From positions 496,001-560,000 of the forward strand of contig NZ_CP134867.1 in NCBI RefSeq assembly GCF_031954525.1: a stretch of DNA of 64,000 nucleotides, given 5' to 3'. Position numbers and translations under genes: made by a program. Position 1 is the stretch's first letter; each line of letters opens with the position of its first letter. The stretch comes from Dyella sp. BiH032 (lineage in GTDB: Bacteria; Pseudomonadota; Gammaproteobacteria; Xanthomonadales; Rhodanobacteraceae). This document shows, piece after piece, positions 1 to 64,000 of the stretch. The notes beneath the pieces were generated by a model, which worked only from the letters and a program-made list of their open reading frames with translations, had not been told where the DNA came from and did not search any database.

Positions 1-59
1 GGCGGGCACGGCACTGAGTGTGCGGCGGCCCGCCGTGGCGGAGCCGCCGTTGGCGAACT

Positions 60-79
60 GACCGGACTCGCGTCCGGTC
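60..79 (-). terminator. Hairpin downstream of the first minus-strand gene
   Basis: A perfect 8-bp stem (GACCGGAC / GTCCGGTC) with a 4-base loop lies about 40 bases past the stop codon of the gene ending at 122. There is no T-run, so it is at best a factor-assisted terminator. The rest of bases 1-121 shows no gene that can be supported. Confidence 0.3.
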
Positions 80-121
80 GCCGTGGCTCTGGGGGCGGTC
101 CGATAAGCCCTGCGCACCGTG

Positions 122-844
122 TCAGGCGAGGTCGACGTGGTGGACGTCGATGGAGACCGCCGTGCGTTCGGGCAGCGGCCGGTTGTCCGGGCCGATGGGG
201 TGGACGCGCCGCCGCGTCGGAAAGACGATGCCACCGATCGTCCGGTGTTCGGACACGCAGTGCGCGCTGGCGGCGCCGCTGCCGATGATGTCCACGCGGT
301 AATCGTGGCGGCGCAGCAGCCCGTCTTCGCTGAAGTAGAACACCTGCTCGCGTGTATGGCCGTGGACGTCCTCAGGGAAAGTCACCTTGAGGCGGCGCCA
401 GGTTTCGCCGTTCTCGTCCCAAGGCTCGATCTCTTCCGTCTGGAAGCCGGGAAGCTTGAACAGGAACGGCGCCGTCAGGTAGTTCCACATCGCATAGCCG
501 GAAAAATAGACCAGGTGCAGAGCGTCCCATGGCGTGGTGAGGACGTGGCCGGCGAAAGCCTGGCGCGGCGCGTGACGTTCTTCGATGACCTTGCCGTCGT
601 CCGCGACGATCGCGACGCGATCCGGCTCGAACAGCGCGTGCTGCCCGTCGTGGAGAAAAGGTGTGTATTCGGTGTGCTGCCGATGCGGGTCGATGCTGAC
701 GTGGACATCGGCGAACACTTCCGGCCAGCCCTTCAGGTGCCACATGGCGCCGCCGATGGACACCTGTGCGCTCAGCCTGCGCAGCTGCTGCCAGCGGTCC
801 CAGCCGCCATGCGCTTCGATGGCGGTATCCAAAAGATTTTTCAT
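122..844 (-). CDS. Hypothetical protein, possibly LolA/LppX-like fold
   Basis: A 240-residue protein that I cannot assign to a named family with certainty. The opening (an Ala-His-Gly-Gly pattern followed by Trp and a leucine-rich stretch) and the alternating beta-strand pattern resemble outer-membrane lipoprotein-sorting-like proteins, but no signal peptide or lipobox is visible. The start at 844 (MKNLL) is preferred over an upstream in-frame ATG at 970, because the longer form would run through the promoter and operator region of the neighbouring regulator. It is divergent from the TetR gene at 948, and a perfect operator-like palindrome lies between them. It is therefore probably controlled by that regulator and may serve the same fatty-acid-type pathway as the thioesterase and thiolase beyond it. 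Confidence 0.6.
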   Translation of the reverse strand: MKNLLDTAIEAHGGWDRWQQLRRLSAQVSIGGAMWHLKGWPEVFADVHVSIDPHRQHTEYTPFLHDGQHALFEPDRVAIVADDGKVIEERHAPRQAFAGHVLTTPWDALHLVYFSGYAMWNYLTAPFLFKLPGFQTEEIEPWDENGETWRRLKVTFPEDVHGHTREQVFYFSEDGLLRRHDYRVDIIGSGAASAHCVSEHRTIGGIVFPTRRRVHPIGPDNRPLPERTAVSIDVHHVDLA

Positions 845-912
845 GCTCGTTCCGGGTAGTGGAGGTATCAGGGCGCGGCGACGCGTCCGTTGCGGTCGCC
901 CAAGCGCATTTG

Positions 913-928
913 TATGATGGGCATCATA
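913..928. promoter_or_regulatory. Candidate TetR operator
   Basis: A perfect palindrome TATGATG-GG-CATCATA sits between the divergent genes starting at 844 and 948. Its size and place fit autoregulation by the TetR protein and co-control of the divergent gene. The palindrome is seen directly; its binding is inferred. Confidence 0.65.
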
Positions 929-947
929 TAACTCCGAGGCAAGGCCC

Positions 948-1541
948 GTGAGATACCGCGCTGAACACAAGCAGGAAACCTATGACCGGGTGCTCAAGGT
1001 GGCGGCAGATGCCATCCGCGAGGCCGGTCCGCAGCAGGTGAGCGTGGCTGGCGTCATGGCCAAGGCCGGTCTGACGCACGGCGGTTTCTATGCGCATTTC
1101 GCCTCGAAGGACGCGCTCATCGCCGAAGCCATCGACGCCATGTTCAGCGAGAGCTGCGAGTGGTTCCTGCGCAAGACCGCCGCGCTGCCGCCGGCCGAAG
1201 CCCTGTGGAGCTACATCCGTTTCTACCTCTCGCGCCAGCATCGCGACGCGGCCGGCCGCGGCTGCCCGGTGGCCGCCTTGCTGTCGGACATCCCGCGGGC
1301 TTCGGCGCCGGCGAAACAAGCGTTCGCGCGCGGTGCGGACCGTCTCAAGCACGAGTTCGCGCGCCTGCTGGAACAACTGGGCCACGCCGACGCCGATGCG
1401 CAGGCCGACACGCTGATGGCCGAGCTGGCCGGCGCGCTGATGCTGGCCCGCGCGGAGCCGCGCCAAAAGCGTTCGGACGCCATCCTCATGCGCGGCCGCA
1501 TGGCGCTCAAGCACCGCTACCGTCTCGAGGACCTGCCATGA
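948..1541 (+). CDS. TetR/AcrR family transcriptional regulator
   Basis: A 197-residue repressor. The N-terminal 55 residues carry the typical TetR helix-turn-helix (VSVAGVMAKAGLTHGGFYAHF, ending with a K-D-A-L-I motif). The remaining C-terminal helices would bind an unknown ligand. The start is a GTG at 948, the first possible codon in frame after the operator palindrome at 913-928. The stop overlaps the start of the thioesterase gene by the four bases ATGA, so the two are translationally coupled. The coupling to a thioesterase and then a thiolase suggests that it senses an acyl-CoA or a related fatty-acid or aromatic intermediate. The ligand is not shown by the sequence. Confidence 0.85.
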   Translation: MRYRAEHKQETYDRVLKVAADAIREAGPQQVSVAGVMAKAGLTHGGFYAHFASKDALIAEAIDAMFSESCEWFLRKTAALPPAEALWSYIRFYLSRQHRDAAGRGCPVAALLSDIPRASAPAKQAFARGADRLKHEFARLLEQLGHADADAQADTLMAELAGALMLARAEPRQKRSDAILMRGRMALKHRYRLEDLP

Positions 1542-1987
1542 ATCTCGTCGCCCAACTGCCGCCTGGACTCACGGGTCTGCAACAGCTGCGCAAGATGATC
1601 GAGATGGGCGGCCGCCCGCCGATCGGGGAGACGCTGGATTTCGTGCTGGTCGATGCCGGCGAAGGCTTTGCCGCCTTCGAAGCGACGCCGTCGCTGCGCG
1701 CCTACAACCCGCTCGGCACCGTGCACGGCGGCTATGCCGCCACGCTGCTCGACTCTGCCTGCGGTTGCGCGGCGCATTCGCGCCTGACGCCGACCCAGGG
1801 CTACACGACACTGGAACTGAAGGTCGCGTACCACAAGGCGATCACACAGGAGACCGGCCGGCTGCGTGCGGAAGGCCGCGTGCTCAGCATCGGCCGCCGC
1901 GCCGCCTTCGCCGAAGCCACGCTCAAGGACGCGGACGGAAAGCTGTACGCGTCGGCGACGTCGACGCTGCTGGTGTTCGAGCGATAA
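1538..1987 (+). CDS. PaaI-type hotdog-fold acyl-CoA thioesterase
   Basis: A 149-residue protein of the usual length for single hotdog-domain thioesterases, which hydrolyse acyl-CoA to the free acid and CoA. The family signature is present: an N-P-L-G-T-V-H-G-G-Y segment around residues 63-72 followed by the long central helix (ATLLDSACGCA). The C-terminal strands (RLRAEGRVLSIGRRAAFAEA) also match. It is coupled to the upstream TetR by an ATGA overlap and is followed 54 bases later by a thiolase gene, which suggests a small acyl-CoA operon. The exact substrate is unknown. Confidence 0.85.
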   Translation: MNLVAQLPPGLTGLQQLRKMIEMGGRPPIGETLDFVLVDAGEGFAAFEATPSLRAYNPLGTVHGGYAATLLDSACGCAAHSRLTPTQGYTTLELKVAYHKAITQETGRLRAEGRVLSIGRRAAFAEATLKDADGKLYASATSTLLVFER

Positions 1988-2041
1988 CGCTCCCCATGGC
2001 CGCTCGCACTGCCGCGCCGGCCGCATCCCGCGAGAGATGAT

Positions 2042-3229
2042 ATGACTACGCGTGACATCGTAATTTGCCACCCCGTCAGAACGCCCATCGGCGCCTTCAA
2101 CGGTTCCCTCAAGAGCGTGCCCGCGACCGAGCTCGGCGCGATCGCCGTGCGCGAGACGCTGCGCCGCGGCGGCCTGGACCCGGCACGCCTCGCGTCGGTG
2201 ACGATGGGCAACGTGATCCAGGCCGGCAACCGGATGAACCCGGCGCGCCAGGCGGCCATCGGCGGTGGCGTGCCGGTCGACGTGCCGGCCATGACCGTCA
2301 ACCGCGTGTGCGGCTCCGGTGCGCAGGCGATCGTGACGGCCGCGCAGGAGATTCAGCTGGGTCTTGCCGACGTCGCGGTCGCTGGCGGTATGGAGAGCAT
2401 GGAGCGCGCGCCCTATCTGCTCGACCAGGGGCGCTGGGGCTATCGCATGGGCAGCGCGGAGATCCACGACAGCATGCTGCGCGACGGCCTGGTCGATGCG
2501 TTCTCGGGCGAGCATTCCGGCTGGCACACCGAAGACCTCGTCACACGCTTCGCCCTTTCGCGCGAAGCGCAGGATCGCTGGGCCGCGCGCTCGCAACAGC
2601 GCTTCGCCGCCGCCCAGGCGGCCGGGCACTTCGACGCGGAACTCGTTGCCGTGGAAGTCGAAGGGCGCAAGAAGGAGAAGCTGCTGTTCTCGCGCGACGA
2701 GCAACCGCGGCCCGATACGACCGTCGAGGTACTGGCCAAGCTGCGCCCGGCGTTCCGCCCCGACGGCACCATCACCGCGGGCAATGCGCCGGGCGTGAAC
2801 AGCGGCGCTTCGGCCATGCTGGTCGCCGAGCGTGGCTTCGCCGAAGCTGCCGGCCTCACGCCGTCCGCGCGCCTCGTCGCCTACGGCATCGCCGCGGTCG
2901 AACCCGGCATGTTCGGCATCGGGCCGGTGCCGGCCGTGCGCATCGCGCTCGCGCGCGCGGGCTGGTCGCTGGGCGAGGTCGAGCGCGTCGAGATCAATGA
3001 AGCCTTCGCGGCGGTGCCATTGGCTGTGATGGGCGAACTCGGCCTGGCCGAGGACCTGGTCAACGTCGATGGCGGCGCGATCGCGCATGGCCATCCCATC
3101 GGCGCGACGGGCGCCATCCTCACCACGCGGCTGATCCATTCGATGCGGCGGGACGGGTTGCGCCGCGGGCTCGTGGCGCTCTGCATCGGCGGCGGGCAGG
3201 GCATCGCGCTGGCGATCGAGGTGCTGTAA
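2042..3229 (+). CDS. Acetyl-CoA C-acetyltransferase (thiolase)
   Basis: A 395-residue thiolase, the normal family length. The enzyme condenses two acetyl-CoA or cleaves 3-ketoacyl-CoA. All catalytic positions are present: Cys90 in N-R-V-C-G-S-G, His351 in A-H-G-H-P-I-G-A-T-G, and Cys381 in A-L-C-I-G-G-G-Q-G. The N-terminal motif (V-R-T-P-I-G-A-F) is typical of the biosynthetic/acetoacetyl group, but members of both groups look alike and the direction of the reaction cannot be read from the sequence. It lies third in the TetR-thioesterase-thiolase group and has a purine-rich ribosome site (GAGAGATGAT) just before the ATG. Confidence 0.93.
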   Translation: MTTRDIVICHPVRTPIGAFNGSLKSVPATELGAIAVRETLRRGGLDPARLASVTMGNVIQAGNRMNPARQAAIGGGVPVDVPAMTVNRVCGSGAQAIVTAAQEIQLGLADVAVAGGMESMERAPYLLDQGRWGYRMGSAEIHDSMLRDGLVDAFSGEHSGWHTEDLVTRFALSREAQDRWAARSQQRFAAAQAAGHFDAELVAVEVEGRKKEKLLFSRDEQPRPDTTVEVLAKLRPAFRPDGTITAGNAPGVNSGASAMLVAERGFAEAAGLTPSARLVAYGIAAVEPGMFGIGPVPAVRIALARAGWSLGEVERVEINEAFAAVPLAVMGELGLAEDLVNVDGGAIAHGHPIGATGAILTTRLIHSMRRDGLRRGLVALCIGGGQGIALAIEVL

Positions 3230-3473
3230 GCGCGCATGGCGCGGCCGGACTGCCGGCACGCCGCGGGGCTGGCCATATCCGTTCCTGGCCATGGAATCGG
3301 CCGGCCCCTTCAGCTTTTCGTCCATCGCTTCGCCACCCGGGCCTGCCAAGGTGAGCGCTCGTCGTCCCGGCGTACGGATGTCTTCTCACGTGACCGCCTC
3401 GTGCCTGGGATCAGCCGAAACCGGATGAGCCCGTCTGCCCATCTCCCTCTTGGGCATCCACTGGAGCGTGCCC

Positions 3474-4424
3474 ATGAAGCTCTACGCGCCGATGTTGTTG
3501 TGCCTGCTTTTCCTCTGCAGCTGGGCGCGCGCGGATGCGCCCGTCTGGCAACCCTCCGCCGGACACGAGCAGGTACCGCTGTGGCCCGGCACGCCGCCCG
3601 GCAGCAGTTCGGTGCCAGGTGCGGAGTACATGAAGACCGGCGAAAAACTCATTGGCGGACGGCCGATCGTCGGCGTGTCCAACGTGTCGCGCCCGACGCT
3701 GACGGTCTACGCACCTGCCGGGCAGAACACCGGGACCGCGGTCGTCGTGTTCCCCGGCGGCGGCTTTCAGGGGCTGGCCATCGACCTGGAAGGCACGGAG
3801 GTCTGCGATTGGCTGACCGCCAAGGGCGTCACCTGCGTCCTGCTCAAGTACCGCGTTCCGAGCATGCCTTACGTCTGGTCATGCGATTGCCGCCCGCACA
3901 ACCACGCGTTGTCGATGCCGTCGCTGCAGGACGCCCAGCGCGCCTTGCGGCTGATACGCGCGCATGCGGCGGCATGGCACGTCGATCCGCATAAGGTGGG
4001 TGTGCTCGGCTTCTCGGCGGGCGGCTTCCTGGTGGCGGAAACGAGCACCACGTTCAAGCGCCGCCTGTACGCGCCCGTCGATGCGGTCGACCAGGAAAGC
4101 AGCCGCCCCGACTTCGCCATCGCCATCTATCCCGGCCACCTCGCGACGGACGACGATCGGTTCAACGTCAATCTGCCGGTCACCCATGACACACCGCCCA
4201 CGTTCCTGCTTCAGGCGGAGGATGACTACGTGGACGGCGTGAATCAGGCGCTCGTCTATTACAACGCGTTGAGAAAGGCGGACGTTCCCGCCGAGATGCA
4301 CCTCTACGCACACGGCGGCCATGCCTTCGGCCTGCGTCCGACGGCGGAACCGATCACACACTGGCCGGCCCTGGTCGAAACCTGGCTGGGCACGATCGGC
4401 ATGACGACCGGCGGCACTCCGTAG
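3474..4424 (+). CDS. Secreted alpha/beta-hydrolase esterase (BD-FAE/Aes-like)
   Basis: A 316-residue hydrolase, likely exported: residues 1-21 form a classic signal peptide (MKLYAPMLLCLLFLCSWARA, then D-A). The oxyanion motif P-G-G-G is at residues 94-97, the nucleophile elbow G-F-S-A-G-G has Ser181, and a catalytic His lies in H-G-G-H-A-F-G-L near the C-terminus. This pattern is typical of small acyl-ester hydrolases acting on acetylated sugars or similar substrates. The start at 3474 is chosen because it gives the signal peptide and follows a CTGGAG ribosome site. A second member with the same block order (D-A-Q-R-A-L-...-G-F-S-A-G-G) lies at 62063-63097 in this window. The 244 bases before this gene hold no other gene. 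Confidence 0.85.
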   Translation: MKLYAPMLLCLLFLCSWARADAPVWQPSAGHEQVPLWPGTPPGSSSVPGAEYMKTGEKLIGGRPIVGVSNVSRPTLTVYAPAGQNTGTAVVVFPGGGFQGLAIDLEGTEVCDWLTAKGVTCVLLKYRVPSMPYVWSCDCRPHNHALSMPSLQDAQRALRLIRAHAAAWHVDPHKVGVLGFSAGGFLVAETSTTFKRRLYAPVDAVDQESSRPDFAIAIYPGHLATDDDRFNVNLPVTHDTPPTFLLQAEDDYVDGVNQALVYYNALRKADVPAEMHLYAHGGHAFGLRPTAEPITHWPALVETWLGTIGMTTGGTP

Positions 4425-4451
4425 TCGAGCCGCGCAACGCGCGATCCCGCG

Positions 4452-5837
4452 CTACAACAAGCGGTTGAGCAACCGATCCATGCGTACCCGGCTCAGCCGT
4501 CGCAACAGACGGCGTACATCGTCGGGGTACTGCCGCGAGGGTTCCAGATCGTGATAGTCGGCCAGTCGCGTGGCGTGCCGGCGCAGCGCGTCCCACTCGG
4601 CCCGCAGGCGCGCGGTCAGGAGATGCTTCGGGTCGCGCAGCAGCAAACCGTTCTCCAGGTCCAGCGCCCAGGCGCGCGGATTGAGGTTGTTGCCGGTGAG
4701 CACGGTGATGTCGTCGTCGACGAACAGGCCTTTGAGGTGATAGCTGTTCTCGCCGTGGCGCCACAGCCACAGGTTGAGCTGGCCGCGCGCCATGTGTTCC
4801 TGGTGCGCCCGCGCGAAGCGGCGCAGGTTGGCTTCGTAGAGGTAGGGCAACAGGCCGATCTTGCGGAACGGCTGGTCCGGCGGGATATAGAAATCGTTCG
4901 CCTGCTTGTCGCCGACCATGATGTCCACGCGCACACCGCGGCGCAGCAGCTGCCCGAGCGCCGAGCGCACCGGCCTGGGCAGATTGAAATAAGGCGTCAG
5001 CAGGACGACCCGCTCGCGCGCGCCGTGCAGCAGGTCCAGCAGGCTGCCGTTGAGGCGGTTGTCGTTCCGGCCGAAGCCCGCCAGCGGCGTCACCGCCACG
5101 CGACCGGCCTCTGCCATGACCGCCGGGACCGCATAGCGCGCGGTCTGCAGCTGCTGGCGCAGCTGACGGATGTCCGCCAGCAGTTCGCGCGTCGCCGGGG
5201 CCGGCTGGTCGAGTCGCCGCACGGCGGCGCTGCCGCGCAGGTACTCGTGCACGAAGCCGGCCATGCTGTCGGCCAGCGCCGCATCGTGGATCAGGTGGTA
5301 GCGATCGAGCCGGTAGCGGCCATGCCTGGCCAGGTACACGTCGTTAAGGCTGGCGCCGCTGTACAGCACGGTGTCGTCGATCACGAAGCCCTTCAGGTGC
5401 AGCACGCCGAACAGCTCGCGGCTCTGCACCGGCACGCCCCAGATCGACACGCCCGGCCCGAGGCGCGCGGCGTAATCGCGGTACATCGCCGCGTTGCCCT
5501 CGCTCTTGCCCTTGCCGATCAGCCCACGGCGCGCGCGATGCCAGTCGACGTAGACCTCGATCTGCAGCCCGGGCATACGGTCGCGCGCCGCGTACAGCGC
5601 CTCCAGCACTTCGCGGCCGGCATCGTCGTCCTGCAAATAAAGCGCGCAGATGATGATGCGCCGCCGGGCCGTCGCGATGAGTTCGAGCAAGGTGCACCGG
5701 AACGCTTCCGGGCCGTCGAGCACTTCGATGGCATCGGCCGGTACGGCGAAGGCCGGCAGCGCTTCCACGGCCTTCGAGGCGCGGCGGCGGGAAAGCAGGC
5801 GACGGGCGAGGTGGCGGGTGCGGGCGAGGGGACTCAT
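4452..5837 (-). CDS. pssA: CDP-diacylglycerol-serine O-phosphatidyltransferase
   Basis: A 461-residue phospholipase-D-superfamily enzyme that makes phosphatidylserine from CDP-diacylglycerol and serine, the committed step to phosphatidylethanolamine. Both HKD motifs are intact: His147-Lys149-Asp154 and His367-Lys369-Asp374. Segments such as V-D-W-H-R-A, L-Y-S-G-A-S-L-N-D-V-Y-L, T-P-Y-F-N-L-P and T-G-N-N-L-N-P-R-A-W, and the basic C-terminus, follow E. coli PssA (451 residues) closely from end to end. The start at 5837 is chosen over an upstream ATG because alignment to PssA begins there. It lies 38 bases downstream of the large SARP-type regulator on the same strand and may be read through from it. 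Confidence 0.93.
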   Translation of the reverse strand: MSPLARTRHLARRLLSRRRASKAVEALPAFAVPADAIEVLDGPEAFRCTLLELIATARRRIIICALYLQDDDAGREVLEALYAARDRMPGLQIEVYVDWHRARRGLIGKGKSEGNAAMYRDYAARLGPGVSIWGVPVQSRELFGVLHLKGFVIDDTVLYSGASLNDVYLARHGRYRLDRYHLIHDAALADSMAGFVHEYLRGSAAVRRLDQPAPATRELLADIRQLRQQLQTARYAVPAVMAEAGRVAVTPLAGFGRNDNRLNGSLLDLLHGARERVVLLTPYFNLPRPVRSALGQLLRRGVRVDIMVGDKQANDFYIPPDQPFRKIGLLPYLYEANLRRFARAHQEHMARGQLNLWLWRHGENSYHLKGLFVDDDITVLTGNNLNPRAWALDLENGLLLRDPKHLLTARLRAEWDALRRHATRLADYHDLEPSRQYPDDVRRLLRRLSRVRMDRLLNRLL

Positions 5838-5875
5838 GGGCGCGGATGGTACGACGTCCGCTGCGAGGGTCGCAT

Positions 5876-8800
5876 TCACGCGGGCACGGCCGGTCCCCGG
5901 CCCGCGCTTTCCGGCCGTGCGTCCGATCCGTCGCCTGGCGGCCAGCGGCCGCCGAGCAGGCCGGCGGCACGCAGCAGATCGGGCGTGCCGCGCTCCGTCT
6001 CGCAGCGGGCGAATGCGCACTGAAGCGCGGCGTGCGCGTCGCGGCTGCCGGACAGCAGGAAGAGGTCGGCTGCGATGCGCAGTTCCAGCATGAGCGCGCC
6101 TTGCGTATGGGCCAGCGCGAGCGCGCGCAGCAGCAATGCCTGTGCCTCCTCACCATGCGAGGGATCCAGCGCCACCGTGCAGGCCGCCTGCTGGCGCAGG
6201 AATTCCGGGAGCATGTAGCGGTCCTCGTACGCCTCGGCGCGCGCGATGGTGTCCTCCAGGCAGGCCAACGCTTCGGCGTGGCGGCCCAGGCGGATCAGCG
6301 CATCGGTGAGGAACGAGCGGAAGGTGACCACGGCCAGCGGCATGGCCACCAGCGCTGCATCGATGCTGGCGCGGATGCCCGCCAGCGCCGTGTCGTCGCC
6401 GCGAACGGCGCGCGCCCAGCCCAGCGTGCCGGTGGCGACGGCGGACCACAGCGACATCGCATGTTCGTCGGCGAGCCGGGCGAGCTCGAGCGTGAGGCGC
6501 TCGGTTTTCTCTGCATCGCCGAGGTGGCGCTGCAACTGTGCGGCGAAGGTCAGTGCGAAGGCGAGCGAGTGCGAATGGCCGAGATGCCGCGCTTCCTCCA
6601 GGGCCGCGGCCATGTGCCGGAGCGCCGCGTCCGCGCGTCCCTGGAACCAGAGCGTCCAGGCCAGGAAGCAGCGGCTGAGATTGCGCGCATCCTCGCCATA
6701 GCGCGCCACGACTTGCCCGCCTTGCACCTCGGCCGGCGCGGCCAGCGCCGAGGCGAGATGGCGCGCGGCGTCCGCGTGGCGCCCGAGCCAGAACAGGTTG
6801 TTGCCGTAGGCGTAATCGACGACCAGCCGATGGAAGGGATCGCCGGTGGTGCCGGCAATGCGATCCAGCCGCTCGACCAGTTCCAGCGGCGCGGCGGTGA
6901 CGCGTTCGGAGAACCCGCCCTGCCACAGGCCGAAGATCACCGGGAAAGCAGCGGCGTCGTCTTCGATGTCGTGGCTCAGCGCCACCGCGCGCAGGAACGC
7001 CTGCCTGGCTTCCGGCGAGCCGTAGCCCTGCACGGCGACGTGCGCGCTGCCGAGCCCGAGTTGCAGCGCCAGTTCCCATCGGGTGCGCTCGCGCTCATCG
7101 GACAACTGCGGCAACAGCGCGAGGCCGGCCTCGAAGTGGCGCGCCGCCTCGCGGTCGGCCGAACGCCGCGCCGCCCATCGGCCCGCTTCGAGCCATTGCG
7201 CGATCGCCGCGGCCGCTTCGCCCGCCAGCGCCAGGTGGCGGGCGAGGACTTCGGGTTGGCTTTCCACGAGCGCGGAGAACTCCGACTGGAGCGCCCGCGC
7301 GATGCGCCGGTGATGGGCCGCCCGGCCGCCGCGGGTCAGCGACGTATACGCCGCATCCTGGATCAGCGCGTGCTTGAACTGGTAGGTGTGCGAGCCCGTG
7401 GCGAGGATCAGGCCGCTCTCCTCCAGCGCATCCAGGGCCCGCTTCAGCGGCGCGCGGTCGAGCGGCGACAGGCACTGCAACAGCGGCAGGCTGAAATCCC
7501 GGCCCAGCGCGGCGGCCAGCTGTGCGGTGGCCTTGGCGTCGTGGCCCCGGCTGTCCAGGCGCGCCGCCAGCAGTTCCTGCAGGCTGAGCGAGGTCTCGGG
7601 CGTGCGCGAGGTGGTCGCGGCCTGCGCGTGCATGCGCGCCATTTCCTCGACGTAGAGCGGGATGCCGTCGCAACGCATCACGATGCGCCCGAGCGCCTCC
7701 GCCGACAGTGCGGTGGCGAGCTGTTGCGCCAGCGCCATGGCCTGCGCGTCGGAAAGCGGCGGCAGGTCGAGCACCGCGTCCGCGTGCGGCCAGGCGATGC
7801 CCGGACGGCTGGTAAGCAGCGTGAGCATCGGCACGATGGACGAAGACTTGGCATGCGCAGCCAGCACGTCCAGCGTGGACGGATCGCACCAGTGCAGGTC
7901 CTCCACGATCAGCAGGGCCGGACGATCGCGGGCCAGTCCGTCGAGCAGGTCGAGCAGCAGCCGCATGGTCTTTTCGCGGCGCTTGAGCGGGGCGAGCTGG
8001 AGTTCGCCGTCCGCATCGGCGTCGCCCGCATGCAGCAGATCGGCCAGCAGCAGCGTCGCTTCCTGGGAAGCGACCTGCCGCCCGGCGAGCTGCGTGCGGA
8101 CAAAGCCGGCCACTTTGTCCAGCCGCTGCGGCGCCGCATCGCCGTCGTCCAGGCCGACGCATGTGGCGAACAGGACACGCAGCGGATGCAGCGGCGTGTC
8201 GCTGAATTCCGGCAGGCAGCGCAGCTCGAAGGCGGGCACGGATTCGCCGGCCAGGCGCTCGCGCAGTCCGCGCGCAAGGCGAGACTTGCCGATGCCGGCA
8301 TCGCCGCGGATCAGCAGGCTGGAACGGCCACCCCGTGCCACCGCGTGCCACCGTTCGTAGAGCGCCGCCAGCTCCTCTTCGCGGCCCACCAGCCGGCTGA
8401 GGCTGGATGCCGAATCCAGGCGATTGTCCGCGCCGGTCTCGCCCTCCACGCGGAACGCCGGCATGGCGTCCACGCCGGCGTCATGCGCGCCGGCGCACGG
8501 CCGCAGATGGACATAGCCGCGCACCAGGTGCTGCGTCGCCTCGCTGACCACGACTTCGCCCCGCGCCGCGCGTCCGGCCAGCCGTATGGCCTGGCCGGAC
8601 GCGACACCCGCGGCATCCGCTTCGTCGGACTGGGCATGCGTGATGACGATGCCGGTGTGGATGCCGATCCGCGCGGTGATGCCGCCATCCAGCTGGCCCA
8701 TCAATGACAGCGCCGTGCGCACCGCCTGCTGAGCCGCGTTCTCCCGTGCCAGCGGTACGCCGAAGCAAGCCAGCAGCCGGTTGCCGTGCAGCGCCACGCG

Positions 8801-9739
8801 ATGTCCCGATGCCGCCGCCAGCAGCGACTGGATGCGCAGGCGCGGTTGCGCCAGCGCTTCGGCGATGGCGTCCACGTCGTCTTCGCCGGGTACTTCCAGC
8901 TCGCAGCAGAGCAGGGTCGCCAAGCGCCGCTCGGCCATCGCCTTCACCGGCGGCTCGCACACGGGCGCGGCGACCGTGGCCAGCTCGCCGCCACGGATCA
9001 ATGCGTGCAGGCGCTGCGTCTCGGCTTCAGGCGCCAGGCCCAGTTCGCGCTCCAGCGTCCAGCGGCAAGTTTCGTAGTGCGCCAGCGCCGCCGGCGTGCG
9101 GCCGCTCAGCGCGAGCAGCCGCATCACGTGCCGGTGCGCGGCTTCGTTCCAAGGGTCCAGTTCCAGGATGCGCCGGGCGTGGTCCAGCGCCCGGTCGAGC
9201 AAGCCGGCCTCTTCGCGGTGCACACGCAGGCGATCGAGCAGCACGAGCGCCTGTTGCAGCATGTGCTGGCGGCGGACCTCCATCCAGGCCTCGAACTCCG
9301 GGCCATCGGGCAGGGACAGGCCGTGCAGGAACTCGCCGCGATACAGCGCGGCGCAGCGTTCCACCCGCGCCACCGTCGCTGTGTCGGCGCTGGGCGTCAG
9401 CCGTTCGTCCGCCGCCGCGAGGAAAGCGCGCGCGTCGACCCACAGGCCTGCGGCCGGATCCAGGCGCAGCAGGTTGCGTTCGGCTACCAGGCCATCGGCG
9501 AGGCCGGCCTCGTCGAGGCTGGCGCGCAGGTTGGACACGAGCTGGCGCAGGTAGCCGGCCGAGCCGACCGCGAACAATTCGCCGAGCTTCTCCCGCGCAT
9601 GCCAACCCTCTTCGAGCGCCAGGTAGGCCAACAGTCCGCGGCCCTTGCGGTACGACGGGCCGGCCGTCGCCACGCCGTCGGTCTCCAGGCGCCATCCGCC
9701 CAATACCCACAGGCGGGTCCCTGGCTCTGTGTGTGGCAT
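5876..9739 (-). CDS. Large SARP/BTAD-type regulator with cyclase-like domain, AAA ATPase and TPR-like tail
   Basis: A 1287-residue multidomain regulator. Residues 1-100 look like a short OmpR-type winged helix as in SARP activators, and 105-250 like the BTAD helical domain. Residues about 268-435 resemble a class III nucleotidyl cyclase: A-R-I-G-I-H-T-G is present, but the first metal-binding Asp appears replaced by Glu280 (L-L-C-C-E-L), so catalysis is doubtful. An AAA/STAND ATPase follows, with Walker A G-D-A-G-I-G-K-S at 479-486 and Walker B L-L-I-V-E-D-L-H around 609-616. The last 500 residues are alpha-helical and TPR-like. Such proteins are signal-integrating transcription activators. 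It is divergent from the autotransporter gene at 9837 with only 97 bases between the starts, so that gene is the likely target. Confidence 0.85.
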   Translation of the reverse strand: MPHTEPGTRLWVLGGWRLETDGVATAGPSYRKGRGLLAYLALEEGWHAREKLGELFAVGSAGYLRQLVSNLRASLDEAGLADGLVAERNLLRLDPAAGLWVDARAFLAAADERLTPSADTATVARVERCAALYRGEFLHGLSLPDGPEFEAWMEVRRQHMLQQALVLLDRLRVHREEAGLLDRALDHARRILELDPWNEAAHRHVMRLLALSGRTPAALAHYETCRWTLERELGLAPEAETQRLHALIRGGELATVAAPVCEPPVKAMAERRLATLLCCELEVPGEDDVDAIAEALAQPRLRIQSLLAAASGHRVALHGNRLLACFGVPLARENAAQQAVRTALSLMGQLDGGITARIGIHTGIVITHAQSDEADAAGVASGQAIRLAGRAARGEVVVSEATQHLVRGYVHLRPCAGAHDAGVDAMPAFRVEGETGADNRLDSASSLSRLVGREEELAALYERWHAVARGGRSSLLIRGDAGIGKSRLARGLRERLAGESVPAFELRCLPEFSDTPLHPLRVLFATCVGLDDGDAAPQRLDKVAGFVRTQLAGRQVASQEATLLLADLLHAGDADADGELQLAPLKRREKTMRLLLDLLDGLARDRPALLIVEDLHWCDPSTLDVLAAHAKSSSIVPMLTLLTSRPGIAWPHADAVLDLPPLSDAQAMALAQQLATALSAEALGRIVMRCDGIPLYVEEMARMHAQAATTSRTPETSLSLQELLAARLDSRGHDAKATAQLAAALGRDFSLPLLQCLSPLDRAPLKRALDALEESGLILATGSHTYQFKHALIQDAAYTSLTRGGRAAHHRRIARALQSEFSALVESQPEVLARHLALAGEAAAAIAQWLEAGRWAARRSADREAARHFEAGLALLPQLSDERERTRWELALQLGLGSAHVAVQGYGSPEARQAFLRAVALSHDIEDDAAAFPVIFGLWQGGFSERVTAAPLELVERLDRIAGTTGDPFHRLVVDYAYGNNLFWLGRHADAARHLASALAAPAEVQGGQVVARYGEDARNLSRCFLAWTLWFQGRADAALRHMAAALEEARHLGHSHSLAFALTFAAQLQRHLGDAEKTERLTLELARLADEHAMSLWSAVATGTLGWARAVRGDDTALAGIRASIDAALVAMPLAVVTFRSFLTDALIRLGRHAEALACLEDTIARAEAYEDRYMLPEFLRQQAACTVALDPSHGEEAQALLLRALALAHTQGALMLELRIAADLFLLSGSRDAHAALQCAFARCETERGTPDLLRAAGLLGGRWPPGDGSDARPESAGRGPAVPA

Positions 9740-9836
9740 GTCCGCGGGGCCCCCTGTCGCCCCTTGTGCGCTGTGACGCTTGTGTGACGCCCCACTCCGA
9801 CAATCCGCGCCGGCTGAAATGGGGAATCCGTCACAA

Positions 9837-12800
9837 ATGAACCGCGTCTATCGAGTTGTTTTCAACGGTCATCTTGGCATACCGCAGGTGGCCTCGGAAC
9901 TTGCCTGCGGCGGTACGTCCGGCCGCGTCGCCGCGCCGGCGCCAGCGCGCCGCGCAGGGCATGCAGCGCGGGCGATCGCGCTCGCGATCGGCGCCGCGCT
10001 CGCCGTGTCGGGCGCGGTGCCGGCCTGGGCCGCCACGGTCACCGGCGCGGCCGGCGGCGATGGCGCGACGGGCACCGCGCGCGGTGTGCCGGCCGGCAAC
10101 TGGGGCAATGGCGGTGACGGCGGCAGCGCGGCCCTCCAGCCCGGCGCACCGGCACCGGCGCCGGGCGGCGCCGGCGGCGTGGGCGGCAATCCGGCCGACA
10201 GCGGCTGGGGCGCTTCCGGTAGCGCAGGCAGCAACGGCAGCGGCGGTGGTGGCGGGGGCGCGTCCTACGCCGTGAGCCATCCGGGCGGTGCGGGCGGCGG
10301 TGCCTTTCAGGGTTGGGCGGCCGGCGGTGCCGGTGGCGCCGGCGGCAACGGGGGTGGTGGCGGCGGCGGTGGCGGCGGCGGTGGCTACGCGGGCTGGTAC
10401 CTCGGGACGCCGCCCATGCCGCCGCTGGTGGCGGCCGATCTCTACGTCGGTGGCGTGGGTGGCAACGGCGGTAGCGCCGACAGCGGCAACTCGGTCGGCT
10501 CGGGTGGCAACGGCGGCACGGGCGGTGCCGGCATCGTCGGCGACGGATACAACCTCACCGTACAAGCCGGTGCCGGCGCGACCGGCGGCCGCGGCGGCGA
10601 TGGCGGAAGCCACGGCGGATTCGGCGGCAATGGCGGCGCGGGCGGCGATGGCGGCACCGGCATCGGCGGCTCAGGATTCACCTTGCTCAACCAGGGCACG
10701 CTGGCGGGCGGCGTCGGCGGGACCGGCGGTTCCGGCAACAACGCGGGCGGCAAAGGCGGCGCGGGCCTGGCGGGCGCGTCGTTCATCGCGACCAATGCGG
10801 GCAGCATCGTCGGCGGCAACGGTGGTGCGGGCGGCGCGGGCGGCGTCGGCGTCCTCGCGACCGGCGGCGCGACGATCGTCAACGCGGGCAGCATTGCCGG
10901 CGGCTTCGGCGACAACGGAGCCGGCGCGCAAGCCGACGCCGTGCACTTCAGCGGAGGCGGCAACACGCTGGTGCTGGCAGCCGGATCGAGCCTGGCCGGC
11001 AACGCGGTCAGCGCAGGCGGCGACACGCTGGCGCTGGGCGGCAGCACCGACGGCAGCTTCGACCTTTCCAGCGCCGTGGCAAGCGCATCGGGCGGCGGCA
11101 CGCAATACGTCGGCTTCGGCTCGCTGCGCAAGACCGGCTCGTCGACCTGGACGGTGACCGGCACCAATACCACCGCCGGCGGCTGGCTGCTGGACGGCGG
11201 CGTGCTGTCGGTGGCCTCCACCACGGGCGCGGAACTTGGTCCGTCGGTCACGTTCGACGGCGGCGCGCTCAGCTTCACCAATACGAGCGCGGCAACCTAC
11301 GGCGGCAACATCGTGGTGCGCCCCAACGGCGGCACCATCAACGCCAACGGCAATCAGCTCAATTACCTCAACAACCGGGTCACGTTCACCGGTCAGCTCT
11401 CTGGCAGTGGCCTGGTGTTGAACGCGGATCCCGCCAGCTCGCGTGGGCTGATCGTACTCAACGGCGCGCCGGGCACGCAGAGCGTCGATTCGCTCACGGT
11501 GATGCATGGACTGGTGCGCATCGGCGACGGAAGCACGGCGACGGACCTGACCGTGCGCGATCTGATCGTGCAGGGCACGGCCTCATTGAACGTGGGTTCC
11601 GATGTCGTCGTGAAAGTCGGCGGCGGCATCGCCATCGCACCCACCAGCAACTTCTCGCTCGATGGCGAACTCGACGTGGCCACGAGCGCGTCGATCGGCG
11701 CCGCCGTCGCCATGAACCGCTGGGCGACGCTGTCGGTCGGCGCAGGCCAGACGCTCGCACTGCAGCGCGGCTTCTACGGCGAAGGCTTCCTCAATGTCGC
11801 CGGCGGCGGCACCGTGCTCGACAGCGGTACGTCGAGCGGCCTGGCGGGCATTGCCATCGACGCGGGTTCCACCTTCCAGGTCGGCAGCGGCGGCACGTCC
11901 GACGCCATCCGCCTGTTCGGCGGCGGCATGCGCAACGACGGCATGCTGGTGTGGAACCATTCGGATCAGACGAGCGCCGACTGGGACATCCAGGGCGCCG
12001 GTACCCTGGTGCATCAAGGTACGGGCACGCTGACGCTGGGCGGCTTCAACACGTACACCGGCGGCACGCTCGTGAACAGCGGCGTGCTCGCGGTGAGCGA
12101 TACGGGCAACCTCGGCAGCGGCCCGCTCACGATCGCCGGCGGTGCGGCAGTGAACCTCGGCAACGCCACCCAGGAGCTGGCATCGATCAGTGGCGCGGGC
12201 ACGTTGACGTTGGACGGCACGGCGCTGGGCATCACGGGAGCCGGCGCGGACCTCTTCGCCGGTTCGCTCGCCGGTAACGGCGCGTTGACGTACAGCGGCG
12301 GCACGCTGACTCTCGATGGCAGCAGCCGCGGCTTCAGCGGCAGCACCACGGTGGCCGGTGGCGAGCTGGTCGTCGGCAGCGTGGCCGGCAACGGCGCAGT
12401 GCTGGGCGGCAACGTGACGGTGGATGCCGGCGCCACGCTGCGGGGGCACGGCGAGATCGGCGGCAATGTCGACATCCTCGGCGGCGCGCACCTCGCGCCG
12501 GGCCATTCGGTCGGCACGCTCGCCATCGATGGCGATCTCCATCTCGCCCAAGGCAGCGTGCTGGACTATGAGCTCGGCGCACCCGGCACGGATATGCATA
12601 CTGCGGGCGTCGGCGACAGCGTGCGCGTGGGCGGCAACCTTTCGCTCGACGGCGCCACGCTCAACGTCACCGACCTCGGCATGGGGCCCGGCCTGTACAA
12701 CGTGTTCACCTACGGCGGCACGCTGAGCGAAACCAACGGCGGCATCGCGCTCGGCGCCACGCCGGCCGGCCACACGCTGGTGTGGCAGAAGCTCGACGCA

Positions 12801-15524
12801 CAGAAGCAGATCAACCTGGTCGACGCCACGGGCTTCACGCTCAACTTCTGGAATGCGAACGGACAGGCCTCGTCCGCGCGCATGGGCGGCGGCAGCGGCG
12901 CGTGGTCGGCGACCTCGCCGCAGTGGACCGACGCGATCGGCAGCGTGCCGAACGCGCCGATGCAGCCGCAGCCCGGCTTTGCCGTCTTCGGCGGCACGGC
13001 CGGCACGGTGACGGTGGACGGCGGCGCGGGCGCGGTGCAGGCCACCGGCATGCAGTTCGTCGCCGATGGTTATGCCGTCAACGGCGGCCGCATCGAATTG
13101 GTCGGCGGCAACGGCGGCGCACCCGTGATCCGTGTGGGCGATGGCTCCAGCGCGGGCGCGGGCATGACCGCGACCGTGGGCGCCGTACTGGCCGGCAGCG
13201 CGGGCCTGAGCAAGACCGACGCGGGCACGCTGGTGCTGGCGGGCAACAACACTTACACGGGCGGCACCGCGATCAACGGCGGCACGGTGACGGTAAGCAG
13301 TGATGCCAACCTTGGCGATGCAGCGGGCGGCCTTGCGTTCAACGGCGGCACACTGAAAACCACCGCCGCGTTCGCGACGGCGCGCTCGATAAGCCTGGCC
13401 GGCAACGGCACCTTGCAGACCGAGGCCGATCTCACTGCGTCGGGAACCCTCGCGGGTGCCGGCATGCTGACCAAGACCGGTGCCGGCACGCTGGTGCTGA
13501 CGGGCAACAACACTTACAACGGCGGTACCGTCATCGGCGGCGGCACGGTCTCCACGGGCAGCGATGCCAACCTGGGCGCCTCGTCCGGCGGCCTCACGCT
13601 CAGCGGCGGCATCTTGCAAACCACGGCGTCCTTCAGCACCGCGCGCGCGATCACCCTGGCCGGCAGCGGCACGCTGCAGACCGACGCCGACCTCACGGTC
13701 TCCGGCGCGATCGGCGGCGCGGGCGCGCTGAGCAAGAGCGGTGCTGGCAGGCTGGTCCTGGCCGGCGCCAACACCTACACGGGCGGCACGGTGCTCCATG
13801 CCGGCACGCTGCAAGGCGACACGCGCAGCCTGCAGGGCGACATCGTCGACAATGCCACGCTCGTGTTTGCGCAAGGCGATCATGGAGTCTTCAACGGCAC
13901 GCTACGCGGGAACGGGCATCTGCAATTGCAGGGTGGCGGCACGCTGGTCTTCAACGGCGCCAACCCGTTCACCGGCGACACCGCGGTCAGCGAAGGCACG
14001 CTGGTGGTCGGCGACGACAATCACGCCAGCGCGACGCTGGGCGGTGCGGTGACGGTGAACGCCGGCGCGACGCTGCACGGCATCGGCACCGTCGGCGGCC
14101 TGACGCTCGCCGGCACCGTCGCTCCCGGCAATTCGATCGGCACCCTGCACGTGGCGGGTGACGCGGTATTCCAGAAGGGCTCTGCTTATCAGCTGGAAGT
14201 GCAGCCGGACGGCGCCGGCGAACGGATCGCCGCGGGCGGCAAAGCCGTCATTCAAGGCGGCAACGTGGTCGTGCTGGCATCGCCGGGCAGCTACGCGCCG
14301 CGTACGGACTACACCGTGCTCAGCGCGAGCCAGGGTGTCAGCGGCCGGTTCGACAGCGTGAGCAGCAATCTGGCGTTCCTGACGCCGATGCTCGGCTACG
14401 CAACGAATGCGGTGACCTTAACCATGCAGCGCAACGACATCGCGCTGGCCAGCGTCGCGGCGACGCCGAACCAGCGCGCAGTCGCCGGCGGCATCGACAG
14501 CCTGGGCCGCGGCTATGCGGTGTACGACGCGATCCTGGGCATGGACGCCATGCATGCGCGCGCCAGCTACGACCCGCTGTCGGGCGAGCTGCACGCGAGC
14601 ACGCGCACCGCGCTGCTGGACGACAGCTACTACGTGCGCGATGCGATCAACCGCCGCCTGCTCGGCCAGGACGGCGCAAGCGAACGGTCTGCCAGCCGCG
14701 GCGATGCCACGGCGTGGACCTCCGTCTGGGGGCGCGCCGGCCAGATCGATGGCGACGGCAACGCATCGCGCCTGACGGCGGACAGCAGCGGCCTGCTGGT
14801 CGGCGCGGACCTTGCCGTGGGCGACGTGGCGAAGCTCGGCGCGTTCGCCGGCACGGGCAAGCAATCGCTGCGCATCGCGGCCCGTGGCGACGATGCGGAT
14901 GTCCATGCCACCCACCTGGGCATCTATGGCGGCGCGCAATGGGGCGCGTGGCAGGCCCGCGCCGGCGCGGCTTACGCATGGGAGCGCGTGGACGGCAGGC
15001 GGCGGCTCGGCCCGGCGGGCGGTTCCAGCGACGCCGACGCCCGTTACGACGCCGGCCTGGCCCATGGCTTCGTCGAGGGCGGCTACCGCTTCGAGTTCGG
15101 CCAGGTCGCGTTGGAGCCGTACCTCAACGCGGCCCGCCTGCGCCTGCGTTCCGATGCGATCCGGGAGACGGGTTCCGCCGCCGCACTGGATATCGCAGGC
15201 AAGACCACCGACACGACCACCGCCACGCTCGGCGCGCGCGTCTATGTCGGCCTGGATCCGCAGGGTGCGGTGCGTGCGCACGCGGGCCTCGGCTGGCGCC
15301 AGGCCTGGGGCGCGACGGCGTCGTCCATGCAGGAGCGTTTCGCTGCCGGCGGCACCACGTTCACCGTGGAGGGCCTGCCGATCGCCAGGCACGCCGCCAC
15401 CGTCGATGGCGGCCTGAGCTGGCGCTGGAGCCCGCGCGTGTGGATGGATGCGAGCTACCAGGGGCAGTTCGCCAGCCATGAGAAGGACCAGGCGGTGCGA
15501 CTGAGCTTGAACGTGAGGTTCTGA
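9837..15524 (+). CDS. Glycine-rich type V autotransporter with ESPR signal
   Basis: A 1895-residue secreted protein. The first residues (MNRVYRVVFNGHLG...VASELA) are the extended signal peptide region typical of large autotransporters, followed by a hydrophobic core and cleavage near A-W-A. Residues about 60-330 are dominated by G-G-x/G-N-G-G repeats. The passenger then carries several autotransporter-associated repeats (N-T-Y-T-G-G-T at about nt 12050, 13250, 13510 and 13770) of a beta-helix. The last ~280 residues form the outer-membrane beta-barrel, ending in an alternating strand with a terminal Phe. The start at 9837 is set by the ESPR motif. The likely role is surface adhesion or biofilm. 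It converges on a second autotransporter at 15634-20241. Confidence 0.93.
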   Translation: MNRVYRVVFNGHLGIPQVASELACGGTSGRVAAPAPARRAGHAARAIALAIGAALAVSGAVPAWAATVTGAAGGDGATGTARGVPAGNWGNGGDGGSAALQPGAPAPAPGGAGGVGGNPADSGWGASGSAGSNGSGGGGGGASYAVSHPGGAGGGAFQGWAAGGAGGAGGNGGGGGGGGGGGGYAGWYLGTPPMPPLVAADLYVGGVGGNGGSADSGNSVGSGGNGGTGGAGIVGDGYNLTVQAGAGATGGRGGDGGSHGGFGGNGGAGGDGGTGIGGSGFTLLNQGTLAGGVGGTGGSGNNAGGKGGAGLAGASFIATNAGSIVGGNGGAGGAGGVGVLATGGATIVNAGSIAGGFGDNGAGAQADAVHFSGGGNTLVLAAGSSLAGNAVSAGGDTLALGGSTDGSFDLSSAVASASGGGTQYVGFGSLRKTGSSTWTVTGTNTTAGGWLLDGGVLSVASTTGAELGPSVTFDGGALSFTNTSAATYGGNIVVRPNGGTINANGNQLNYLNNRVTFTGQLSGSGLVLNADPASSRGLIVLNGAPGTQSVDSLTVMHGLVRIGDGSTATDLTVRDLIVQGTASLNVGSDVVVKVGGGIAIAPTSNFSLDGELDVATSASIGAAVAMNRWATLSVGAGQTLALQRGFYGEGFLNVAGGGTVLDSGTSSGLAGIAIDAGSTFQVGSGGTSDAIRLFGGGMRNDGMLVWNHSDQTSADWDIQGAGTLVHQGTGTLTLGGFNTYTGGTLVNSGVLAVSDTGNLGSGPLTIAGGAAVNLGNATQELASISGAGTLTLDGTALGITGAGADLFAGSLAGNGALTYSGGTLTLDGSSRGFSGSTTVAGGELVVGSVAGNGAVLGGNVTVDAGATLRGHGEIGGNVDILGGAHLAPGHSVGTLAIDGDLHLAQGSVLDYELGAPGTDMHTAGVGDSVRVGGNLSLDGATLNVTDLGMGPGLYNVFTYGGTLSETNGGIALGATPAGHTLVWQKLDAQKQINLVDATGFTLNFWNANGQASSARMGGGSGAWSATSPQWTDAIGSVPNAPMQPQPGFAVFGGTAGTVTVDGGAGAVQATGMQFVADGYAVNGGRIELVGGNGGAPVIRVGDGSSAGAGMTATVGAVLAGSAGLSKTDAGTLVLAGNNTYTGGTAINGGTVTVSSDANLGDAAGGLAFNGGTLKTTAAFATARSISLAGNGTLQTEADLTASGTLAGAGMLTKTGAGTLVLTGNNTYNGGTVIGGGTVSTGSDANLGASSGGLTLSGGILQTTASFSTARAITLAGSGTLQTDADLTVSGAIGGAGALSKSGAGRLVLAGANTYTGGTVLHAGTLQGDTRSLQGDIVDNATLVFAQGDHGVFNGTLRGNGHLQLQGGGTLVFNGANPFTGDTAVSEGTLVVGDDNHASATLGGAVTVNAGATLHGIGTVGGLTLAGTVAPGNSIGTLHVAGDAVFQKGSAYQLEVQPDGAGERIAAGGKAVIQGGNVVVLASPGSYAPRTDYTVLSASQGVSGRFDSVSSNLAFLTPMLGYATNAVTLTMQRNDIALASVAATPNQRAVAGGIDSLGRGYAVYDAILGMDAMHARASYDPLSGELHASTRTALLDDSYYVRDAINRRLLGQDGASERSASRGDATAWTSVWGRAGQIDGDGNASRLTADSSGLLVGADLAVGDVAKLGAFAGTGKQSLRIAARGDDADVHATHLGIYGGAQWGAWQARAGAAYAWERVDGRRRLGPAGGSSDADARYDAGLAHGFVEGGYRFEFGQVALEPYLNAARLRLRSDAIRETGSAAALDIAGKTTDTTTATLGARVYVGLDPQGAVRAHAGLGWRQAWGATASSMQERFAAGGTTFTVEGLPIARHAATVDGGLSWRWSPRVWMDASYQGQFASHEKDQAVRLSLNVRF

Positions 15525-15538
15525 GTTCCGGCGAGAAC

Positions 15539-15619
15539 GTGGCGCGGACCCGAGGGCACGCGCCACGGCGGTCATGTATCGGTCATCGAAGATCTCCGCG
15601 GCGCCTGCGAGCGCCGCGG
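15539..15619. terminator. Two hairpins between the convergent autotransporter genes
   Basis: Hairpin one has GTGGCGCG (15539-15546) pairing with CGCGCCAC (15559-15566). Hairpin two has CCGCGGCGC (15596-15604) pairing with GCGCCGCGG (15611-15619) over a 6-base loop. Both stems are perfect and lie in the 109 bases between two convergent stop codons, where a bidirectional terminator is expected. Neither is followed by a T-run. Confidence 0.5.
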
Positions 15620-15633
15620 CATTGCTGCTTGAC

Positions 15634-18600
15634 CTAGAAGCTCTTCGAGAAGCCGGCGCTCACCGCCTGGTTGCGCAGGTGGCTGGCGAACTGGCCCTGG
15701 TAATCCAGGTACAGGCTCCACGACGCACCCGCCTGCGCGGTGATGCGCGCGCCGACAGTGGCCATGCCGCGTCCCGGTGCACTGCCGGCAAGCGCGAACT
15801 GCGTGCCGTCCTGGCCGGTGGCGCGTACCAGCGGCGTGTTGGCGCTGCGCGTGTCGTAGCGATAGCCCAGGTCGAACTGCGGCACGTAGCGGACGCCGCC
15901 AGCGACGAAGCTGCGCGAGAACGCGACGCGCGCATACGGTTGCAAGGTGTTGTACGTGCTGTCCTGGCCACGCACGGCGAAGGCATCGGCCAGCGGTTGC
16001 GCGCTGCTGACCGTTTCGCCGAAGCCGTCCAGGCGCTGATGCTGGTACAGCGCGCCCAGGGCCGGCGTCACCTGCCACTGGGCCGCGGCGAACGGCCAGG
16101 CCGCCTGCAGGGCGATGCCCGTCGCGCTGCCGTCGGGGCTGGCCGCGGCGCGGCCGACGCCCGTCTGGCGATAGATGTCGTAACTCCCGCGCGACACATC
16201 GACCGTACCGGACAGCACCAGCGGGCCGGCATTCGCATAGGCGTACAAGCCGCCATGGAGGTTGTCCGCCCGGCCATGGCCGCCGAGGCGGTCCGTCGCG
16301 TTGATACGTTCGACGCCGGCTTCCACGCCCAGGTGGACATCGGCGCCGAGCGCGTGGTCGAAGCCGCCTTGCAGCGCGAACGCCGTGCTGTCGAGTCCAT
16401 TCGCGCCGCGGAGCGAATCGCTGCTGCCGCTGTATTGCATCCAGAGATCGCTGTCGCACGACGAGCCCAGCTCGTCCTTGCGCTTTGCTGCCGTGTCGCC
16501 GCAGCTGTCCTCGTGTGGGCGCAGCGTCGCATCAAGCACGGTGGCGAGCGACCGCATGCCGGCCAGGCTCGCGCTGCGCATGAGGTTGGCGTACAGCGCG
16601 CCATCGACGGGTGCCACCACGGTCGGCGTGACCGGAGGCAGCGTGGCGGCGGCCAGCACCAGGTTGGCCCGCGTGGCGGTATAGGCCACGGTGGGGTTGA
16701 GCGCGGTTGGCGTGGAACCGCTGGAGGTCACATTGGCGAACGTGCCCGTCAGTGCCTGGGCCTGCACCAGCGTGTACGTCGTGGCGGTGTACGTGCCCGG
16801 TGCATAGATCAGGCTCAAGCCGCCAGCCAGCGAGGCATGGCCGTTCACGCGCAAGGCCGAGGCCTGTGTCGGCGTCACGTCGATCTGCAAGGTGGCGCCG
16901 GCGTGCTGCGTGTAGTTGCCGTTGATGGTCAGCGTGCCCACCGAGCCGCCCGGCCACACGATACCGTCGCTGACGACGTCGCCGGCGATGGTGCCGTGGC
17001 CGCGCAGCGTGCCGGCGTTGCTCACCGTGACGTTGCCGGCAAGCGATGCGCTGCCGTGATCGATGTCGCCCACCTCCAGCGTGCCGCCACTCACCGTGGT
17101 GCCGCCGATATAAGTGTTGGCGCCGTTGAGGGTGAGCATGCCGGTGCCGGTCTTGGTCAGGCCGCCGCTGCCGGTGATGGCCGATGCCAGGCTGAGATCG
17201 GCATCGGTCCGCAGCGTGCCGCCGGCCCCTTGCAGGGAGATGGCGCGCGCGGTGGCGAACCCGGCGGTGTTGCGCAGCGTGCCGCCGTCGAGCGCGAGCG
17301 CGCCGGCGGCAGCGCCCAGGTTGGCATCGCTGCCGACCGACAACGTGGCGCCATGGACGGTGGTGCCGCCGCTGTACGTATTGTTGCCGGCCAGCGTTTC
17401 CGTGCCACCGCTCAGCACGACGGCACCGGTACCGCCAATCACGCCGTCGTACTGGCCCCGCGCACCGGTAAGGCTCAGCGTCTGCGCGCCGAGGTCGACG
17501 GCGCCGTGTCCGTCGAGGCTGGCGATCGACGCACCGCTGGTGGCGCCGGCGATGTCGAACGTGCCTGCGTTGATGGTGAGGCCTTTCGACGCGGCAATGC
17601 TTCCCGCGCCCGTCAGGCGCAGCATGCCGCCGTCGAGGGTGGTGCCGCCGGTGTAGGTGTTCGCGCCGCTCAGTTCGAGCGTGCCGCTGCCTTGCTTGAT
17701 CAGCGCGCCGCCGCTGCCACCGGCGATGCCGCTGTCCGCGATGGCACCGCCGAACGTCGTGTCGTTCGCCGTGCCGAGCGTCAGCGCATGGCTGCCCAGT
17801 GCGACGCTGCCGTTGCCGGCGAGGTCGCCGATGGTGGTGCCGGTGCCGCTAAGCGCAGAGATGTCGAAGCTGCCGCCGGCCATGGTCACGCCGCTGGAGG
17901 CGGCGATGCTGCCCGTGCCGAGCAATTGCAGCGTGCCGCCGTTGATCACCGTGGCGCCGGTATAGCTGTGAGCGCCGGACAGCGCGGTGACGCCGGTGCC
18001 CTGCTGCGTCACGCTGCCGGTGCCGCTGATCGCGCCGGCGAAAGCGACGTTGTCGGAACGGTCGAAGACCAGCGCGCCGTCATTGGCCACGTCGCCTTGG
18101 AGGGTTCCGCTGGTGCCGCCCTGTCCCAGCTGCAGGACGCCGCCGGCGCCGATGACGGTGCCGCCGGTATAAGTGTGGTTCGCCGTAAAGATCGTGGTGC
18201 CCGCCAGCGCCTCGACCTTGCCCGCGCCGCTGATCGCCGGCGCGAACACATAGCCGGTGCCGGTGTGGTTGAACACCAGCGTGCCCGTGCCGTTGCCGAA
18301 GACAATGCTCGATGCGCCGAGAAAGCCGGCATCCGCGGCGGCACTGCCGGCGGCGGCGCCGATGTTCACCGTGCCGACCGAGCCCGCGTTCGCGGCGATC
18401 ACGAAGCCGCCGGTATCGTCGATGCGGCTGCCGTTCGATACCGTCAGCACGCCCGTGCCGCGGTTGCCCACGACGAAACCGCCCGCGCTGATGTGCGTGG
18501 CTTGGCCGGTCAGCGTGACCACGCCGTTGGCGCCGGCCTGATCGCCGACGGTCAAGGCGCCGGCCGAAAGCAGCGAGCCGCCGGTATCGAGCGCCAAGCT

Positions 18601-20241
18601 GCCGTTGCCGCTCCCACCGATGACGGTGTTGCCCATCACGCGGAAGAACGAAGGGCCCGTCACGTTCGCCGTGCCCTGGTCGCCGGCCTGATCGCCGACG
18701 ACCAGGTTGCCGCCCGAATAAGCCGTGGCACCGTTTTGCAGCGTCAGCACGCCGTTGCCGTCGGTGCCGACCAGGAAGGCATTGCCGCTGCCGTTGGCGT
18801 TGATATTGGAGCCCGCGTCGACGACCAGGTGGCCGTTGTCGGCGACGGTGTTGTTGTCGGCGTAGCCGCCGTTGTTCACCAGCATCGTGGCGCCGGTGAT
18901 GTTCAGCGCACCGGACTGGGTCGCCGCGCCGTTCAAGGTCAGCGTGCTGCTGCCGACCACGTTGAGGTCGCCGGCGCCGGAGAGCGTGCCGGTGTACTGC
19001 AGCCCCTTTGTGTTGGTGTCGATGGTGACGGCCGCGCCGTTGCCCAGGTCGATATGGTTGCCCAGCACCTGGCCCGCCACCGCCGCATCGATGGTGGCCT
19101 GCGCGCCCGCGGCCAGGCCGATGTCGCCGACGATGGTGCTGCCGGTGAGCAGAGTGAGCGCATTGCCCGTGCCGTTGAATTCGATCGCGGTCGCGCGCGA
19201 GCCGTCCGCGTTGAGGCCGCCGCTGATCGTGCCCTGGTTGCTGATGATGCCGCCGCCCCAGGTGACGACGCCATAGCCGCCGTTGCCGTTGGGCGCGCCC
19301 GCGCCGCCGGTGATCGTGCCGGCGTTGAACAGGACATCGCGCTGGCCTGCCAGGTTGACGCCGGCGCCCCCGGTGCCGCCGCGCGCCGAGCCATCGTTCG
19401 TCGCCGCGCCCGCCGCGCCGCCCGCGCCGCCGGTGATCGCGCCGGTGTTGATCACCATCGTGTTGGTGCCGAGGACCAGCAGGCCATCGCCGCCTGCGCC
19501 GCCGCCGCCGTTAAAGCCGCCGTTGCCGCCGTTGCCGCCCGCGCCGCCGATGAGCTGGCCCTGGTTGTCGATGCTGGCGCTGGACCCGACGGTGATCATG
19601 GCCGCACCGCCGCCGCCGCCACCGGCACCATTGGCCGCGAAGCCGCTCAAGCCGTTGCCGCCATTGCCGCCTGCGCCGCCGGTCACCGTGGCGGCGATCG
19701 TCGCCTGCGTACCGGTGAAGAAGAGCGGGCTGCCGCCACCGCCGCCGCCGCTGGAAAAATTGTTGCCGTCAGCGCCCGTCGTGCCCGCATTGCCGGCTAG
19801 CGACGCACCGACGCCAATATTGCCCCCGATCGACACCCCCACGGTGCCGCCCGCGCCGCCCTGGCCCGCATCGCCCGCCGCGCCGCTGCCGCCATTGCCG
19901 TTGGCCGCGGGCGAGCCGGTCGTGGTGATGGTCGCCCCGGAGCCGAAGTCGAAATAGCTCGACCCGCCACCCGAGCCGTTGCCTGCGCCGCCGCTGCCGG
20001 TGCGGTTGACCACACCCGCGCCGCCGGGCGCGCTGCAGGCGACGGTATCGGTGGAGGTGCAGGCGCTCCAGGCTGGCGAAGACACCAGCGCCAGGCTCAA
20101 CGCCAAGGTCAGCGGATGGAGCGCCGTCGAACGGCGCGGCGCCTTCGCGCCAACCGACGCGTGCGCGCCGTTCGCGAGTTCGGACGCGACCTGCGGCTGG
20201 CGCAGCGCATGGTTCCAGACGAGCCGGTAAACGTGATTCAT
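15634..20241 (-). CDS. Second glycine-rich ESPR autotransporter
   Basis: A 1535-residue autotransporter. It starts with an ESPR (MNHVYRLVWNHALRQPQVASELA) and a hydrophobic signal ending S-S-P-A-W-S-A. A long Gly/Asn-rich region, a beta-helix passenger with repeated N-T-Y-T/S/I-G-G-T motifs, and a C-terminal beta-barrel with the final Ser-Lys-Ser-Phe follow. The barrel strands (Y-Q-G-Q-F-A-S-H) match those of the neighbour at 9837-15524, so the two are paralogues, though their passengers differ. The start at 20241 is set by the ESPR and a ribosome site (AGGGGAAAGC). The plus strand also appears open for long distances here, but that is an effect of the GC-rich repeats. Confidence 0.93.
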   Translation of the reverse strand: MNHVYRLVWNHALRQPQVASELANGAHASVGAKAPRRSTALHPLTLALSLALVSSPAWSACTSTDTVACSAPGGAGVVNRTGSGGAGNGSGGGSSYFDFGSGATITTTGSPAANGNGGSGAAGDAGQGGAGGTVGVSIGGNIGVGASLAGNAGTTGADGNNFSSGGGGGGSPLFFTGTQATIAATVTGGAGGNGGNGLSGFAANGAGGGGGGAAMITVGSSASIDNQGQLIGGAGGNGGNGGFNGGGGAGGDGLLVLGTNTMVINTGAITGGAGGAAGAATNDGSARGGTGGAGVNLAGQRDVLFNAGTITGGAGAPNGNGGYGVVTWGGGIISNQGTISGGLNADGSRATAIEFNGTGNALTLLTGSTIVGDIGLAAGAQATIDAAVAGQVLGNHIDLGNGAAVTIDTNTKGLQYTGTLSGAGDLNVVGSSTLTLNGAATQSGALNITGATMLVNNGGYADNNTVADNGHLVVDAGSNINANGSGNAFLVGTDGNGVLTLQNGATAYSGGNLVVGDQAGDQGTANVTGPSFFRVMGNTVIGGSGNGSLALDTGGSLLSAGALTVGDQAGANGVVTLTGQATHISAGGFVVGNRGTGVLTVSNGSRIDDTGGFVIAANAGSVGTVNIGAAAGSAAADAGFLGASSIVFGNGTGTLVFNHTGTGYVFAPAISGAGKVEALAGTTIFTANHTYTGGTVIGAGGVLQLGQGGTSGTLQGDVANDGALVFDRSDNVAFAGAISGTGSVTQQGTGVTALSGAHSYTGATVINGGTLQLLGTGSIAASSGVTMAGGSFDISALSGTGTTIGDLAGNGSVALGSHALTLGTANDTTFGGAIADSGIAGGSGGALIKQGSGTLELSGANTYTGGTTLDGGMLRLTGAGSIAASKGLTINAGTFDIAGATSGASIASLDGHGAVDLGAQTLSLTGARGQYDGVIGGTGAVVLSGGTETLAGNNTYSGGTTVHGATLSVGSDANLGAAAGALALDGGTLRNTAGFATARAISLQGAGGTLRTDADLSLASAITGSGGLTKTGTGMLTLNGANTYIGGTTVSGGTLEVGDIDHGSASLAGNVTVSNAGTLRGHGTIAGDVVSDGIVWPGGSVGTLTINGNYTQHAGATLQIDVTPTQASALRVNGHASLAGGLSLIYAPGTYTATTYTLVQAQALTGTFANVTSSGSTPTALNPTVAYTATRANLVLAAATLPPVTPTVVAPVDGALYANLMRSASLAGMRSLATVLDATLRPHEDSCGDTAAKRKDELGSSCDSDLWMQYSGSSDSLRGANGLDSTAFALQGGFDHALGADVHLGVEAGVERINATDRLGGHGRADNLHGGLYAYANAGPLVLSGTVDVSRGSYDIYRQTGVGRAAASPDGSATGIALQAAWPFAAAQWQVTPALGALYQHQRLDGFGETVSSAQPLADAFAVRGQDSTYNTLQPYARVAFSRSFVAGGVRYVPQFDLGYRYDTRSANTPLVRATGQDGTQFALAGSAPGRGMATVGARITAQAGASWSLYLDYQGQFASHLRNQAVSAGFSKSF

Positions 20242-20782
20242 GCTTTCCCCTGTCGTTACGTCGATACCGCGCGATGGCGGACGTGCCGACGTGCAGGCGT
20301 GCGTCGTCGGCATGGTCGTGCACCGCGTTCGGCGGCAGGTGGGCAACCACAGGCGCGCAGGCCAGACGCCTTCGCGCCCGGACCTTGCACACATCAAGCG
20401 ATCCCCCTTACAGACGGCGTTCGCCGTTTTCCTTCATCGAGCCGAAGACGCTCCGCTACGCCGGGTGTATGCCGATGGCTTTTCGGCCATGCATGACCGT
20501 CCAAGCGCTTCATGCCGAGCATCTATGCGATTCGCAGGCCAAGGTCGTCTTTCTGGAAGACGGCTTTGGCTGACCGCGAATGATACGGCAGTCCTCCGCG
20601 CACGGATGCGATACGGACAGGGCCGCTTTTTACCCTGGGCTATCGAAGGAGATCCTGATTCCGCGCTGGCCGCTGTGCGGGAGCCCGGCGGATGCAACGG
20701 ACGGATGACGCTCGCGTCAGGCGATGCATATGGTGGTACTCATGCGACTCCCGGAGGCGGCCGTACCCCGGGGCAAGCCCTT
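20242..20782. other. Gene-free region with an orphan RNA-like hairpin
   Basis: No convincing gene is seen. The first 100 bases must hold the promoter of the minus-strand autotransporter. At 20538-20570 there is a 14-bp stem with a TCTGG loop that is complete only as plus-strand RNA, because two of the pairs are G-U. This may mark a small RNA, but no promoter was identified. Confidence 0.3.
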
Positions 20783-20810
20783 CGGGCGAAGGCGTAGCTG
20801 CCTTCGCCCG
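20783..20810 (-). terminator. Strong hairpin after the VOC-protein gene
   Basis: A perfect 11-bp stem, CGGGCGAAGGC pairing with GCCTTCGCCCG, with a 6-base loop starts 7 bases after the stop codon of the gene ending at 20818. The place and strength fit a transcription terminator, although the T-run is missing. Confidence 0.6.
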
Positions 20811-20817
20811 ATCCTGC

Positions 20818-21231
20818 TTAGCCGTGCGGCGGGATGGCGCTGGGGTCCATCCACATGATTTCCCAGATGTGGCCATCCGGATCCTCGAAGCTGCGGCCGA
20901 ACATGAAGCCGTAGTCCTGGACGGGCGTGGGGTCGGCCTTGCCGCCGGCCGCGCTGGCCTTCTCGACGATGGCGGACACCTCGTCGCGGCTGGCCGCCGA
21001 CAGGCACAGCAGCACCTGGGCATTGGCATGCGCGTCGACGATCGGCTTGCTGGTGAACTGGCGCCACTTGTCGTGGGTGAGCAACATCGTGTGGATGGTA
21101 TCGGAGAACACCATGCCCGACGCGGTGTCGTCCGAGAACGCCGGGTTCTTCACCGCGCCGACCGCTTCGTAGAACGCCGTGGAGCGCTTGAGGTCCGTCA
21201 CCGGGAGGTTGACGAAGATCATCTTGTTCAT
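20818..21231 (-). CDS. VOC-family (glyoxalase/bleomycin-resistance-like) protein
   Basis: A 137-residue vicinal-oxygen-chelate protein made of two beta-alpha-beta-beta-beta units. The N-terminus (I-F-V-N-L-P-V-T-D-L-x-R-S-T-A-F-Y-E-A-V-G) and the C-terminal F-E-D-P-D-G-H-I-W-E-I-M-W-M-D-P are typical. Glu in W-E-I would be one of the metal ligands, and the others are not certain. The family includes glyoxalases, dioxygenases and binding proteins, and sequences of this subtype are usually annotated only as lactoylglutathione-lyase-like. It is a single-gene unit with its own strong hairpin terminator. Confidence 0.85.
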   Translation of the reverse strand: MNKMIFVNLPVTDLKRSTAFYEAVGAVKNPAFSDDTASGMVFSDTIHTMLLTHDKWRQFTSKPIVDAHANAQVLLCLSAASRDEVSAIVEKASAAGGKADPTPVQDYGFMFGRSFEDPDGHIWEIMWMDPSAIPPHG

Positions 21232-21395
21232 GAGGTTGCCTTGGGTTACGCGCCGGGGCGGGATTGCCGCGGCTGTCTACCGACGAGCGGGACGGAGGGA
21301 AATCGACAAAGGCCGTCATGCCAAGAATCTTTTATCGGCGCGACGGTCTCGTTCCAGGTGGGCGGCTCATCCGTCACTGCCGGCCGCGAACCGGC

Positions 21396-21623
21396 TTACG
21401 CCTCGGCCTTCATCACGATCAGCTGCGGGCTGTCGTCCAGGCCTTCGATGCGATCCGCCAGATGGACATGGCCGAACTCGGCGCGCTCCATGTCGGCGGC
21501 GAGGTGGGTGAGCACCTCGGCGATCGCGCGCAGCTCGTCCGGCGTGCACACCATGGTGACCTCGGAGAGCTTCAGGGGAGCTTGCGAGGTGACGGCGTTG
21601 TCCGCGTAGCCGAAGAGCTTCAT
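21396..21623 (-). CDS. Small acidic protein, possibly Imm32-like
   Basis: A 75-residue protein starting MKLFGYADNAV. It has a beta-strand followed by a helix (T-P-D-E-L-R-A-I-A-E-V-L-T-H-L-A-A-D-M) and a short H-V-H-L-A-D motif, and ends in a strand (P-Q-L-I-V-M). The layout resembles immunity protein 32 family members from memory, but I cannot confirm it and there is no toxin gene beside it. The start at 21623 is clear although the frame stays open far upstream into the sigma-factor region. It lies 161 bases downstream of the sigma factor on the same strand. Confidence 0.6.
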   Translation of the reverse strand: MKLFGYADNAVTSQAPLKLSEVTMVCTPDELRAIAEVLTHLAADMERAEFGHVHLADRIEGLDDSPQLIVMKAEA

Positions 21624-21784
21624 GCCTGGGAATCCCTGATTCGATGGGGCGCGGAGTGTAGCAGGGGGGCGTGCGGCGGAGCTTTCGCGCCACCGTCGGC
21701 GTGATCCGCGGCACGGTCCGCACACAGGGACCTGAAGGTCGAGGCGGGGCGAGTACGTTGCCAACCGTCGAATCGCCCACCGCC

Positions 21785-23017
21785 CTACCCGAGTTCCGAC
21801 AGCCGCCGTCGCAGGAACCGCTGCTCCGCCGCCTGTCGCGTAAGGGCGAGCGCGTGTTCGTAGGACTGGCGTGCTTCCCAGGCGCGCCCGAGCCGGCGCA
21901 GGACATCCGCGCGGGCCGCGTGCGCGTACATATAGTGTTTGAGCCCACCGGTCAGCATGGCCGCGTCGATAGCCATCAAGCCCGCTTCCGGCCCATCGCG
22001 CGCGGCGATGGCTGCGGCGCGGTTGAGCGCGACCACCGGCGACGGTTCCAGCTGGTACAGGATGTCGTAGAGCGATATGACCCGGGACCAATCGGTGCGC
22101 TCGAAGCTCTCGGCGTCCGTGTGCGCGGCGGCGATCATCGCCTGCAGCAGGTAGGGGCCCGCCTTCCGCGTGGTGAGGGCGTCGGCGACCAGCTGCTCGG
22201 CCTCGGCGATCTGCTCGCGATTCCAGAGCGAGCGGTCCTGGTCTTCGAGAGAGACGAAGTCGCCCGCCGCGTCTACGCGGGCGGCCCGGCGCGCGTCGTG
22301 CGACAGCATCAGGGCGAGAAGGCCATGCGCTTCGGGTTCGCGCAGCAGTCCGGCGACCAGGCGTCCCAGCCGCAGCGCTTCGTCGCACAGCAATGGCCGC
22401 ATCAATGTGTCGCCGGCGGTGGCGACATAGCCTTCGTTGAAGACGAGGTAGATGACCTTGAGCACCGGTTCGAGGCGGAGCGGCAGGTCGGCCGGCGATG
22501 GCGTTTCGTAGGGAACGCCCGCGTCGCGCAGCTTGGCCTTGGCGCGTACGACGCGCTGGCCGATGGTGGGCGCCGGCACCAGATAGGCGCGGGCGATGTC
22601 CTCGGTGGTGAGTCCCGCCACTTCGCGCAAGGTGAGCGCGACCTGTGCGTCCGGCGATAGCGCGGGGTGGCAGCACAGGAAGATCAGCCGCAGCTCGTCG
22701 TCCTCGATGGCTTCCGGCAGCTCGGGCGCCGGGGTGGTTTCGTCGAACGCCGGTGCCGCGAGCAACGCCTCCGCGAGCCGCCCGTCGCGGCGCCAGCGGT
22801 CGATGGTCTTGAAGCGCCCGGCTGAAACCAGCCAGCCATACGGGTTGGCGGGAACGCCTTCGACGGGCCAGCGGTCGGCGGCCGCGGCGAAGGCTTCGTG
22901 CAGCGCTTCCTCGGCGGCGTCGAAATTCCCCAGCAGCCGGATCAGCGTGGCACGGACGCGCCGCGCCTCCTGCCGATAGGCCGCTTCCAGCGCGACGTAG
23001 GCGCCCGGCTCCATCAC
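21785..23017 (-). CDS. ECF RNA polymerase sigma factor (ECF42 type, with helical C-terminal extension)
   Basis: A 410-residue sigma factor, twice the size of a simple ECF sigma. Region 2 spans about residues 15-80 (D-A-A-E-E-A-L-H-E-A-F-A-A-A, then N-P-Y-G-W-L-V-S-A-G-R-F-K-T-I-D-R-W-R-R). Region 4 spans about 105-165 (L-T-L-R-E-V-A-G-L-T-T-E-D-I-A-R-A-Y-L-V). The remaining 230 residues are TPR-like helices as in ECF42 proteins, which lack an anti-sigma gene and are instead accompanied by DGPF/YCII proteins. This gene fits: its start overlaps the stop of the DGPF gene by 4 bases. The C-terminal extension is thought to control activity in this group. Confidence 0.9.
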   Translation of the reverse strand: MMEPGAYVALEAAYRQEARRVRATLIRLLGNFDAAEEALHEAFAAAADRWPVEGVPANPYGWLVSAGRFKTIDRWRRDGRLAEALLAAPAFDETTPAPELPEAIEDDELRLIFLCCHPALSPDAQVALTLREVAGLTTEDIARAYLVPAPTIGQRVVRAKAKLRDAGVPYETPSPADLPLRLEPVLKVIYLVFNEGYVATAGDTLMRPLLCDEALRLGRLVAGLLREPEAHGLLALMLSHDARRAARVDAAGDFVSLEDQDRSLWNREQIAEAEQLVADALTTRKAGPYLLQAMIAAAHTDAESFERTDWSRVISLYDILYQLEPSPVVALNRAAAIAARDGPEAGLMAIDAAMLTGGLKHYMYAHAARADVLRRLGRAWEARQSYEHALALTRQAAEQRFLRRRLSELG

Positions 23018-23379
23018 AGGACCGGGCGGGGTTTCGAGTCATCGGGCACGGGGCGCACTTCGATCGAGCCCAGCGTGGCGAAGGGCAGGCCGCCGGCGAT
23101 CTGCACCGCCGCGTTGAGGTCGGGCGCCTCGATCACCACCAGGCCGCCGAGCATGTCCTTGGTTTCCAGGAAAGGGCCGTCGGTGGCGGAGAGGCTGCCG
23201 TCGCGCACCTGCACGGTCATGGCCTCGTCCGGCAGGGCCAGCGGCTGGGCGAAGACGAGCTGGCCCTTGGCGCTCAACGATTGGTTGTGCGTACTCGCGG
23301 CCACAAGCATGGCATTCGATGTCGGGCTGCCGTCGAAGACCTTCCTGGGATCGAAATAGATCAGGCAGACGTAGCGCAT
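23014..23379 (-). CDS. YCII/DGPF-domain protein
   Basis: A 121-residue protein beginning MRYVCLIYFDP, with the family hallmark S-A-T-D-G-P-F-L-E-T-K around residues 65-75 and a dimeric ferredoxin-like fold. DGPF proteins are regularly encoded next to ECF42 sigma factors and are likely targets or partners of them; their biochemical role is unknown. The ATGA overlap with the sigma gene indicates translational coupling, with this gene first. The start at 23379 is preferred over an upstream ATG because the conserved family start is M-R-Y. Confidence 0.88.
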   Translation of the reverse strand: MRYVCLIYFDPRKVFDGSPTSNAMLVAASTHNQSLSAKGQLVFAQPLALPDEAMTVQVRDGSLSATDGPFLETKDMLGGLVVIEAPDLNAAVQIAGGLPFATLGSIEVRPVPDDSKPRPVL

Positions 23380-23551
23380 GGCGAGGTTCCCCTGGCGGAT
23401 GGTGTCGTCTACTAGTCGATCCAGCACGGCCGAATTCGACATGGACGGAGAAAAAAAGCCTGCCGCTGTCGAAAACCGTGATGCACGGGCGACCACCCAC
23501 TACCGGTCATCGCCGCATGACCCCATCCCCAACGGACCAAGGAGTCATGCC

Positions 23552-24067
23552 ATGCCGCCCCAGCCGCGCCATACCTCGTCCTGCGCTTGCGGCGCCGTCC
23601 TGCTCGAAGCCTTCGGCCCGCCGATCGACGCCGTGGCCTGCCATTGCGCGGACTGCCGGAACGCGGGCCAGCGGATTCAGGCGCTGCCGGAGGCCCCACC
23701 CGTCCTCGACGCCGGCGGCGGCACCGCCTTCCTCGTCTTCCGCAAGGACCGCATGCGTCCGGTCCGCGGCGCCGAGCGCCTGCGCGCGCTCAAGCTCAAG
23801 CCCGCATCGCCCACCTCGCGCTATATCGCCACCTGCTGCAACGCGATGATGTACGCCGGTTTCGACGACGCCAAACACTGGGTGTCGATGCATCGCGACC
23901 GCTTCCAGGGCGAGGTGCCGGCGGTGCGGATGCGCGTGTGCACCGGTTCCTTGCCGGACGACGCCGTTCCGACGGATCTCCCGCGCCATCGGGGCTACCC
24001 GTTGTCGTTGATAGGGAGGCTGGTGCTGGCCGGGCTGGGCAAGTGGATGCGAGGGGCGGCCGGCTGA
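23552..24067 (+). CDS. CENP-V/GFA-like zinc protein (DUF6151-like)
   Basis: A 171-residue protein with cysteines spaced as in glutathione-dependent formaldehyde-activating (GFA/CENP-V) proteins. They are S-C-A-C-G-A-V near residues 10-16, C-H-C-A-D-C-R near 31-37, and a C-C-N-A pair near residue 97. These bind structural zinc. It differs from ordinary GFA proteins in the middle (L-V-F-R-K-D-R-M-R-P-V-R-G), which looks like the DUF6151 subgroup. No catalytic function is established for it. The start at 23552 follows a strong ribosome site (CAAGGAG). It is divergent from the YCII gene. Confidence 0.75.
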   Translation: MPPQPRHTSSCACGAVLLEAFGPPIDAVACHCADCRNAGQRIQALPEAPPVLDAGGGTAFLVFRKDRMRPVRGAERLRALKLKPASPTSRYIATCCNAMMYAGFDDAKHWVSMHRDRFQGEVPAVRMRVCTGSLPDDAVPTDLPRHRGYPLSLIGRLVLAGLGKWMRGAAG

Positions 24068-24103
24068 GCGCATGGCGCAGGCGCCGCGGCTCGTATCGCC
24101 GCA

Positions 24104-25033
24104 TCAGCCCCGGTCGCGGCCCGGATGGCGGTCGTAGGGCTGGAACACGCGCGCGACCCATTCGACGAAGGCGCGCAGCCGGGCGTTCTCGTGCTTGGAC
24201 CGCTCGAACACCACGTGCAGGTCGTGCAGCGGGCGTTGCCAATCCGGCAGCAAGTGGACGAGACGGCCGCTTTCGAGATAGGGCGCGGCCATGAAGCCGA
24301 ACGTCTGGCCCACGCCCAGGCCGTGCACGAGCGCGTTCAAGTGCGCCGTACTCTCGTTCACCAGCAGGCCATGGCTGCTCCGTGGGTCGATCTCCATCGT
24401 GTCCTCGCCGCGCTGGAACAGCAGGCGGAACGGGCGGCCCGTGAGCGACGAGAAGTAACCGACCACGTCGTGCTTCTCGCGCAGGTCGTCCGGGTGCGCG
24501 GGGGTGCCGCGGGCCCGCAGGTAGAGCGGGCTGGCGCAGGTCACGTAGTCGAGGCTGGCGATGCGCCGGGCGACCAGCGAGGTATCGGTGAGCGCGCCGC
24601 CGCGGATCACGCAGTCGACCGCATCGCCCACCAGGTCGACGTGCCGGTCGCTGACGCCCAGCTCCAGGCGGATGTGCGGAAAGGCGGCGCGGAACTCCAC
24701 CAGCCGCGGCAACAGGATGAGGTTCGCCAGCGAGGACCCGACATCCACGCGCAGCCGGCCGCGCGGACCGTCCTGCGGGTCCGAGAACAGCGTGTCCATC
24801 TCATCGAGATCGGCGAGCACCTGCGTGGCGCGCTGGTAATAGGCCTTGCCTTCGTCGGTGACCGACACCTTGCGCGTGGAGCGCTGGAACAGCTTCACGC
24901 CCAGGTGCTGTTCCAGCTCCTGGATCAGCTTGGTGACGGTAGCGCGCGGCATGTCCAGCGCGTCGGACGCCTTGCCGAAGCCGCCGGACTCGGCGATCCG
25001 GACGAACACGCGCAGCGCGGTCAACTGATCCAT
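24104..25033 (-). CDS. LysR-family transcriptional regulator
   Basis: A 309-residue LysR regulator with the N-terminal winged helix-turn-helix (residues 1-60: L-R-V-F-V-R-I-A-E-S-G-G-F-G-K-A-S-D-A-L, then A-T-V-T-K-L-I-Q-E-L-E). A periplasmic-binding-like effector domain follows. The serine-to-glycine-rich turn (G-G-F-G-K-A) is typical of the group of LysR proteins that control nearby SDR oxidoreductases. It is divergent from the SDR gene at 25154, with a perfect operator palindrome in between. Confidence 0.9.
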   Translation of the reverse strand: MDQLTALRVFVRIAESGGFGKASDALDMPRATVTKLIQELEQHLGVKLFQRSTRKVSVTDEGKAYYQRATQVLADLDEMDTLFSDPQDGPRGRLRVDVGSSLANLILLPRLVEFRAAFPHIRLELGVSDRHVDLVGDAVDCVIRGGALTDTSLVARRIASLDYVTCASPLYLRARGTPAHPDDLREKHDVVGYFSSLTGRPFRLLFQRGEDTMEIDPRSSHGLLVNESTAHLNALVHGLGVGQTFGFMAAPYLESGRLVHLLPDWQRPLHDLHVVFERSKHENARLRAFVEWVARVFQPYDRHPGRDRG

Positions 25034-25049
25034 GGGGGCTCCGGTGGCG

Positions 25050-25071
25050 ACTATTCACCGGTGTGAATAGT
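25050..25071. promoter_or_regulatory. LysR operator between divergent LysR and SDR genes
   Basis: A perfect inverted repeat ACTATTCAC-CGGT-GTGAATAGT contains the LysR consensus T-N11-A (T-T-C-A-C...G-T-G-A-A). It sits 17 bases before the LysR start and 83 bases before the SDR start, as expected for autoregulation and control of the divergent gene. Confidence 0.75.
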
Positions 25072-25153
25072 GATGTGCGGCTGCCCATCTTAATCCGCCG
25101 TGGCCCGCGGCCTACCGTACGCCCATCGCATCACTCACTCACGGAGTTACCTC

Positions 25154-25909
25154 ATGAATACCCGACTGAAAGGCAAGATCGCCCTGGTCACCGGCGGCAC
25201 CAGCGGCATCGGCCTCGCCTCCGCGCTGGAACTGGCCCGCGAGGGCGCCAAGGTCTATGTCACCGGCCGCCGCCAGGCGGAACTCGACGCCGCCGTGGCG
25301 GCCATCGGCGCGAGCGCCACCGGTGTGCGCGGCGACGTGACCCGGCCCGACGACCTGGCTGCGCTCGCCGCGCTGATCAAGGACAAGGAAGGTCGCCTGG
25401 ACATCCTCTTCGCCAACGCCGGCGGCGGCACCATGGCGCCGCTGGGCCAGATCACCGAGCAGCACTTCGACGACACGTTCGACCGCAACGTCAAGGCACT
25501 GGTCTTCACCGTGCAGGCCATGCTGCCGCTGATGCCGGCGGGGGGCTCGATCATCCTCACCGGCTCCATCGCCGGCAGCAAAGGCACGGCCGCCTTCAGC
25601 ATCTACAGCGCTTCGAAGGCTGCGGTGCGCGCACTGGCACGCAGCTGGGTGCTGGACCTGAAAGAGCGCCAGATCCGCGTCAACGTGGTGAGCCCGGGTT
25701 CGATCCGCACGGTTGGCTTGGCCGAGCTGGGCGGCGAGTCCAAGGATGCGCAGGATGGCTTGCTCGCCTACCTGGCCTCCCTGGTGCCGATCGGGCGGTT
25801 GGGCGAGGCGTCGGAGATCGCCAAAGTCGTGGCCTTCCTCGCTTCCGACGATTCGAGCTTCTTCAACGGCGCCGAGCTTTTCGCCGATGGCGGCCAGGCG
25901 CAGATCTGA
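25154..25909 (+). CDS. SDR-family NAD(P)-dependent oxidoreductase
   Basis: A 251-residue classical short-chain dehydrogenase/reductase. The cofactor motif T-G-G-T-S-G-I-G is at 13-20, N-A-G-G-G at 88-92, and the catalytic residues are Ser138, Tyr151 and Lys155 (Y-S-A-S-K). Arg residues after strand 2 (T-G-R-R) suggest a preference for NADP. The start at 25154 is supported by the GGAG ribosome site. It is divergent from a LysR gene with which it probably forms a regulator-target pair. The substrate is unknown. Confidence 0.9.
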
Positions 25910-25981
25910 GTGCTCGAAGCCATGTGGCACGGCCGTTTGCGTAACGTCGAACAGTGCCTGCGCCGGTAGACCAGGAAACGC

Positions 25982-26016
25982 CGGAAGGATCGAGGCATCG
26001 CGCCTCGATCCTTCCG
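25982..26016. terminator. Bidirectional terminator hairpin
   Basis: A perfect 15-bp stem (CGGAAGGATCGAGGC pairing with GCCTCGATCCTTCCG) with a 5-base loop lies between the convergent stop codons at 25909 and 26033. It is the strongest hairpin in the window. Confidence 0.75.
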
Positions 26017-26032
26017 CCTGTGCATGCGCCGG

Positions 26033-26905
26033 TTAGTCGTGCGAGCCCACCATCTCCCGCACCGCCTCGCGATAGCTGCGCAGCGACCGGCCCAGCATCT
26101 TCTCCAGTGTTCCGGCCGTGCCCTTCTCGGCATGCATGCCGCGTTGCTGGATGCCCTGCATCATCAGGCGCATGTCGTAGGCCAGCCAGTCCGGGCCGTA
26201 GGCGGCCATCTGCCGTTCGAAGCCATCGAGGTCGTCGCCGCCGTAGGGGATGTCGCGCTGCAGTGCTTCGCCCCAGATGCGTGCAGCGGACTCGCCGGTG
26301 AGTGCCTCGGGGCCGGCCACATCCAGCGTGCGCCGAGGCAGCGGATGGGGTGCGCGATGCCGTGCCAGCAGTTCGACGACCGCGATGTCGGCGATGTCGC
26401 GCACGTCCACCATGCTCACGCCGGCCTGGCCGATCGGCATCGGATAGACGCCGTAGTTCTCGACCACCGACTGGATGCGTTCGTCGTTCTGCATGAAGTA
26501 CGCCGGGCGAAGGACGGTCACCGGCAGGTCGAGGCTTTTGATCATGCGCTCGACCGTGTGCTTGCCGGTGAAGTGCGGCACGTTGGTGTAGAGGTCGGCG
26601 TGGATCACCGACAGATAGACGATGCGTTCGATGCCCGCCTCGCGGGCCAGATTCAAGGTCATCAGCGCCTGGGTGGTTTCGTCGGCGGTGACGGCGTTGA
26701 GCAGGAACAAGGTGCGGACGCCGGACAGCGCCGCGCGCATGGAGGCCGCGCTGGTCATGTCGCCGACCACTTCCGTCACGCCCGCGGGGAGCGCGATCTT
26801 GCCCGGCGTGCGCACGAGCGCTTTCACTTCTTCGCCGCTGGCGGCGAGGCGCTGGACGATCCGGGAGCCGACAGTGCCGGAGGCACCGGTAATCAGGATG
26901 CTCAT
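26033..26905 (-). CDS. NmrA/atypical-SDR NAD(P)-binding protein
   Basis: A 290-residue protein with the N-terminal nucleotide-binding motif G-A-S-G-T-V-G (residues 7-13), followed by L-V-R-T-P-G-K. Y-L-S-V-I-H and F-T-G-K-H-T-V-E replace the usual Tyr-x-x-x-Lys. This is the NmrA-like branch of atypical SDRs, such as NAD(P)H:quinone oxidoreductase 2 relatives and redox sensors. It is co-directional with the quinone-reductase-like gene upstream, with a 30-base gap and an apparent operon. A role in redox or quinone handling is inferred from this context. Confidence 0.85.
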   Translation of the reverse strand: MSILITGASGTVGSRIVQRLAASGEEVKALVRTPGKIALPAGVTEVVGDMTSAASMRAALSGVRTLFLLNAVTADETTQALMTLNLAREAGIERIVYLSVIHADLYTNVPHFTGKHTVERMIKSLDLPVTVLRPAYFMQNDERIQSVVENYGVYPMPIGQAGVSMVDVRDIADIAVVELLARHRAPHPLPRRTLDVAGPEALTGESAARIWGEALQRDIPYGGDDLDGFERQMAAYGPDWLAYDMRLMMQGIQQRGMHAEKGTAGTLEKMLGRSLRSYREAVREMVGSHD

Positions 26906-26935
26906 GGTCTTTTCCTCGAATGGGAGATGGGAAGG

Positions 26936-27868
26936 TCAGAGGGCGAAGTCGACGACGGTCTTGCCGACTTGCGGTTGCGTGCGGTTGCGCTCGATCGCGG
27001 CGGGCAGCTCGTCGAAGCGGACGGCGGCGGCGACCTTGGAGCGCAGGCGTCCGTCCGCCACGTCGTCGGCGATGGCCTGCAGCCGCGCGGTATCCGGCGT
27101 GTTCACGAACCACAGGCCGCGGCGGCCGGCGGGCGTGTTGGAGAGGATGGCCGGCGACGCGGTGCTGACGATGGCGCCGTCCTCGGCCAGTACCGACCAC
27201 GAGCGGGCGAGTACTTCGCCGCCGACGTAATCGAGCACCAGATCGATGTCGCGGGCGGAAGCCTCGAACTGCTCCAGGTCATAGGCGATGACGTGGTCCG
27301 CGCCCAGGCCGCGCACATAGTCCGCGTGTTCGCTCAGCGCCGTGGCGAATACCTCGGCGCCCGCCTGGTGCGCGAACTGCACCGCGAACCCGCCCAGGCC
27401 GCCGGCGGCGCCGTGGATCAGGATGCGCTGGCCGGCATGGATGGGGCCGGCGAAGTGCAGGCTTTGCCACGCAGCGACGGCGGCCACTGGCAGCGCGGCG
27501 GCGTCCACGAAGCTCAGCGCGTCGGGAATGATGGCGAGGTTCGCCGCGTTCACGGCGACGAGATCCGCGTAGGCGCCCAGCCCGCCGAGCGGGCCCATGA
27601 CGCGATCGCCTTCGCGCAGTCCCGTGACACCCGGGCCGACCGCCTCGACGACGCCGGCCAGTTCGATGCCCAGCGTGGTGGGCAGCTGCAGAGGGAAGGC
27701 GTCGCGGACGTAGCCTTCGCGGACTTTCCAATCCAGGCCGTTCACGCCGGCGGCGCGAACGCGGACCAGCGCTTGGCCCGGGCCGGCGGTCGGCGCTTCC
27801 GCGGACGCGACCTGGATGGCGTCGGGGCCGCCGTACTGGGTGAGGATCAGGGCACGCATGGTGTTCAT
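26936..27868 (-). CDS. Zinc-free MDR-family NADP-dependent quinone oxidoreductase
   Basis: A 310-residue medium-chain reductase. The N-terminal GroES-like domain (A-G-V-N-G-L-D-W-K-V-R) and the cofactor loop H-G-A-A-G-G-L-G-G at residues 152-160 are typical of quinone oxidoreductases. The Cys and His ligands of zinc alcohol dehydrogenases are absent. The start at 27868 (MNTMRALIL) follows AAGGAG at a good distance; a longer in-frame start at 27937 has no ribosome site. It probably forms an operon with the NmrA-like gene and is divergent from a LysR gene at 27985, its likely regulator. Confidence 0.88.
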   Translation of the reverse strand: MNTMRALILTQYGGPDAIQVASAEAPTAGPGQALVRVRAAGVNGLDWKVREGYVRDAFPLQLPTTLGIELAGVVEAVGPGVTGLREGDRVMGPLGGLGAYADLVAVNAANLAIIPDALSFVDAAALPVAAVAAWQSLHFAGPIHAGQRILIHGAAGGLGGFAVQFAHQAGAEVFATALSEHADYVRGLGADHVIAYDLEQFEASARDIDLVLDYVGGEVLARSWSVLAEDGAIVSTASPAILSNTPAGRRGLWFVNTPDTARLQAIADDVADGRLRSKVAAAVRFDELPAAIERNRTQPQVGKTVVDFAL

Positions 27869-27946
27869 GGGGTTCTCCTTGGGTTTGGGGCACCGAAGTG
27901 CTTGCGTGGGACCCAAGGTAGGCAGTTCCGCATTCAAAACACAGAC

Positions 27947-27959
27947 TCTAAGATGTAGA
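27947..27959. promoter_or_regulatory. Possible LysR box
   Basis: TCTA-AGATG-TAGA is a T-N11-A element with 4-base inverted arms in the gap between the divergent oxidoreductase and LysR genes. The region is AT-rich and also holds the 8-base palindrome GACATGTC at 27958-27965. The arms are short, so this is only a candidate. Confidence 0.35.
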
Positions 27960-27984
27960 CATGTCGTATCAAAAATGAGACGCC

Positions 27985-28869
27985 ATGGACCTCAACGCCC
28001 TCGAAGATTTCCAGCTGGTCGCCGCCCACGGCGGCTTCGGCAAAGCCAGCCGCGCGAGCGGTCGTTCCAAAGCCACCTTGTCGCGCCGTGTCGCCGACCT
28101 CGAAGAAGCATTGGGCCTGCGCCTGATCGAACGAGGCACGCAGCGGCTGGAGCTGACCGAAGCCGGCCAACTGCTGCTCAGCCGCACCGAAGGGCCGATG
28201 CGCGAAGTCACCGAAGCCGTCACGGCTGCGCGCGACGGCCAGGCCGCGCCGCGCGGCCGCTTGCGCATCGCGGCGCCGGTGTTGTTCTCGCAGTTGGTGT
28301 TGGGCCGGCTCGCCGCGCGGTTCCGCGCGCTCTATCCCGAAGTGGAAATCGAAGCCGTGGCGGAGGATCGCCGCGTCGATCTGGTCAACGAGCACTTCGA
28401 CATCGCCATTCGCGTCAATCCGCGCAAGGACAGCGACCTGGTCGGCCGCTGCTTCGCCCGCGACCGGATGGTGCTCGCCGCCGCGCCCTCGGTACCGATG
28501 CCGAAAGGCCGGCGCGACAAACCGTTTCCGGTACCCGCCGTAGTGATGCCCACCTTCCGCGACGGCGATCTCTGGACGGTGCGCAACGGCCAGTTCACCG
28601 TCGCGCCGCAGCCGGTGCTGCGGCTGTCATCGCTGCTGATGGTGCGCGATGCCATCGCTGCCGGCGCGGGCGCGGCGATGGTGCCGCAGTCGATCATCGG
28701 CGGGCTGCTGGAGAAGGGCGAGCTGGTGAGCTGGGGCATCGCCGGCGACGAAGTGGAGCTCTGGGTGCTGCACACGTCGCGGCGATTGCAGAGCCCGAAA
28801 GTGCGGGCCTTCGTGGAGTTCATGAGCCAGCAGTATCCGGGTGGATCGCTGGTGATTCCGGCGGGATGA
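27985..28869 (+). CDS. LysR-family transcriptional regulator
   Basis: A 294-residue LysR protein. The DNA-binding helix-turn-helix covers residues 1-60 (D-F-Q-L-V-A-A-H-G-G-F-G-K-A-S-R-A-S-G-R-S, then L-S-R-R-V-A-D-L-E). The effector domain carries the G-R-L-R-I-A-A-P motif at about residue 90 that starts its first strand. It is divergent from the quinone oxidoreductase/NmrA pair, which it probably controls in answer to an electrophile or quinone; the ligand is not shown. Confidence 0.9.
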   Translation: MDLNALEDFQLVAAHGGFGKASRASGRSKATLSRRVADLEEALGLRLIERGTQRLELTEAGQLLLSRTEGPMREVTEAVTAARDGQAAPRGRLRIAAPVLFSQLVLGRLAARFRALYPEVEIEAVAEDRRVDLVNEHFDIAIRVNPRKDSDLVGRCFARDRMVLAAAPSVPMPKGRRDKPFPVPAVVMPTFRDGDLWTVRNGQFTVAPQPVLRLSSLLMVRDAIAAGAGAAMVPQSIIGGLLEKGELVSWGIAGDEVELWVLHTSRRLQSPKVRAFVEFMSQQYPGGSLVIPAG

Positions 28870-28994
28870 GGGCGATCGCCGGGATGTCACCTCTCCAGCG
28901 CATGTCGATGGAGAAACGCTTGGAGGACGACCGGTTCGATGATCCTCCCGATCGCCTCCCTCTCCACCGGACATCGGTGCCCTGCTTCACCGCA

Positions 28995-29975
28995 TCACGA
29001 GTTAGGCGGCAACCAGACGTCCCCGTCCTTCAAGCCCAGCAAGGACAGGTAGGCATTGACGTGCTGGTAAGCAGCCTGTTTGTCGAAGTCGGTGTCCTTG
29101 TTCTCGATGATCGAGGTATTGACCGCCCCCGTGAGCGTCTGCGCGCCGGCCGTCGGCTGCTGGTAGTTCAGGAAATCCAGCACCAGCATGTTGTTGTTGA
29201 TGCCGTTCTTGATCTTGTCGGGCGTGGCGATGTCTGGCTCGTAGATGGTCAGGATGGTCTGGATGCTGGTGGGGTTCCAGGCCTGCGGTACCGTGTCCTT
29301 CGAGTTGACGATGCGGGTCGACGCGCCGGCCATGGTCTGGTCGAAGTAATCGGCGAACTGTTGATTGCCGGCGGTCGGCCCGGCGAAGGTGAAGCAGCTC
29401 AAGGTGGCCGACGGGAGCTGCTCTTTCAGGTAAAGCGCGAGCACCGAGGCGAGGGCTCCGCCGAGGCTATGCCCGACCATGACGACCTTGCCGCCCGACG
29501 ACGTCTGGCCCTGCAGGTAACTCACCAGGCTGGCGCCCGAGGACGTACTTTGGATGATGGCTTGCGCGCCGGCCATGGCGCCTTTCGAGATGGAGGCATC
29601 CGACGGCGCGCCCGAGATCAGCGCGCTCGCGCCGGTCTGGGCGATGTCGTTGTCTTCCTCGTCCACGTCGTAGTCCGAACTCCCGTTCGTCCCGCTGGTC
29701 ACCACGCGCAAGTCGCCCGAAGGGTCTTTGAAAACGGCGGTGACGTTGGCGGTGTAGCCCGCGGTGTCTCCTTTGGTTCCCGGGTCCAGATAGATGGAAG
29801 GCCCCCACACGAGAGCGAAATCCTTCGCATACGTGGACTGCTTGATCCGGTTGACGATATTCGCCTGCACCACTGACACACTTGGGTTCTGTAGGGCATG
29901 GCCTTGGTCATCCACGGCGGCGTTGTTGAGTACAAACGCCAGCGTGAGATTGATGTTCGTGTCGTTCGAAGACAT
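28995..29975 (-). CDS. Class 3 lipase
   Basis: A 326-residue alpha/beta-hydrolase of the fungal-type lipase class 3. The nucleophile elbow is G-H-S-L-G-G with Ser170, followed by A-L-A-S-V-L-A-L-Y. The acid is probably Asp227 in N-S-K-D-T-V-P. The base is probably His in A-Y-Q-H-V-N-A near residue 305. There is no signal peptide, so it is cytoplasmic or exported by an unusual route. An acidic linker (D-Y-D-V-D-E-E-D-N-D) around residues 101-110 is distinctive. The start at 29975 has a good site (AAGGAG, 7 bases away); an alternative ATG at 30005 has none. It likely cleaves acyl esters. Confidence 0.85.
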   Translation of the reverse strand: MSSNDTNINLTLAFVLNNAAVDDQGHALQNPSVSVVQANIVNRIKQSTYAKDFALVWGPSIYLDPGTKGDTAGYTANVTAVFKDPSGDLRVVTSGTNGSSDYDVDEEDNDIAQTGASALISGAPSDASISKGAMAGAQAIIQSTSSGASLVSYLQGQTSSGGKVVMVGHSLGGALASVLALYLKEQLPSATLSCFTFAGPTAGNQQFADYFDQTMAGASTRIVNSKDTVPQAWNPTSIQTILTIYEPDIATPDKIKNGINNNMLVLDFLNYQQPTAGAQTLTGAVNTSIIENKDTDFDKQAAYQHVNAYLSLLGLKDGDVWLPPNS

Positions 29976-30217
29976 AGCCGCACTCCTTGCTTGGGTACAA
30001 GACAACGTTCCCCGCTCCGGGATGGAGGAGGTGCTCAGAAACGTGGGTCTTTGTCGCCGGCTGGGCGCGTGGAGGAAAGTCGATACGCTCCCTATTCGAC
30101 TTGATCACCTTGGGTGCTGGTTGAACATGGCCTGCAGATTCGGGAGTACTCACCGTGCGGCATGCAAGCCATGATGTCCGTCTCGTGAAGCAAAGCTAAA
30201 TGCGCAGCCGTGCAAGT
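29976..30217. other. Gene-free region upstream of the lipase
   Basis: This 242-base stretch must hold the promoter of the minus-strand lipase gene. Short open frames here on both strands have no ribosome site or recognisable family. It ends at an orphan plus-strand terminator. Confidence 0.35.
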
Positions 30218-30245
30218 GTCGTGAAAAACGCGACGTTCTTTTTTT
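30218..30245 (+). terminator. Orphan intrinsic terminator
   Basis: GTCGTG-AAAAA-CGCGAC forms a 6-bp stem (one G-U pair) followed by TTCTTTTTTT, a textbook Rho-independent terminator on the plus strand. No plus-strand gene lies upstream within 1.3 kb, so it may end a small RNA or block antisense transcription through the lipase. Confidence 0.5.
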
Positions 30246-30398
30246 GCAGCTTGGCGATCGTTTTTCTTGAGAGACGTCGGAGTAAAGAGGCAAAGCAACG
30301 GGTCACTCCGTGCAACGCGTCGCGTTGCCGAGCATGCGGACGCCGTTCCGATCTGCCGCAGCTGCTACTCGCCGCGCCGGCGCCAGCTGGGCGATGCC

Positions 30399-30404
30399 TA
30401 TAAT
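30399..30404 (+). promoter_or_regulatory. Perfect -10 box TATAAT
   Basis: An exact sigma-70 -10 hexamer in otherwise GC-rich DNA 29 bases before the start of the pseudouridine synthase gene. No good -35 is seen 17 bases upstream. It overlaps an ATG that would otherwise offer a longer start, which favours the start at 30433. Confidence 0.5.
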
Positions 30405-30432
30405 GGCGAACATCACTTTCCTGGCAGCACCC

Positions 30433-31143
30433 ATGACCGAACCCGTACGCCTCGCCAAACGTGTCGCCGCTCTGGCTCAGTGCTCGCGGCGCGAGGCGGA
30501 GATGTATATCGAAGGCGGTTGGGTGCGCGTGGATGGCGTGACCATCGAGGAGCCGCAGTTCAAGGTGCTGGATGAGCGCATCGAGATTGATCCGCACGCG
30601 AAACTGGAACCGCCCGAGCCCGCCACGCTGGTGTTGCACAAACCTGCCGGCATCACGCTCGACGAGGCGCGCGCTCTGGTGAATCCGCAGAGTCACGCCG
30701 AGGACGACCCCTCCGGCGTGCGTTTGCTCAAGCGCCACTTTGCTCGGCTGGAAGCACCATTGTCGTTGCCGGACAAAGCCAGCGGCCTGCTCGTGTTCAC
30801 GCAGGACTGGCGCGTGAAGCGCCGGCTGGAAGAGGACGCCGACCGTATCGAGCAGGAGTTCGTAGTGGAAGTGACAGGCACGCTCGCGCCAAATGGCCTT
30901 GCCCTGCTCAACCACGGCCTGGTCTTCGACCATTACGCCTTGCCGCCGATCAAGGTGAGCTGGCAGAACGAAACGCACCTGCGCTTTGCATTGAAACGCA
31001 TCGCGCCGGAGAAGATCGAGCGCATGTGCGCCGCGGTGGGGTTGAAGGTGCTGGCGATGAAGCGCCTTCGCGTCGGCCGCATTTCCATGGCGCGGTTGCA
31101 GCCGGGCGAATGGCGGTATCTGGCGGGTACGGATCGCTTCTGA
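30433..31143 (+). CDS. rRNA pseudouridine synthase, RsuA/RluF-like
   Basis: A 236-residue enzyme that isomerises a uridine in ribosomal RNA. An S4 RNA-binding domain (residues 4-60: L-A-K-R-V-A-A-L-A-Q-C-S-R-R-E-A-E-M-Y-I-E-G-G-W-V-R-V-D-G) precedes the catalytic domain. The active Asp lies in L-P-D-K-A-S-G-L-L-V-F, a variant of the family's R-L-D-x-x-S-x-G-L. It resembles RluF, which modifies U2604 of 23S rRNA, but the exact target cannot be read. Two ATGs compete: 30403 overlaps the TATAAT box, so 30433 is chosen. Confidence 0.85.
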   Translation: MTEPVRLAKRVAALAQCSRREAEMYIEGGWVRVDGVTIEEPQFKVLDERIEIDPHAKLEPPEPATLVLHKPAGITLDEARALVNPQSHAEDDPSGVRLLKRHFARLEAPLSLPDKASGLLVFTQDWRVKRRLEEDADRIEQEFVVEVTGTLAPNGLALLNHGLVFDHYALPPIKVSWQNETHLRFALKRIAPEKIERMCAAVGLKVLAMKRLRVGRISMARLQPGEWRYLAGTDRF

Positions 31144-31355
31144 TCCGCGCCTGCAGGTGGCGATGGAGCGCCGGTTGTCGCGACACACTCACCTCGCGTG
31201 CCTTGGCGTCCTGCAATTCATCCGGCTCAATCCTTTCCCTCCGTTCCACCCCCGCCGCTCCCTTGCGCCAACCTGACCTTCCTGCCTAGATTCACGCCCA
31301 TGCCGTAAGAACTCGCCAGGGGTGGCGTGCACGGCATTCGCGAAGGGAGAAGCCG

Positions 31356-32879
31356 ATGCCGTTCCGTGCTGCACGCGTAGTCATGCGCGCGTCGTTGATC
31401 GCGCTTGTCATGGGTTCTTCGGCGTCATGGCCCGCCGCGGCAGCGGAACCTGCCCATCGCGCTGGCGAGACCGTCATCGAAAGCGGTGTGGCCACCGCGA
31501 TCGACGGCTCGTCCATGCCCTACGAGATCGGCACGCTTTACGTGCCGGAGAATCGCACCAAGCCCGGCAGCCGGCTCATCGGCGTCGGCTTCGCGCGCAT
31601 CAAGGCCGCGAAGCCAACCCAGGCGCCGCCCATCGTGCTGCTGGCGGGCGGGCCGGGCGTGACCATGCTCGATATCGTGCTGGACAAGGACGAGACCGCA
31701 CGGCGGCGGGTCAAGGCGTGGCAAGCCTATGCGCAGGTGGCCGATCTGCTCGTCATCGAACAGCGCGGCTACACGCTGCGCGGCGATCGCATGGAGATCC
31801 CCAGCAAAGCGCTGCCGCTGGATCGCCCCACCACGGTGGCCGACGACATCGACGTCACCCGCGACTTGGCGCGCCGCGCACCCGCGGCGTATCCGCAGGC
31901 CGATCTCTCCGGCTACTCCATCGGCGAGATTGCCGATGACGTGGCCGATCTCAGCCGGGCGCTCGGCTACGACAAGATCAGCGTGGTCGGCGCGAGTTTC
32001 GGTTCGCAATGGGGCTTTGCCGTGATGAAGGCGCACCCGGGCCTGGTGGCGCGCGCTGTCATCACCTCGGCCGAGCCGCTGGACTACGGCTACGACATGC
32101 CTTCCCAGGTCTACAGCATCTATCAGCGCATTGCCTGGGAAGCCGATCAGGATCCCGCACTGAAACCCTGGTTGCCGTCCGGCGGACTCGTGGCGGCGAT
32201 CTGGGCCGTGCGCGAGCGCCTGGCCAAGGCGCCGGTCACGGTGACGGTGAAGGACACCGCCGGCAAGACGCAGCGCGTGGTGCTCGGCGTGGAGGACTAC
32301 CAGTCCGCGCTGCTCGACGCCGCGCAGCACGCCGCCACGTTCCCGCGCTTCGTGCTCGATCTCTACCACGAGCATTACGACGCCTGGGCGCGCGATGCCA
32401 TCGCCAGCCGCGCGGGAGAAAACCGTTCGTTGATCAATCCGCTGATCAACATCGGTCTGGACATGAGCGCGGAGCGGAAAGCCCTGCTGCGCACCGATCC
32501 GGCGCTGCCGATCATCGGCGGCTGGAACTTCGCCGGTTATCTCGCGACCAAGGGCGAATGGGCCACGCCGGATGCCGGCGACCGTTTCCGGCGACCGGTC
32601 CGGGATACGACACCGGTGTTGTTCGTCCAGGGCGATTGGGACCCATCGACGCCGATGGAAAACACGCTGGCCATGCTGCCGTGGTTTCCCAACGCCCGCA
32701 TGATGATCCTGCACCGGGCGCAGCATGGCGGCACGTTCCAGTGGCTGCGCACGCGGCCGGAACTGGCCGCCAAGGTCTATGACTTCCTGCGCACTGGGAG
32801 TTTCGGCGACTTGCCGAGCGAGGCGAGCCTCGACCCGGTGGCGTTCGAGAAGCCCGAAGTGGCCGCGCCGCCGCGCTGA
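31356..32879 (+). CDS. Secreted alpha/beta hydrolase (proline iminopeptidase/TAP-like)
   Basis: A 507-residue exported hydrolase. The signal peptide ends near W-P-A-A-A-A (residue ~30). The fold begins with a strand and the oxyanion motif L-L-A-G-G-P-G-V, then E-Q-R-G-Y, and the nucleophile in V-G-A-S-F-G-S (Ser near residue 213). The catalytic Asp is probably in V-Q-G-D-W-D and the His in H-R-A-Q-H-G-G near residue 455. G-G-P-G together with D-x-R/Q-R-G is typical of prolyl iminopeptidases and tripeptidyl peptidases, but the substrate is not certain. The start follows AAGGGAG. Confidence 0.8.
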   Translation: MPFRAARVVMRASLIALVMGSSASWPAAAAEPAHRAGETVIESGVATAIDGSSMPYEIGTLYVPENRTKPGSRLIGVGFARIKAAKPTQAPPIVLLAGGPGVTMLDIVLDKDETARRRVKAWQAYAQVADLLVIEQRGYTLRGDRMEIPSKALPLDRPTTVADDIDVTRDLARRAPAAYPQADLSGYSIGEIADDVADLSRALGYDKISVVGASFGSQWGFAVMKAHPGLVARAVITSAEPLDYGYDMPSQVYSIYQRIAWEADQDPALKPWLPSGGLVAAIWAVRERLAKAPVTVTVKDTAGKTQRVVLGVEDYQSALLDAAQHAATFPRFVLDLYHEHYDAWARDAIASRAGENRSLINPLINIGLDMSAERKALLRTDPALPIIGGWNFAGYLATKGEWATPDAGDRFRRPVRDTTPVLFVQGDWDPSTPMENTLAMLPWFPNARMMILHRAQHGGTFQWLRTRPELAAKVYDFLRTGSFGDLPSEASLDPVAFEKPEVAAPPR

Positions 32880-32912
32880 TACGGCGGCGGCCACGCCATG
32901 CCGCGTTTCAAC

Positions 32913-33683
32913 TCACCGATCGTCCCCGCTTAGCAACGAGCCCACGATGCCGCCCACCAAGCCGCTGCCGAGCGCCGCACGGTTGGAGCCGCCTTCGCCG
33001 CTGGGCATGTATTCGGCCAACTGGTGCGCGAGCCGCGAGATGGGCAGCGTCTGCAGCCACACGGTGCCGGGGCCGGTGAGCGAAGCGAGGAAAATGCCGT
33101 CGCCGCCGAAGAGCGCGTTCTTGATGCCGGGCACGGTGACGATCTGGAAGTTCACCGAGCCCTGGAACGCGCCGACGTGCCCCGGATGAACGCGCAGGTT
33201 CTCGCCCGGCGCCAGATCTTTGCGGATCAATTCGCCGGAAAGCTCCAGCCACGCGGTGCCTGTGCCGCCGAGCTTCTGCAACATGAAGCCGCTGCCGCCG
33301 AAGATGCCCGCACCCAGCGATTGCTGAAAGCCCACGCTGATCGACACCTGCGGCGTGGCGCAGAGAAAGCCGTGCCGATGCACCATGTACTCGTTACCCG
33401 GGCTGAGCGACACCGGCACGATATGGCCCGGCACCTTGGTGGCGAACGCCACTTCGCCCGTAGTGCGCGCGGCCTTGTATTCGGTCATGAACAAGGTGCC
33501 GCCGCCGATCACGCGCTTGAGCGCACCGAACAGACCGCCACCACCGCCCATCTGGGTGTGCGTGCTCATCTGGATGGACGAGGTCATCCAGGAAAGCTCG
33601 CCACTTTCCGCGAAGATGCTTTCGTTGGGGTCGAGCTGGACTTCCAGTACGGGCATCACGGTGCCCTGGATGCGGGTTTGCAT
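32913..33683 (-). CDS. AIM24-family protein (TIGR00266)
   Basis: A 256-residue beta-rich protein of the AIM24/TIGR00266 family, related to yeast mitochondrial AIM24. Typical features are the internal strand repeats (G-E-L-S-W-M, F-M-T-E-Y, F-L-C-A-T-P, V-S-I-S-V-G-F-Q-Q-S-L, G-S-G-F-M-L-Q-K) and a Gly-rich loop after residue 45. There is no signal peptide. The biological role is unknown; bacterial relatives are often near stress or envelope genes. The start at 33683 is the family start (M-Q-T-R-I-Q-G). It is divergent from the R-body-like gene at 33966, with a 282-base region between. Confidence 0.85.
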   Translation of the reverse strand: MQTRIQGTVMPVLEVQLDPNESIFAESGELSWMTSSIQMSTHTQMGGGGGLFGALKRVIGGGTLFMTEYKAARTTGEVAFATKVPGHIVPVSLSPGNEYMVHRHGFLCATPQVSISVGFQQSLGAGIFGGSGFMLQKLGGTGTAWLELSGELIRKDLAPGENLRVHPGHVGAFQGSVNFQIVTVPGIKNALFGGDGIFLASLTGPGTVWLQTLPISRLAHQLAEYMPSGEGGSNRAALGSGLVGGIVGSLLSGDDR

Positions 33684-33801
33684 GAAGGTGTCCCTTGGGT
33701 CTCGGGTAGATCGCGGACGGAGGCCGCGCGGCGAGCGCATGGTCCGCGCAATTCGCGCCCGGGGAGAAGTGCCTTTTGGCGACGCAAGAACCTGCGTTCA
33801 G

Positions 33802-33847
33802 CGCCCGCGCCATGCCACACCAAACGTGGCACTGTGTGGCGCGGGCG
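33802..33847. repeat. Long imperfect hairpin in the divergent AIM24/rebB gap
   Basis: CGCCCGCGCC (33802-33811) pairs perfectly with GGCGCGGGCG (33838-33847). Inside it, ACAC pairs with GTGT. It could be an operator, a processed 5' RNA structure or a terminator of upstream readthrough. It is seen directly; its role is inferred. Confidence 0.35.
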
Positions 33848-33965
33848 GATTTCGACGATGCTATGCCCGCAGCAAGCAGGGGAATTCGGTACCAACACAC
33901 CTACCCGGCTGGACGCGCGTCGCGATGGCGCGCGGCCGGGCGACCTCATTCGGAAGGGAGCTCTC

Positions 33966-34541
33966 ATGTCCGCCACTACCCCATCCATCAATACGCCGGT
34001 CAACCCGCAGGTCACCGACGCCGTGACGCAAAGCAATGGCGTGCCCACCTACGGCCAGGCGCCGGCCATGGCGCTGGCCTACCTCTATCAGGTCACGGCC
34101 TGTGTACTTGCCAACGCCGCGCAGAACGCCGTCTCCGCACAGCAACAGAGCGCCATCACGGCGCAGGCGGCGACGACCGAGGCCGTGGTCCAGTTGTATG
34201 CGATCGACACGGCGAACAAGAGCCCGGCACTCGATGCGGCGCCGTCTTCCCGTGACATGGCAACGGCCGCGGCTTTGCCGGAGACGCTGGCGCATGGCGC
34301 TGGCGTGGCCGCGCCGCATCACGTGGTCGGCTTCGACCATGCCGGCCCCTGGGCCCATGCCGCGCACGAGTTGATGGGCGCCGTGGCCAGCGCGCTGCGC
34401 GAGTTCGAGCAAGTGGCGCAGGAAACCAACATGGCCACCATCAAGCAGGCGGCGACCACCGCGGTGTTGGCGAACATGATCAAGGCGCCGGAGCGGTTGG
34501 AGCAGTATCAGAAGATCTTGGCGTTGATCGAAGAGCTTTGA
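33966..34541 (+). CDS. RebB-family R-body protein
   Basis: A 191-residue protein. Residues about 12-83 match the RebB domain of R-body proteins: V-N-P-Q-V-T-D-A-V-T-Q-S-N, A-P-A-M-A-L-A-Y-L-Y-Q-V-T-A, A-A-Q-N-A-V-S-A-Q-Q-Q, and I-T-A-Q-A-A-T-T-E-A-V-V-Q-L-Y-A-I-D-T. R-bodies are coiled protein ribbons that unroll. The C-terminal 100 residues are an unusual extension with two amphipathic helices, longer than the ~100-residue Caedibacter RebB. Only one reb-like gene lies here; R-body loci usually have several. The start at 33966 follows GGAAGGGAG. Confidence 0.85.
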   Translation: MSATTPSINTPVNPQVTDAVTQSNGVPTYGQAPAMALAYLYQVTACVLANAAQNAVSAQQQSAITAQAATTEAVVQLYAIDTANKSPALDAAPSSRDMATAAALPETLAHGAGVAAPHHVVGFDHAGPWAHAAHELMGAVASALREFEQVAQETNMATIKQAATTAVLANMIKAPERLEQYQKILALIEEL

Positions 34542-34702
34542 GGTCGCCAGCTACAGGCGACGCTTCGTGCGTTCACCATGGGCATATCCGCGCATGACCG
34601 TGCGCGGTTTCGATATGCCCATGGGCGCGCTCAGGTCAGGCCATGCACGGTGCCGGCCAGCGATGGAAGCCGCTCTGGCCGGCGATCACGCGCCGGCGTG
34701 GT

Positions 34703-35623
34703 TCACTTGGATGGAAGCAGGTGGAGCTTCGACACCTCTTGTCGCAGCGCTTCCTTATTCCCCTCCTTGGGCCAACCGATGACCTCGCCGGTCACCTTGC
34801 CGTCCTTGAGGAAGATAAACGTCGGCGTCTGCCAGATACGGACCTCAGGCCAGTCGTTTCCCGCATAAGCGATGGACATGGGCGCGGATGGGTGCTTGCG
34901 GTTCCAGTCCTGGAACGGGGTGATATCCACGCCACGATCCGGTGGCGATACCCACACGGACGACCGCTCGAAAATCCTCTCCAGCACGGGGTCCGACTCG
35001 ATCGCCGCCATCGCGTGCTGCGTGAAATGGCAAAGAGGATGAGCCACCACCAGGATGTGCTCCCCTTGTTCCAGCGCCACCTTGCCTCCCGTCACCGCAT
35101 TCCCGGCGGCGGCGATATGCAATACGGCATGGTGCACGTCGCCAACCGGCGCACCGCGATAGGCAATGGGCTTGGCCAGGCCCGCCTCGCCATGCTTCGC
35201 ATAGTAGGCAGCCATCTCGTCAAACTTCCGCCCTTGGAAAAGCGCGGCATAGAACGTCTCGACTTCGCTGGATGAGGCTTCGTGCCGGGCTTCCAGAGCC
35301 ATCGTGATCCGGCGCAGATCCGAGAGATGCGCATCCGTGGCTTCATAGAAATCCGCGGACGAGGCGGCCATGAACATGGCATGGAGATCGCGTGAGGGGA
35401 CGTTCGCCAAATCCATGGACTGCACGGGTGCGAACAGCTGCGCATAGGTCGCGGAGATCAGGCGGGCGCGGTCCGCTGAGTTGGCGTTGTTTCTCGATAC
35501 CTTCTCCAACTGCAGCTGGGCTTTCTCCCACGGCGTGGGCTCATCATGAGCTGCTGCCGCGCCGTGAAAGAGCACGCCGGCCATGACCAGGAGGATGGAT
35601 AAGCGCCGAGCTAACGCCATCAT
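34703..35623 (-). CDS. Exported thioredoxin-fold protein lacking CxxC
   Basis: A 306-residue exported protein with a signal peptide (M-M-A-L-A-R-R-L-S-I-L-L-V-M-A-G-V-L-F-H-G, cleaved near A-A-A-A-H). A helical N-terminal half is followed by a thioredoxin-like domain: a strand H-I-L-V-V-A-H-P-L-C-H-F-T then, much later, Q-T-P-T-F-I-F-L-K-D-G with the cis-proline. The site is C-H-F-T, so only one of the two usual active cysteines is present. It may be a single-Cys reductase or a non-catalytic fold. The start at 35623 has AAGGAA nearby; an adjacent ATG at 35620 is equally possible. Confidence 0.75.
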   Translation of the reverse strand: MMALARRLSILLVMAGVLFHGAAAAHDEPTPWEKAQLQLEKVSRNNANSADRARLISATYAQLFAPVQSMDLANVPSRDLHAMFMAASSADFYEATDAHLSDLRRITMALEARHEASSSEVETFYAALFQGRKFDEMAAYYAKHGEAGLAKPIAYRGAPVGDVHHAVLHIAAAGNAVTGGKVALEQGEHILVVAHPLCHFTQHAMAAIESDPVLERIFERSSVWVSPPDRGVDITPFQDWNRKHPSAPMSIAYAGNDWPEVRIWQTPTFIFLKDGKVTGEVIGWPKEGNKEALRQEVSKLHLLPSK

Positions 35624-36285
35624 GCAAGTTCCTTTGCGTGGATCGTGGATAACGAAGAGTATGTGCAGCGCGCACGGATCGGCGTTCGCGCAAGGCGTTT
35701 GACGGCCGAAGTTTCCTATCGATGCTGCCAAATCGCGCGGCGCTTTCGCAACCACACCAAGTTCGCGCACGTCGTAGGCGCGAGACTACAGACAACAAAA
35801 AATGATTTTGATAGTGTCGATGGCGTTGCCCGCGGAGTGGTGATGCGCGTCGCGGACAACCATGGCAGCAATGCTATGAGAGCGCGGGCCAAGGGTGCTG
35901 GACACACCCCTGACCCGCTGACCATAACCAACTAAACGGGAGTTGATCATGGCTAAGCCAGATCATACGGTACTTGCACGCCCGCCGATCCCCTCGGCGA
36001 CATCCTCATCGCCAAATCGGGCCGTCTGCATACCTCGCAGACACGGTTGAAGAACCGCGGCCCAGGTGGTTTTCGTTGGAAGAATCCTAGCCGTGTAACC
36101 CGGCGCGTCGCCCTGCGCGACGGCGGAACTCACTGACGCCGCATTCCACTTCTCAATCAAGCCGCCCGGGGTCCAGCCATGGACCACCGGTGAAACCTCG
36201 AGTCCGTGTGATCGCGGCACGCTGAGTGGTTGGCGGCGTGCCGTTTTCGGAGCGGGGAGCGGCGCTTTATGACAAGGAGTTACTT
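35624..36285. other. Gene-poor region with a doubtful small reading frame
   Basis: No firm gene. A 33-residue frame at 35949-36050 (MAKPDHTVLARPP...) has a ribosome site (CGGGAG). The adjacent frame continues with a basic, coding-looking stretch (G-D-I-L-I-A-K-S-G-R-L-H) to a stop near 36137. This suggests a short gene split by a frameshift, but no family is recognised. An AT-rich patch near 35800 could be a promoter. Confidence 0.25.
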
Positions 36286-36588
36286 ATGGATGTTTTTGGC
36301 GAACCCTGGACCACACGTCATGCCCGCTATTTCGTTGATCCCAAAGCGGGGGCGGAGGCGCTGCTCAACGATGCCTCGGAATGGCTGCAGTACGCGCAGG
36401 CCAACCTCAATGTGCTGATCGAGCTGGTTAACGAGCGCGGTGCGCCAGACGTGCGGCGGTTGACAGTGGTGTTGGAAGGGATTGGCGCGTTTATCGAGAT
36501 GGGGATGCGTAGCGCCGGGCAGGCGCATATGCGGGTGCAGTTGGAGAAGGTGCGGAAGGGGATGAGAAGTCCTGTAGCCGTGCCGTAG
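36286..36588 (+). CDS. Small hypothetical protein (possibly DUF6124-like)
   Basis: A 100-residue protein beginning MDVFGEPWTTRHARYFVDP. It is mostly helical (A-E-A-L-L-N-D-A-S-E-W-L-Q-Y-A-Q-A-N-L, then a second helix with L-E-G-I-G-A-F-I-E-M-G). The E-A-L-L-N-D-A-S-E-x-L pattern recalls DUF6124 proteins of Pseudomonas, a family of unknown function; this is from memory and uncertain. The start at 36286 has a strong AAGGAG. It lies directly beside the AT-rich defence island and may be its left neighbour. Confidence 0.6.
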   Translation: MDVFGEPWTTRHARYFVDPKAGAEALLNDASEWLQYAQANLNVLIELVNERGAPDVRRLTVVLEGIGAFIEMGMRSAGQAHMRVQLEKVRKGMRSPVAVP

Positions 36589-36618
36589 AGATACGGTGAT
36601 CGCAGTGATAACGCAGTC

Positions 36619-36640
36619 GGCGGCCTTACTTCTGGCCGCC
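36619..36640. terminator. Hairpin at the left edge of the island
   Basis: GGCGGCC (36619-36625) pairs with GGCCGCC (36634-36640). It lies between the convergent stops at 36588 and 36700 and may terminate both. Confidence 0.5.
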
Positions 36641-36699
36641 GCCACTCACGCATGCTTAGCCATGCGAAATGGCGCTGGGTTCCAAAAAGAGCGACGATA

Positions 36700-39600
36700 T
36701 CAAGCGACCCCGGCTGGTGGAGATTTCCATACATCTGATTGCGACTCGTGGTCCTTGCGGAGCTTGAAGAGGGCAACAGGGTCTATTTCCAGGAATGCTA
36801 CCGAGGCTTGAGGCTGGCCATGCATATGAAATATCTGTCGTTTAAATGATTCTTTATACGGTGCATAGGCGTTACTTCCTCCATATAGTCCATTGTTGGC
36901 AATTATTATCATCTGAAACATGTGGTAGTGAAGAGCTAAAGACATTTGGTCAAAAGTCCCCACATCTCTATTTAGAGCTGGTATTGCATAGACATCTGAA
37001 ACATTGCGCAAGTCGGAGGCCAAGGATAGGTCAGTCGCGTCATAGCAAATTGAACCAGTTAACCAAAGCGGTCCGCTTGATACTTCTCCAAATTCGTAAC
37101 CGATCAGCCATTGACAGGGTCTAAACCCCTGAAGGAGCGGGGTCCCTACATTAAGTTGGCGCTCCTGTGGAGATAGATTTTTCTTTCCCTGTAATCGGAT
37201 GCGCATCTGTAGTCCATGCGACTTCGATGTCACCGGAATAATCCATAGCGCCGAGTTCACAAGTGGCTTTCCCTTCAGCAGCTCCTGATAGGTAAGGCCG
37301 GCAAGAATAATGGTTTTGTGAGCACGGGCAAAAGGAATAAGGTGAGTAGACACATCATTTGGATGAACCGCTAACTCAGGAAGTATCAGCCAGTCCAGGC
37401 GTCCTTCCTTACCCAAGTGGGTTTCTCGAAGGTCAAGCATGCGTTCTACTGCTGCGAGTGCGGCCGAGATGTGTCGTCTATGTTTCTTCCGAGTCACCTC
37501 ATGATCACATTTGAGGTCATTTAGAGAGAAGTCTTGATCGGACGGAAAGATCGTTTGAACCACGCAAGCTCGTAACGGCCTAACTGCGCCGTCTCTTGCT
37601 AAGGCTGGGGCCGACATCGGTAGGATCAAAAGGTCATCGTCAACTCCACGAATACTCCTGAGCTCCAGCTGCCTGACACCGAGGGCCAGCCTAGTTGCCT
37701 CGAGACCACGCTCAACGAAACTAAATTCTGAGGGTACTCGGCACCCTGGCCACCGCAAGAGAGCCATCAAGAGCTTCTCGATCCACTCCGATATTGGCAA
37801 CCAACCATCACCGAAGCTTTCATGTCCGCTAAATAATCCGTGGATACGCTGATAAGCGTGACCAGGTGCGGGTATGTATGTGCCGGCTAAGCTTCGCCAA
37901 CTCCGCGAACGTACCGCCTGGGTGAAATCACAACGTGCGGTAAGTACGTAGCGGAGGAGAAAGCCTAGTTGAAAACGCCACCTTTCGCCTATGGGGCACC
38001 ATTTGGGCGGGGAGTACAAAGATTCGGCCGAAGTAACAGATCGCGCTAGGTGAACCTGTTTGATTCTCCAAGGTTGTCTTACGTCATCAACACCTAAGTA
38101 GACGTTGATCGGGATAATTACTTCATTATCATGGCGCTCGATTGCATTAAGCAAACTGCTGGCAAAGCTGAGAACTGAAAATTCGTTGCGCAATGGACCG
38201 TCATTAGGACCGACCCCCACAACGTCCACCAGATTTTTCATTTCGGGCCTAATGGGGCGCATCGATAGACATAGATCATCAAGCTGTCGTTGCCCCAGAA
38301 GAGATTGAACTGAAGGCTGCTGTCTATAAACCTCCAGCGCCAGAGTCATATCCCTCTCAACCACTTCGGCCATTAGCCTTGGTGTCGCGTGCTTGGCGAT
38401 CCTATCTATTGCCTGGAGGTCGTCTCCAAATGATCGGTACGAGAGCACCGCAAGAATCGCAAATTCTCTTGAAGAGGTGGGTAGGAATCTCCCCTCCTTG
38501 AACAGCAGCAATTCGCGATAATATTTGGTTTCTGAGTGGCCGCCCCTTCGTATCGTTAGGAGGCCAGGCTTTCTTCTTGTCGCCAGATACAGCAATAGCT
38601 GTTGTTTTAGGTACCACGGCAAAATAACAGCCTTCTGCTCCATGAGGCGCACTGCTTCACGCTCAAGGGCCAATCTATATTGCTCAATATCAATTCCCTC
38701 GGGCATGCTTTCGTCAGATTGGACGTAGCCGGTCTCCGTTGCGCCTGCACGGAATATCTCCGAAAGGCAATACCATGCTACACGCCGTGGAGCTCCTCGA
38801 GGGCCGCCTTTTGTTGTAAATGGCTTGAGCAAAAAAAGTACGTTTGTGAGAACGTCCTTCGACGGCCAAAGATCGAGCCCAATCCTTAGGAGGCGAACAT
38901 TTGCTGGATCATCCAGCCACGCCTCTATTAGGCCGAGCGCGAACGCCTTTGCTTCCTCATCAAGCTCCCGCTTGGTCCTCTGTTCACGTAAGCCAGTTTC
39001 CTCGTCGCGGTATTGAAGACCAGCCGTCGGGTCATCAGGCTGCTCTAGGAGCATTGGGCGAAGTGATCTATATGTTGCGCGATACCGGCCGGCCGCGAAT
39101 CTGGCGACCGTCGCATCTCTGACATCAGGAACCGGCGCTAAGGACCAATTGCGACTAGATGTTTGTGTTTCTGAGTAGCGCTGTTGCGATCGAATCAAAC
39201 CTTGGACCGCATCTAATATTTCAACGCCACCTACGGTGTCGAAGCCGCCAGAGATTGCGCCTTGAATTCGGGCCATCTTCCTGCTTTGACGAACGAGCGG
39301 CTTCTGCTCCCCGCTAAGTGCAAAGGCGTGAGTCTTTTCATTGGAAACGACTAGCCCCGTCGCACTCCGGTCGAGAAGTCCCTGAAGCCAGATAGTGACT
39401 TCTTCTTCAATTTTTTCCAGAGGGATTCCAGATTCAACTGTCAGGATGATTCGAAGATCGTCAACATATCGTACGACGTCGACAACGACACCACCGGGAA
39501 AGACCTCGGTTGAACCAATGCTCCGTCGCAGGAGATCATCAAAGTCGAGGAGAACTAGATTGGCGAAGAATCCAGCGGATACTAGGCCCTGCGGTAGCGC

Positions 39601-40413
39601 GATGTGGCTAAATCCGTGAATTCCAGTCTTGCGCTCATAGTCGCCAACTTCTACTCGATCTCGTTCGCTCCAACTCCAAGAAAGTGCGCGCTCTGCGAGT
39701 TCCCGAAACCCCTGGTTCGCATCAGGGCCTAGCAGTTCGTCTAGCTTTGCGTTTAGTAGGGAGGGTCGAACTCGATCATAAAATCTACTCAGATCCGAAT
39801 GGACAACTACATGCCGATTTGATCCATCCTGCGCACTGGATTCTGCGACAACGTCCGCTCTTGTAAGGAAGGTTCGGTAATCCTGAAAGTACGCCCTATA
39901 TAGCTTTGAGGATCCCCATCTGTGTGTGAGAGCTAAACCTTGGCTATCGCAGAAGAGGCGGTTTCCATAGGAGATGACAGCTTGGCGGTCCGCATATGAG
40001 GTGTAGCTGCCGCGCGGGTCGCCTTGTCTAGTCTCCACTCGGTCCGCGACGCACATCATCACAGCGGTTGCCACGACCTGACTTCGGAGACTAACGTGAG
40101 CCAATGGACGAAGTTTTGATGTGACATCTTCCTCCACTGGTCGCCATTGCTGCCCATCCGGGCTTACTCGCCACCGTTGGCTTTTAGGTGCGGGGACAAT
40201 GCGCAACTCATCATTGGACCACTCAGTAGGATTTTGAAGACTTTCCCGCAATCCGGCCAAGAACCTAGGTAAGTCGACCGCTGTACGATCTAGCTCCAGA
40301 GTGTCTGCGTACCAATTGTGATTGCGGATGTACGCGGAGGTCTTTTTCCATGCCTGAATAAGGACGAAGTCCTGTGTCAGCAAATCCAGGCTAGGGAACA
40401 ATACTTCGATCAT
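36700..40413 (-). CDS. Defence-associated reverse transcriptase fused to nitrilase (DRT1/UG1)
   Basis: A 1237-residue protein with an RT domain in the first 420 residues. Its motifs are catalytic Asp207 in H-S-D-L-S-R-F-Y-D (motif A), L-P-Q-G at 273-276 (motif B) and Y-V-D-D at 316-319 (motif C). A long helical middle follows. The last ~270 residues are a carbon-nitrogen hydrolase with Glu1013 (L-P-E-L-A-V), Lys1077/1078 (Q-G-K-K-N-L) and Cys1123 (S-I-C-Y-D-A). This is the architecture of DRT type 1 (UG1), an anti-phage RT. The start at 40413 is fixed by GAGGAGG; an ATG at 40470 has no site. Base composition is far lower in GC than the flanks, so it is probably horizontally acquired. It follows the HNH and MazG-like genes. 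Confidence 0.92.
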   Translation of the reverse strand: MIEVLFPSLDLLTQDFVLIQAWKKTSAYIRNHNWYADTLELDRTAVDLPRFLAGLRESLQNPTEWSNDELRIVPAPKSQRWRVSPDGQQWRPVEEDVTSKLRPLAHVSLRSQVVATAVMMCVADRVETRQGDPRGSYTSYADRQAVISYGNRLFCDSQGLALTHRWGSSKLYRAYFQDYRTFLTRADVVAESSAQDGSNRHVVVHSDLSRFYDRVRPSLLNAKLDELLGPDANQGFRELAERALSWSWSERDRVEVGDYERKTGIHGFSHIALPQGLVSAGFFANLVLLDFDDLLRRSIGSTEVFPGGVVVDVVRYVDDLRIILTVESGIPLEKIEEEVTIWLQGLLDRSATGLVVSNEKTHAFALSGEQKPLVRQSRKMARIQGAISGGFDTVGGVEILDAVQGLIRSQQRYSETQTSSRNWSLAPVPDVRDATVARFAAGRYRATYRSLRPMLLEQPDDPTAGLQYRDEETGLREQRTKRELDEEAKAFALGLIEAWLDDPANVRLLRIGLDLWPSKDVLTNVLFLLKPFTTKGGPRGAPRRVAWYCLSEIFRAGATETGYVQSDESMPEGIDIEQYRLALEREAVRLMEQKAVILPWYLKQQLLLYLATRRKPGLLTIRRGGHSETKYYRELLLFKEGRFLPTSSREFAILAVLSYRSFGDDLQAIDRIAKHATPRLMAEVVERDMTLALEVYRQQPSVQSLLGQRQLDDLCLSMRPIRPEMKNLVDVVGVGPNDGPLRNEFSVLSFASSLLNAIERHDNEVIIPINVYLGVDDVRQPWRIKQVHLARSVTSAESLYSPPKWCPIGERWRFQLGFLLRYVLTARCDFTQAVRSRSWRSLAGTYIPAPGHAYQRIHGLFSGHESFGDGWLPISEWIEKLLMALLRWPGCRVPSEFSFVERGLEATRLALGVRQLELRSIRGVDDDLLILPMSAPALARDGAVRPLRACVVQTIFPSDQDFSLNDLKCDHEVTRKKHRRHISAALAAVERMLDLRETHLGKEGRLDWLILPELAVHPNDVSTHLIPFARAHKTIILAGLTYQELLKGKPLVNSALWIIPVTSKSHGLQMRIRLQGKKNLSPQERQLNVGTPLLQGFRPCQWLIGYEFGEVSSGPLWLTGSICYDATDLSLASDLRNVSDVYAIPALNRDVGTFDQMSLALHYHMFQMIIIANNGLYGGSNAYAPYKESFKRQIFHMHGQPQASVAFLEIDPVALFKLRKDHESQSDVWKSPPAGVA

Positions 40414-40486
40414 TTTTTCCCCTCCTCGTAGTAACGCCGGTGCAAGTTCGCTCTGGGGCCGAAACTGCAAGCTACGTAACTAGCCC

Positions 40487-40592
40487 ACTTCTTGCCGTGC
40501 CTCGAACTTCCTCTAGAGCCTGGATCATCCTAATCGAGCGTGAGCAGGGCGATGCGAATTGAGGGCAGAGGCCATTAAAGAAGGCAAGAAGT
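40487..40592 (-). repeat. Inverted repeat in the reverse-transcriptase leader; possible structured RNA
   Basis: ACTTCTTGCC (40487-40496) and GGCAAGAAGT (40583-40592) are perfect 10-bp arms enclosing 86 bases. A second nested pair, GCCTC (40499-40503) with GAGGC (40568-40572), would stack inside. The region lies between the HNH stop and the RT start, upstream of the RT in its transcript. Other DRT systems depend on an RNA near the RT gene, so this is a candidate for one. Confidence 0.45.
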
Positions 40593-40603
40593 AAAAATTT
40601 TTA
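40592..40603. repeat. 12-bp AT palindrome after the HNH gene
   Basis: TAAAAATTTTTA is a perfect palindrome 18 bases below the HNH stop at 40621 and abuts the right arm of the 10-bp inverted repeat. It may be a promoter element for the RT gene or a protein-binding site. Confidence 0.3.
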
Positions 40604-40620
40604 TGCCTCCAACCTTTGCA

Positions 40621-41622
40621 TTACGCACGAATAGAAGGAGACATGTACTTCAGAGTGAGTGCCTCCAGACTAGGTTCTTGGCTCTTCTTCAAAGGTGATC
40701 GAATCTTTCGCGACTCGTATTTCGCATAGATGGACCTCAAAAGCCGCTTATGCAGTTCAATCGTCCCTTCCGGAGAAATCTTGAGCTGCCCAAGGTCAAA
40801 CAACGTGTGGATATCAGCGCGAAGAAGTAGCCCGTTCTGGACCACATTGGAGTCCTTGCCAAAATACGGAGCGATGTGGGCCGCTTCTAGAACGGCTTCG
40901 ATATCGCATCCCGTAACCGCGCACTTTCCCTCGTACGCAGCCATCAAGGCTTCGCGAAATTTAAGCTGGCCCTGCCGCCGCACGACTTCCCGAAGCACCT
41001 TCGTCCTGCCATCGGCCATGCTTGCAGGGTTGAACGAGTCTGCTTCGGAAGCCTCGGCTCGCACTTGTTCTAGCTCGAGTTCCAAGGGTAGATCGGGAAG
41101 TGAGCGTTGGAACATCTGCTCGACGAAGTGATCCAGCGAACCGAACTTCTCGAGAATGGTTTGTACTTTCTCGTCCGAGATTTTGGTGAACCCTTGATAC
41201 TTGCGGTGGAGATAGCTGGCCACAGGTTCAGCCTGGACGCCCACATCGAGCGCCTGCGGCTGGGTGAGCAAGTACATGTACTCCCATGTACGGCCTTTGT
41301 CGTCCGTGCCCCAGATTTCGCGTGCCATGCCCTCGTCATGCAAGGTGCCGGAGACGATTGAAACGAACCTGTACCTGTTGCCGTAGACGGTCAGCACGAT
41401 GTCGCCGACGCGTATGGCTTCCCACCTAGGCTTGTTCCTTGGCCCTGGTACGGCACCCCATGCATAGAAGCCGTCGGCATTGGTCAGCGCCTTGAATTGA
41501 GCCGTGCGCTCTGGACCGAGAACTTTCTCCATGCGTGAGAAGGAAACCGCCTGAGTGATTGAGTCTTTCAGGTGATCCCGGGCTTCGGGTGTGCCTGCGG
41601 TGAAGATGAAGATACGTCTCAT
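40621..41622 (-). CDS. HNH endonuclease with PUA/EVE-like N-terminal half
   Basis: A 333-residue protein. The C-terminal HNH_2-type nuclease has C-A-V-T-G-C (Cys234, Cys239), E-A-A-H-I-A-P-Y (His249), Asn263 and H-T-L-F-D-L-G (His272). The first 120 residues include G-D-I-V-L-T-V-Y-G-N and W-E-Y-M-Y-L-L-T, resembling the EVE/PUA-like domains that read modified bases in type IV restriction enzymes. The match is at pattern level only. It is likely to cut foreign, perhaps modified, DNA. Its start lies 3 bases after the stop of the MazG-like gene, so the two are co-translated. The DRT1 gene follows 207 bases later on the same strand. Confidence 0.85.
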   Translation of the reverse strand: MRRIFIFTAGTPEARDHLKDSITQAVSFSRMEKVLGPERTAQFKALTNADGFYAWGAVPGPRNKPRWEAIRVGDIVLTVYGNRYRFVSIVSGTLHDEGMAREIWGTDDKGRTWEYMYLLTQPQALDVGVQAEPVASYLHRKYQGFTKISDEKVQTILEKFGSLDHFVEQMFQRSLPDLPLELELEQVRAEASEADSFNPASMADGRTKVLREVVRRQGQLKFREALMAAYEGKCAVTGCDIEAVLEAAHIAPYFGKDSNVVQNGLLLRADIHTLFDLGQLKISPEGTIELHKRLLRSIYAKYESRKIRSPLKKSQEPSLEALTLKYMSPSIRA

Positions 41623-41625
41623 AGC

Positions 41626-41991
41626 TCAGTAGTCCGAATACTTATCGGACTTCCCGCGGACGAGCTCCGCCGGGTACTTCGCATCGTTGAGCTTCAACTT
41701 CTCATCGGTGGCCGCGAGGATGTCGATGCCGGTGACTGAGCAGAAGCGCATGAGGTAGATGAATACGTCAGCGGCTTCCTGGGTGACGGCGTCTTTCTTT
41801 TCCTGGGGGATGGATGCGAAGTCTTCGCTGCCATCGCGCCACTGAAAGATCTCCATCAACTCCGATGCCTCGATGGCGAGCGCCATGCTGAGGTTCTTGG
41901 GTGTATGGAATTTGCCCCAGTCTCGATCTGCGCTGAACTGGTCGATCCGCTGCCGAAGCTCCGCGAAGGAAGGCATGGCGTTTGTAGGCAT
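41626..41991 (-). CDS. MazG-like nucleotide pyrophosphohydrolase (dCTPase/RS21-C6 type)
   Basis: A 121-residue all-alpha NTP pyrophosphatase that cleaves (d)NTPs to (d)NMP and diphosphate. The metal-binding signature is intact: E41-A-S-E44-L-M-E47 in the first helix pair and E72-A-A-D75 in the second. The W-G-K-F-H-T-P-K-N-L start to the first helix is typical of dCTP pyrophosphatases. Depleting dNTPs is a known way of blocking phage replication, so it may act together with the RT or HNH proteins. It is first in the likely operon. An in-frame ATG at 42048 would add 19 residues; the start at 41991 is preferred because the family begins here. Confidence 0.85.
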   Translation of the reverse strand: MPTNAMPSFAELRQRIDQFSADRDWGKFHTPKNLSMALAIEASELMEIFQWRDGSEDFASIPQEKKDAVTQEAADVFIYLMRFCSVTGIDILAATDEKLKLNDAKYPAELVRGKSDKYSDY

Positions 41992-42086
41992 AGACGTTCC
42001 CCAAGGACTTGGGGCGCACGCGGACTCAATGCGAAGCAGCCACTCCATAGTGCAGCTTCTGGTACGAACCAGCCCCCGGGAAAGAT

Positions 42087-42117
42087 CTTATACGAAATCT
42101 CCTGGTTGCTAGGACAA
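42087..42117 (-). promoter_or_regulatory. Candidate promoter for the defence cassette
   Basis: On the minus strand TTGTCC (42117-42112) and TATAAG (42092-42087) are spaced by 19 bases, about 95 bases upstream of the MazG-like start. The hexamers are near the sigma-70 consensus but the spacer is slightly long. Confidence 0.35.
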
Positions 42118-42225
42118 GGGCGACCGGCGCCGACGAGAGCTGCAAGAGGAGCTACAGGGGATAGAAGATCTGGAGTTGCTTACTGCAGCTGCTTACTTCG
42201 GCCGTGTTTTATCCGGACGCCAGAC

Positions 42226-42270
42226 ATTCGGCTCATTCCATGAGCCGAATAGACCCAACTATTCGGCTTA
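42226..42270. repeat. Overlapping mutually exclusive hairpins
   Basis: ATTCGGCTCA (42226-42235) pairs perfectly with TGAGCCGAAT (42241-42250). AGCCGAATAG (42243-42252) also pairs perfectly with CTATTCGGCT (42259-42268), and these two stems share the central segment. Only one can form at a time, as in attenuators or switch RNAs. It may also be a small repeat marking an insertion boundary. Confidence 0.5.
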
Positions 42271-42615
42271 CATCCACCCCAGTCTTCGGTAGCAGACGCA
42301 GCCCGGTCGCCTCCATCTCCCTGTGATTCCGCCAGCTGGGACTCGCATTCGGAGGTACTGAGGCGAACACTCGGCCGCTTTGCCTACTGGCAGCTGGCGG
42401 ATAGGAGACAGGTCCATTAGCTCCTTGTGTGCTGCCAAAGCGCCGTATATGCACCGCATTGTTCGCCTTTCATATCAGGATGCCTTGGGCGTGATGCGCC
42501 TTACAGCAGGCCGCCACCCTCGTGCCGCACCCATGCCGTCCCCCTGTCGTCACGCAAGCAGCGCCTACGGCAGCATGATGCCAACACCCCAGACACCACC
42601 TGCCAAGGACCACCC

Positions 42616-43166
42616 ATGCACATCAACGGCCCCCCCGCCTCCGCGAACTGCGCACCGCCCGTCAGTGGTCGCAGGAGCAGCTGGCGAAGCTGAGCGGCTT
42701 GAACCTGAGGACGATCCAGCGCCTGGAAGCGGGCGCCAAGGTCTCGACGGAATCCTTGCGGGCCTTGGCCGCTGTGTTGGAGGTGCCGGCCGAGAGTCTG
42801 CTGCTGGGTAGCCCGTCGCCCAGTCAGCCGGCGCTTCAGGCGATGCGCGAAGGCGTGTTGCGTGGTCTGGAGTTCAATGGGGTGACCTCACGGACGGATT
42901 TCTGGTGGTTTGCCCTGGCCGTGGCGATGCTGCTGGCCTTCGCTCAGCTGCTCGCCGAGGCCACCGCCCCGTTGCCGCTGCAGATCGCCTCTTTAATAGT
43001 GCTGTTGCCGTGGATCGCGGCATGCACCCGGCGCCTGCGCGATGCCGGCCTCAGCCCCTGGTGGCAGCTGATCAGCCTGGCGCCGGTGGCAGGGATCGTG
43101 GTGCTGCTCTATCTGCTCAGCTATCCGAGTAAGGCGGTGGAGCCGGGCGAAGCGGTCGTGGGCTGA
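42616..43166 (+). pseudogene. XRE regulator fused to DUF805 membrane domain, frame broken at a C7 tract
   Basis: The N-terminal frame (MHINGPP, start 42616 with AAGGA before it) ends soon after. If the run of seven C's at 42630-42636 had eight, translation would continue R-L-R-E-L-R-T-A-R-Q-W-S-Q-E-Q-L-A-K-L into the downstream frame. That frame holds a clean XRE helix-turn-helix (S-G-L-N-L-R-T-I-Q-R-L-E) and then a DUF805 domain (W-W-F-A-L, R-R-L-R-D-A-G-L-S-P-W-W). Without a shift only a short form from TTG 42699 could be made. It may be phase-variable, a slippage site, a sequencing error or a dead gene. It is divergent from the defence cassette. Confidence 0.75.
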
Positions 43167-43240
43167 TTGCGTACGGCTGGGGCATCGCCACCGGCAAGGC
43201 GGCAGCCGGGGCGCGTGGTTGTCATAGGCTCATCGCCACA

Positions 43241-44923
43241 GTGGACAAGTTCCCTCTTCCCGTATGGGATAGCGCCATACCCACCAGACCCACACCGGAG
43301 CCCCAAGTGGAAACCATCGGCCGCGACCTCCGCGAAATGCAACGCGTCCCCCTGGACGCCGCCCACGTCGCCGCCATGCGCGCCGTCGGGTCCGAGGCCC
43401 ACTATCCGGCGGGCACCTTTCTGGTGCAGCCGGGCGACCCGATCGACCGGTTCGTCTATGTCGACGAGGGGGAGATCGAGGTTGTGAATGCCTTTACGGG
43501 GGAGCGGCTGGTGCCTTCGACCCTGGGGCCGACGCAGTTCATGGGGGAGATCGCGTTCCTCAATGGCGGCACGTGGTCCTTGCCCATGCGGGCAGCGAAG
43601 GACACGCGCGTGCTGGAAGTGCCGCGCCCGGCCATGCTGCGGCTGATGTCCGAGATACCGGAGATGTCGGACATCATCATCACCGTGTTCTCGGCGCGCC
43701 GGCGCCGCCAGCTGGATGCGCGCGACGGCACGCTGGTGCTGATCGGCGAGGACGCGGACCGGAACCTGCAGCGGATCGGCGAATTCGCCAGCCGCAACCG
43801 CGTGCCGTACGTCTCCCTGGCCATCGGCAGCGCGGAGGCGCACCAGGTCGCCATCAGCTGCGGGACCACCGCGGATCGGCCGGTGGTGATCTTCGGCCGC
43901 AACCACGTCATGACCGAACCGACGCCCGACGCGGTGGCCCGGTTCTTCGGCCTCAATTTCGACTTGGCCGACGAGGAGCCGGTGGACGTGCTGATCGTGG
44001 GCGGCGGCCCCGCGGGCGTGGCGGCGGGCGTGTATGCAGGGGCCGAGGGCCTGAGCGCGATGGTGGTGGAGGACATGGCCATCGGCGGCCAGGCCGGCAC
44101 CTCCAGCCGCATCGAGAACTACATGGGCTTTCCCACCGGCATCTCCGGCGCCGACCTGGTGTGGCGCGGCGAGGTGCAGGCGATGAAGTTCGGCACGCGC
44201 TTCATCATGCCGCGCCGGGTGGCGAGCGTGGAGCGGCGCGACGATGGCAAGTTCTGCGCCACGCTGGACAACGGCCAGCGCATCCTGGCCGGCGCCATTG
44301 TGGTGGCGACGGGCGTGCAGTACCGGCGGTTGCCGATCGACCGCATGGAGGAGTTCGAGGGCTCCGGGGTGTACTACGCCGCCACAGAGAACGAGGCGCG
44401 CCATTGCAAGAACGGCGAAGCGCTGATCGTCGGCGGCGGCAACTCCGCAGGCCAGGCCGCCATGTTCCTGAGCCGCGCGGCCAGCCACGTGCGCCTGCTG
44501 GTGCGCGGCCACTCGCTGGCATCGTCCATGTCGAACTACCTGTCCAGCCGGTTGGCAGCGGACCCGAAGATCACCATCGACTACGGCGCTTCGGTGCGCG
44601 CGCTGCATGGCGGCGAGCGGCTGGATGCCGTGACGGTGCATTACAGCGAACGTGGCGAGGATGTGACGGTGCCGGCGTGCGCGCTGTTCGTCATGGTGGG
44701 CGCGGCGCCGAACACGTCGTGGTTGTCGGGCCTGGTCAAGCTGGATGCGCAGGGCTTCGTCGAGACCGGGGAAGCGGCGGGCGCGGACTCACCGTATGCG
44801 ACGTCGCAACCGGGCATCTTTGCGGTGGGTGACGTACGAGCCGGGTCGGTGAAGCGGGTGGCGTCGGCGGTGGGGGAAGGGTCGGTGGTGATTTCGAAGG
44901 TGTGGGGTTATTTGAACGGGTGA
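43241..44923 (+). CDS. Cyclic-nucleotide-domain/thioredoxin-reductase-like flavoprotein fusion
   Basis: A 560-residue fusion. Residues about 40-140 form a cyclic-nucleotide-binding (Crp-like) domain, and a thioredoxin-like segment (L-V-L-I-G-E-D-A-D) links to residue 240. The rest is a FAD/NAD(P) pyridine nucleotide-disulfide reductase: FAD motif G-G-G-P-A-G at 254-259, NADP motif G-G-G-N-S-A-G-Q at 398-405, and a final G-D-V-R-A-G-S-V-K-R-V. The redox CxxC of thioredoxin reductase is replaced by A-A-T-E-N at about 380-384, so disulfide reduction as usual is unlikely. The start is a GTG at 43241; a second GTG at 43309 is possible. Flanking genes are unrelated. Confidence 0.85.
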   Translation: MDKFPLPVWDSAIPTRPTPEPQVETIGRDLREMQRVPLDAAHVAAMRAVGSEAHYPAGTFLVQPGDPIDRFVYVDEGEIEVVNAFTGERLVPSTLGPTQFMGEIAFLNGGTWSLPMRAAKDTRVLEVPRPAMLRLMSEIPEMSDIIITVFSARRRRQLDARDGTLVLIGEDADRNLQRIGEFASRNRVPYVSLAIGSAEAHQVAISCGTTADRPVVIFGRNHVMTEPTPDAVARFFGLNFDLADEEPVDVLIVGGGPAGVAAGVYAGAEGLSAMVVEDMAIGGQAGTSSRIENYMGFPTGISGADLVWRGEVQAMKFGTRFIMPRRVASVERRDDGKFCATLDNGQRILAGAIVVATGVQYRRLPIDRMEEFEGSGVYYAATENEARHCKNGEALIVGGGNSAGQAAMFLSRAASHVRLLVRGHSLASSMSNYLSSRLAADPKITIDYGASVRALHGGERLDAVTVHYSERGEDVTVPACALFVMVGAAPNTSWLSGLVKLDAQGFVETGEAAGADSPYATSQPGIFAVGDVRAGSVKRVASAVGEGSVVISKVWGYLNG

Positions 44924-45110
44924 GGCATTGACGGGGAGTCTTGGAACGCATGAGTCAGGCGAGACTCTTGCCTCCGTTGGACGCTCTGTTTTCGGGTGTA
45001 ACGGTTGGCCTCAGTGGGATGGCTCATGCCGGCGTGCCGCTGGCCGAAGCCGATGCATGCCACCCAAAGCGATAGGCCAGGCCGGCCTGTGTCTGGCCGC
45101 TTCATGCCGG
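44924..45110. other. Short intergenic region
   Basis: Between convergent genes ending at 44923 and 45111. Nothing clear is seen beyond weak inverted repeats. Confidence 0.3.
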
Positions 45111-46208
45111 TCATGGCCGCCGCTCCAGCCGCAGCAGGCGGCCTTCCGACTCGTCGGTGAGCACGTAGAGCGTGCCGTCCGGTGCCTGCTTGACGTTGCG
45201 CAGGCGGACACCGCTGAGCAGTTCCTCCTCACCCACCACGCGGTCGCCCTGCACGTCCAGCCGTAGCAGGCTGCCGGTGCCCAGCCCGGCGAGCAGCAGA
45301 TCGCCACGCCATGCGGGGAACTGAGAACCGCGATAGACCACCAGGCCGGCGGGCGCGATCGTGCGGTCCGTCCAGGTCCAGGCCGGCGCCGTGTAGACCG
45401 CGCCGGGCAGCGTTTGCGGCAGGTAGTTGGCATCGCGGTGGCGGCCAGCGGTGCGCACGGGCCAACCGTAGTTGGCGCCCGGCTTCAGCAGGTTGATCTC
45501 GTCGCCGCGCGTCGGGCCGTGATCGGACATCCAGATGCGCCCGTCCGCGCCCTGCGCCAGGCCTTGCGCGTTGCGGATGCCGAGGGCGTAGAGCCCAGGC
45601 ACGGCGCCCGCGCCGAAGCCGGGATTGCCGGGCGCGGGTTTGCCGTCCAGGGTGAAGCGGTAGACCTTGCCGCGCGTGTCGGTGGGGTCCTGCGAGACCG
45701 GCAACGGCGGGTTGCTGCTTTCGCGGAAGTGCCGCTCGCCGACAGTGAAGTAGAGACGGCGCTGTCGGTCGATCAGCAGTCCGCCGCCGTAGTGGAAGCG
45801 TTCGTCCGAATAGGGCGTGGCATCGAACAAGGGGCGCACGTCGGCGAGGCGGTCGTCGAGCAGGCGCGCGGTGGCTAGCCGTGTGGTGGTGCCGCCGGCG
45901 CCGCGCGCGGTATAGGCGAAGTAGAGGCGCCGGTTGCTCGTGAAATCCGGATGCAGCACCACGTCGAACAGGCCGGCGTTGTCGCCGCGTCCCTGTGCGG
46001 CGTTCTCCAGGTCATCGGGCATGCCGGCGATGGGGTGCTTCGTGCCATCCGGCCCGATGCGCACCAGGCCGCCTTCCTTCTCGCTGACCAGGAAATCCCC
46101 TTGCGGCAGGAAGGCCATCGACCAGGGGCGCTTGAGCCCCGTGGCCACAGGCACCGCATCCACCTTGGCCGTGGCCACGCTTGCGGCCAGCATCAGTGCG
46201 AACAGCAT
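45111..46208 (-). CDS. PQQ-dependent aldose sugar dehydrogenase (YliI-like)
   Basis: A 365-residue periplasmic beta-propeller enzyme that oxidises aldoses at C1 with pyrroloquinoline quinone, similar in length to E. coli YliI (371). A short signal peptide (M-L-F-A-L-M-L-A-A-S-V-A-T-A) is followed by the family opening L-K-R-P-W-S-M-A-F-L-P-Q-G. Blocks such as G-G-L-L-I-D-R-Q, R-N-A-Q-G-L, W-M-S-D-H-G-P-T-R-G-D-E-I-N and N-Y-G-W-P are conserved, and the catalytic His should lie in the first quarter. The start has an AAGGAGT site. No PQQ synthesis genes are in the window. Confidence 0.88.
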   Translation of the reverse strand: MLFALMLAASVATAKVDAVPVATGLKRPWSMAFLPQGDFLVSEKEGGLVRIGPDGTKHPIAGMPDDLENAAQGRGDNAGLFDVVLHPDFTSNRRLYFAYTARGAGGTTTRLATARLLDDRLADVRPLFDATPYSDERFHYGGGLLIDRQRRLYFTVGERHFRESSNPPLPVSQDPTDTRGKVYRFTLDGKPAPGNPGFGAGAVPGLYALGIRNAQGLAQGADGRIWMSDHGPTRGDEINLLKPGANYGWPVRTAGRHRDANYLPQTLPGAVYTAPAWTWTDRTIAPAGLVVYRGSQFPAWRGDLLLAGLGTGSLLRLDVQGDRVVGEEELLSGVRLRNVKQAPDGTLYVLTDESEGRLLRLERRP

Positions 46209-46422
46209 CGGCGACTCCTTTGGTATGGTGCTTCGCGATCCGTGCCGGACGCGCGTCGAGGAAGGAGGGGCATGCCCGTGTCGTCGATGAGGCTAGCGGC
46301 CGCCGCGGCGTCCGCCCGCGCGTTTGCGCTGAGGCGTGCTCCGCGCGCGCCGAAGCGAAGCGCATCGGCCGAACGATCGCCGTGCGCCGTCTATGCTGTC
46401 CCCAGCCCGTACTGACGACGCC
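46209..46422. other. Divergent intergenic region
   Basis: Promoter region between the sugar dehydrogenase and the histidine kinase. No clear operator or small gene is seen. Confidence 0.3.
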
Positions 46423-47568
46423 ATGACGCCTGACCCCATTGCCACCCGCCAAGCGGCGCCGCCTGCCGCGCTCGGCGAGCCGCCGCCGGAGCGGTCGACC
46501 CACGCGCTGTTCTGGTGGCTGCAGACGGGCGGCTGGGGCGGCGTGTTCCTGGTCAACTACTTTTCCGCACTCGCCAACGGCAAGCCGGCCGAGTACTGGA
46601 CCGTGCTGCTCGCGGTGGCCATGGCCGGTTTTTTCGGCACGCTGGGCTTGCGCTATCTGCTGCGCGCCTGCGGCGACCGGCCGCCAGCGCGGGTGGCGTG
46701 GCTGATGATCGTGCCGGTGCTGCTGATCGCCGCGGCGATGGGGCTCACCTACAAGCTGGTGACCGACCTGGAATGGTGCCGCCAGTGCCTGCCCTTCACG
46801 CGCTTCGGCTTCTTCACCTACGTGATCAGCCAGCTCTACGTGGTGGGCGGCTGGGCCAGTCTCTATCTGGTGATGACCACCTGGCGGAAACTGCGCATGC
46901 AGACCGAGGCGGCACTGGCGGCCACTGCCATGGCGCATCAGGCGCAGCTGAAGATGCTGCGCTATCAACTGAACCCGCACTTCCTGTTCAACACCCTCAA
47001 CGCGATCTCTACCTTGGTGCTGGACCGCGACAACGCCACCGCCAACCGGATGGTGCAGGGGTTGAGCGCCTTCCTTCGCCATTCGCTCGACGCGGACCCC
47101 ATGCAGCGGGTGACGTTGAAGCAGGAGCTGGATGCGATCGGCCTGTATCTGGAGATCGAAAAGACCCGTTTCGCCGAACGCCTGCGGGTGCATGTGCACG
47201 TCGATCCCGCCTGCTGGTCGGCATTGCTGCCAAGCCTGCTGCTGCAGCCGTTGGTGGAGAACGCCATCAAGTACGCGGTGGCGAAGCGTGTGGAGGGCGG
47301 CACGATCGGCCTGCATGCCACGCGCGAGGGTGACCGCCTGAAACTGGCGGTGATCGACGATGGCCCCGGTTGGCCGGCGCTCGAAGGGCAAGGCGTGCCG
47401 CCGGACAGCGCGCCGCGCGGCAACCGGGTCGGCCTGGCCAATACGCGCGACCGATTGCGTGTGCTCTATGGGGCGCAGCAGAGCTTCGAGCTGCGCAACC
47501 GCGACGAGGGCGGCTTGGCGGTGACGATGACCTTGCCTTTCGAAGCCGTCGGAGCTTCACGCGAATGA
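46423..47568 (+). CDS. LytS/YehU-type sensor histidine kinase
   Basis: A 381-residue membrane kinase with about four transmembrane segments in the first 155 residues. A phosphoacceptor domain follows with His186 in N-P-H-F-L-F-N-T-L-N. The HATPase_c domain carries V-E-N-A-I-K-Y (N box) and I-D-D-G-P-G-W-P (G box). This type, His_kinase/HATPase without a DHp pair of helices, partners with LytTR response regulators. Its stop overlaps the regulator start by ATGA, so a two-gene unit is certain. The start at 46423 is a choice; an in-frame ATG at 46393 is also open and neither has a strong site. Confidence 0.88.
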   Translation: MTPDPIATRQAAPPAALGEPPPERSTHALFWWLQTGGWGGVFLVNYFSALANGKPAEYWTVLLAVAMAGFFGTLGLRYLLRACGDRPPARVAWLMIVPVLLIAAAMGLTYKLVTDLEWCRQCLPFTRFGFFTYVISQLYVVGGWASLYLVMTTWRKLRMQTEAALAATAMAHQAQLKMLRYQLNPHFLFNTLNAISTLVLDRDNATANRMVQGLSAFLRHSLDADPMQRVTLKQELDAIGLYLEIEKTRFAERLRVHVHVDPACWSALLPSLLLQPLVENAIKYAVAKRVEGGTIGLHATREGDRLKLAVIDDGPGWPALEGQGVPPDSAPRGNRVGLANTRDRLRVLYGAQQSFELRNRDEGGLAVTMTLPFEAVGASRE

Positions 47569-48389
47569 GTACGCCGAGGACCAGACCGATCCGCACGCTG
47601 CTCGCCGACGACGAGCCCCTGGCCCGCCGTGGGCTGGAGCTGCGCCTGGCCGGCGAACCGGATATCCACATCGTCGGCCAGGTTGGCGATGGCGCGGCGA
47701 CGGTGCGCGCGGTGACGGAACACGCGCCGGATCTGTTGTTCCTCGACGTGCAGATGCCCGGACTCGACGGTTTCGCGACCCTGCGCGCGATTCCGGCACA
47801 GCAAATGCCGCTGGTGGTTTTCGTCACCGCATACGACCAATACGCGCTTCACGCCTTCGAAGCCAACGCGGTGGACTACTTGCTGAAGCCCGTGGATGAC
47901 AGCCGCCTGCACCAGGCCCTGTTCCGGGTGCGGGAAACGCTGGATCGCCGGGAGGCCAGCGCGCATCGCGCCAAGCTGCTCGGCTTGCTCGGCGCGCTGA
48001 GCGGACGTCCGGCGCTAAGCCTGGACGAAGCGCTGAGGGCCGAAGGCGCACGGGCGTTGCACGATCCGGATGCGCCGTTGGCCATCCGCGATGGCGCACG
48101 CACGCTGCGTCTGCCGCCCGCGAGCATTCGCTGGGTGGATGCCGCCGGCGATTACCTCTGCATCCATACCGACCACGACACCCACGTATTGCGCGCCACC
48201 TTGAGGCAGCTGGAAAAACGCCTGGAACCGACGCACTTCCCGCGCATCCACCGATCGACAATGGTCAACGCGGCGCGGGTGGTCGCGCTGCGGCCGCATC
48301 TCAACGGCGAATATTTCCTGACGCTGGACTGCGGGCAGGAGCTGAAATTGTCGCGCAGCTATCGTGACCGGCTTGCGCTGTTCAAATGA
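47565..48389 (+). CDS. LytTR response regulator
   Basis: A 274-residue protein with a receiver domain (acidic pair D15-D16, phosphorylated Asp61 in F-L-D-V-Q-M-P-G, then V-T-A-Y-D and K-P-V-D). A LytTR DNA-binding domain covers about residues 165-274 (W-V-D-A-A-G-D-Y, H-F-P-R-I-H-R-S-T-M-V-N, L-K-L-S-R-S-Y-R-D-R). It is coupled with the kinase upstream by an ATGA overlap. LytTR regulators usually bind two direct repeats; the site was not located in this window. Confidence 0.92.
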   Translation: MSTPRTRPIRTLLADDEPLARRGLELRLAGEPDIHIVGQVGDGAATVRAVTEHAPDLLFLDVQMPGLDGFATLRAIPAQQMPLVVFVTAYDQYALHAFEANAVDYLLKPVDDSRLHQALFRVRETLDRREASAHRAKLLGLLGALSGRPALSLDEALRAEGARALHDPDAPLAIRDGARTLRLPPASIRWVDAAGDYLCIHTDHDTHVLRATLRQLEKRLEPTHFPRIHRSTMVNAARVVALRPHLNGEYFLTLDCGQELKLSRSYRDRLALFK

Positions 48390-48501
48390 GGTGCCGCACC
48401 GCGCACGGATTGCGCCGAAACGAGTGAAATCCGCGGTGGAGGCCATTGTCCGGTAACGTCATGCCCGCGATCCTGCGGTCGGTTTTCCACGGAGACGCGC
48501 C

Positions 48502-48993
48502 ATGAACCCGCAACGATTCCGCACCCGGCTCGCAGGCATCCTCATCATCTTGGCGACCGGTGTCCAGGCATTCCCCGCCGATATACCCAGGCCAAGTCCC
48601 GCGACGCAGCAGGACCCCGCCGCGCAGGAAGGCATGAAGCAGGCGATCCAGCATTATTTTCGCGGACAGGCGACGGGCGACGCATCGCACATGCGCCAAG
48701 CCTTCTTACCGAGTGCGCACATCGAGAGCGTACGCGACGGCAAGTTCACCTCGCTATCGCTGGATGAGTTCTGTGCGCTCTTCAAAGGCAAGGTCGCGGC
48801 GGATGAGGCTTCGCGCGTGCGGAGCATCGACTTCGTGGATGCCTCGGGCAATGCGGGCACGGCACGGGTGACGCTCAACTATGGCGCCTTGGTGATCACC
48901 GATTACTTCCTGTTGCTCAAGGTGGGCGACGAGTGGCGAATCGCCAACAAGATTTCTTACTTCGACCGGAAGGTGGTGGAGCGGGCAGGTTGA
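48502..48993 (+). CDS. Secreted NTF2-like protein (putative lumazine-binding family)
   Basis: A 163-residue exported protein with a signal peptide (to about V-Q-A-F-P-A, residue 26). A cone-shaped NTF2-like fold follows: I-Q-H-Y-F-R-G-Q-A-T-G-D-A-S-H-M, then F-L-P-S-A-H-I-E-S-V-R-D-G, and Y-F-L-L-L-K-V-G-D-E-W-R-I-A-N-K at the end. The family, annotated as putative lumazine-binding or DUF4440-like, is widespread and its ligands are unknown. The start follows GGAGACGCGCC. It is separated from the next gene by a strong hairpin. Confidence 0.75.
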   Translation: MNPQRFRTRLAGILIILATGVQAFPADIPRPSPATQQDPAAQEGMKQAIQHYFRGQATGDASHMRQAFLPSAHIESVRDGKFTSLSLDEFCALFKGKVAADEASRVRSIDFVDASGNAGTARVTLNYGALVITDYFLLLKVGDEWRIANKISYFDRKVVERAG

Positions 48994-49023
48994 GGATGAG
49001 ACACCGCAGATCGACGGATAGGG

Positions 49024-49052
49024 CCGGAGGTAGCTGACACCGCTACCTCCGG
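49024..49052. terminator. Bidirectional terminator hairpin
   Basis: CCGGAGGTAGC pairs perfectly with GCTACCTCCGG over a 7-base loop between the convergent stops at 48993 and 49123. TT follows on the plus strand. Confidence 0.7.
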
Positions 49053-49122
49053 TTATCCATCGTGCGGAATGGAGCGTTTCGCGGTCGCATCCAGGGCGAA
49101 TGTCACGCAACCGAAGACCGGC

Positions 49123-49461
49123 CTACTTCTCCCGGCAATTCGGTCCGTACCAAGCGTTGTTCTCCGTATCCAGGTTCGCGTCCATCATGGATGCGCTGCA
49201 CACGGGGAACCGTGTATCGCCGTTGCGCCGGATGCTCCGCGCTTTCATGTCCGCATCGTTCTGCGCCTGCGCGTCGGCCCGGTTCTCCCGCCGTATGTCG
49301 ATCTTCATCATGCAGTTGGCGAACTGGTCGGTTCCGGGTTGATAGCCGTAGCCGGCGCATTTGGCCTGGTCGGCGGCGCGTTGTTGTTCGGGGTTGACGG
49401 CCGCACAGCCCGTGGTGGCGCCGAAGGCGAATACCAAAAGCATCAAGGCGAATCTGCGCAT
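49123..49461 (-). CDS. Small lipoprotein
   Basis: A 112-residue protein with a lipoprotein signal peptide: M-R-R-F-A-L-M-L-L-V-F-A-F-G-A-T-T-G-C, the Cys at residue 19 being the lipidation site. The mature part is rich in Gln, Asp and Arg (R-R-E-N-R-A-D-A-Q-A-Q-N-D-A-D-M) and has several further cysteines (Cys36, Cys50 and two near the C-terminus). No family is recognised. The ribosome site AAGGAGGAG is very strong. A much longer open frame upstream is not the gene. Confidence 0.8.
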   Translation of the reverse strand: MRRFALMLLVFAFGATTGCAAVNPEQQRAADQAKCAGYGYQPGTDQFANCMMKIDIRRENRADAQAQNDADMKARSIRRNGDTRFPVCSASMMDANLDTENNAWYGPNCREK

Positions 49462-49538
49462 ATCTCCTCCTTGGTGACATGGAAACAGGGTGTTGCCTGC
49501 TGCTGCGAACGTGACGCTTGGTGTTACCGGCGATGAGC

Positions 49539-50375
49539 TTAGTCGCTCGGGGGTAGAAATGGCAGGCGGAATCGCGCGCGGTGTCGCCACGCATAGGCTG
49601 CCACTGCCAGGTTCAGTGCCGCCATGGATAACCAGATGGGCAAACCATTCGAAGGGGCTTGCGCCGGGTCTCTGAATACCGGTTGCCAAAGCGAACCTTC
49701 GCTCGTGCGCAGCAGCGCGTCCTGAGCCAGGTTGTTGGCGATATGAAACGCGGCGACGAAGGGCAGGCTTCGGGTGGCCAACATCAAACAGGCATAGAGC
49801 AGTCCACCGGAACCGACCACCAGCAAGCCGGGAAGCCAAGCCATGCCGCCGGCAAGATGCGCCGCTACAAAGATGAGCGTAGGTAGTACTACCGCCGCTG
49901 CAGCGCCATAAGCCTGGTAAAGCCGCTCCATGCCGTAGCTGCGATAACCCACTTCTTCCGCGACGCCGATGGTCAATGAGGCCACGGTTCCCGATATCAA
50001 TACGTCCCAGCGCAACGTGGGATTCGCTTGCCAATGAAAAGGCGCCCAGTACCTGACGATGCCCGCCCAGCCCAAGGCCAGCAGTAGCCCGCCCGCAAAG
50101 CCCGCCAATGCGTACGCCAACACTCGCGGTTGGGCGGATACCCCATAACGTGACCAGGAGAGGCGATCGCGGCGGAGGTAGAAAGTGGTAAGCATCACGA
50201 CGAACAGCATCACCAGCACGCACTTGAGCAGCCAGGTAAGGCTTGGATCCGTGTCACGGCTCGTCAGCACCATGGACAGGAAGGTGCCGCCAAATGCGAG
50301 CAGCGCCACGAGTGCAAAGTAGACCCAGACATACCAGGCGGGGCGCTGCCGCATTCCCTTTGAGGCTGTCGTCAT
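49539..50375 (-). CDS. CPBP-family intramembrane protease
   Basis: A 278-residue membrane protein with about eight hydrophobic segments. The CPBP (Abi/CAAX-like) catalytic motifs are E-E-V-G-Y-R (Glu140, Glu141, Arg145), then His173 in F-V-A-A-H-L-A-G-G and a second His in A-A-F-H-I-A-N-N near residue 212. Members process prenylated or membrane peptides and are often linked to bacteriocin immunity; the target here is unknown. The start at 50375 is chosen because the longer frame from 50438 has no ribosome site. Confidence 0.88.
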   Translation of the reverse strand: MTTASKGMRQRPAWYVWVYFALVALLAFGGTFLSMVLTSRDTDPSLTWLLKCVLVMLFVVMLTTFYLRRDRLSWSRYGVSAQPRVLAYALAGFAGGLLLALGWAGIVRYWAPFHWQANPTLRWDVLISGTVASLTIGVAEEVGYRSYGMERLYQAYGAAAAVVLPTLIFVAAHLAGGMAWLPGLLVVGSGGLLYACLMLATRSLPFVAAFHIANNLAQDALLRTSEGSLWQPVFRDPAQAPSNGLPIWLSMAALNLAVAAYAWRHRARFRLPFLPPSD

Positions 50376-50438
50376 GATGGGTGCCTTGGTAGATGCAGTT
50401 CGTGCATTGCGGGCCGACCAAGTTGGCCAAGTGTGCAA

Positions 50439-50609
50439 ATTACATCGTTTTAGAAGTCCCCTTCTGGTAACGCCAGTGCAGCGTTAGTTTCGTGCGGAGA
50501 TTGAAAGCGTACTTCCGCTTCTAACGGGGCGCAGGCTTTGAGTTAGCTATCCACCGTGCGCGAGCTGCCATCGTAGCCATGTGTGTAAACGGCAAGTTTT
50601 CCAAGACAG
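50439..50609. other. Intergenic region without a recognisable gene
   Basis: Lower-GC DNA. Only the promoter of the CPBP gene can be expected, and no open frame of note is seen. Confidence 0.3.
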
Positions 50610-50723
50610 TCACTCCTTGGAAGATTGCATAGCCTGCGCGATCTCACAGAGTTTGGCCGCCCCCGCCTCGCATAGTTTGGCCACCATGAGGTGTGGATGA
50701 ACTAACCGACGAAATCCTTCCAT
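50610..50723 (-). CDS. Possible 37-residue small protein
   Basis: A short open frame with coding-like composition (M-E-G-F-R-R-L-V-H-P-H-L). It carries a duplicated motif (A-K-L-C-E then A-A-K-L-C-E-I-A-Q-A-M) and a ribosome site (AGAGGGG). It lies 37 bases downstream of the gene ending at 50761 on the same strand, and the frame is open further upstream. No family is recognised. It may be a small peptide or the tail of a degraded gene. Confidence 0.3.
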   Translation of the reverse strand: MEGFRRLVHPHLMVAKLCEAGAAKLCEIAQAMQSSKE

Positions 50724-50760
50724 CAGCCCCTCTGGCGCCCGCACAAACTGCCTTAAAGCA

Positions 50761-51231
50761 TCAGCGCCCTACCTGATGGGCATACTTGTGCCTGGGCGCC
50801 AGCCACTCAAGCTCGACCCGGCAAGCCTCCCCAAACGCCATCAGAAACTGCACTCCGCCCTGATCCACCAGCTCCTTCAGCTCGTGCAGGCTGCGGTTGG
50901 GTGCCAGATAGGCCTGGATCACCAGATTCATGGCTTTCTCCGCTTCGGTCACCACCTCCCGCGAGGCGACGAGCCGGATGCGCCCCACCAGGGCGTATAG
51001 CCGTACCAGGTCGCCCACGTCGTCTTTTTCATGGCTCAACGCGTCGCCGTAGCGCTTGGACGCTTCCACGATAAACGCGCTGAAGAGCTGCTCCCGCTTG
51101 CTCCATTCGGCCTGGCGGTTTTTGTCCGTCAGCTGGTATTGCTGGGTGAGCCATGAGGTGGCGAAGGAGGTGAGGCCGCCGATCGCCGCGCCAGTCAGGC
51201 CCGCAAACGCGGATATGTATGAAGCATCCAT
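50761..51231 (-). CDS. Hypothetical single-pass membrane protein
   Basis: A 156-residue protein with one N-terminal hydrophobic segment (Y-I-S-A-F-A-G-L-T-G-A-A-I-G-G-L) and then a charged helical body (Q-L-T-D-K-N-R-Q-A-E-W-S-K-R-E-Q-L-F). The pattern, a short anchor with a cytoplasmic helical domain, recurs in many proteins of unknown function. It is co-directional with mdtP, 42 bases downstream of its end, but no functional link is visible. Confidence 0.65.
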   Translation of the reverse strand: MDASYISAFAGLTGAAIGGLTSFATSWLTQQYQLTDKNRQAEWSKREQLFSAFIVEASKRYGDALSHEKDDVGDLVRLYALVGRIRLVASREVVTEAEKAMNLVIQAYLAPNRSLHELKELVDQGGVQFLMAFGEACRVELEWLAPRHKYAHQVGR

Positions 51232-51273
51232 CGCGTGCCCCCCGGTTGATGGTCGTCGCAGTGTAGCTCTTGC

Positions 51274-52794
51274 CTATGGCGGAGGGCCGCCCAGTTCGCC
51301 GGTCGCCAGTGCCAGGGTGGCGGCAGCGGTCAGCGCGGCGCTGTGGGCGTCGCCAAGCGCGTTGCGGGCCAGCAACAGCTGGTTCTCCGCCAATGACACC
51401 TCGGTGATGGAACCCAGCCCTTTGCGATAAGCCGCAAGGGCCGCATCGAACGTGGTCTGTGCCGCTTGGACCAGTTTCCCGGCGGCGTCGTGGGCCGCCA
51501 GCGCGGTGCGTAGCGCATTCTCTGCGGCGACCACCTGGCGCACGGCTTCGTCGCGCACTTTGTTCAGCGTCACGTCGGCGCTGTCGGCTTCCGCGCGGGC
51601 GCGGGCCAGCATGGCCGAACGCGTGCCGCCGTCGTACAGGGGGACCGACACGCCAAGGAACACGCTGCTGTTGAAGCGGTGGCCGCTCGTATTCACCGCC
51701 GGCGGCTGCGGCCCTGCCGACGGCAAGGTGTTCACGCTCAGATCGCCGCGGCCATAGGCGCCCACGGCGGACAGGAAGACCTTGGGCATGAACTCGGCGC
51801 GCGCCGCACGTATCTTCGCCGCGCTGGCCTTGGTGGCAGCGTAGGCGCTCAGTACGTCCGGCCTTCGCGATAGTGCGCTTGCGATCCTGTCATCCAAAGA
51901 ATCGCGTAGCTCCGATGGAAGAGGGCGCGCCGAGACATCGGCGAGATGAATCTCGTCCAGCGGCGGCAGGCCTACCGCGTTCATCAGCGCGAGATACGCA
52001 TCGCGTTCGCTGCCATCGGCGTTCACCTGCGCCAGCTCGGCGGCCGCGGTGGCCTGGCGTGCCTGGGCCAGTTCCACTACCGTGCCGAGGCCTTGCCGGT
52101 AGCGGGCCTGAGCCGCGTCTTCCACCTGGCGTGCGTTCTGCACCGATTGCAGCGACGTGCGCTGGCGCCCGCGCGCGGCGGCATGCGCGTAGAAGGCTGC
52201 GCTGACGGCGTGGATGATCTGCTGATGCGCGGCAGTGAAAGCGATGTTGGATATCGCCGAAGCCTGCTTCGCCGCATCGACCACCGCCGTGCGCTCGCCG
52301 AAATCGAACAACAGCCACTGCACGGAAAGTGCCGACAGCGTGCCGCTTGCCGAGCCGCGGCTGCCGATACCGATACCATCGGCGGTCGCGTGGCCGTGGC
52401 TGTTCTGCCGTCCAGCCAGGGCGCTGGCCGTGATCTGCGGCAGGTAGGCGCTCTCCGCGATGCCTGCGGCCAGCGCGGCACGGCGCGCTTCGTTCCAGGC
52501 GATGCGCGTGGTGGGCTGAGTCGATTCGGCCAGGTCGATCAAAGTCGGCAGGGTGTAGACCTTGGCTTGATCGGTAACGGCCGGCGGCCTCGTGGCGAGG
52601 GCGCGGTTAGCCGGCAGTACGTAGCGGGAGCTGTCCTGGGTGTCCGGCGTGCCCGCCACGATCTCGCCCCCGGCGCTGACCTTGGGCGACCAGGGGCGAT
52701 CGGGCGCCGGCGGTGCCATCTCCAGGCCGGAGGTGGCGCAGGCCGACAGGGCCAGGGTCGCCAGGGCCGTCAGTATTCGTTCAACCCGCTTCAT
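51274..52794 (-). CDS. mdtP: Outer-membrane efflux protein, MdtP/NodT-like
   Basis: A 506-residue TolC-family trimeric channel. A lipoprotein signal peptide (L-A-L-S-A-C, Cys near residue 18) marks the NodT subgroup. The protein then has two OEP repeats, each with long coiled-coil helices and beta-strands (E-L-A-Q-A-R-Q-A-T-A-A-A-E, L-R-D-S-L-D-D-R-I-A-S-A-L-S-R-R-P-D). It closes the series ytcA-mdtN-mdtO-mdtP, as in E. coli, where MdtP (488 residues) is the outer-membrane part of a multidrug efflux system. The start overlaps the end of mdtO by 14 bases. Confidence 0.85.
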   Translation of the reverse strand: MKRVERILTALATLALSACATSGLEMAPPAPDRPWSPKVSAGGEIVAGTPDTQDSSRYVLPANRALATRPPAVTDQAKVYTLPTLIDLAESTQPTTRIAWNEARRAALAAGIAESAYLPQITASALAGRQNSHGHATADGIGIGSRGSASGTLSALSVQWLLFDFGERTAVVDAAKQASAISNIAFTAAHQQIIHAVSAAFYAHAAARGRQRTSLQSVQNARQVEDAAQARYRQGLGTVVELAQARQATAAAELAQVNADGSERDAYLALMNAVGLPPLDEIHLADVSARPLPSELRDSLDDRIASALSRRPDVLSAYAATKASAAKIRAARAEFMPKVFLSAVGAYGRGDLSVNTLPSAGPQPPAVNTSGHRFNSSVFLGVSVPLYDGGTRSAMLARARAEADSADVTLNKVRDEAVRQVVAAENALRTALAAHDAAGKLVQAAQTTFDAALAAYRKGLGSITEVSLAENQLLLARNALGDAHSAALTAAATLALATGELGGPPP

Positions 52795-54745
52795 CGGTGC
52801 GCTTCTCATCCATCTTCCCGTTGCGCGGGATGCGCTGTTCGATCGCGCACAGCGCCTGGTCACCGGCAGACCAGGCGGCATCCTCGACGCGTACCGCTTC
52901 CGGCGCTGCCTCATAAGCGCCGCCGCCCATCGCGCGTGCCATCCGGTCCAGGCGCCGGGCGAACGGCACGCCTGGGCGGGGGCCTCGCTCGGCGGCGATC
53001 AGCAGCGGTCCGACCGCTGCCCGCGCCTGCCGGACCAGAGCCCGCCGTTGCCGCAGCCAATGTGCCGAAGGGCGCAGTTGAGGCGGTTCGTATCGCGCCA
53101 GATCCAAGTCGCGGGCAAGCGACGCGCCGGCTGCGAGGACCATGGCAGCGGCACGGCGGCCTCCCGCCGCTGAGGCGGCGATGGTCATCTGGCTCAGTTG
53201 GCGCAGCAGCGCAGCGATGGCCGGATCGATGCGCGCGGCCACGCTGACCGGCCACACGCGAGTGAACACCAGATAGGTCACGAGGTTGCCCAGCACGATG
53301 CCGATCACGCGATCGCGCGCGACCGTAAGGTCGAATGCCGGCGCGGCACCCTGCATCACGCAAAGAAAGAAAGCGAAGGCCACCTGGAAGCCGGCATAGG
53401 CGATCTTCGGCCCGCCACCGGCGATCCACGCGGAAGCGAACGCTCCGGCGAAGACGATGGCTATCAGCCCTTCGACCGAGGTCGTCAACGGCAGCACGAA
53501 CACCATGGCGGCGATACCGGCGGCGGCGCCGGCAAGGCAGCCGGCGATACGCAAGGCCAGCTTCTCCACGGTTTCGGCCGCGGTGGGCAGCGCCACGATG
53601 TAGCAGGTGAGAAAGCAGGTATGGATGCCCGGCCAGTCCAGCAGCTGATAGAGCACATAACAGGCCATGGCGGCCGCGGTGGTCTTGAGGGCGTACCGGA
53701 CGTGTGTGGGGTTGGAGCATGCATCGGGCCGAAAGAAGCCGCCGCGACGCGGCGGCGCACGTTCGGCGGGAGGGCATGCCGCCGGCTCCGCGAACCTTGC
53801 GATCACGGCATCGAGTTCGTCCCAGGCTGCTGCCTGGGCAGGCGACGGCCCATCGCCGGGAGGCGGCACGACGTCCAACGGGTAACCGCCTTCGCCGAAG
53901 ATGCTCGCCATGTCGTCGAGCGTGCGTGCGACTGCGGCAGCGCGTGCTGGCGGAAAGGATTCGCCGCGGCGGCACAGCACGTCCACGCACAGCATGAGCG
54001 TGATGCTCGACGTACACGCCCAGTCGAGCGCGCGTACGACGGCGGCCGGCGACGTTCGTTCGAGCGCGGCCATCTTCACCCAGGCCGGCGGCTTGCCAGG
54101 AAGTTGAGCCAGCGCGGCGGCGAAACGTGCGCGCGTACCAGCATCGGGGCAGCGCAGCATTGCCGCGCACAGGCGCAGCCGCGCGGCCAGTTCGCGCTCG
54201 ATCAAGCGGCGCGGCGATGGCGCGGCCAGCAGGTTGACCACCAACGACACCCCGGCGGGGATACCGACGAACAGCCATGCATAGAGCAGCGCGCGCGTCG
54301 CCGTTTCACCCCCGGGCACGTCGCCCAGCAGGCCGAGCGCATAGCCGACGATGAGCGCGAGGGTGGCAGCGATGGGGCTGAGTCGGCTGGCCGAGGCGAG
54401 GAACAGCAAGCCGAACGAAATCGTCGCCATGCTCGCTACCCGCACCATGGGATCGTCGATCACCAGCATCGCCACGATCACCACCAGTGCGATGACCAGG
54501 GTCAGTACCAGCGTCAGCGCGATGTTCGTCACCACGCTGGTAGCGCGGTCGCTCGCGTTCAGAAAGAACACGACGTAAGCGGTGAGCGCGGCCTCCGGCG
54601 TCTGGTAATACTGCACGACCCAGGTGACCGCCGCGCAGATCGCGGCTTGCCGCAACGCAAACTCCCACCGTCCCGGCGTGGCCGTGAACAGGAGCAACCA
54701 CGCGATACGACAGGCACGCCGGGTCTTATCGGCAAGCCGCGCCAC
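52781..54745 (-). CDS. mdtO: FUSC-family efflux transporter, MdtO-like
   Basis: A 654-residue inner-membrane protein with two sets of hydrophobic helices and large soluble loops, as in the aromatic-acid exporter family (AaeB/FUSC). It includes an N-terminal block near residues 20-170 and a second block around 350-480 (H-T-C-F-L-T-C-Y-I-V-A-L-P-T-A-A-E-T). E. coli MdtO has 683 residues and the same place in its operon. It overlaps both neighbours, mdtN by 20 and mdtP by 14 bases. The substrates are likely aromatic or amphipathic compounds. Confidence 0.85.
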   Translation of the reverse strand: MARLADKTRRACRIAWLLLFTATPGRWEFALRQAAICAAVTWVVQYYQTPEAALTAYVVFFLNASDRATSVVTNIALTLVLTLVIALVVIVAMLVIDDPMVRVASMATISFGLLFLASASRLSPIAATLALIVGYALGLLGDVPGGETATRALLYAWLFVGIPAGVSLVVNLLAAPSPRRLIERELAARLRLCAAMLRCPDAGTRARFAAALAQLPGKPPAWVKMAALERTSPAAVVRALDWACTSSITLMLCVDVLCRRGESFPPARAAAVARTLDDMASIFGEGGYPLDVVPPPGDGPSPAQAAAWDELDAVIARFAEPAACPPAERAPPRRGGFFRPDACSNPTHVRYALKTTAAAMACYVLYQLLDWPGIHTCFLTCYIVALPTAAETVEKLALRIAGCLAGAAAGIAAMVFVLPLTTSVEGLIAIVFAGAFASAWIAGGGPKIAYAGFQVAFAFFLCVMQGAAPAFDLTVARDRVIGIVLGNLVTYLVFTRVWPVSVAARIDPAIAALLRQLSQMTIAASAAGGRRAAAMVLAAGASLARDLDLARYEPPQLRPSAHWLRQRRALVRQARAAVGPLLIAAERGPRPGVPFARRLDRMARAMGGGAYEAAPEAVRVEDAAWSAGDQALCAIEQRIPRNGKMDEKRTDEAG

Positions 54746-55781
54746 GCTTCACCTCCACCACCGCGCTGGCGCCCAGGCGCATCAACGATGCGGGCGGATC
54801 GTGGAGCGCCACGCGTACAGGAAAGCGTTGCGCCACGCGCACCCAGTTGACCGACCGCTCGACGTAGGGAACCCCGCGTGGAAGGTTGATCCGCTCCTGG
54901 TCCAGCACCCCGGCGCCAAGCCCCTGCACGACCGCGCGAATCGGCCGGGAGCGATCGATCATCGAATAGACCGTGGCGCAATCGCCCACCTGGATGGCGT
55001 CCAGGTCGTACTCGCGGAAATTAGCCACGGCGAACCATTCGTCGGTCACCACGAGGGTGAACAGCGATTGTGAAGGAAGCACCATCTCGCCGGGCGTCAC
55101 GGTGAGTCCGACGACCCGCCCGGCGCGCGGCGCGCGTACGGTGGTATCCGCCAAGGCCCGTTGCGCGATGGCCAGCGCCGCCTGCCGCGCGTGGACCGCC
55201 GCCAGGGCGCCGGCCTCGGTATCGATCGCACGTTCGGCGGCGGCCTGCTGCTCCTGCGCCTGCGACAGCGATGTGGCGGCATCGTGACGGGTGGTCTGCG
55301 CCTGATCGAACTGCTGCACCGGCAGGTAGCCGCTGGCGGTCAGGGGGCGCATGCGCTCCACTGTGCGATCCGCCAACTGGAGATGGGTGGCTGCGCGGCG
55401 CGTCTGCTCGCGCGCAATGTCGGCGGCGGAGCGTTGTGTGGACAGTACCCGCCGCTGCGTTTCCAGCGTGGCCTGCGCCAATTCCAGTTCGGCCTGTGCC
55501 TGGGCCACGGCCAAGCGGTAGGGCTCTGGGTCGATCTGGAACAGCAGTTGCCCCTGCGCCACCTGGTCGTTCTCAGCGACCGGAATGTCCACGATGCGTC
55601 CGCCGACGGCCGCCGCGACATGGACGATGTCGGCGTCGATGGTGGCGTCGTCCGTTGCAGGCAGCCGCGCCCGGCGGTAACCCATCGATATCGCCATCGC
55701 GATGGCGGCCAGCACCACTACGGCCACGATGCCGCGCCCCAGACGGCCATGCCGCCGCACGCCACCCTTGCGCATCGTCAT
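54726..55781 (-). CDS. mdtN: HlyD-type membrane-fusion protein, MdtN-like
   Basis: A 351-residue periplasmic adaptor. One N-terminal transmembrane helix (I-V-A-V-V-V-L-A-A-I-A-M-A-I) is followed by the biotinyl-lipoyl-like half-motif (D-A-D-I-V-H-V-A-A-A-V-G-G-R-I-V-D-I-P-V-A-E-N-D-Q-V). A coiled-coil hairpin and the second half (A-P-R-A-G-R-V-V-G-L-T-V-T-P-G-E) come next. It links the inner-membrane MdtO with the outer-membrane MdtP. E. coli MdtN has 343 residues. The start at 55781 is set by alignment; the frame is open upstream but belongs to other genes. Confidence 0.88.
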   Translation of the reverse strand: MTMRKGGVRRHGRLGRGIVAVVVLAAIAMAISMGYRRARLPATDDATIDADIVHVAAAVGGRIVDIPVAENDQVAQGQLLFQIDPEPYRLAVAQAQAELELAQATLETQRRVLSTQRSAADIAREQTRRAATHLQLADRTVERMRPLTASGYLPVQQFDQAQTTRHDAATSLSQAQEQQAAAERAIDTEAGALAAVHARQAALAIAQRALADTTVRAPRAGRVVGLTVTPGEMVLPSQSLFTLVVTDEWFAVANFREYDLDAIQVGDCATVYSMIDRSRPIRAVVQGLGAGVLDQERINLPRGVPYVERSVNWVRVAQRFPVRVALHDPPASLMRLGASAVVEVKRGAACR

Positions 55782-56095
55782 CGCGCAAAACCCAGCCACC
55801 AGACGGCGAGCCCAGCCATCCATCCGCACCCGGCGCAGAACCACAGCGGGTACGGCAGCGCCTGCGCCGGCCCTCCGGCAAGCATGGCCGCTCGCGCCAA
55901 CAGCGCGACCACGATGCCGGCCAGCGCACACAGCATCCAGGCAGGGACGTAGGCGCCGAAGAAGACGAACGCGGGCGCGCCGCCGTGCGCGCAACCTGAG
56001 AGGGCGAGCGCGGACGAGCCGCCCGCGGCGATGCGTGTGCTGCGATCTCGCCGCGCGCCTCGCGGACTGGCCGAATGCCAATCAGCGCCGCGCAT
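55778..56095 (-). CDS. ytcA: YtcA-family small lipoprotein/membrane protein
   Basis: A 105-residue protein. A lipobox-like L-A-L-S-G-C is followed by the YtcA block (F-F-G-A-Y-V-P-A-W-M-L-C-A-L-A-G-I-V) and a second transmembrane helix at the C-terminus (M-A-G-L-A-V-W-W-L). YtcA sits directly before mdtN in E. coli, and does so here with a 4-base overlap. Its role in the pump is unknown. The N-terminal 30 residues are basic and the gene overlaps the MFS stop by 14 bases. Confidence 0.8.
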   Translation of the reverse strand: MRGADWHSASPRGARRDRSTRIAAGGSSALALSGCAHGGAPAFVFFGAYVPAWMLCALAGIVVALLARAAMLAGGPAQALPYPLWFCAGCGWMAGLAVWWLGFAR

Positions 56096-57329
56096 GTGCG
56101 CCGGTCTCCTTGAGCAAGGCGGTCAGCAGCAGTGCCGCCGCGATGGCACCGGCCCAGAACAGGCCCGCTTCGCGGAAATGCGCTGCCGCATCCGCCACCC
56201 CATCGCCCAGGCCGGCGCCGTGCCGCCGCGCGAACATCGGCCCGATCGCCGCAGTCACGCCGAAGGTAAGGAAATTGATCGCGCCGGTTGCGCTGCCCTT
56301 GACCTCGTCCGGATTGGCTTCCTTGATGACCGTGTACGGAATCATCGCCGCGCCCGAGCCCACGCCGAACAACAGCAGCGTCGCCCAAGCAGTTGCCGCC
56401 CCGGGCGCGAATACCAGCTGCAGACAGCTGGCGAGCATCACCAGCGCGCCGCCGGCCAGGACCGGCTTGCGTCTTCCCAGGCGATCGGTCAGCCAGCCGA
56501 GCAACGGACAGCCGAACACCCAGCCCAGCGGCACCATCGACACAGCCAGTACGGCGCTGCCATACGAGAAGGCGCGGTCGGCCTGCAAGAACCGCACGCC
56601 CCAGATCATGTCGCCGATGGTGGTCGGCGCGAACAGCAGGCCTGCAATGGCGCCGCAAAGGTACGACTGCGGATTGGCGAACACGGTCTTGTATGTGCTC
56701 AACGCGCCGTGGCCGCGAGGGGCCGTCGGCGAAGCTTCCGCAGGGGTGATCATGAGCAGGACGAGACCGACCAGCAGCACCACCAGCCCTGATCCGAACC
56801 AAAAGGCGGAAACCGATATCCAGCCATGGATGAGCGGCCCCACGGCCATCTGGCCGGCGGTGCCGCCAAGCATCCCCAGACATTGCGTCACGCCGATCGC
56901 CGTGGCCAGCCTTCCTGCGGAAAACGCATGCGAGGCGAGGTAGACCGCGCCGGTGAAGGCGAAGGCCGAGCCGGCGCCTTGCAGCATGCGCGCCAGGTCG
57001 CCCACCACGGCCCAGGGCATCACGAACAACAGGCAACCGGCACCCAGTACCGCCATGCCCGCCGGCACCACGTACTTCGCGCCCAGCCGGTCGAGCAGCC
57101 AGCCGGCCACCAGGCTCGTCACCGAGTAGGTGTAGTAGTAGGTGCCGAGAATGCCGCTTACGCCGAGTGCGGATACGTGGAACGTGTCGGCGAGCTCCGG
57201 GATCATTACCGCCGGTGCCGAACGCACCGCGTATTCGAGAAAGTAGAAGGCCAGCGCGGCGACCCAGGCGATGGCGAACGCGCGGCGGATCCGGTCGTTC
57301 GTGGCCAGCGGACTATGGGGAACGGACAT
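56082..57329 (-). CDS. MFS transporter
   Basis: A 415-residue major facilitator with twelve predicted helices. The A-motif-like loop is G-W-L-L-D-R-L-G-A-K (about residue 77), and a second loop at mid-protein reads G-W-L-T-D-R-L-G-R-R-K. Such sequences are often annotated as anion/phthalate-type symporters, but the substrate is unknown. It lies between poxB and the efflux genes, with its 3' end overlapping ytcA by 14 bases, so it is part of the same operon. The start at 57329 gives a good N-terminal topology. Confidence 0.85.
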   Translation of the reverse strand: MSVPHSPLATNDRIRRAFAIAWVAALAFYFLEYAVRSAPAVMIPELADTFHVSALGVSGILGTYYYTYSVTSLVAGWLLDRLGAKYVVPAGMAVLGAGCLLFVMPWAVVGDLARMLQGAGSAFAFTGAVYLASHAFSAGRLATAIGVTQCLGMLGGTAGQMAVGPLIHGWISVSAFWFGSGLVVLLVGLVLLMITPAEASPTAPRGHGALSTYKTVFANPQSYLCGAIAGLLFAPTTIGDMIWGVRFLQADRAFSYGSAVLAVSMVPLGWVFGCPLLGWLTDRLGRRKPVLAGGALVMLASCLQLVFAPGAATAWATLLLFGVGSGAAMIPYTVIKEANPDEVKGSATGAINFLTFGVTAAIGPMFARRHGAGLGDGVADAAAHFREAGLFWAGAIAAALLLTALLKETGAHARR

Positions 57330-57409
57330 GGAGCGGCTCCTCGGGGAGTCGGGAAGCAGGCGGCGCGGGCGCCGCCCATCGGGTCATGCAGGGAAGGAAG
57401 CGAAAGCGG

Positions 57410-59131
57410 TCAGCGATCGAACGCGCCGCCGGCCACGTCCAGGATTTCGTCGGCATGGCCGCTGAGCACCGCCTTGAGCATCCACAGGCTGAAGCCCTTG
57501 GCCTGCTCGGCGCGTATCTTCGGCGGCATCACCAGTTCTTGCCGGTCCGTCACCACGTCGATCACGGCCGGGCCTTGGTAGGCGAGCGCCGTGGTCAATG
57601 CCTCCTTCAGCGCGGAGGGCTCCTCCACGCGGATGCCAAACATGCCCATGGATTGCGCCATGCGGGCGAAATCGGGGTTGTCCAGCCGCGTGCCGGTCGG
57701 TAGGAATCCGGCCGCTTTCATCTCGATGTCTACGAAACCGAGCAGGCCGTTGTTGAAGACGACGATCTTGATCGGCAGTCCGAGCTGGCGGATGGTCAGC
57801 AGGTCGCCCATGAGCATGCTGAAGCCACCGTCGCCGGAGAGCGATACGACCTGCCGTGCGGGAAAGGCGACCTGCGCACCGATCGCTTGCGGCATGGCAT
57901 TGGCCATCGAGCCATGCAGGAAGGAACCGAGCAGGCGCCGTCGCCCATTCATTCTCAGGTAGCGGGCGGCCCACACCGTGGGCTCGCCCACGTCGCAGGT
58001 GAAGATCGCATCGTCGTCGGCCAGCTCGCTGATCCACGCCGCGACCAGCTGGGGATGGATCGGCCGATGGCTGGAATGCCGGTTGGCCAGATCGTCCAGG
58101 GACTGCCGGCTGGCGCGGTAGTGGCGTATGGCCTGGGTCAGGTGCGTGTCGTCGCGCTTGGCCTGCACTTTGGCGAGGAGGCGCGGTAGCACGTCCTGCA
58201 CATCGCCGATCACCCCCAGGTCGAGGCGGCAGCGCCGGCCGAGATTCTCGCCGCGCAGATCCACCTGCGCGATGCGGGCCTTGGAGGGATAGAACTGACG
58301 GTAGGGGAAGTCCGTGCCGAGCATCAGCAAGGTGTCGCAGGCTTCCATGGCGTGATAGCCGGAAGCAAAGCCGATGAGGCCCGTCATGCCGACGTCGTAG
58401 GGGTTGTCCCATTCGACATGTTCTTTGCCACGCAGCGCGTGTACTACCGGCGCCTTGAGCCTGCCGGCCAGCTCCACCACCGCATCGTGGGCGCCGGCGC
58501 AACCGGCGCCGCACAGCAGCGTGATGCGCTGGGAGGTATCCAGCAGGCTGGCGAGTTCATCGATGTCCTTTTCGTCGGCGCATACGCGAGGCATGCGTGG
58601 CACCGGTCGCGGAGATGGTCGCTGCGGTCCGGCTTGTTTCAGCGCCACGTCGCCGGACAGCACGATCACGGCCACGCCTTGGCGGGTCACCGCTTCGCGA
58701 ATGGCTGTCTCCACGATGCGCGGTACGTGCAGCGGATCGGAGACTAGTTCCACGTAGTGGCTGCATTCCTTGAACAGAGCCTGCGGATGGGTTTCCTGGA
58801 AATAACCCGAACCGATCTCCGTGCTGGGAATATGCGCGGCGATGGCCACCACCGGCACGCGGTTGCGGTGGCACTCGTACAAGCCATTGATCAGGTGCAG
58901 GTTGCCCGGGCCGCAACTGCCCGCACAGACGGTCACCTGCCCGGTCAGCTGTGCGTGGGCGCCGGCGGCAAACGCGGCTACCTCTTCATGTCGGACGGGG
59001 ATCCAGGCGATGTGCCTGCCGGCCCTCAGTGCCTCGGTAATGCCGTTGAGCGAATCTCCCACCAACCCGTATACGTGCTCCACGCCTGCTGCTTCCAGCG
59101 TCTGCACCAATCGCTCGGCTACCGTCGTCAC
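57410..59131 (-). CDS. poxB: Ubiquinone-dependent pyruvate dehydrogenase (pyruvate oxidase)
   Basis: A 573-residue thiamine-diphosphate and FAD enzyme, almost the size of E. coli PoxB (572), that decarboxylates pyruvate to acetate and passes electrons to ubiquinone. Hallmarks are [11 protein letters not shown] with the cofactor Glu near 49-50, [17 protein letters not shown], and [10 protein letters not shown]. The thiamine motif [11 protein letters not shown] leads to V-V-F-N-N. The match to PoxB runs end to end. The start is a GTG at 59131 preceded by a run of G's; longer forms lack homology. It heads the operon with the MFS and efflux genes. Confidence 0.93.
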
Positions 59132-59419
59132 GCGTCCCCCAAAGTGGTTGGTCGTCTCAAGAAAGCCAGGCTGGCATGCGCGCCGGCCCCAGGTTTTCCC
59201 CCATGCACGCGCTTCCGGCAGCGGCCGCCGCAGTCGCGGGCCGCCGCCGTACGATCGGCGGGATGCAGGGGGTACGCTCAGGCCTAGTGTCCGAGGCGCG
59301 GCGGCTGCCACGGAATGATCGGATCGGCCTAATAATTGACCGGTGCGGCCAAACGTATGGTTTATTGGGCAGGCATTGCCTCTAATCCGCGCTCCCAGCG
59401 AAAAGGTCACCGGCAGCAG

Positions 59420-60436
59420 ATGACGGCGAGTACGAGACGGCATATCCATGCAATCGGCATCCTGGTGGATCTGGCCGGTGAGATGGGCGTGCCGCCCAAG
59501 GCGTTGCTGTCCGGTTCGGGCGTCAAGCAAGGAAGCCTGGAGGATCCCATGTCGACGGTGTCGTTCGAGCAGGAATACCGCGTGATCCGGAACCTGCTGC
59601 GGCTTGCCGATGGCATGCCTGCTGTCGGCCTGCGCATCGGCCTGCGCTATCGCTTTACGTGGATCGCTCCGGTGGGCTTTGCCTTTATCAGCAGCCCGAC
59701 GTTCCGCAGCGCCTTCGACGTGGCACTTCGTTATGCCGACCTCAATGCGTCCATGGTGCAGGTGGCGCCTGAGGGTGACGGTCGCGACTTGCATATCCGT
59801 TTTCTTGAGGAGCGCATCCCGGCGGATATCCGCGCCTTCGCGGTCGAGCGCACCATCGGCGTCATTCTCGCGCTGGCGCGGGAGCTATTGCAGCGCGTCG
59901 TCACCCCACGTTCCCTCGATCTGGCGCACGTGGTGGAACCGGTCGATGTCTACCGGAAGCTGCTCGGCGTGACGCCTCTGGAGCGTGGCAGGAGCCTGCT
60001 GGTACTCAAGCACAAGGATGTAGAACTTCCCCTGGAACGAGCCAACCCAGTCGCGTTGCGCCTGGCCGAGGAGCAATGCCAGCGTTATCTGGAAACCTGG
60101 CGGCGCCGGGAAGGCTTGGCGGCGCGCGTGCGCGACATCATCGCGCTGCAGCCACGCAATATGCCGCCGATCAAGCAGGTGGCGCTCGCGCTATGCATGT
60201 CCGAACGCACCATGCGCCGTCGCCTGAGCGATGAAGGCACCAGCTTCGTCGCGCTTTGCGACGAAACGCGGCAGGCGATCGCCGAGCAACTGCTGACGAT
60301 CCAACGCTTGCCGCTGGAGCAGATCGCCGACCGCCTGGGTTACTCGGAGACGGCCGCGTTCATCCACGCTTTCAAGCGGTGGCATGGGGTGTCACCGCAT
60401 GCCTATCGCATGGGCAAGCTGGCTCGGCGAGGTTGA
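59420..60436 (+). CDS. AraC-family transcriptional regulator (Arabinose_bd type)
   Basis: A 338-residue regulator with an N-terminal Arabinose_bd-like sensor domain (about residues 10-200). The C-terminal double helix-turn-helix (about 240-335: [22 protein letters not shown], then [21 protein letters not shown]) is characteristic. It is divergent from poxB over a 288-base gap. Divergent control of the poxB-efflux operon is likely. The start at 59420 is chosen because the sensor domain starts there; a longer form from 59336 has no advantage. Confidence 0.88.
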
Positions 60437-60540
60437 TGCCGATAGGCGATGTCTCGCACAGGTTGGCAAGGGAGCCGGGCTATGAGAGATGGCGCAAGCG
60501 TTTGGACGTACGGTTAATTGCCGACACGATTTGCGTGTGT

Positions 60541-60563
60541 CGTGCACCGGCTTGTAGTGCACG
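60541..60563 (+). terminator. Possible terminator hairpin after the AraC gene
   Basis: CGTGCAC (60541-60547) pairs with GTGCACG (60557-60563), followed by a GTTGTTG stretch. It lies 105 bases past the stop and just before the convergent stop at 60594. Support is moderate only. Confidence 0.35.
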
Positions 60564-60593
60564 GTTGTTGCTCGCCATGGCAGGCCTGCTCGT

Positions 60594-60890
60594 CTACATG
60601 AGGCTCGCCACAACGAGGGAGAGCGTACGCGGCGCCTTCTGACGCCAGCCCTGCTCGAGTACCTGTCGCGTCTGTTCGTCTTCCGGTCGAAAGCCGTCCT
60701 GCTTGAGGCGAAGCAATGTGCGGTTGCCATCCAGCGGCGTCAGTGTCCATGACACGACGGTATCGATGGGCCCGCCCTTCCAGGTGTAGACCAGCCTTGC
60801 GGGTTCGACCGCCTCCACAATCCGGCAGTGCACCATCCCGTCAAATCCGGGCACAGGGTCTGTCATGAAATGAGGAGGGAGAACGTCCAT
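60594..60890 (-). CDS. N-terminally truncated SRPBCC/AHSA1-type protein
   Basis: A 98-residue protein matching the second half of AHSA1-type SRPBCC proteins: V-H-C-R-I-V-E-A-V-E-P-A-R-L-V-Y-T-W-K-G-G, then V-V-S-W-T-L-T-P-L-D-G-N-R-T-L-L-R-L and a C-terminal helix. Full members have about 150 residues and begin with a W-W/F-containing ligand cavity that is missing here. Its start codon overlaps the stop of the upstream membrane-protein gene by ATGA, so it is coupled to it. It may be a degraded gene or a deliberate half-domain. Confidence 0.7.
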   Translation of the reverse strand: MDVLPPHFMTDPVPGFDGMVHCRIVEAVEPARLVYTWKGGPIDTVVSWTLTPLDGNRTLLRLKQDGFRPEDEQTRQVLEQGWRQKAPRTLSLVVASLM

Positions 60891-61282
60891 CACGCAAACC
60901 GCGCGATGGCCATGCTGATAGTTGTGATGCCAAGAAGTGCGGCTGCCGCGCGGTGCCCTATGGTTGCACGGGCTTCCGACTTTGGGCCTGCGTGCTTGGA
61001 CTTCATCTCGGATAGCGCCAAGCCCGCTTGTATGGCGAAGGCCACCAGGCCACAGACTGCCCCGGCAAGAAGAATGGATTCCGCGGCTCCCATCGCTGCT
61101 CCATGCAGGAGTCGCCACAGAACTCCACCGGAAACGATTGCTAAGATTCCAGCCGTGAGTTGCGGAATACGGAGGCGACTGACCGGACTGCCACCAAGTC
61201 TTGCGATAGCGAAGCTGGACCCCGCCCAGAACACCGCTGCAAGGACGTGGACCGCAATGATCGACATCAGGAGTTCTCGCAC
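60890..61282 (-). CDS. Small four-helix membrane protein
   Basis: A 130-residue protein with four hydrophobic helices (I-I-A-V-H-V-L-A-A-V-F-W-A-G, then I-P-Q-L-T-A-G-I-L-A-I-V, S-I-L-L-A-G-A-V-C-G-L-V-A-F, and A-A-A-L-L-G-I-T-T-I). No family is recognised beyond a general resemblance to CopD-like or DUF proteins with H-V-x-A-x-x-F-W-x-G. The start is a GTG at 61282 near GAGGTG; ATG at 61267 is an alternative. It is divergent from TetR at 61347 and probably repressed by it. Confidence 0.65.
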   Translation of the reverse strand: MRELLMSIIAVHVLAAVFWAGSSFAIARLGGSPVSRLRIPQLTAGILAIVSGGVLWRLLHGAAMGAAESILLAGAVCGLVAFAIQAGLALSEMKSKHAGPKSEARATIGHRAAAALLGITTISMAIARFA

Positions 61283-61306
61283 CGTCGCACCTCACCTTTA
61301 GTTTGG

Positions 61307-61323
61307 ATATACACGGTGTATAT
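61307..61323. promoter_or_regulatory. TetR operator
   Basis: A perfect 17-bp palindrome ATATACAC-G-GTGTATAT lies 24 bases before both divergent starts. Adjacent TATAAT at 61323-61328 is a likely -10 for the TetR gene. The palindrome would block both promoters. Confidence 0.75.
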
Positions 61324-61346
61324 ATAATTAGCTAGTGAGTTCGCCA

Positions 61347-61949
61347 ATGTCAAATCGCCCCTACCTGAGCCCGCTGCGTTCCGCGGCCGCGGCCGAAAAG
61401 CGCAAAGCGGTGCTCGATGCCGCCACGGACCTGCTGCGGCAAAAGAACATCGCTCAGTTTTCTTTGGACGCAGTCGCCAAGGCCGCTGGCGTCACCCGTT
61501 TGACGGTGTACAACCAGTTCGGCTCCCGGCGTGGACTCTTTGAGGCCGTGCTGGACGAGCTCGCGCAGCGCGGACGACTGCTTCGCCTTCCTGCTGCGTT
61601 GGAAGCAAAGGACCCGGCCGCTGCGCTGGACGCGCTGATCGAGATCTTCTGTGACTTCTGGGCAGGCGATTCCGCGCTTGGGCGGCTGCACGACGCGATC
61701 GCACTTGATGCGGAGTTTGGAGAGGTCCTGCAGGCCCGAAGCGAACTGCGTCGGCAAGCACTGACCGCGCTGCTGAAGCGCATGGGCTTCAAGCAGACGG
61801 CGGCGGCGCGAGAGGCCGTCGACCTGATTTACACGATGACGAGCTGTGCGTTCTACCGCTCCATGGCGGCAACGCAATCCGATGCAGCGGTGAGAAAAGT
61901 GATCAAGACCGTGGCGGCGGAGACGTTACATCGCCTGAAGCCAGCATAA
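61347..61949 (+). CDS. TetR-family transcriptional regulator
   Basis: A 200-residue repressor with the usual HTH (residues 20-60: V-L-D-A-A-T-D-L-L-R-Q-K-N-I-A-Q-F-S-L-D-A-V-A-K-A-A-G-V-T-R-L-T-V-Y-N-Q-F-G-S) and a ligand domain in the rest. A GTG at 61335 would add four residues; ATG 61347 is preferred. The divergent partner is the membrane-protein/SRPBCC pair, with a perfect operator between. The ligand is unknown. Confidence 0.9.
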   Translation: MSNRPYLSPLRSAAAAEKRKAVLDAATDLLRQKNIAQFSLDAVAKAAGVTRLTVYNQFGSRRGLFEAVLDELAQRGRLLRLPAALEAKDPAAALDALIEIFCDFWAGDSALGRLHDAIALDAEFGEVLQARSELRRQALTALLKRMGFKQTAAAREAVDLIYTMTSCAFYRSMAATQSDAAVRKVIKTVAAETLHRLKPA

Positions 61950-62062
61950 GGACTGGTGGCGTTGCTGTCGTGCAGATCGAAGAACATGTCACTGACGCGC
62001 CAAGATGCCTCCCCTTAGTGCACGAAGACATTTTGCCGCGTCGCTACTGGCCTAAAGATTCC

Positions 62063-63097
62063 ATGAACACCTTGCGTATACGTCGGATGATCGCCAAGGT
62101 CTTTCTCTTTCTCTTTCTCTTTCTCTTTCTCTTTCTCTTTCTCGGGCTCGCTTGTGTTGCCAGCTGGCCGCATGTCACGCGAGCAAGAACGCATCAGCAC
62201 GAAGCGACCGATACCAAAAGTCGGTCTGAAGAAAATTGCTACGATCCTCATGACTCCAACGAGATCAGGCTGTGGGATGGAGTCGCCCCCGGCGCCGCAG
62301 GCAATGACCCATGCCGGGATATTCCCTTTCTCAGAATCTTTCCCGGACGAACCTCGGAGAACTCCGCGCACGTCGCCATCATCGTTATTCCGGGCGGGGG
62401 CTACGATCGTCTGAGTGATCGCAAAGAACAGGAGCCCGTCGCGGACTATTTCTCCCGAGAGTTGGGAGTGACCGCCTTCGTTCTTTACTACCGATTGGTT
62501 CAAAGAGATGGCACTTACCACTACCCGGTCCCCATGTGGGATGCGCAGAGAGCATTAAAGCTCGTGCGACACCGTTCGTCTCAGTTCGGCATTGACCCGT
62601 CGAAGATCGGCCTATTTGGCTTCTCTGCGGGCGGGCATCTCGCCGCTACGGTTGCTCTGCACGCCGCATCAGACTTTGACTTGCCCACACGAGACGGCAT
62701 CGACTCAGTCAATGCCAACCCAAATTTCCTTGGCTTGGGCTATCCGGTCATTTCCATGTTGCCGGACCAGTACGCGTCGCCGAACTCGCTCAAACATTTG
62801 CTGGATGGATACGACGGTCGCGAGAAGGCTCGACTGGAGCCATACCTCTCCGCCCAGCTAAACGTCCCGCCCGGGCTATCGCCGGTATTCCTCTTCGAGA
62901 GCATGGACGACAAGCAGATCAGCGCCGAGAATAGCGTGATGTTTGCCCGGGCTTTACGCGAGGCAGGAATATCTGCGGAGGTCCATCTCTTTCCCCACGG
63001 CGTCCATGGCGCTGGCCTGGCTACTGGCATTCCGGACGAGGAAGAGTGGCCCGGCATGTTCCGGCGCTGGCTGGTGGAGCGCGGATTCGTTCACTGA
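62063..63097 (+). CDS. Alpha/beta-hydrolase esterase with repeat-built signal peptide
   Basis: A 344-residue likely exported esterase (BD-FAE/Aes type), paralogue of the one at 3474-4424. The oxyanion motif P-G-G-G-Y is near 110-114, G-F-S-A-G-G has Ser188, and the His lies in H-G-V-H-G-A-G-L near the end. The N-terminal membrane segment is seven Phe-Leu pairs coded by a hexanucleotide microsatellite, so its length can change in steps of two residues without a frame change. The start at 62063 (M-N-T-L-R-I-R-R-M) is followed by a basic N-region, as in signal peptides. Confidence 0.8.
   Translation: MNTLRIRRMIAKVFLFLFLFLFLFLFLGLACVASWPHVTRARTHQHEATDTKSRSEENCYDPHDSNEIRLWDGVAPGAAGNDPCRDIPFLRIFPGRTSENSAHVAIIVIPGGGYDRLSDRKEQEPVADYFSRELGVTAFVLYYRLVQRDGTYHYPVPMWDAQRALKLVRHRSSQFGIDPSKIGLFGFSAGGHLAATVALHAASDFDLPTRDGIDSVNANPNFLGLGYPVISMLPDQYASPNSLKHLLDGYDGREKARLEPYLSAQLNVPPGLSPVFLFESMDDKQISAENSVMFARALREAGISAEVHLFPHGVHGAGLATGIPDEEEWPGMFRRWLVERGFVH
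62101..62143 (+). repeat. CTTTCT hexanucleotide microsatellite in a coding region
   Basis: Seven complete copies of CTTTCT plus one base. They encode alternating Phe and Leu in the signal peptide of the esterase gene starting at 62063. It stays in frame with any copy number, so it could tune export efficiency. Confidence 0.9.
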
Positions 63098-63123
63098 GTG
63101 ACGAATGGCGACCTTGGCATCCT

Positions 63124-63153
63124 GCATCCGGCTGGCCGATTGATGCCGGATGC
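63124..63153. terminator. Bidirectional terminator hairpin
   Basis: GCATCCGGC pairs perfectly with GCCGGATGC over a 12-base loop, between the convergent stops at 63097 and 63165. Confidence 0.6.
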
Positions 63154-63164
63154 CACGCGGCCGG

Positions 63165-63758
63165 TCAGGTGGTGGCCGAGCGCGCCGCCATGGTGGCGCC
63201 GGCCCACCAGCTCAGTTCGTCGAGTGCGTTCTTGGCGGCGGGCAACAGCGCCTGCTCGATCTCCTCGATCGGCTGGTTGCCGCCCATCGGAAGCACCTTC
63301 ATGAAGTCGCTGCCGCCGATATGGACGGCCGAACGGGTGGAGACCATCTGGAGTTCGACGGCGATGCCGCGCAGGTGCTCCAACGCACGCGTGCCCCCCG
63401 CGCCACCGTAGGCGATGGCGGTGAACGGCTTGCGATTCCACTCCTTGTACGCTTGATCGAGTGCATTCTTGAGCCCGCCGGTGATCGAATGGTTGTACTC
63501 GGCCACCACGAAGATGAAGCCGTCGAACCCGGCGATCCGCGCCTGCCAGCGGAGCGCCTCGGGATCCTTGCTGGGCACGTGGAGGTTGGAGGCGGCCTCG
63601 GCGAAGAATGGCAGCGGGTGGTCGCGCAGGTCGACCCACTCGACGTCCATGTCGTTGCGGGCTTGCGCCTGCTTCAACATCCATTGCGCAGGTTTGTCGG
63701 CAAAGCGGGTCGGCCTGATGGAGCCGATGACAAGGGCGATGCGGGGCTTGGCGGTCAT
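63165..63758 (-). CDS. NADPH-dependent FMN reductase
   Basis: A 197-residue flavodoxin-fold reductase. The opening I-A-L-V-I-G-S-I-R-P-T-R-F is the FMN phosphate-binding loop, and V-V-A-E-Y-N-H-S-I-T-G-G-L-K-N-A-L-D with Y-G-G-A-G-G follow, as in NADPH-dependent FMN/azo-reductases such as ChrR and SsuE relatives. The start at 63758 (M-T-A-K-P-R-I-A-L) is the normal family start. It lies downstream of the dioxygenase on the same strand. Confidence 0.9.
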   Translation of the reverse strand: MTAKPRIALVIGSIRPTRFADKPAQWMLKQAQARNDMDVEWVDLRDHPLPFFAEAASNLHVPSKDPEALRWQARIAGFDGFIFVVAEYNHSITGGLKNALDQAYKEWNRKPFTAIAYGGAGGTRALEHLRGIAVELQMVSTRSAVHIGGSDFMKVLPMGGNQPIEEIEQALLPAAKNALDELSWWAGATMAARSATT

Positions 63759-63805
63759 ACCGTCCTCAGTTTCACGATTGAGAGGGACTAAGTGCGAGAG
63801 GTGCG

Positions 63806-64000
63806 ATCAGGCGGCCGCGATCTCACTATTCGGCTGTGCGACGGGCAGACCGAATCGAAAGCTCGATGCGGTGATCGCGCCCATGAAGTCGGTCTGATGG
63901 TAGATGCGCGTTCCTGCGTCATGGCCGGCTGCGCCGAGGGCAACCATCAGCGGCAGGAGGTGGTCTTCACGCGGGTGCGCCGCGCGAGCCGAGGGCGCGC
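63806..64000 (-). CDS. DODA-type extradiol aromatic ring-opening dioxygenase (3' part)
   Basis: The last 64 residues of a class III extradiol dioxygenase (YgiD/DOPA dioxygenase type), cut by the window end. The hallmark H-P-R-E-D-H-L-L-P-L-M-V-A-L-G-A-A-G-H-D is present with its metal/base His residues, followed by S-S-F-R-F-G-L-P. It opens catechol-type rings with a non-haem metal. It is upstream of and on the same strand as the FMN reductase, 47 bases apart, so they may be co-transcribed. Confidence 0.85.

Follow-up and report, generated by a model that had tools for sequence, protein, structure and literature searches.

The drt1 locus

The window, a stretch of 64,000 nucleotides from Dyella sp. 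BiH032 (contig NZ_CP134867.1, positions 496,001 to 560,000), carries on its reverse strand a gene, drt1, in which a reverse transcriptase (RT), a helical middle region and a nitrilase follow one another in a single open frame (36700..40413), as the preliminary description had it. Genes for a MazG-like protein and an HNH protein precede drt1 on the same strand. The features are listed here with their coordinates in the window; counts come from the alignment of 316 rows described below, and the studied DRT1 is that of PDB entry 9YFD.

36700..40413 (-), drt1, encoding a 1237-residue RT-nitrilase from an ATG to the stop codon at 36700-36702
40419..40426 (-), ribosome-binding site AGGAGGGG, 5' of the drt1 ATG, identified by inspection of the sequence
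39775..39795 (-), RT motif DLSRFYD, residues 207-213; D207 in 308/308 sequences having a residue there
39586..39597 (-), RT motif LPQG, residues 273-276; P, Q and G each in 308/308
39457..39468 (-), RT motif YVDD, residues 316-319; each in 308/308; corresponding to Y322-D325 in the studied DRT1
39250..39252 (-), S388, the serine predicted to prime DNA synthesis, in the column of S402; S in 311/312
37594..38976 (-), helical region in the middle of the protein, approximately residues 480-940; alignable to 9YFD from residue 480 onward
36769..37581 (-), nitrilase domain spanning approximately residues 945-1215, from the 9YFD and PADLOC RTasNitrilase matches
37375..37377 (-), E1013, assigned nitrilase catalytic glutamate; 315/315
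37183..37185 (-), K1077, assigned nitrilase catalytic lysine; 313/314
37162..37164 (-), E1084, assigned second catalytic glutamate; 313/314
37045..37047 (-), C1123, nucleophile of the nitrilase, in the column of C1116; 314/314
36709..36726 (-), C-terminal lid, K1230-S-P-P-A1234-G here and K1219-T-Q-P-A1223-G in the studied DRT1; K in 307/310, A in 305/309
40621..41622 (-), EVE-HNH endonuclease, probably a restriction enzyme dependent on modified cytosine, a neighbour and not part of DRT1; PF13391; Foldseek matches to VcaM4I and the McrB N-domain
41626..42048 (-), MazG-like nucleotide pyrophosphohydrolase, not part of DRT1; PF12643; recurrent pair with HNH

The drt1 frame can be read from a TTG at 40470 (36700-40470), which adds 19 residues, or from the ATG at 40413 (36700-40413). 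The presence of AGGAGG, a strong ribosome-binding site, a few bases 5' of this ATG supports the shorter form and thus the gene coordinates given earlier; the protein's database entry (P0001, 1237 residues) likewise begins at this ATG. A search of Rfam for an RNA partner of DRT1 between 34 and 44 kb yielded none at the gathering score.

Composition and distribution

The GC content of drt1 is 0.514 (0.498 at third positions), compared to 0.677 in the remainder of the window once 36001-42500 is excluded; the neighbouring HNH and MazG genes are at 0.551 and 0.579. Of the six genus genomes searched, one, the window's own, has DRT1, and the other five lack it. Matches were obtained in 2 of 197 genomes of the family (the window's own, and another with a weak match in a 1016-codon frame) and in 7 of 299 genomes of the order, namely the window's own, five weak ones and one genome (G365) with two DRT1 pieces of 38% and 35% identity, each in a 1282-codon frame. 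Seven of 72,556 plasmid records have a DRT1 match, each at <60% identity and four with at least 80% coverage; IMG/VR holds one DRT1 locus, and no match was found in 50,697 phage genomes. The low GC and the presence in a single genus genome make drt1 look foreign, in agreement with the acquisition that the preliminary description had suggested, and low GC together with patchy presence suits a mobile defence gene. We found no clean empty insertion site in the two genus relatives searched, because the flanking genes, on one contig in each relative, stand in a different order.

The neighbouring genes probably form a separate module

The three genes read in the order MazG-HNH-DRT1, with gaps of 3 bp between MazG and HNH and 207 bp between HNH and DRT1. 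A structural model of the HNH protein (mean pLDDT 87.6, pTM 0.61) matched VcaM4I in Foldseek with an E value of 9e-10 and a TM score of only 0.3, which indicates that the domains are set differently, and matched the McrB N-terminal domain with E values of 5e-7 and 7e-7 and TM scores of 0.66-0.69 by target length, one of these structures being with m5C DNA. VcaM4I is described in the excerpted text of PMC7897488 as an EVE-HNH enzyme that reads 5mC/5hmC. Judged from these model matches, the MazG-like and EVE-HNH pair is likely a modified-cytosine-dependent restriction module.

The three genes could be taken to form one system, with DRT1 fed or triggered by the nuclease or the pyrophosphohydrolase, since they share one strand, the MazG and HNH genes are separated by 3 bp, all three are lower in GC than the remainder of the window, and all three are missing from the other five genus genomes. 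However, a gap of 207 bp separates HNH from DRT1, and the pair recurs without DRT1: MazG and HNH matches lie on one strand within 200 bp of each other in 11 of the 23 family genomes that bear MazG (G000, G077, G084, G085, G086, G116, G127, G130, G145, G152 and G192). DRT1 is present in just one of these 11 genomes, that of the window. In G152 and G192 the match extends over nearly the entire HNH protein, in most of the others over its HNH part only (the HNH alignment, A3, comprised 37 of the 120 listed HNH homologues and the window's HNH). Conversely, neither gene was found by tblastn or profile in any of 76 other DRT1 loci, some of which are short and which may lack the nearest relatives, P0002-P0014. 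In addition, according to the excerpted text of PMC13275509, the studied DRT1 protects Escherichia coli with no partner gene. We consider a three-gene system quite improbable; recurrence of the pair without DRT1 and its absence from the 76 loci argue that the pair and DRT1 are separate modules. As read from its gene content, the locus is a small defence island with a predicted stand-alone DRT1, not a new system.

Large defence genes do recur near DRT1 among these 76 loci, which are the best of 227 confirmed stretches (40 of the 76 entered the fold alignment) and which were obtained with an alignment-based scan of genome contigs, a scan with a single sequence having found none. In four loci (L002, L008, L010 and L053), a protein matching PDC-S68, a candidate defence model, is encoded on the strand of the DRT1 match and starts no more than 30 bp from it; a short PDC-S68 piece lies 160 bp after the match in L040, and L035 and L066 have copies more distant within the locus (calls by PADLOC in L008 and L010, by tblastn elsewhere). 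In L010 the genes immediately upstream of DRT1 encode a type IIG enzyme and an HKD-Snf2 helicase; L002 contains a relative of each. A PADLOC scan (E 0.001) of 48 window ORFs between 32.7 and 46.4 kb, taken from a set of 72, gave two HNH models as its sole matches, and none of the scanned window ORFs matched the PDC-S68, HKD-Snf2 or type IIG models.

The residues required by the studied DRT1 are conserved

The excerpted text of PMC13275509 (June 2026; PDB 9YFD) sets out the structure and mechanism of DRT1. In it, D324N/D325N, C1116A and S402A each abolish defence, while K1219A and A1223F reduce it as far as deletions of the C-terminus do. We transferred 9YFD numbering by way of P0121, a Serratia protein of 1229 residues that has D324, D325, S402, C1116, K1219 and A1223, in agreement with that text; position 401 is A in P0121, where the same text names T.

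Residues were compared in an alignment of 316 rows, comprising 240 listed proteins (the best 120 of 1187 matches and the best 120 of 751) and 76 locus proteins; counts from these rows are not independent, since the window's own protein is included and the same protein may occur twice, as a listed and as a locus protein. The three RT motifs lie in the order first proposed. D207 of DLSRFYD is, we take it, catalytic, as in other RTs, and both D318 and D319 are found in 308/308 rows having a residue there. We presume from conservation and general knowledge of the family that E1013, K1077, E1084 and C1123 are the Glu-Lys-Glu-Cys set of the nitrilase; of the four, the text of PMC13275509 gives a number to one, C1116. 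E1013, K1077 and C1123 had been named before and are at the positions given then, with K1078 as an alternative lysine; column 1078 is variable, so that the conserved lysine is K1077, and E1084 had been overlooked. Nine residues (D318, D319, S388, E1013, K1077, E1084, C1123, K1230 and A1234) occur together in 296 of the 316 rows, with a gap in 14 of the remaining rows and a difference in 6.

The predicted priming serine lies in a linker that HMMER leaves unaligned between the window protein and 9YFD, so the equivalence of S388 to S402 comes from the 316-sequence MAFFT alignment only. S388 is the best conserved column among residues 376-402 (the runner-up is at 305/311), and an AlphaFold2 prediction for residues 1-600 (mean pLDDT 86.7) places it in the loop that separates helix 376-387 from helix 393-413. 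Residues 382-478 are missing from the resolved part of 9YFD (PMC13275509). The AlphaFold2 model also predicts helices of the middle region up to its end at residue 600. We also considered and dropped the idea of a distinctively conserved linker, as the majority-residue fraction was 0.78 in the best 120 proteins of the window clade versus 0.73 in 40 of the studied clade.

In 9YFD, the swapped C-termini are joined by I1212 and Y1215 (PMC13275509); the window protein has D1221 and Q1225 at these positions, in columns that vary, and keeps the domain-swap contact R1210 as R1219. The two replacements suggest that filament contacts may differ in the window protein.

Could the gene be a decayed or silent relic? 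Its low GC within a high-GC setting would fit, as would the promoter-like sites, which do not exceed those in shuffled sequences (3 found versus 4.2 expected, a weak test). However, the frame runs through 1237 codons with zero internal stops, the nine functional residues are kept and the ribosome-binding site is strong, and we regard a relic as very improbable.

Assignment to DRT type 1

The protein matches a DRT1 model over its whole length. The PADLOC Drt1a model scored 1233 bits across residues 23-1255 of 1256 (TTG form), followed by a second Drt1a model (427 bits), RTasNitrilase (214 bits) and UG5-nitrilase (119 bits). The general libraries gave far less: at E 0.1, Pfam returned RT alone, below threshold (27.7 bits, cut-off 29.6), with no match to its nitrilase (CN hydrolase) family, and NCBIfam had no Drt1 model at E 0.1 and nothing at all above a cut-off. 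The nitrilase named in the preliminary description is recovered by the PADLOC RTasNitrilase profile and not by that of Pfam.

Among PDB sequences, 9YFD (‘Defense-associated reverse transcriptase 1’) was the sole match at E 0.01, with an E value of 1.3e-118 and alignment in two stretches (5-351 and 480-1223). A profile of relatives (alignment A1, 42 of the first 120 listed proteins) matched 9YFD with an E value of 4.1e-175. The nitrilase part by itself matched 9YFD with an E value of 6.2e-54. All these matches are far above chance. Foldseek with the RT model found other RTs and polymerases; 9YFD is not among the 50 matches listed, from a library that ends in April 2026.

A tree of 55 proteins, built by a fast method, places the window protein with P0002, P0003, P0006 and P0014 (SH-aLRT 100%) and outside the studied clade; its root and deepest branchings were set aside because the UG5-like outgroup is a 584-residue piece on a very long branch. 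P0002 is 60% identical to the window protein, and the nearest named relatives among the best 120 of 1187 matches, RTs of Dokdonella soli, Rhodanobacter and Stenotrophomonas rhizophila (P0003, P0006 and P0014), are 56-59% identical over 98%. A Drt1a model is the best PADLOC match of P0002, P0014, P0121, P0125 and P0175, so that the window protein groups with Drt1a-scoring proteins. The full-length Drt1a match, the 9YFD match, the tree and the kept residues support, at the level of sequence, the DRT type 1 (UG1) identity put forward at the outset. That the protein is instead a UG5-type RT-nitrilase, or of another RT class, is scarcely credible: UG5 RTs also bear a C-terminal nitrilase (excerpted text of PMC8934634) and the UG5-nitrilase model does match, but the full-length Drt1a score comes close to refuting this, and the Klebsiella pneumoniae Drt1a gives the same pattern, with Drt1a far ahead of UG5.

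A predicted mechanism

The architecture of the window protein and the conservation of its mapped functional residues are observed; each step of its mechanism we infer from the studied protein. In the excerpted account, S402 primes untemplated A-rich DNA, which is made with no added RNA template and in the presence of RNase A; the adducts drive tetramers into dormant filaments, in which a swapped C-terminal lid closes the nitrilase, the effector (PMC13275509). Commentary on the 2020 discovery paper, as excerpted, also describes the nitrilase domain as key (PMC7699616). T4 phages that escape DRT1 bear changes in dda, and drt1b is an optional partner of about 18% of drt1 genes (excerpted text of PMC13275509).

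By homology, drt1 very probably encodes an intact, stand-alone DRT1 (UG1) abortive-infection protein of a branch distant from the studied one. Its RT would use S388 as primer and add short untemplated DNA to itself. The adducts would drive DRT1 tetramers, readying the nitrilase, and would also stack the tetramers into filaments, where the swapped C-terminal lid would keep the nitrilase shut. A phage trigger would then free the nitrilase, which would act on a substrate and so stop the cell.

It is unlikely, in our estimate, that this branch keeps the enzyme chemistry and differs in its trigger or dormancy, for instance through coupling to the nucleotide pool or to the neighbours' cleavage of modified-cytosine phage DNA. 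The features behind such a reading are the identity of about 30%, the different swap contacts and the MazG-like and EVE-HNH neighbours. We prefer to see the window protein as a divergent member of a known defence family, and no feature tested here departs from the published mechanism with a demonstrated effect. That the essential residues, including a single priming serine, hold across members about 30% identical supports one common mechanism, and the window DRT1 offers a distant member for probing the nitrilase substrate and the phage trigger, points left by the published work.

Comparison with known systems

The window protein shares with the studied DRT1 (9YFD) the order RT, helical repeat, nitrilase and C-terminal lid, and it has the RT aspartates, the priming serine (by alignment), the nitrilase residues and the lysine and alanine of the lid. 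It differs in its overall sequence (29.8% identity to the 9YFD-like P0121), in a linker that HMMER does not align and in the swap-contact residues I1212 and Y1215, which are not kept. Both PADLOC Drt1a models match the window protein and the K. pneumoniae ‘antiviral reverse transcriptase Drt1a’ (P0125); however, the two are 29.3% identical, and model PDLC02171 gives 427 bits for the window protein versus 2790 bits for P0125. With the UG5 RT-nitrilase, the window protein has in common an RT with a C-terminal nitrilase, but its UG5 score is ten times below that for Drt1a.

Repeated element beside the DRT1 gene

The 3' side of the DRT1 gene in the window, which encodes the RT-nitrilase protein, is flanked closely by a repeated element:

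35767..36559: repeated element of ~0.8 kb, whose end lies 141 bp from the DRT1 stop

The genome itself carries 10 matches to this element, 6 of which are long copies (74-100%), and more than 20 long matches lie in G053 and G068, two relatives from its genus. A search of its 120-aa ORF against Pfam at an E value of 0.1 gave no match. At one place each in G053 and G068, the element is adjoined by a RebB-like gene. As a separate observation, the window contains a 505-aa frame (33024-34541) with a RebB 'killing trait' domain.

MazG-like and EVE-HNH genes

Upstream of DRT1, on the same strand, is a two-gene module:

40621..42048, minus strand: MazG-like and EVE-HNH pair

Matches to MazG and HNH that adjoin on the same strand occur in 11 of the 23 MazG-bearing genomes of the family. 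The HNH protein has a relative with 51% identity in Dyella sp. C9, and the match in G152 (L105, L130), a genome of the family set, is likewise 51%. In the portions of the literature that a limited search brought to view, we found no publication on such a pairing. Our guess is that the pyrophosphohydrolase of the pair removes modified dCTP, and thereby either shields the host from, or cooperates with, a nuclease that cuts DNA containing modified cytosine.

Neighbours of DRT1 in other genomes

Among the set of 76 other DRT1 loci, 13 (L045, L047, L056 and ten more) have tblastn matches to a protein that, judged by eye, is a putative type I methylase HsdM. Separately, in four loci the DRT1 match is followed within 30 bp by a helicase-like protein of ~1250 aa that matches PDC-S68, a PADLOC candidate:

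L002, 13762, same strand as DRT1: PDC-S68-like protein
L008, 13767, same strand as DRT1: PDC-S68-like protein
L010, 13758, same strand as DRT1: PDC-S68-like protein
L053, 7989, same strand as DRT1: PDC-S68-like protein

A limited literature search for PDC-S68 with DRT and nitrilase found no publication containing PDC-S68. In both L002 and L010, an HKD-Snf2 helicase, a type IIG enzyme, DRT1 and PDC-S68 form a tight run, and it is possible that DRT1 is part of a larger system with these neighbours.
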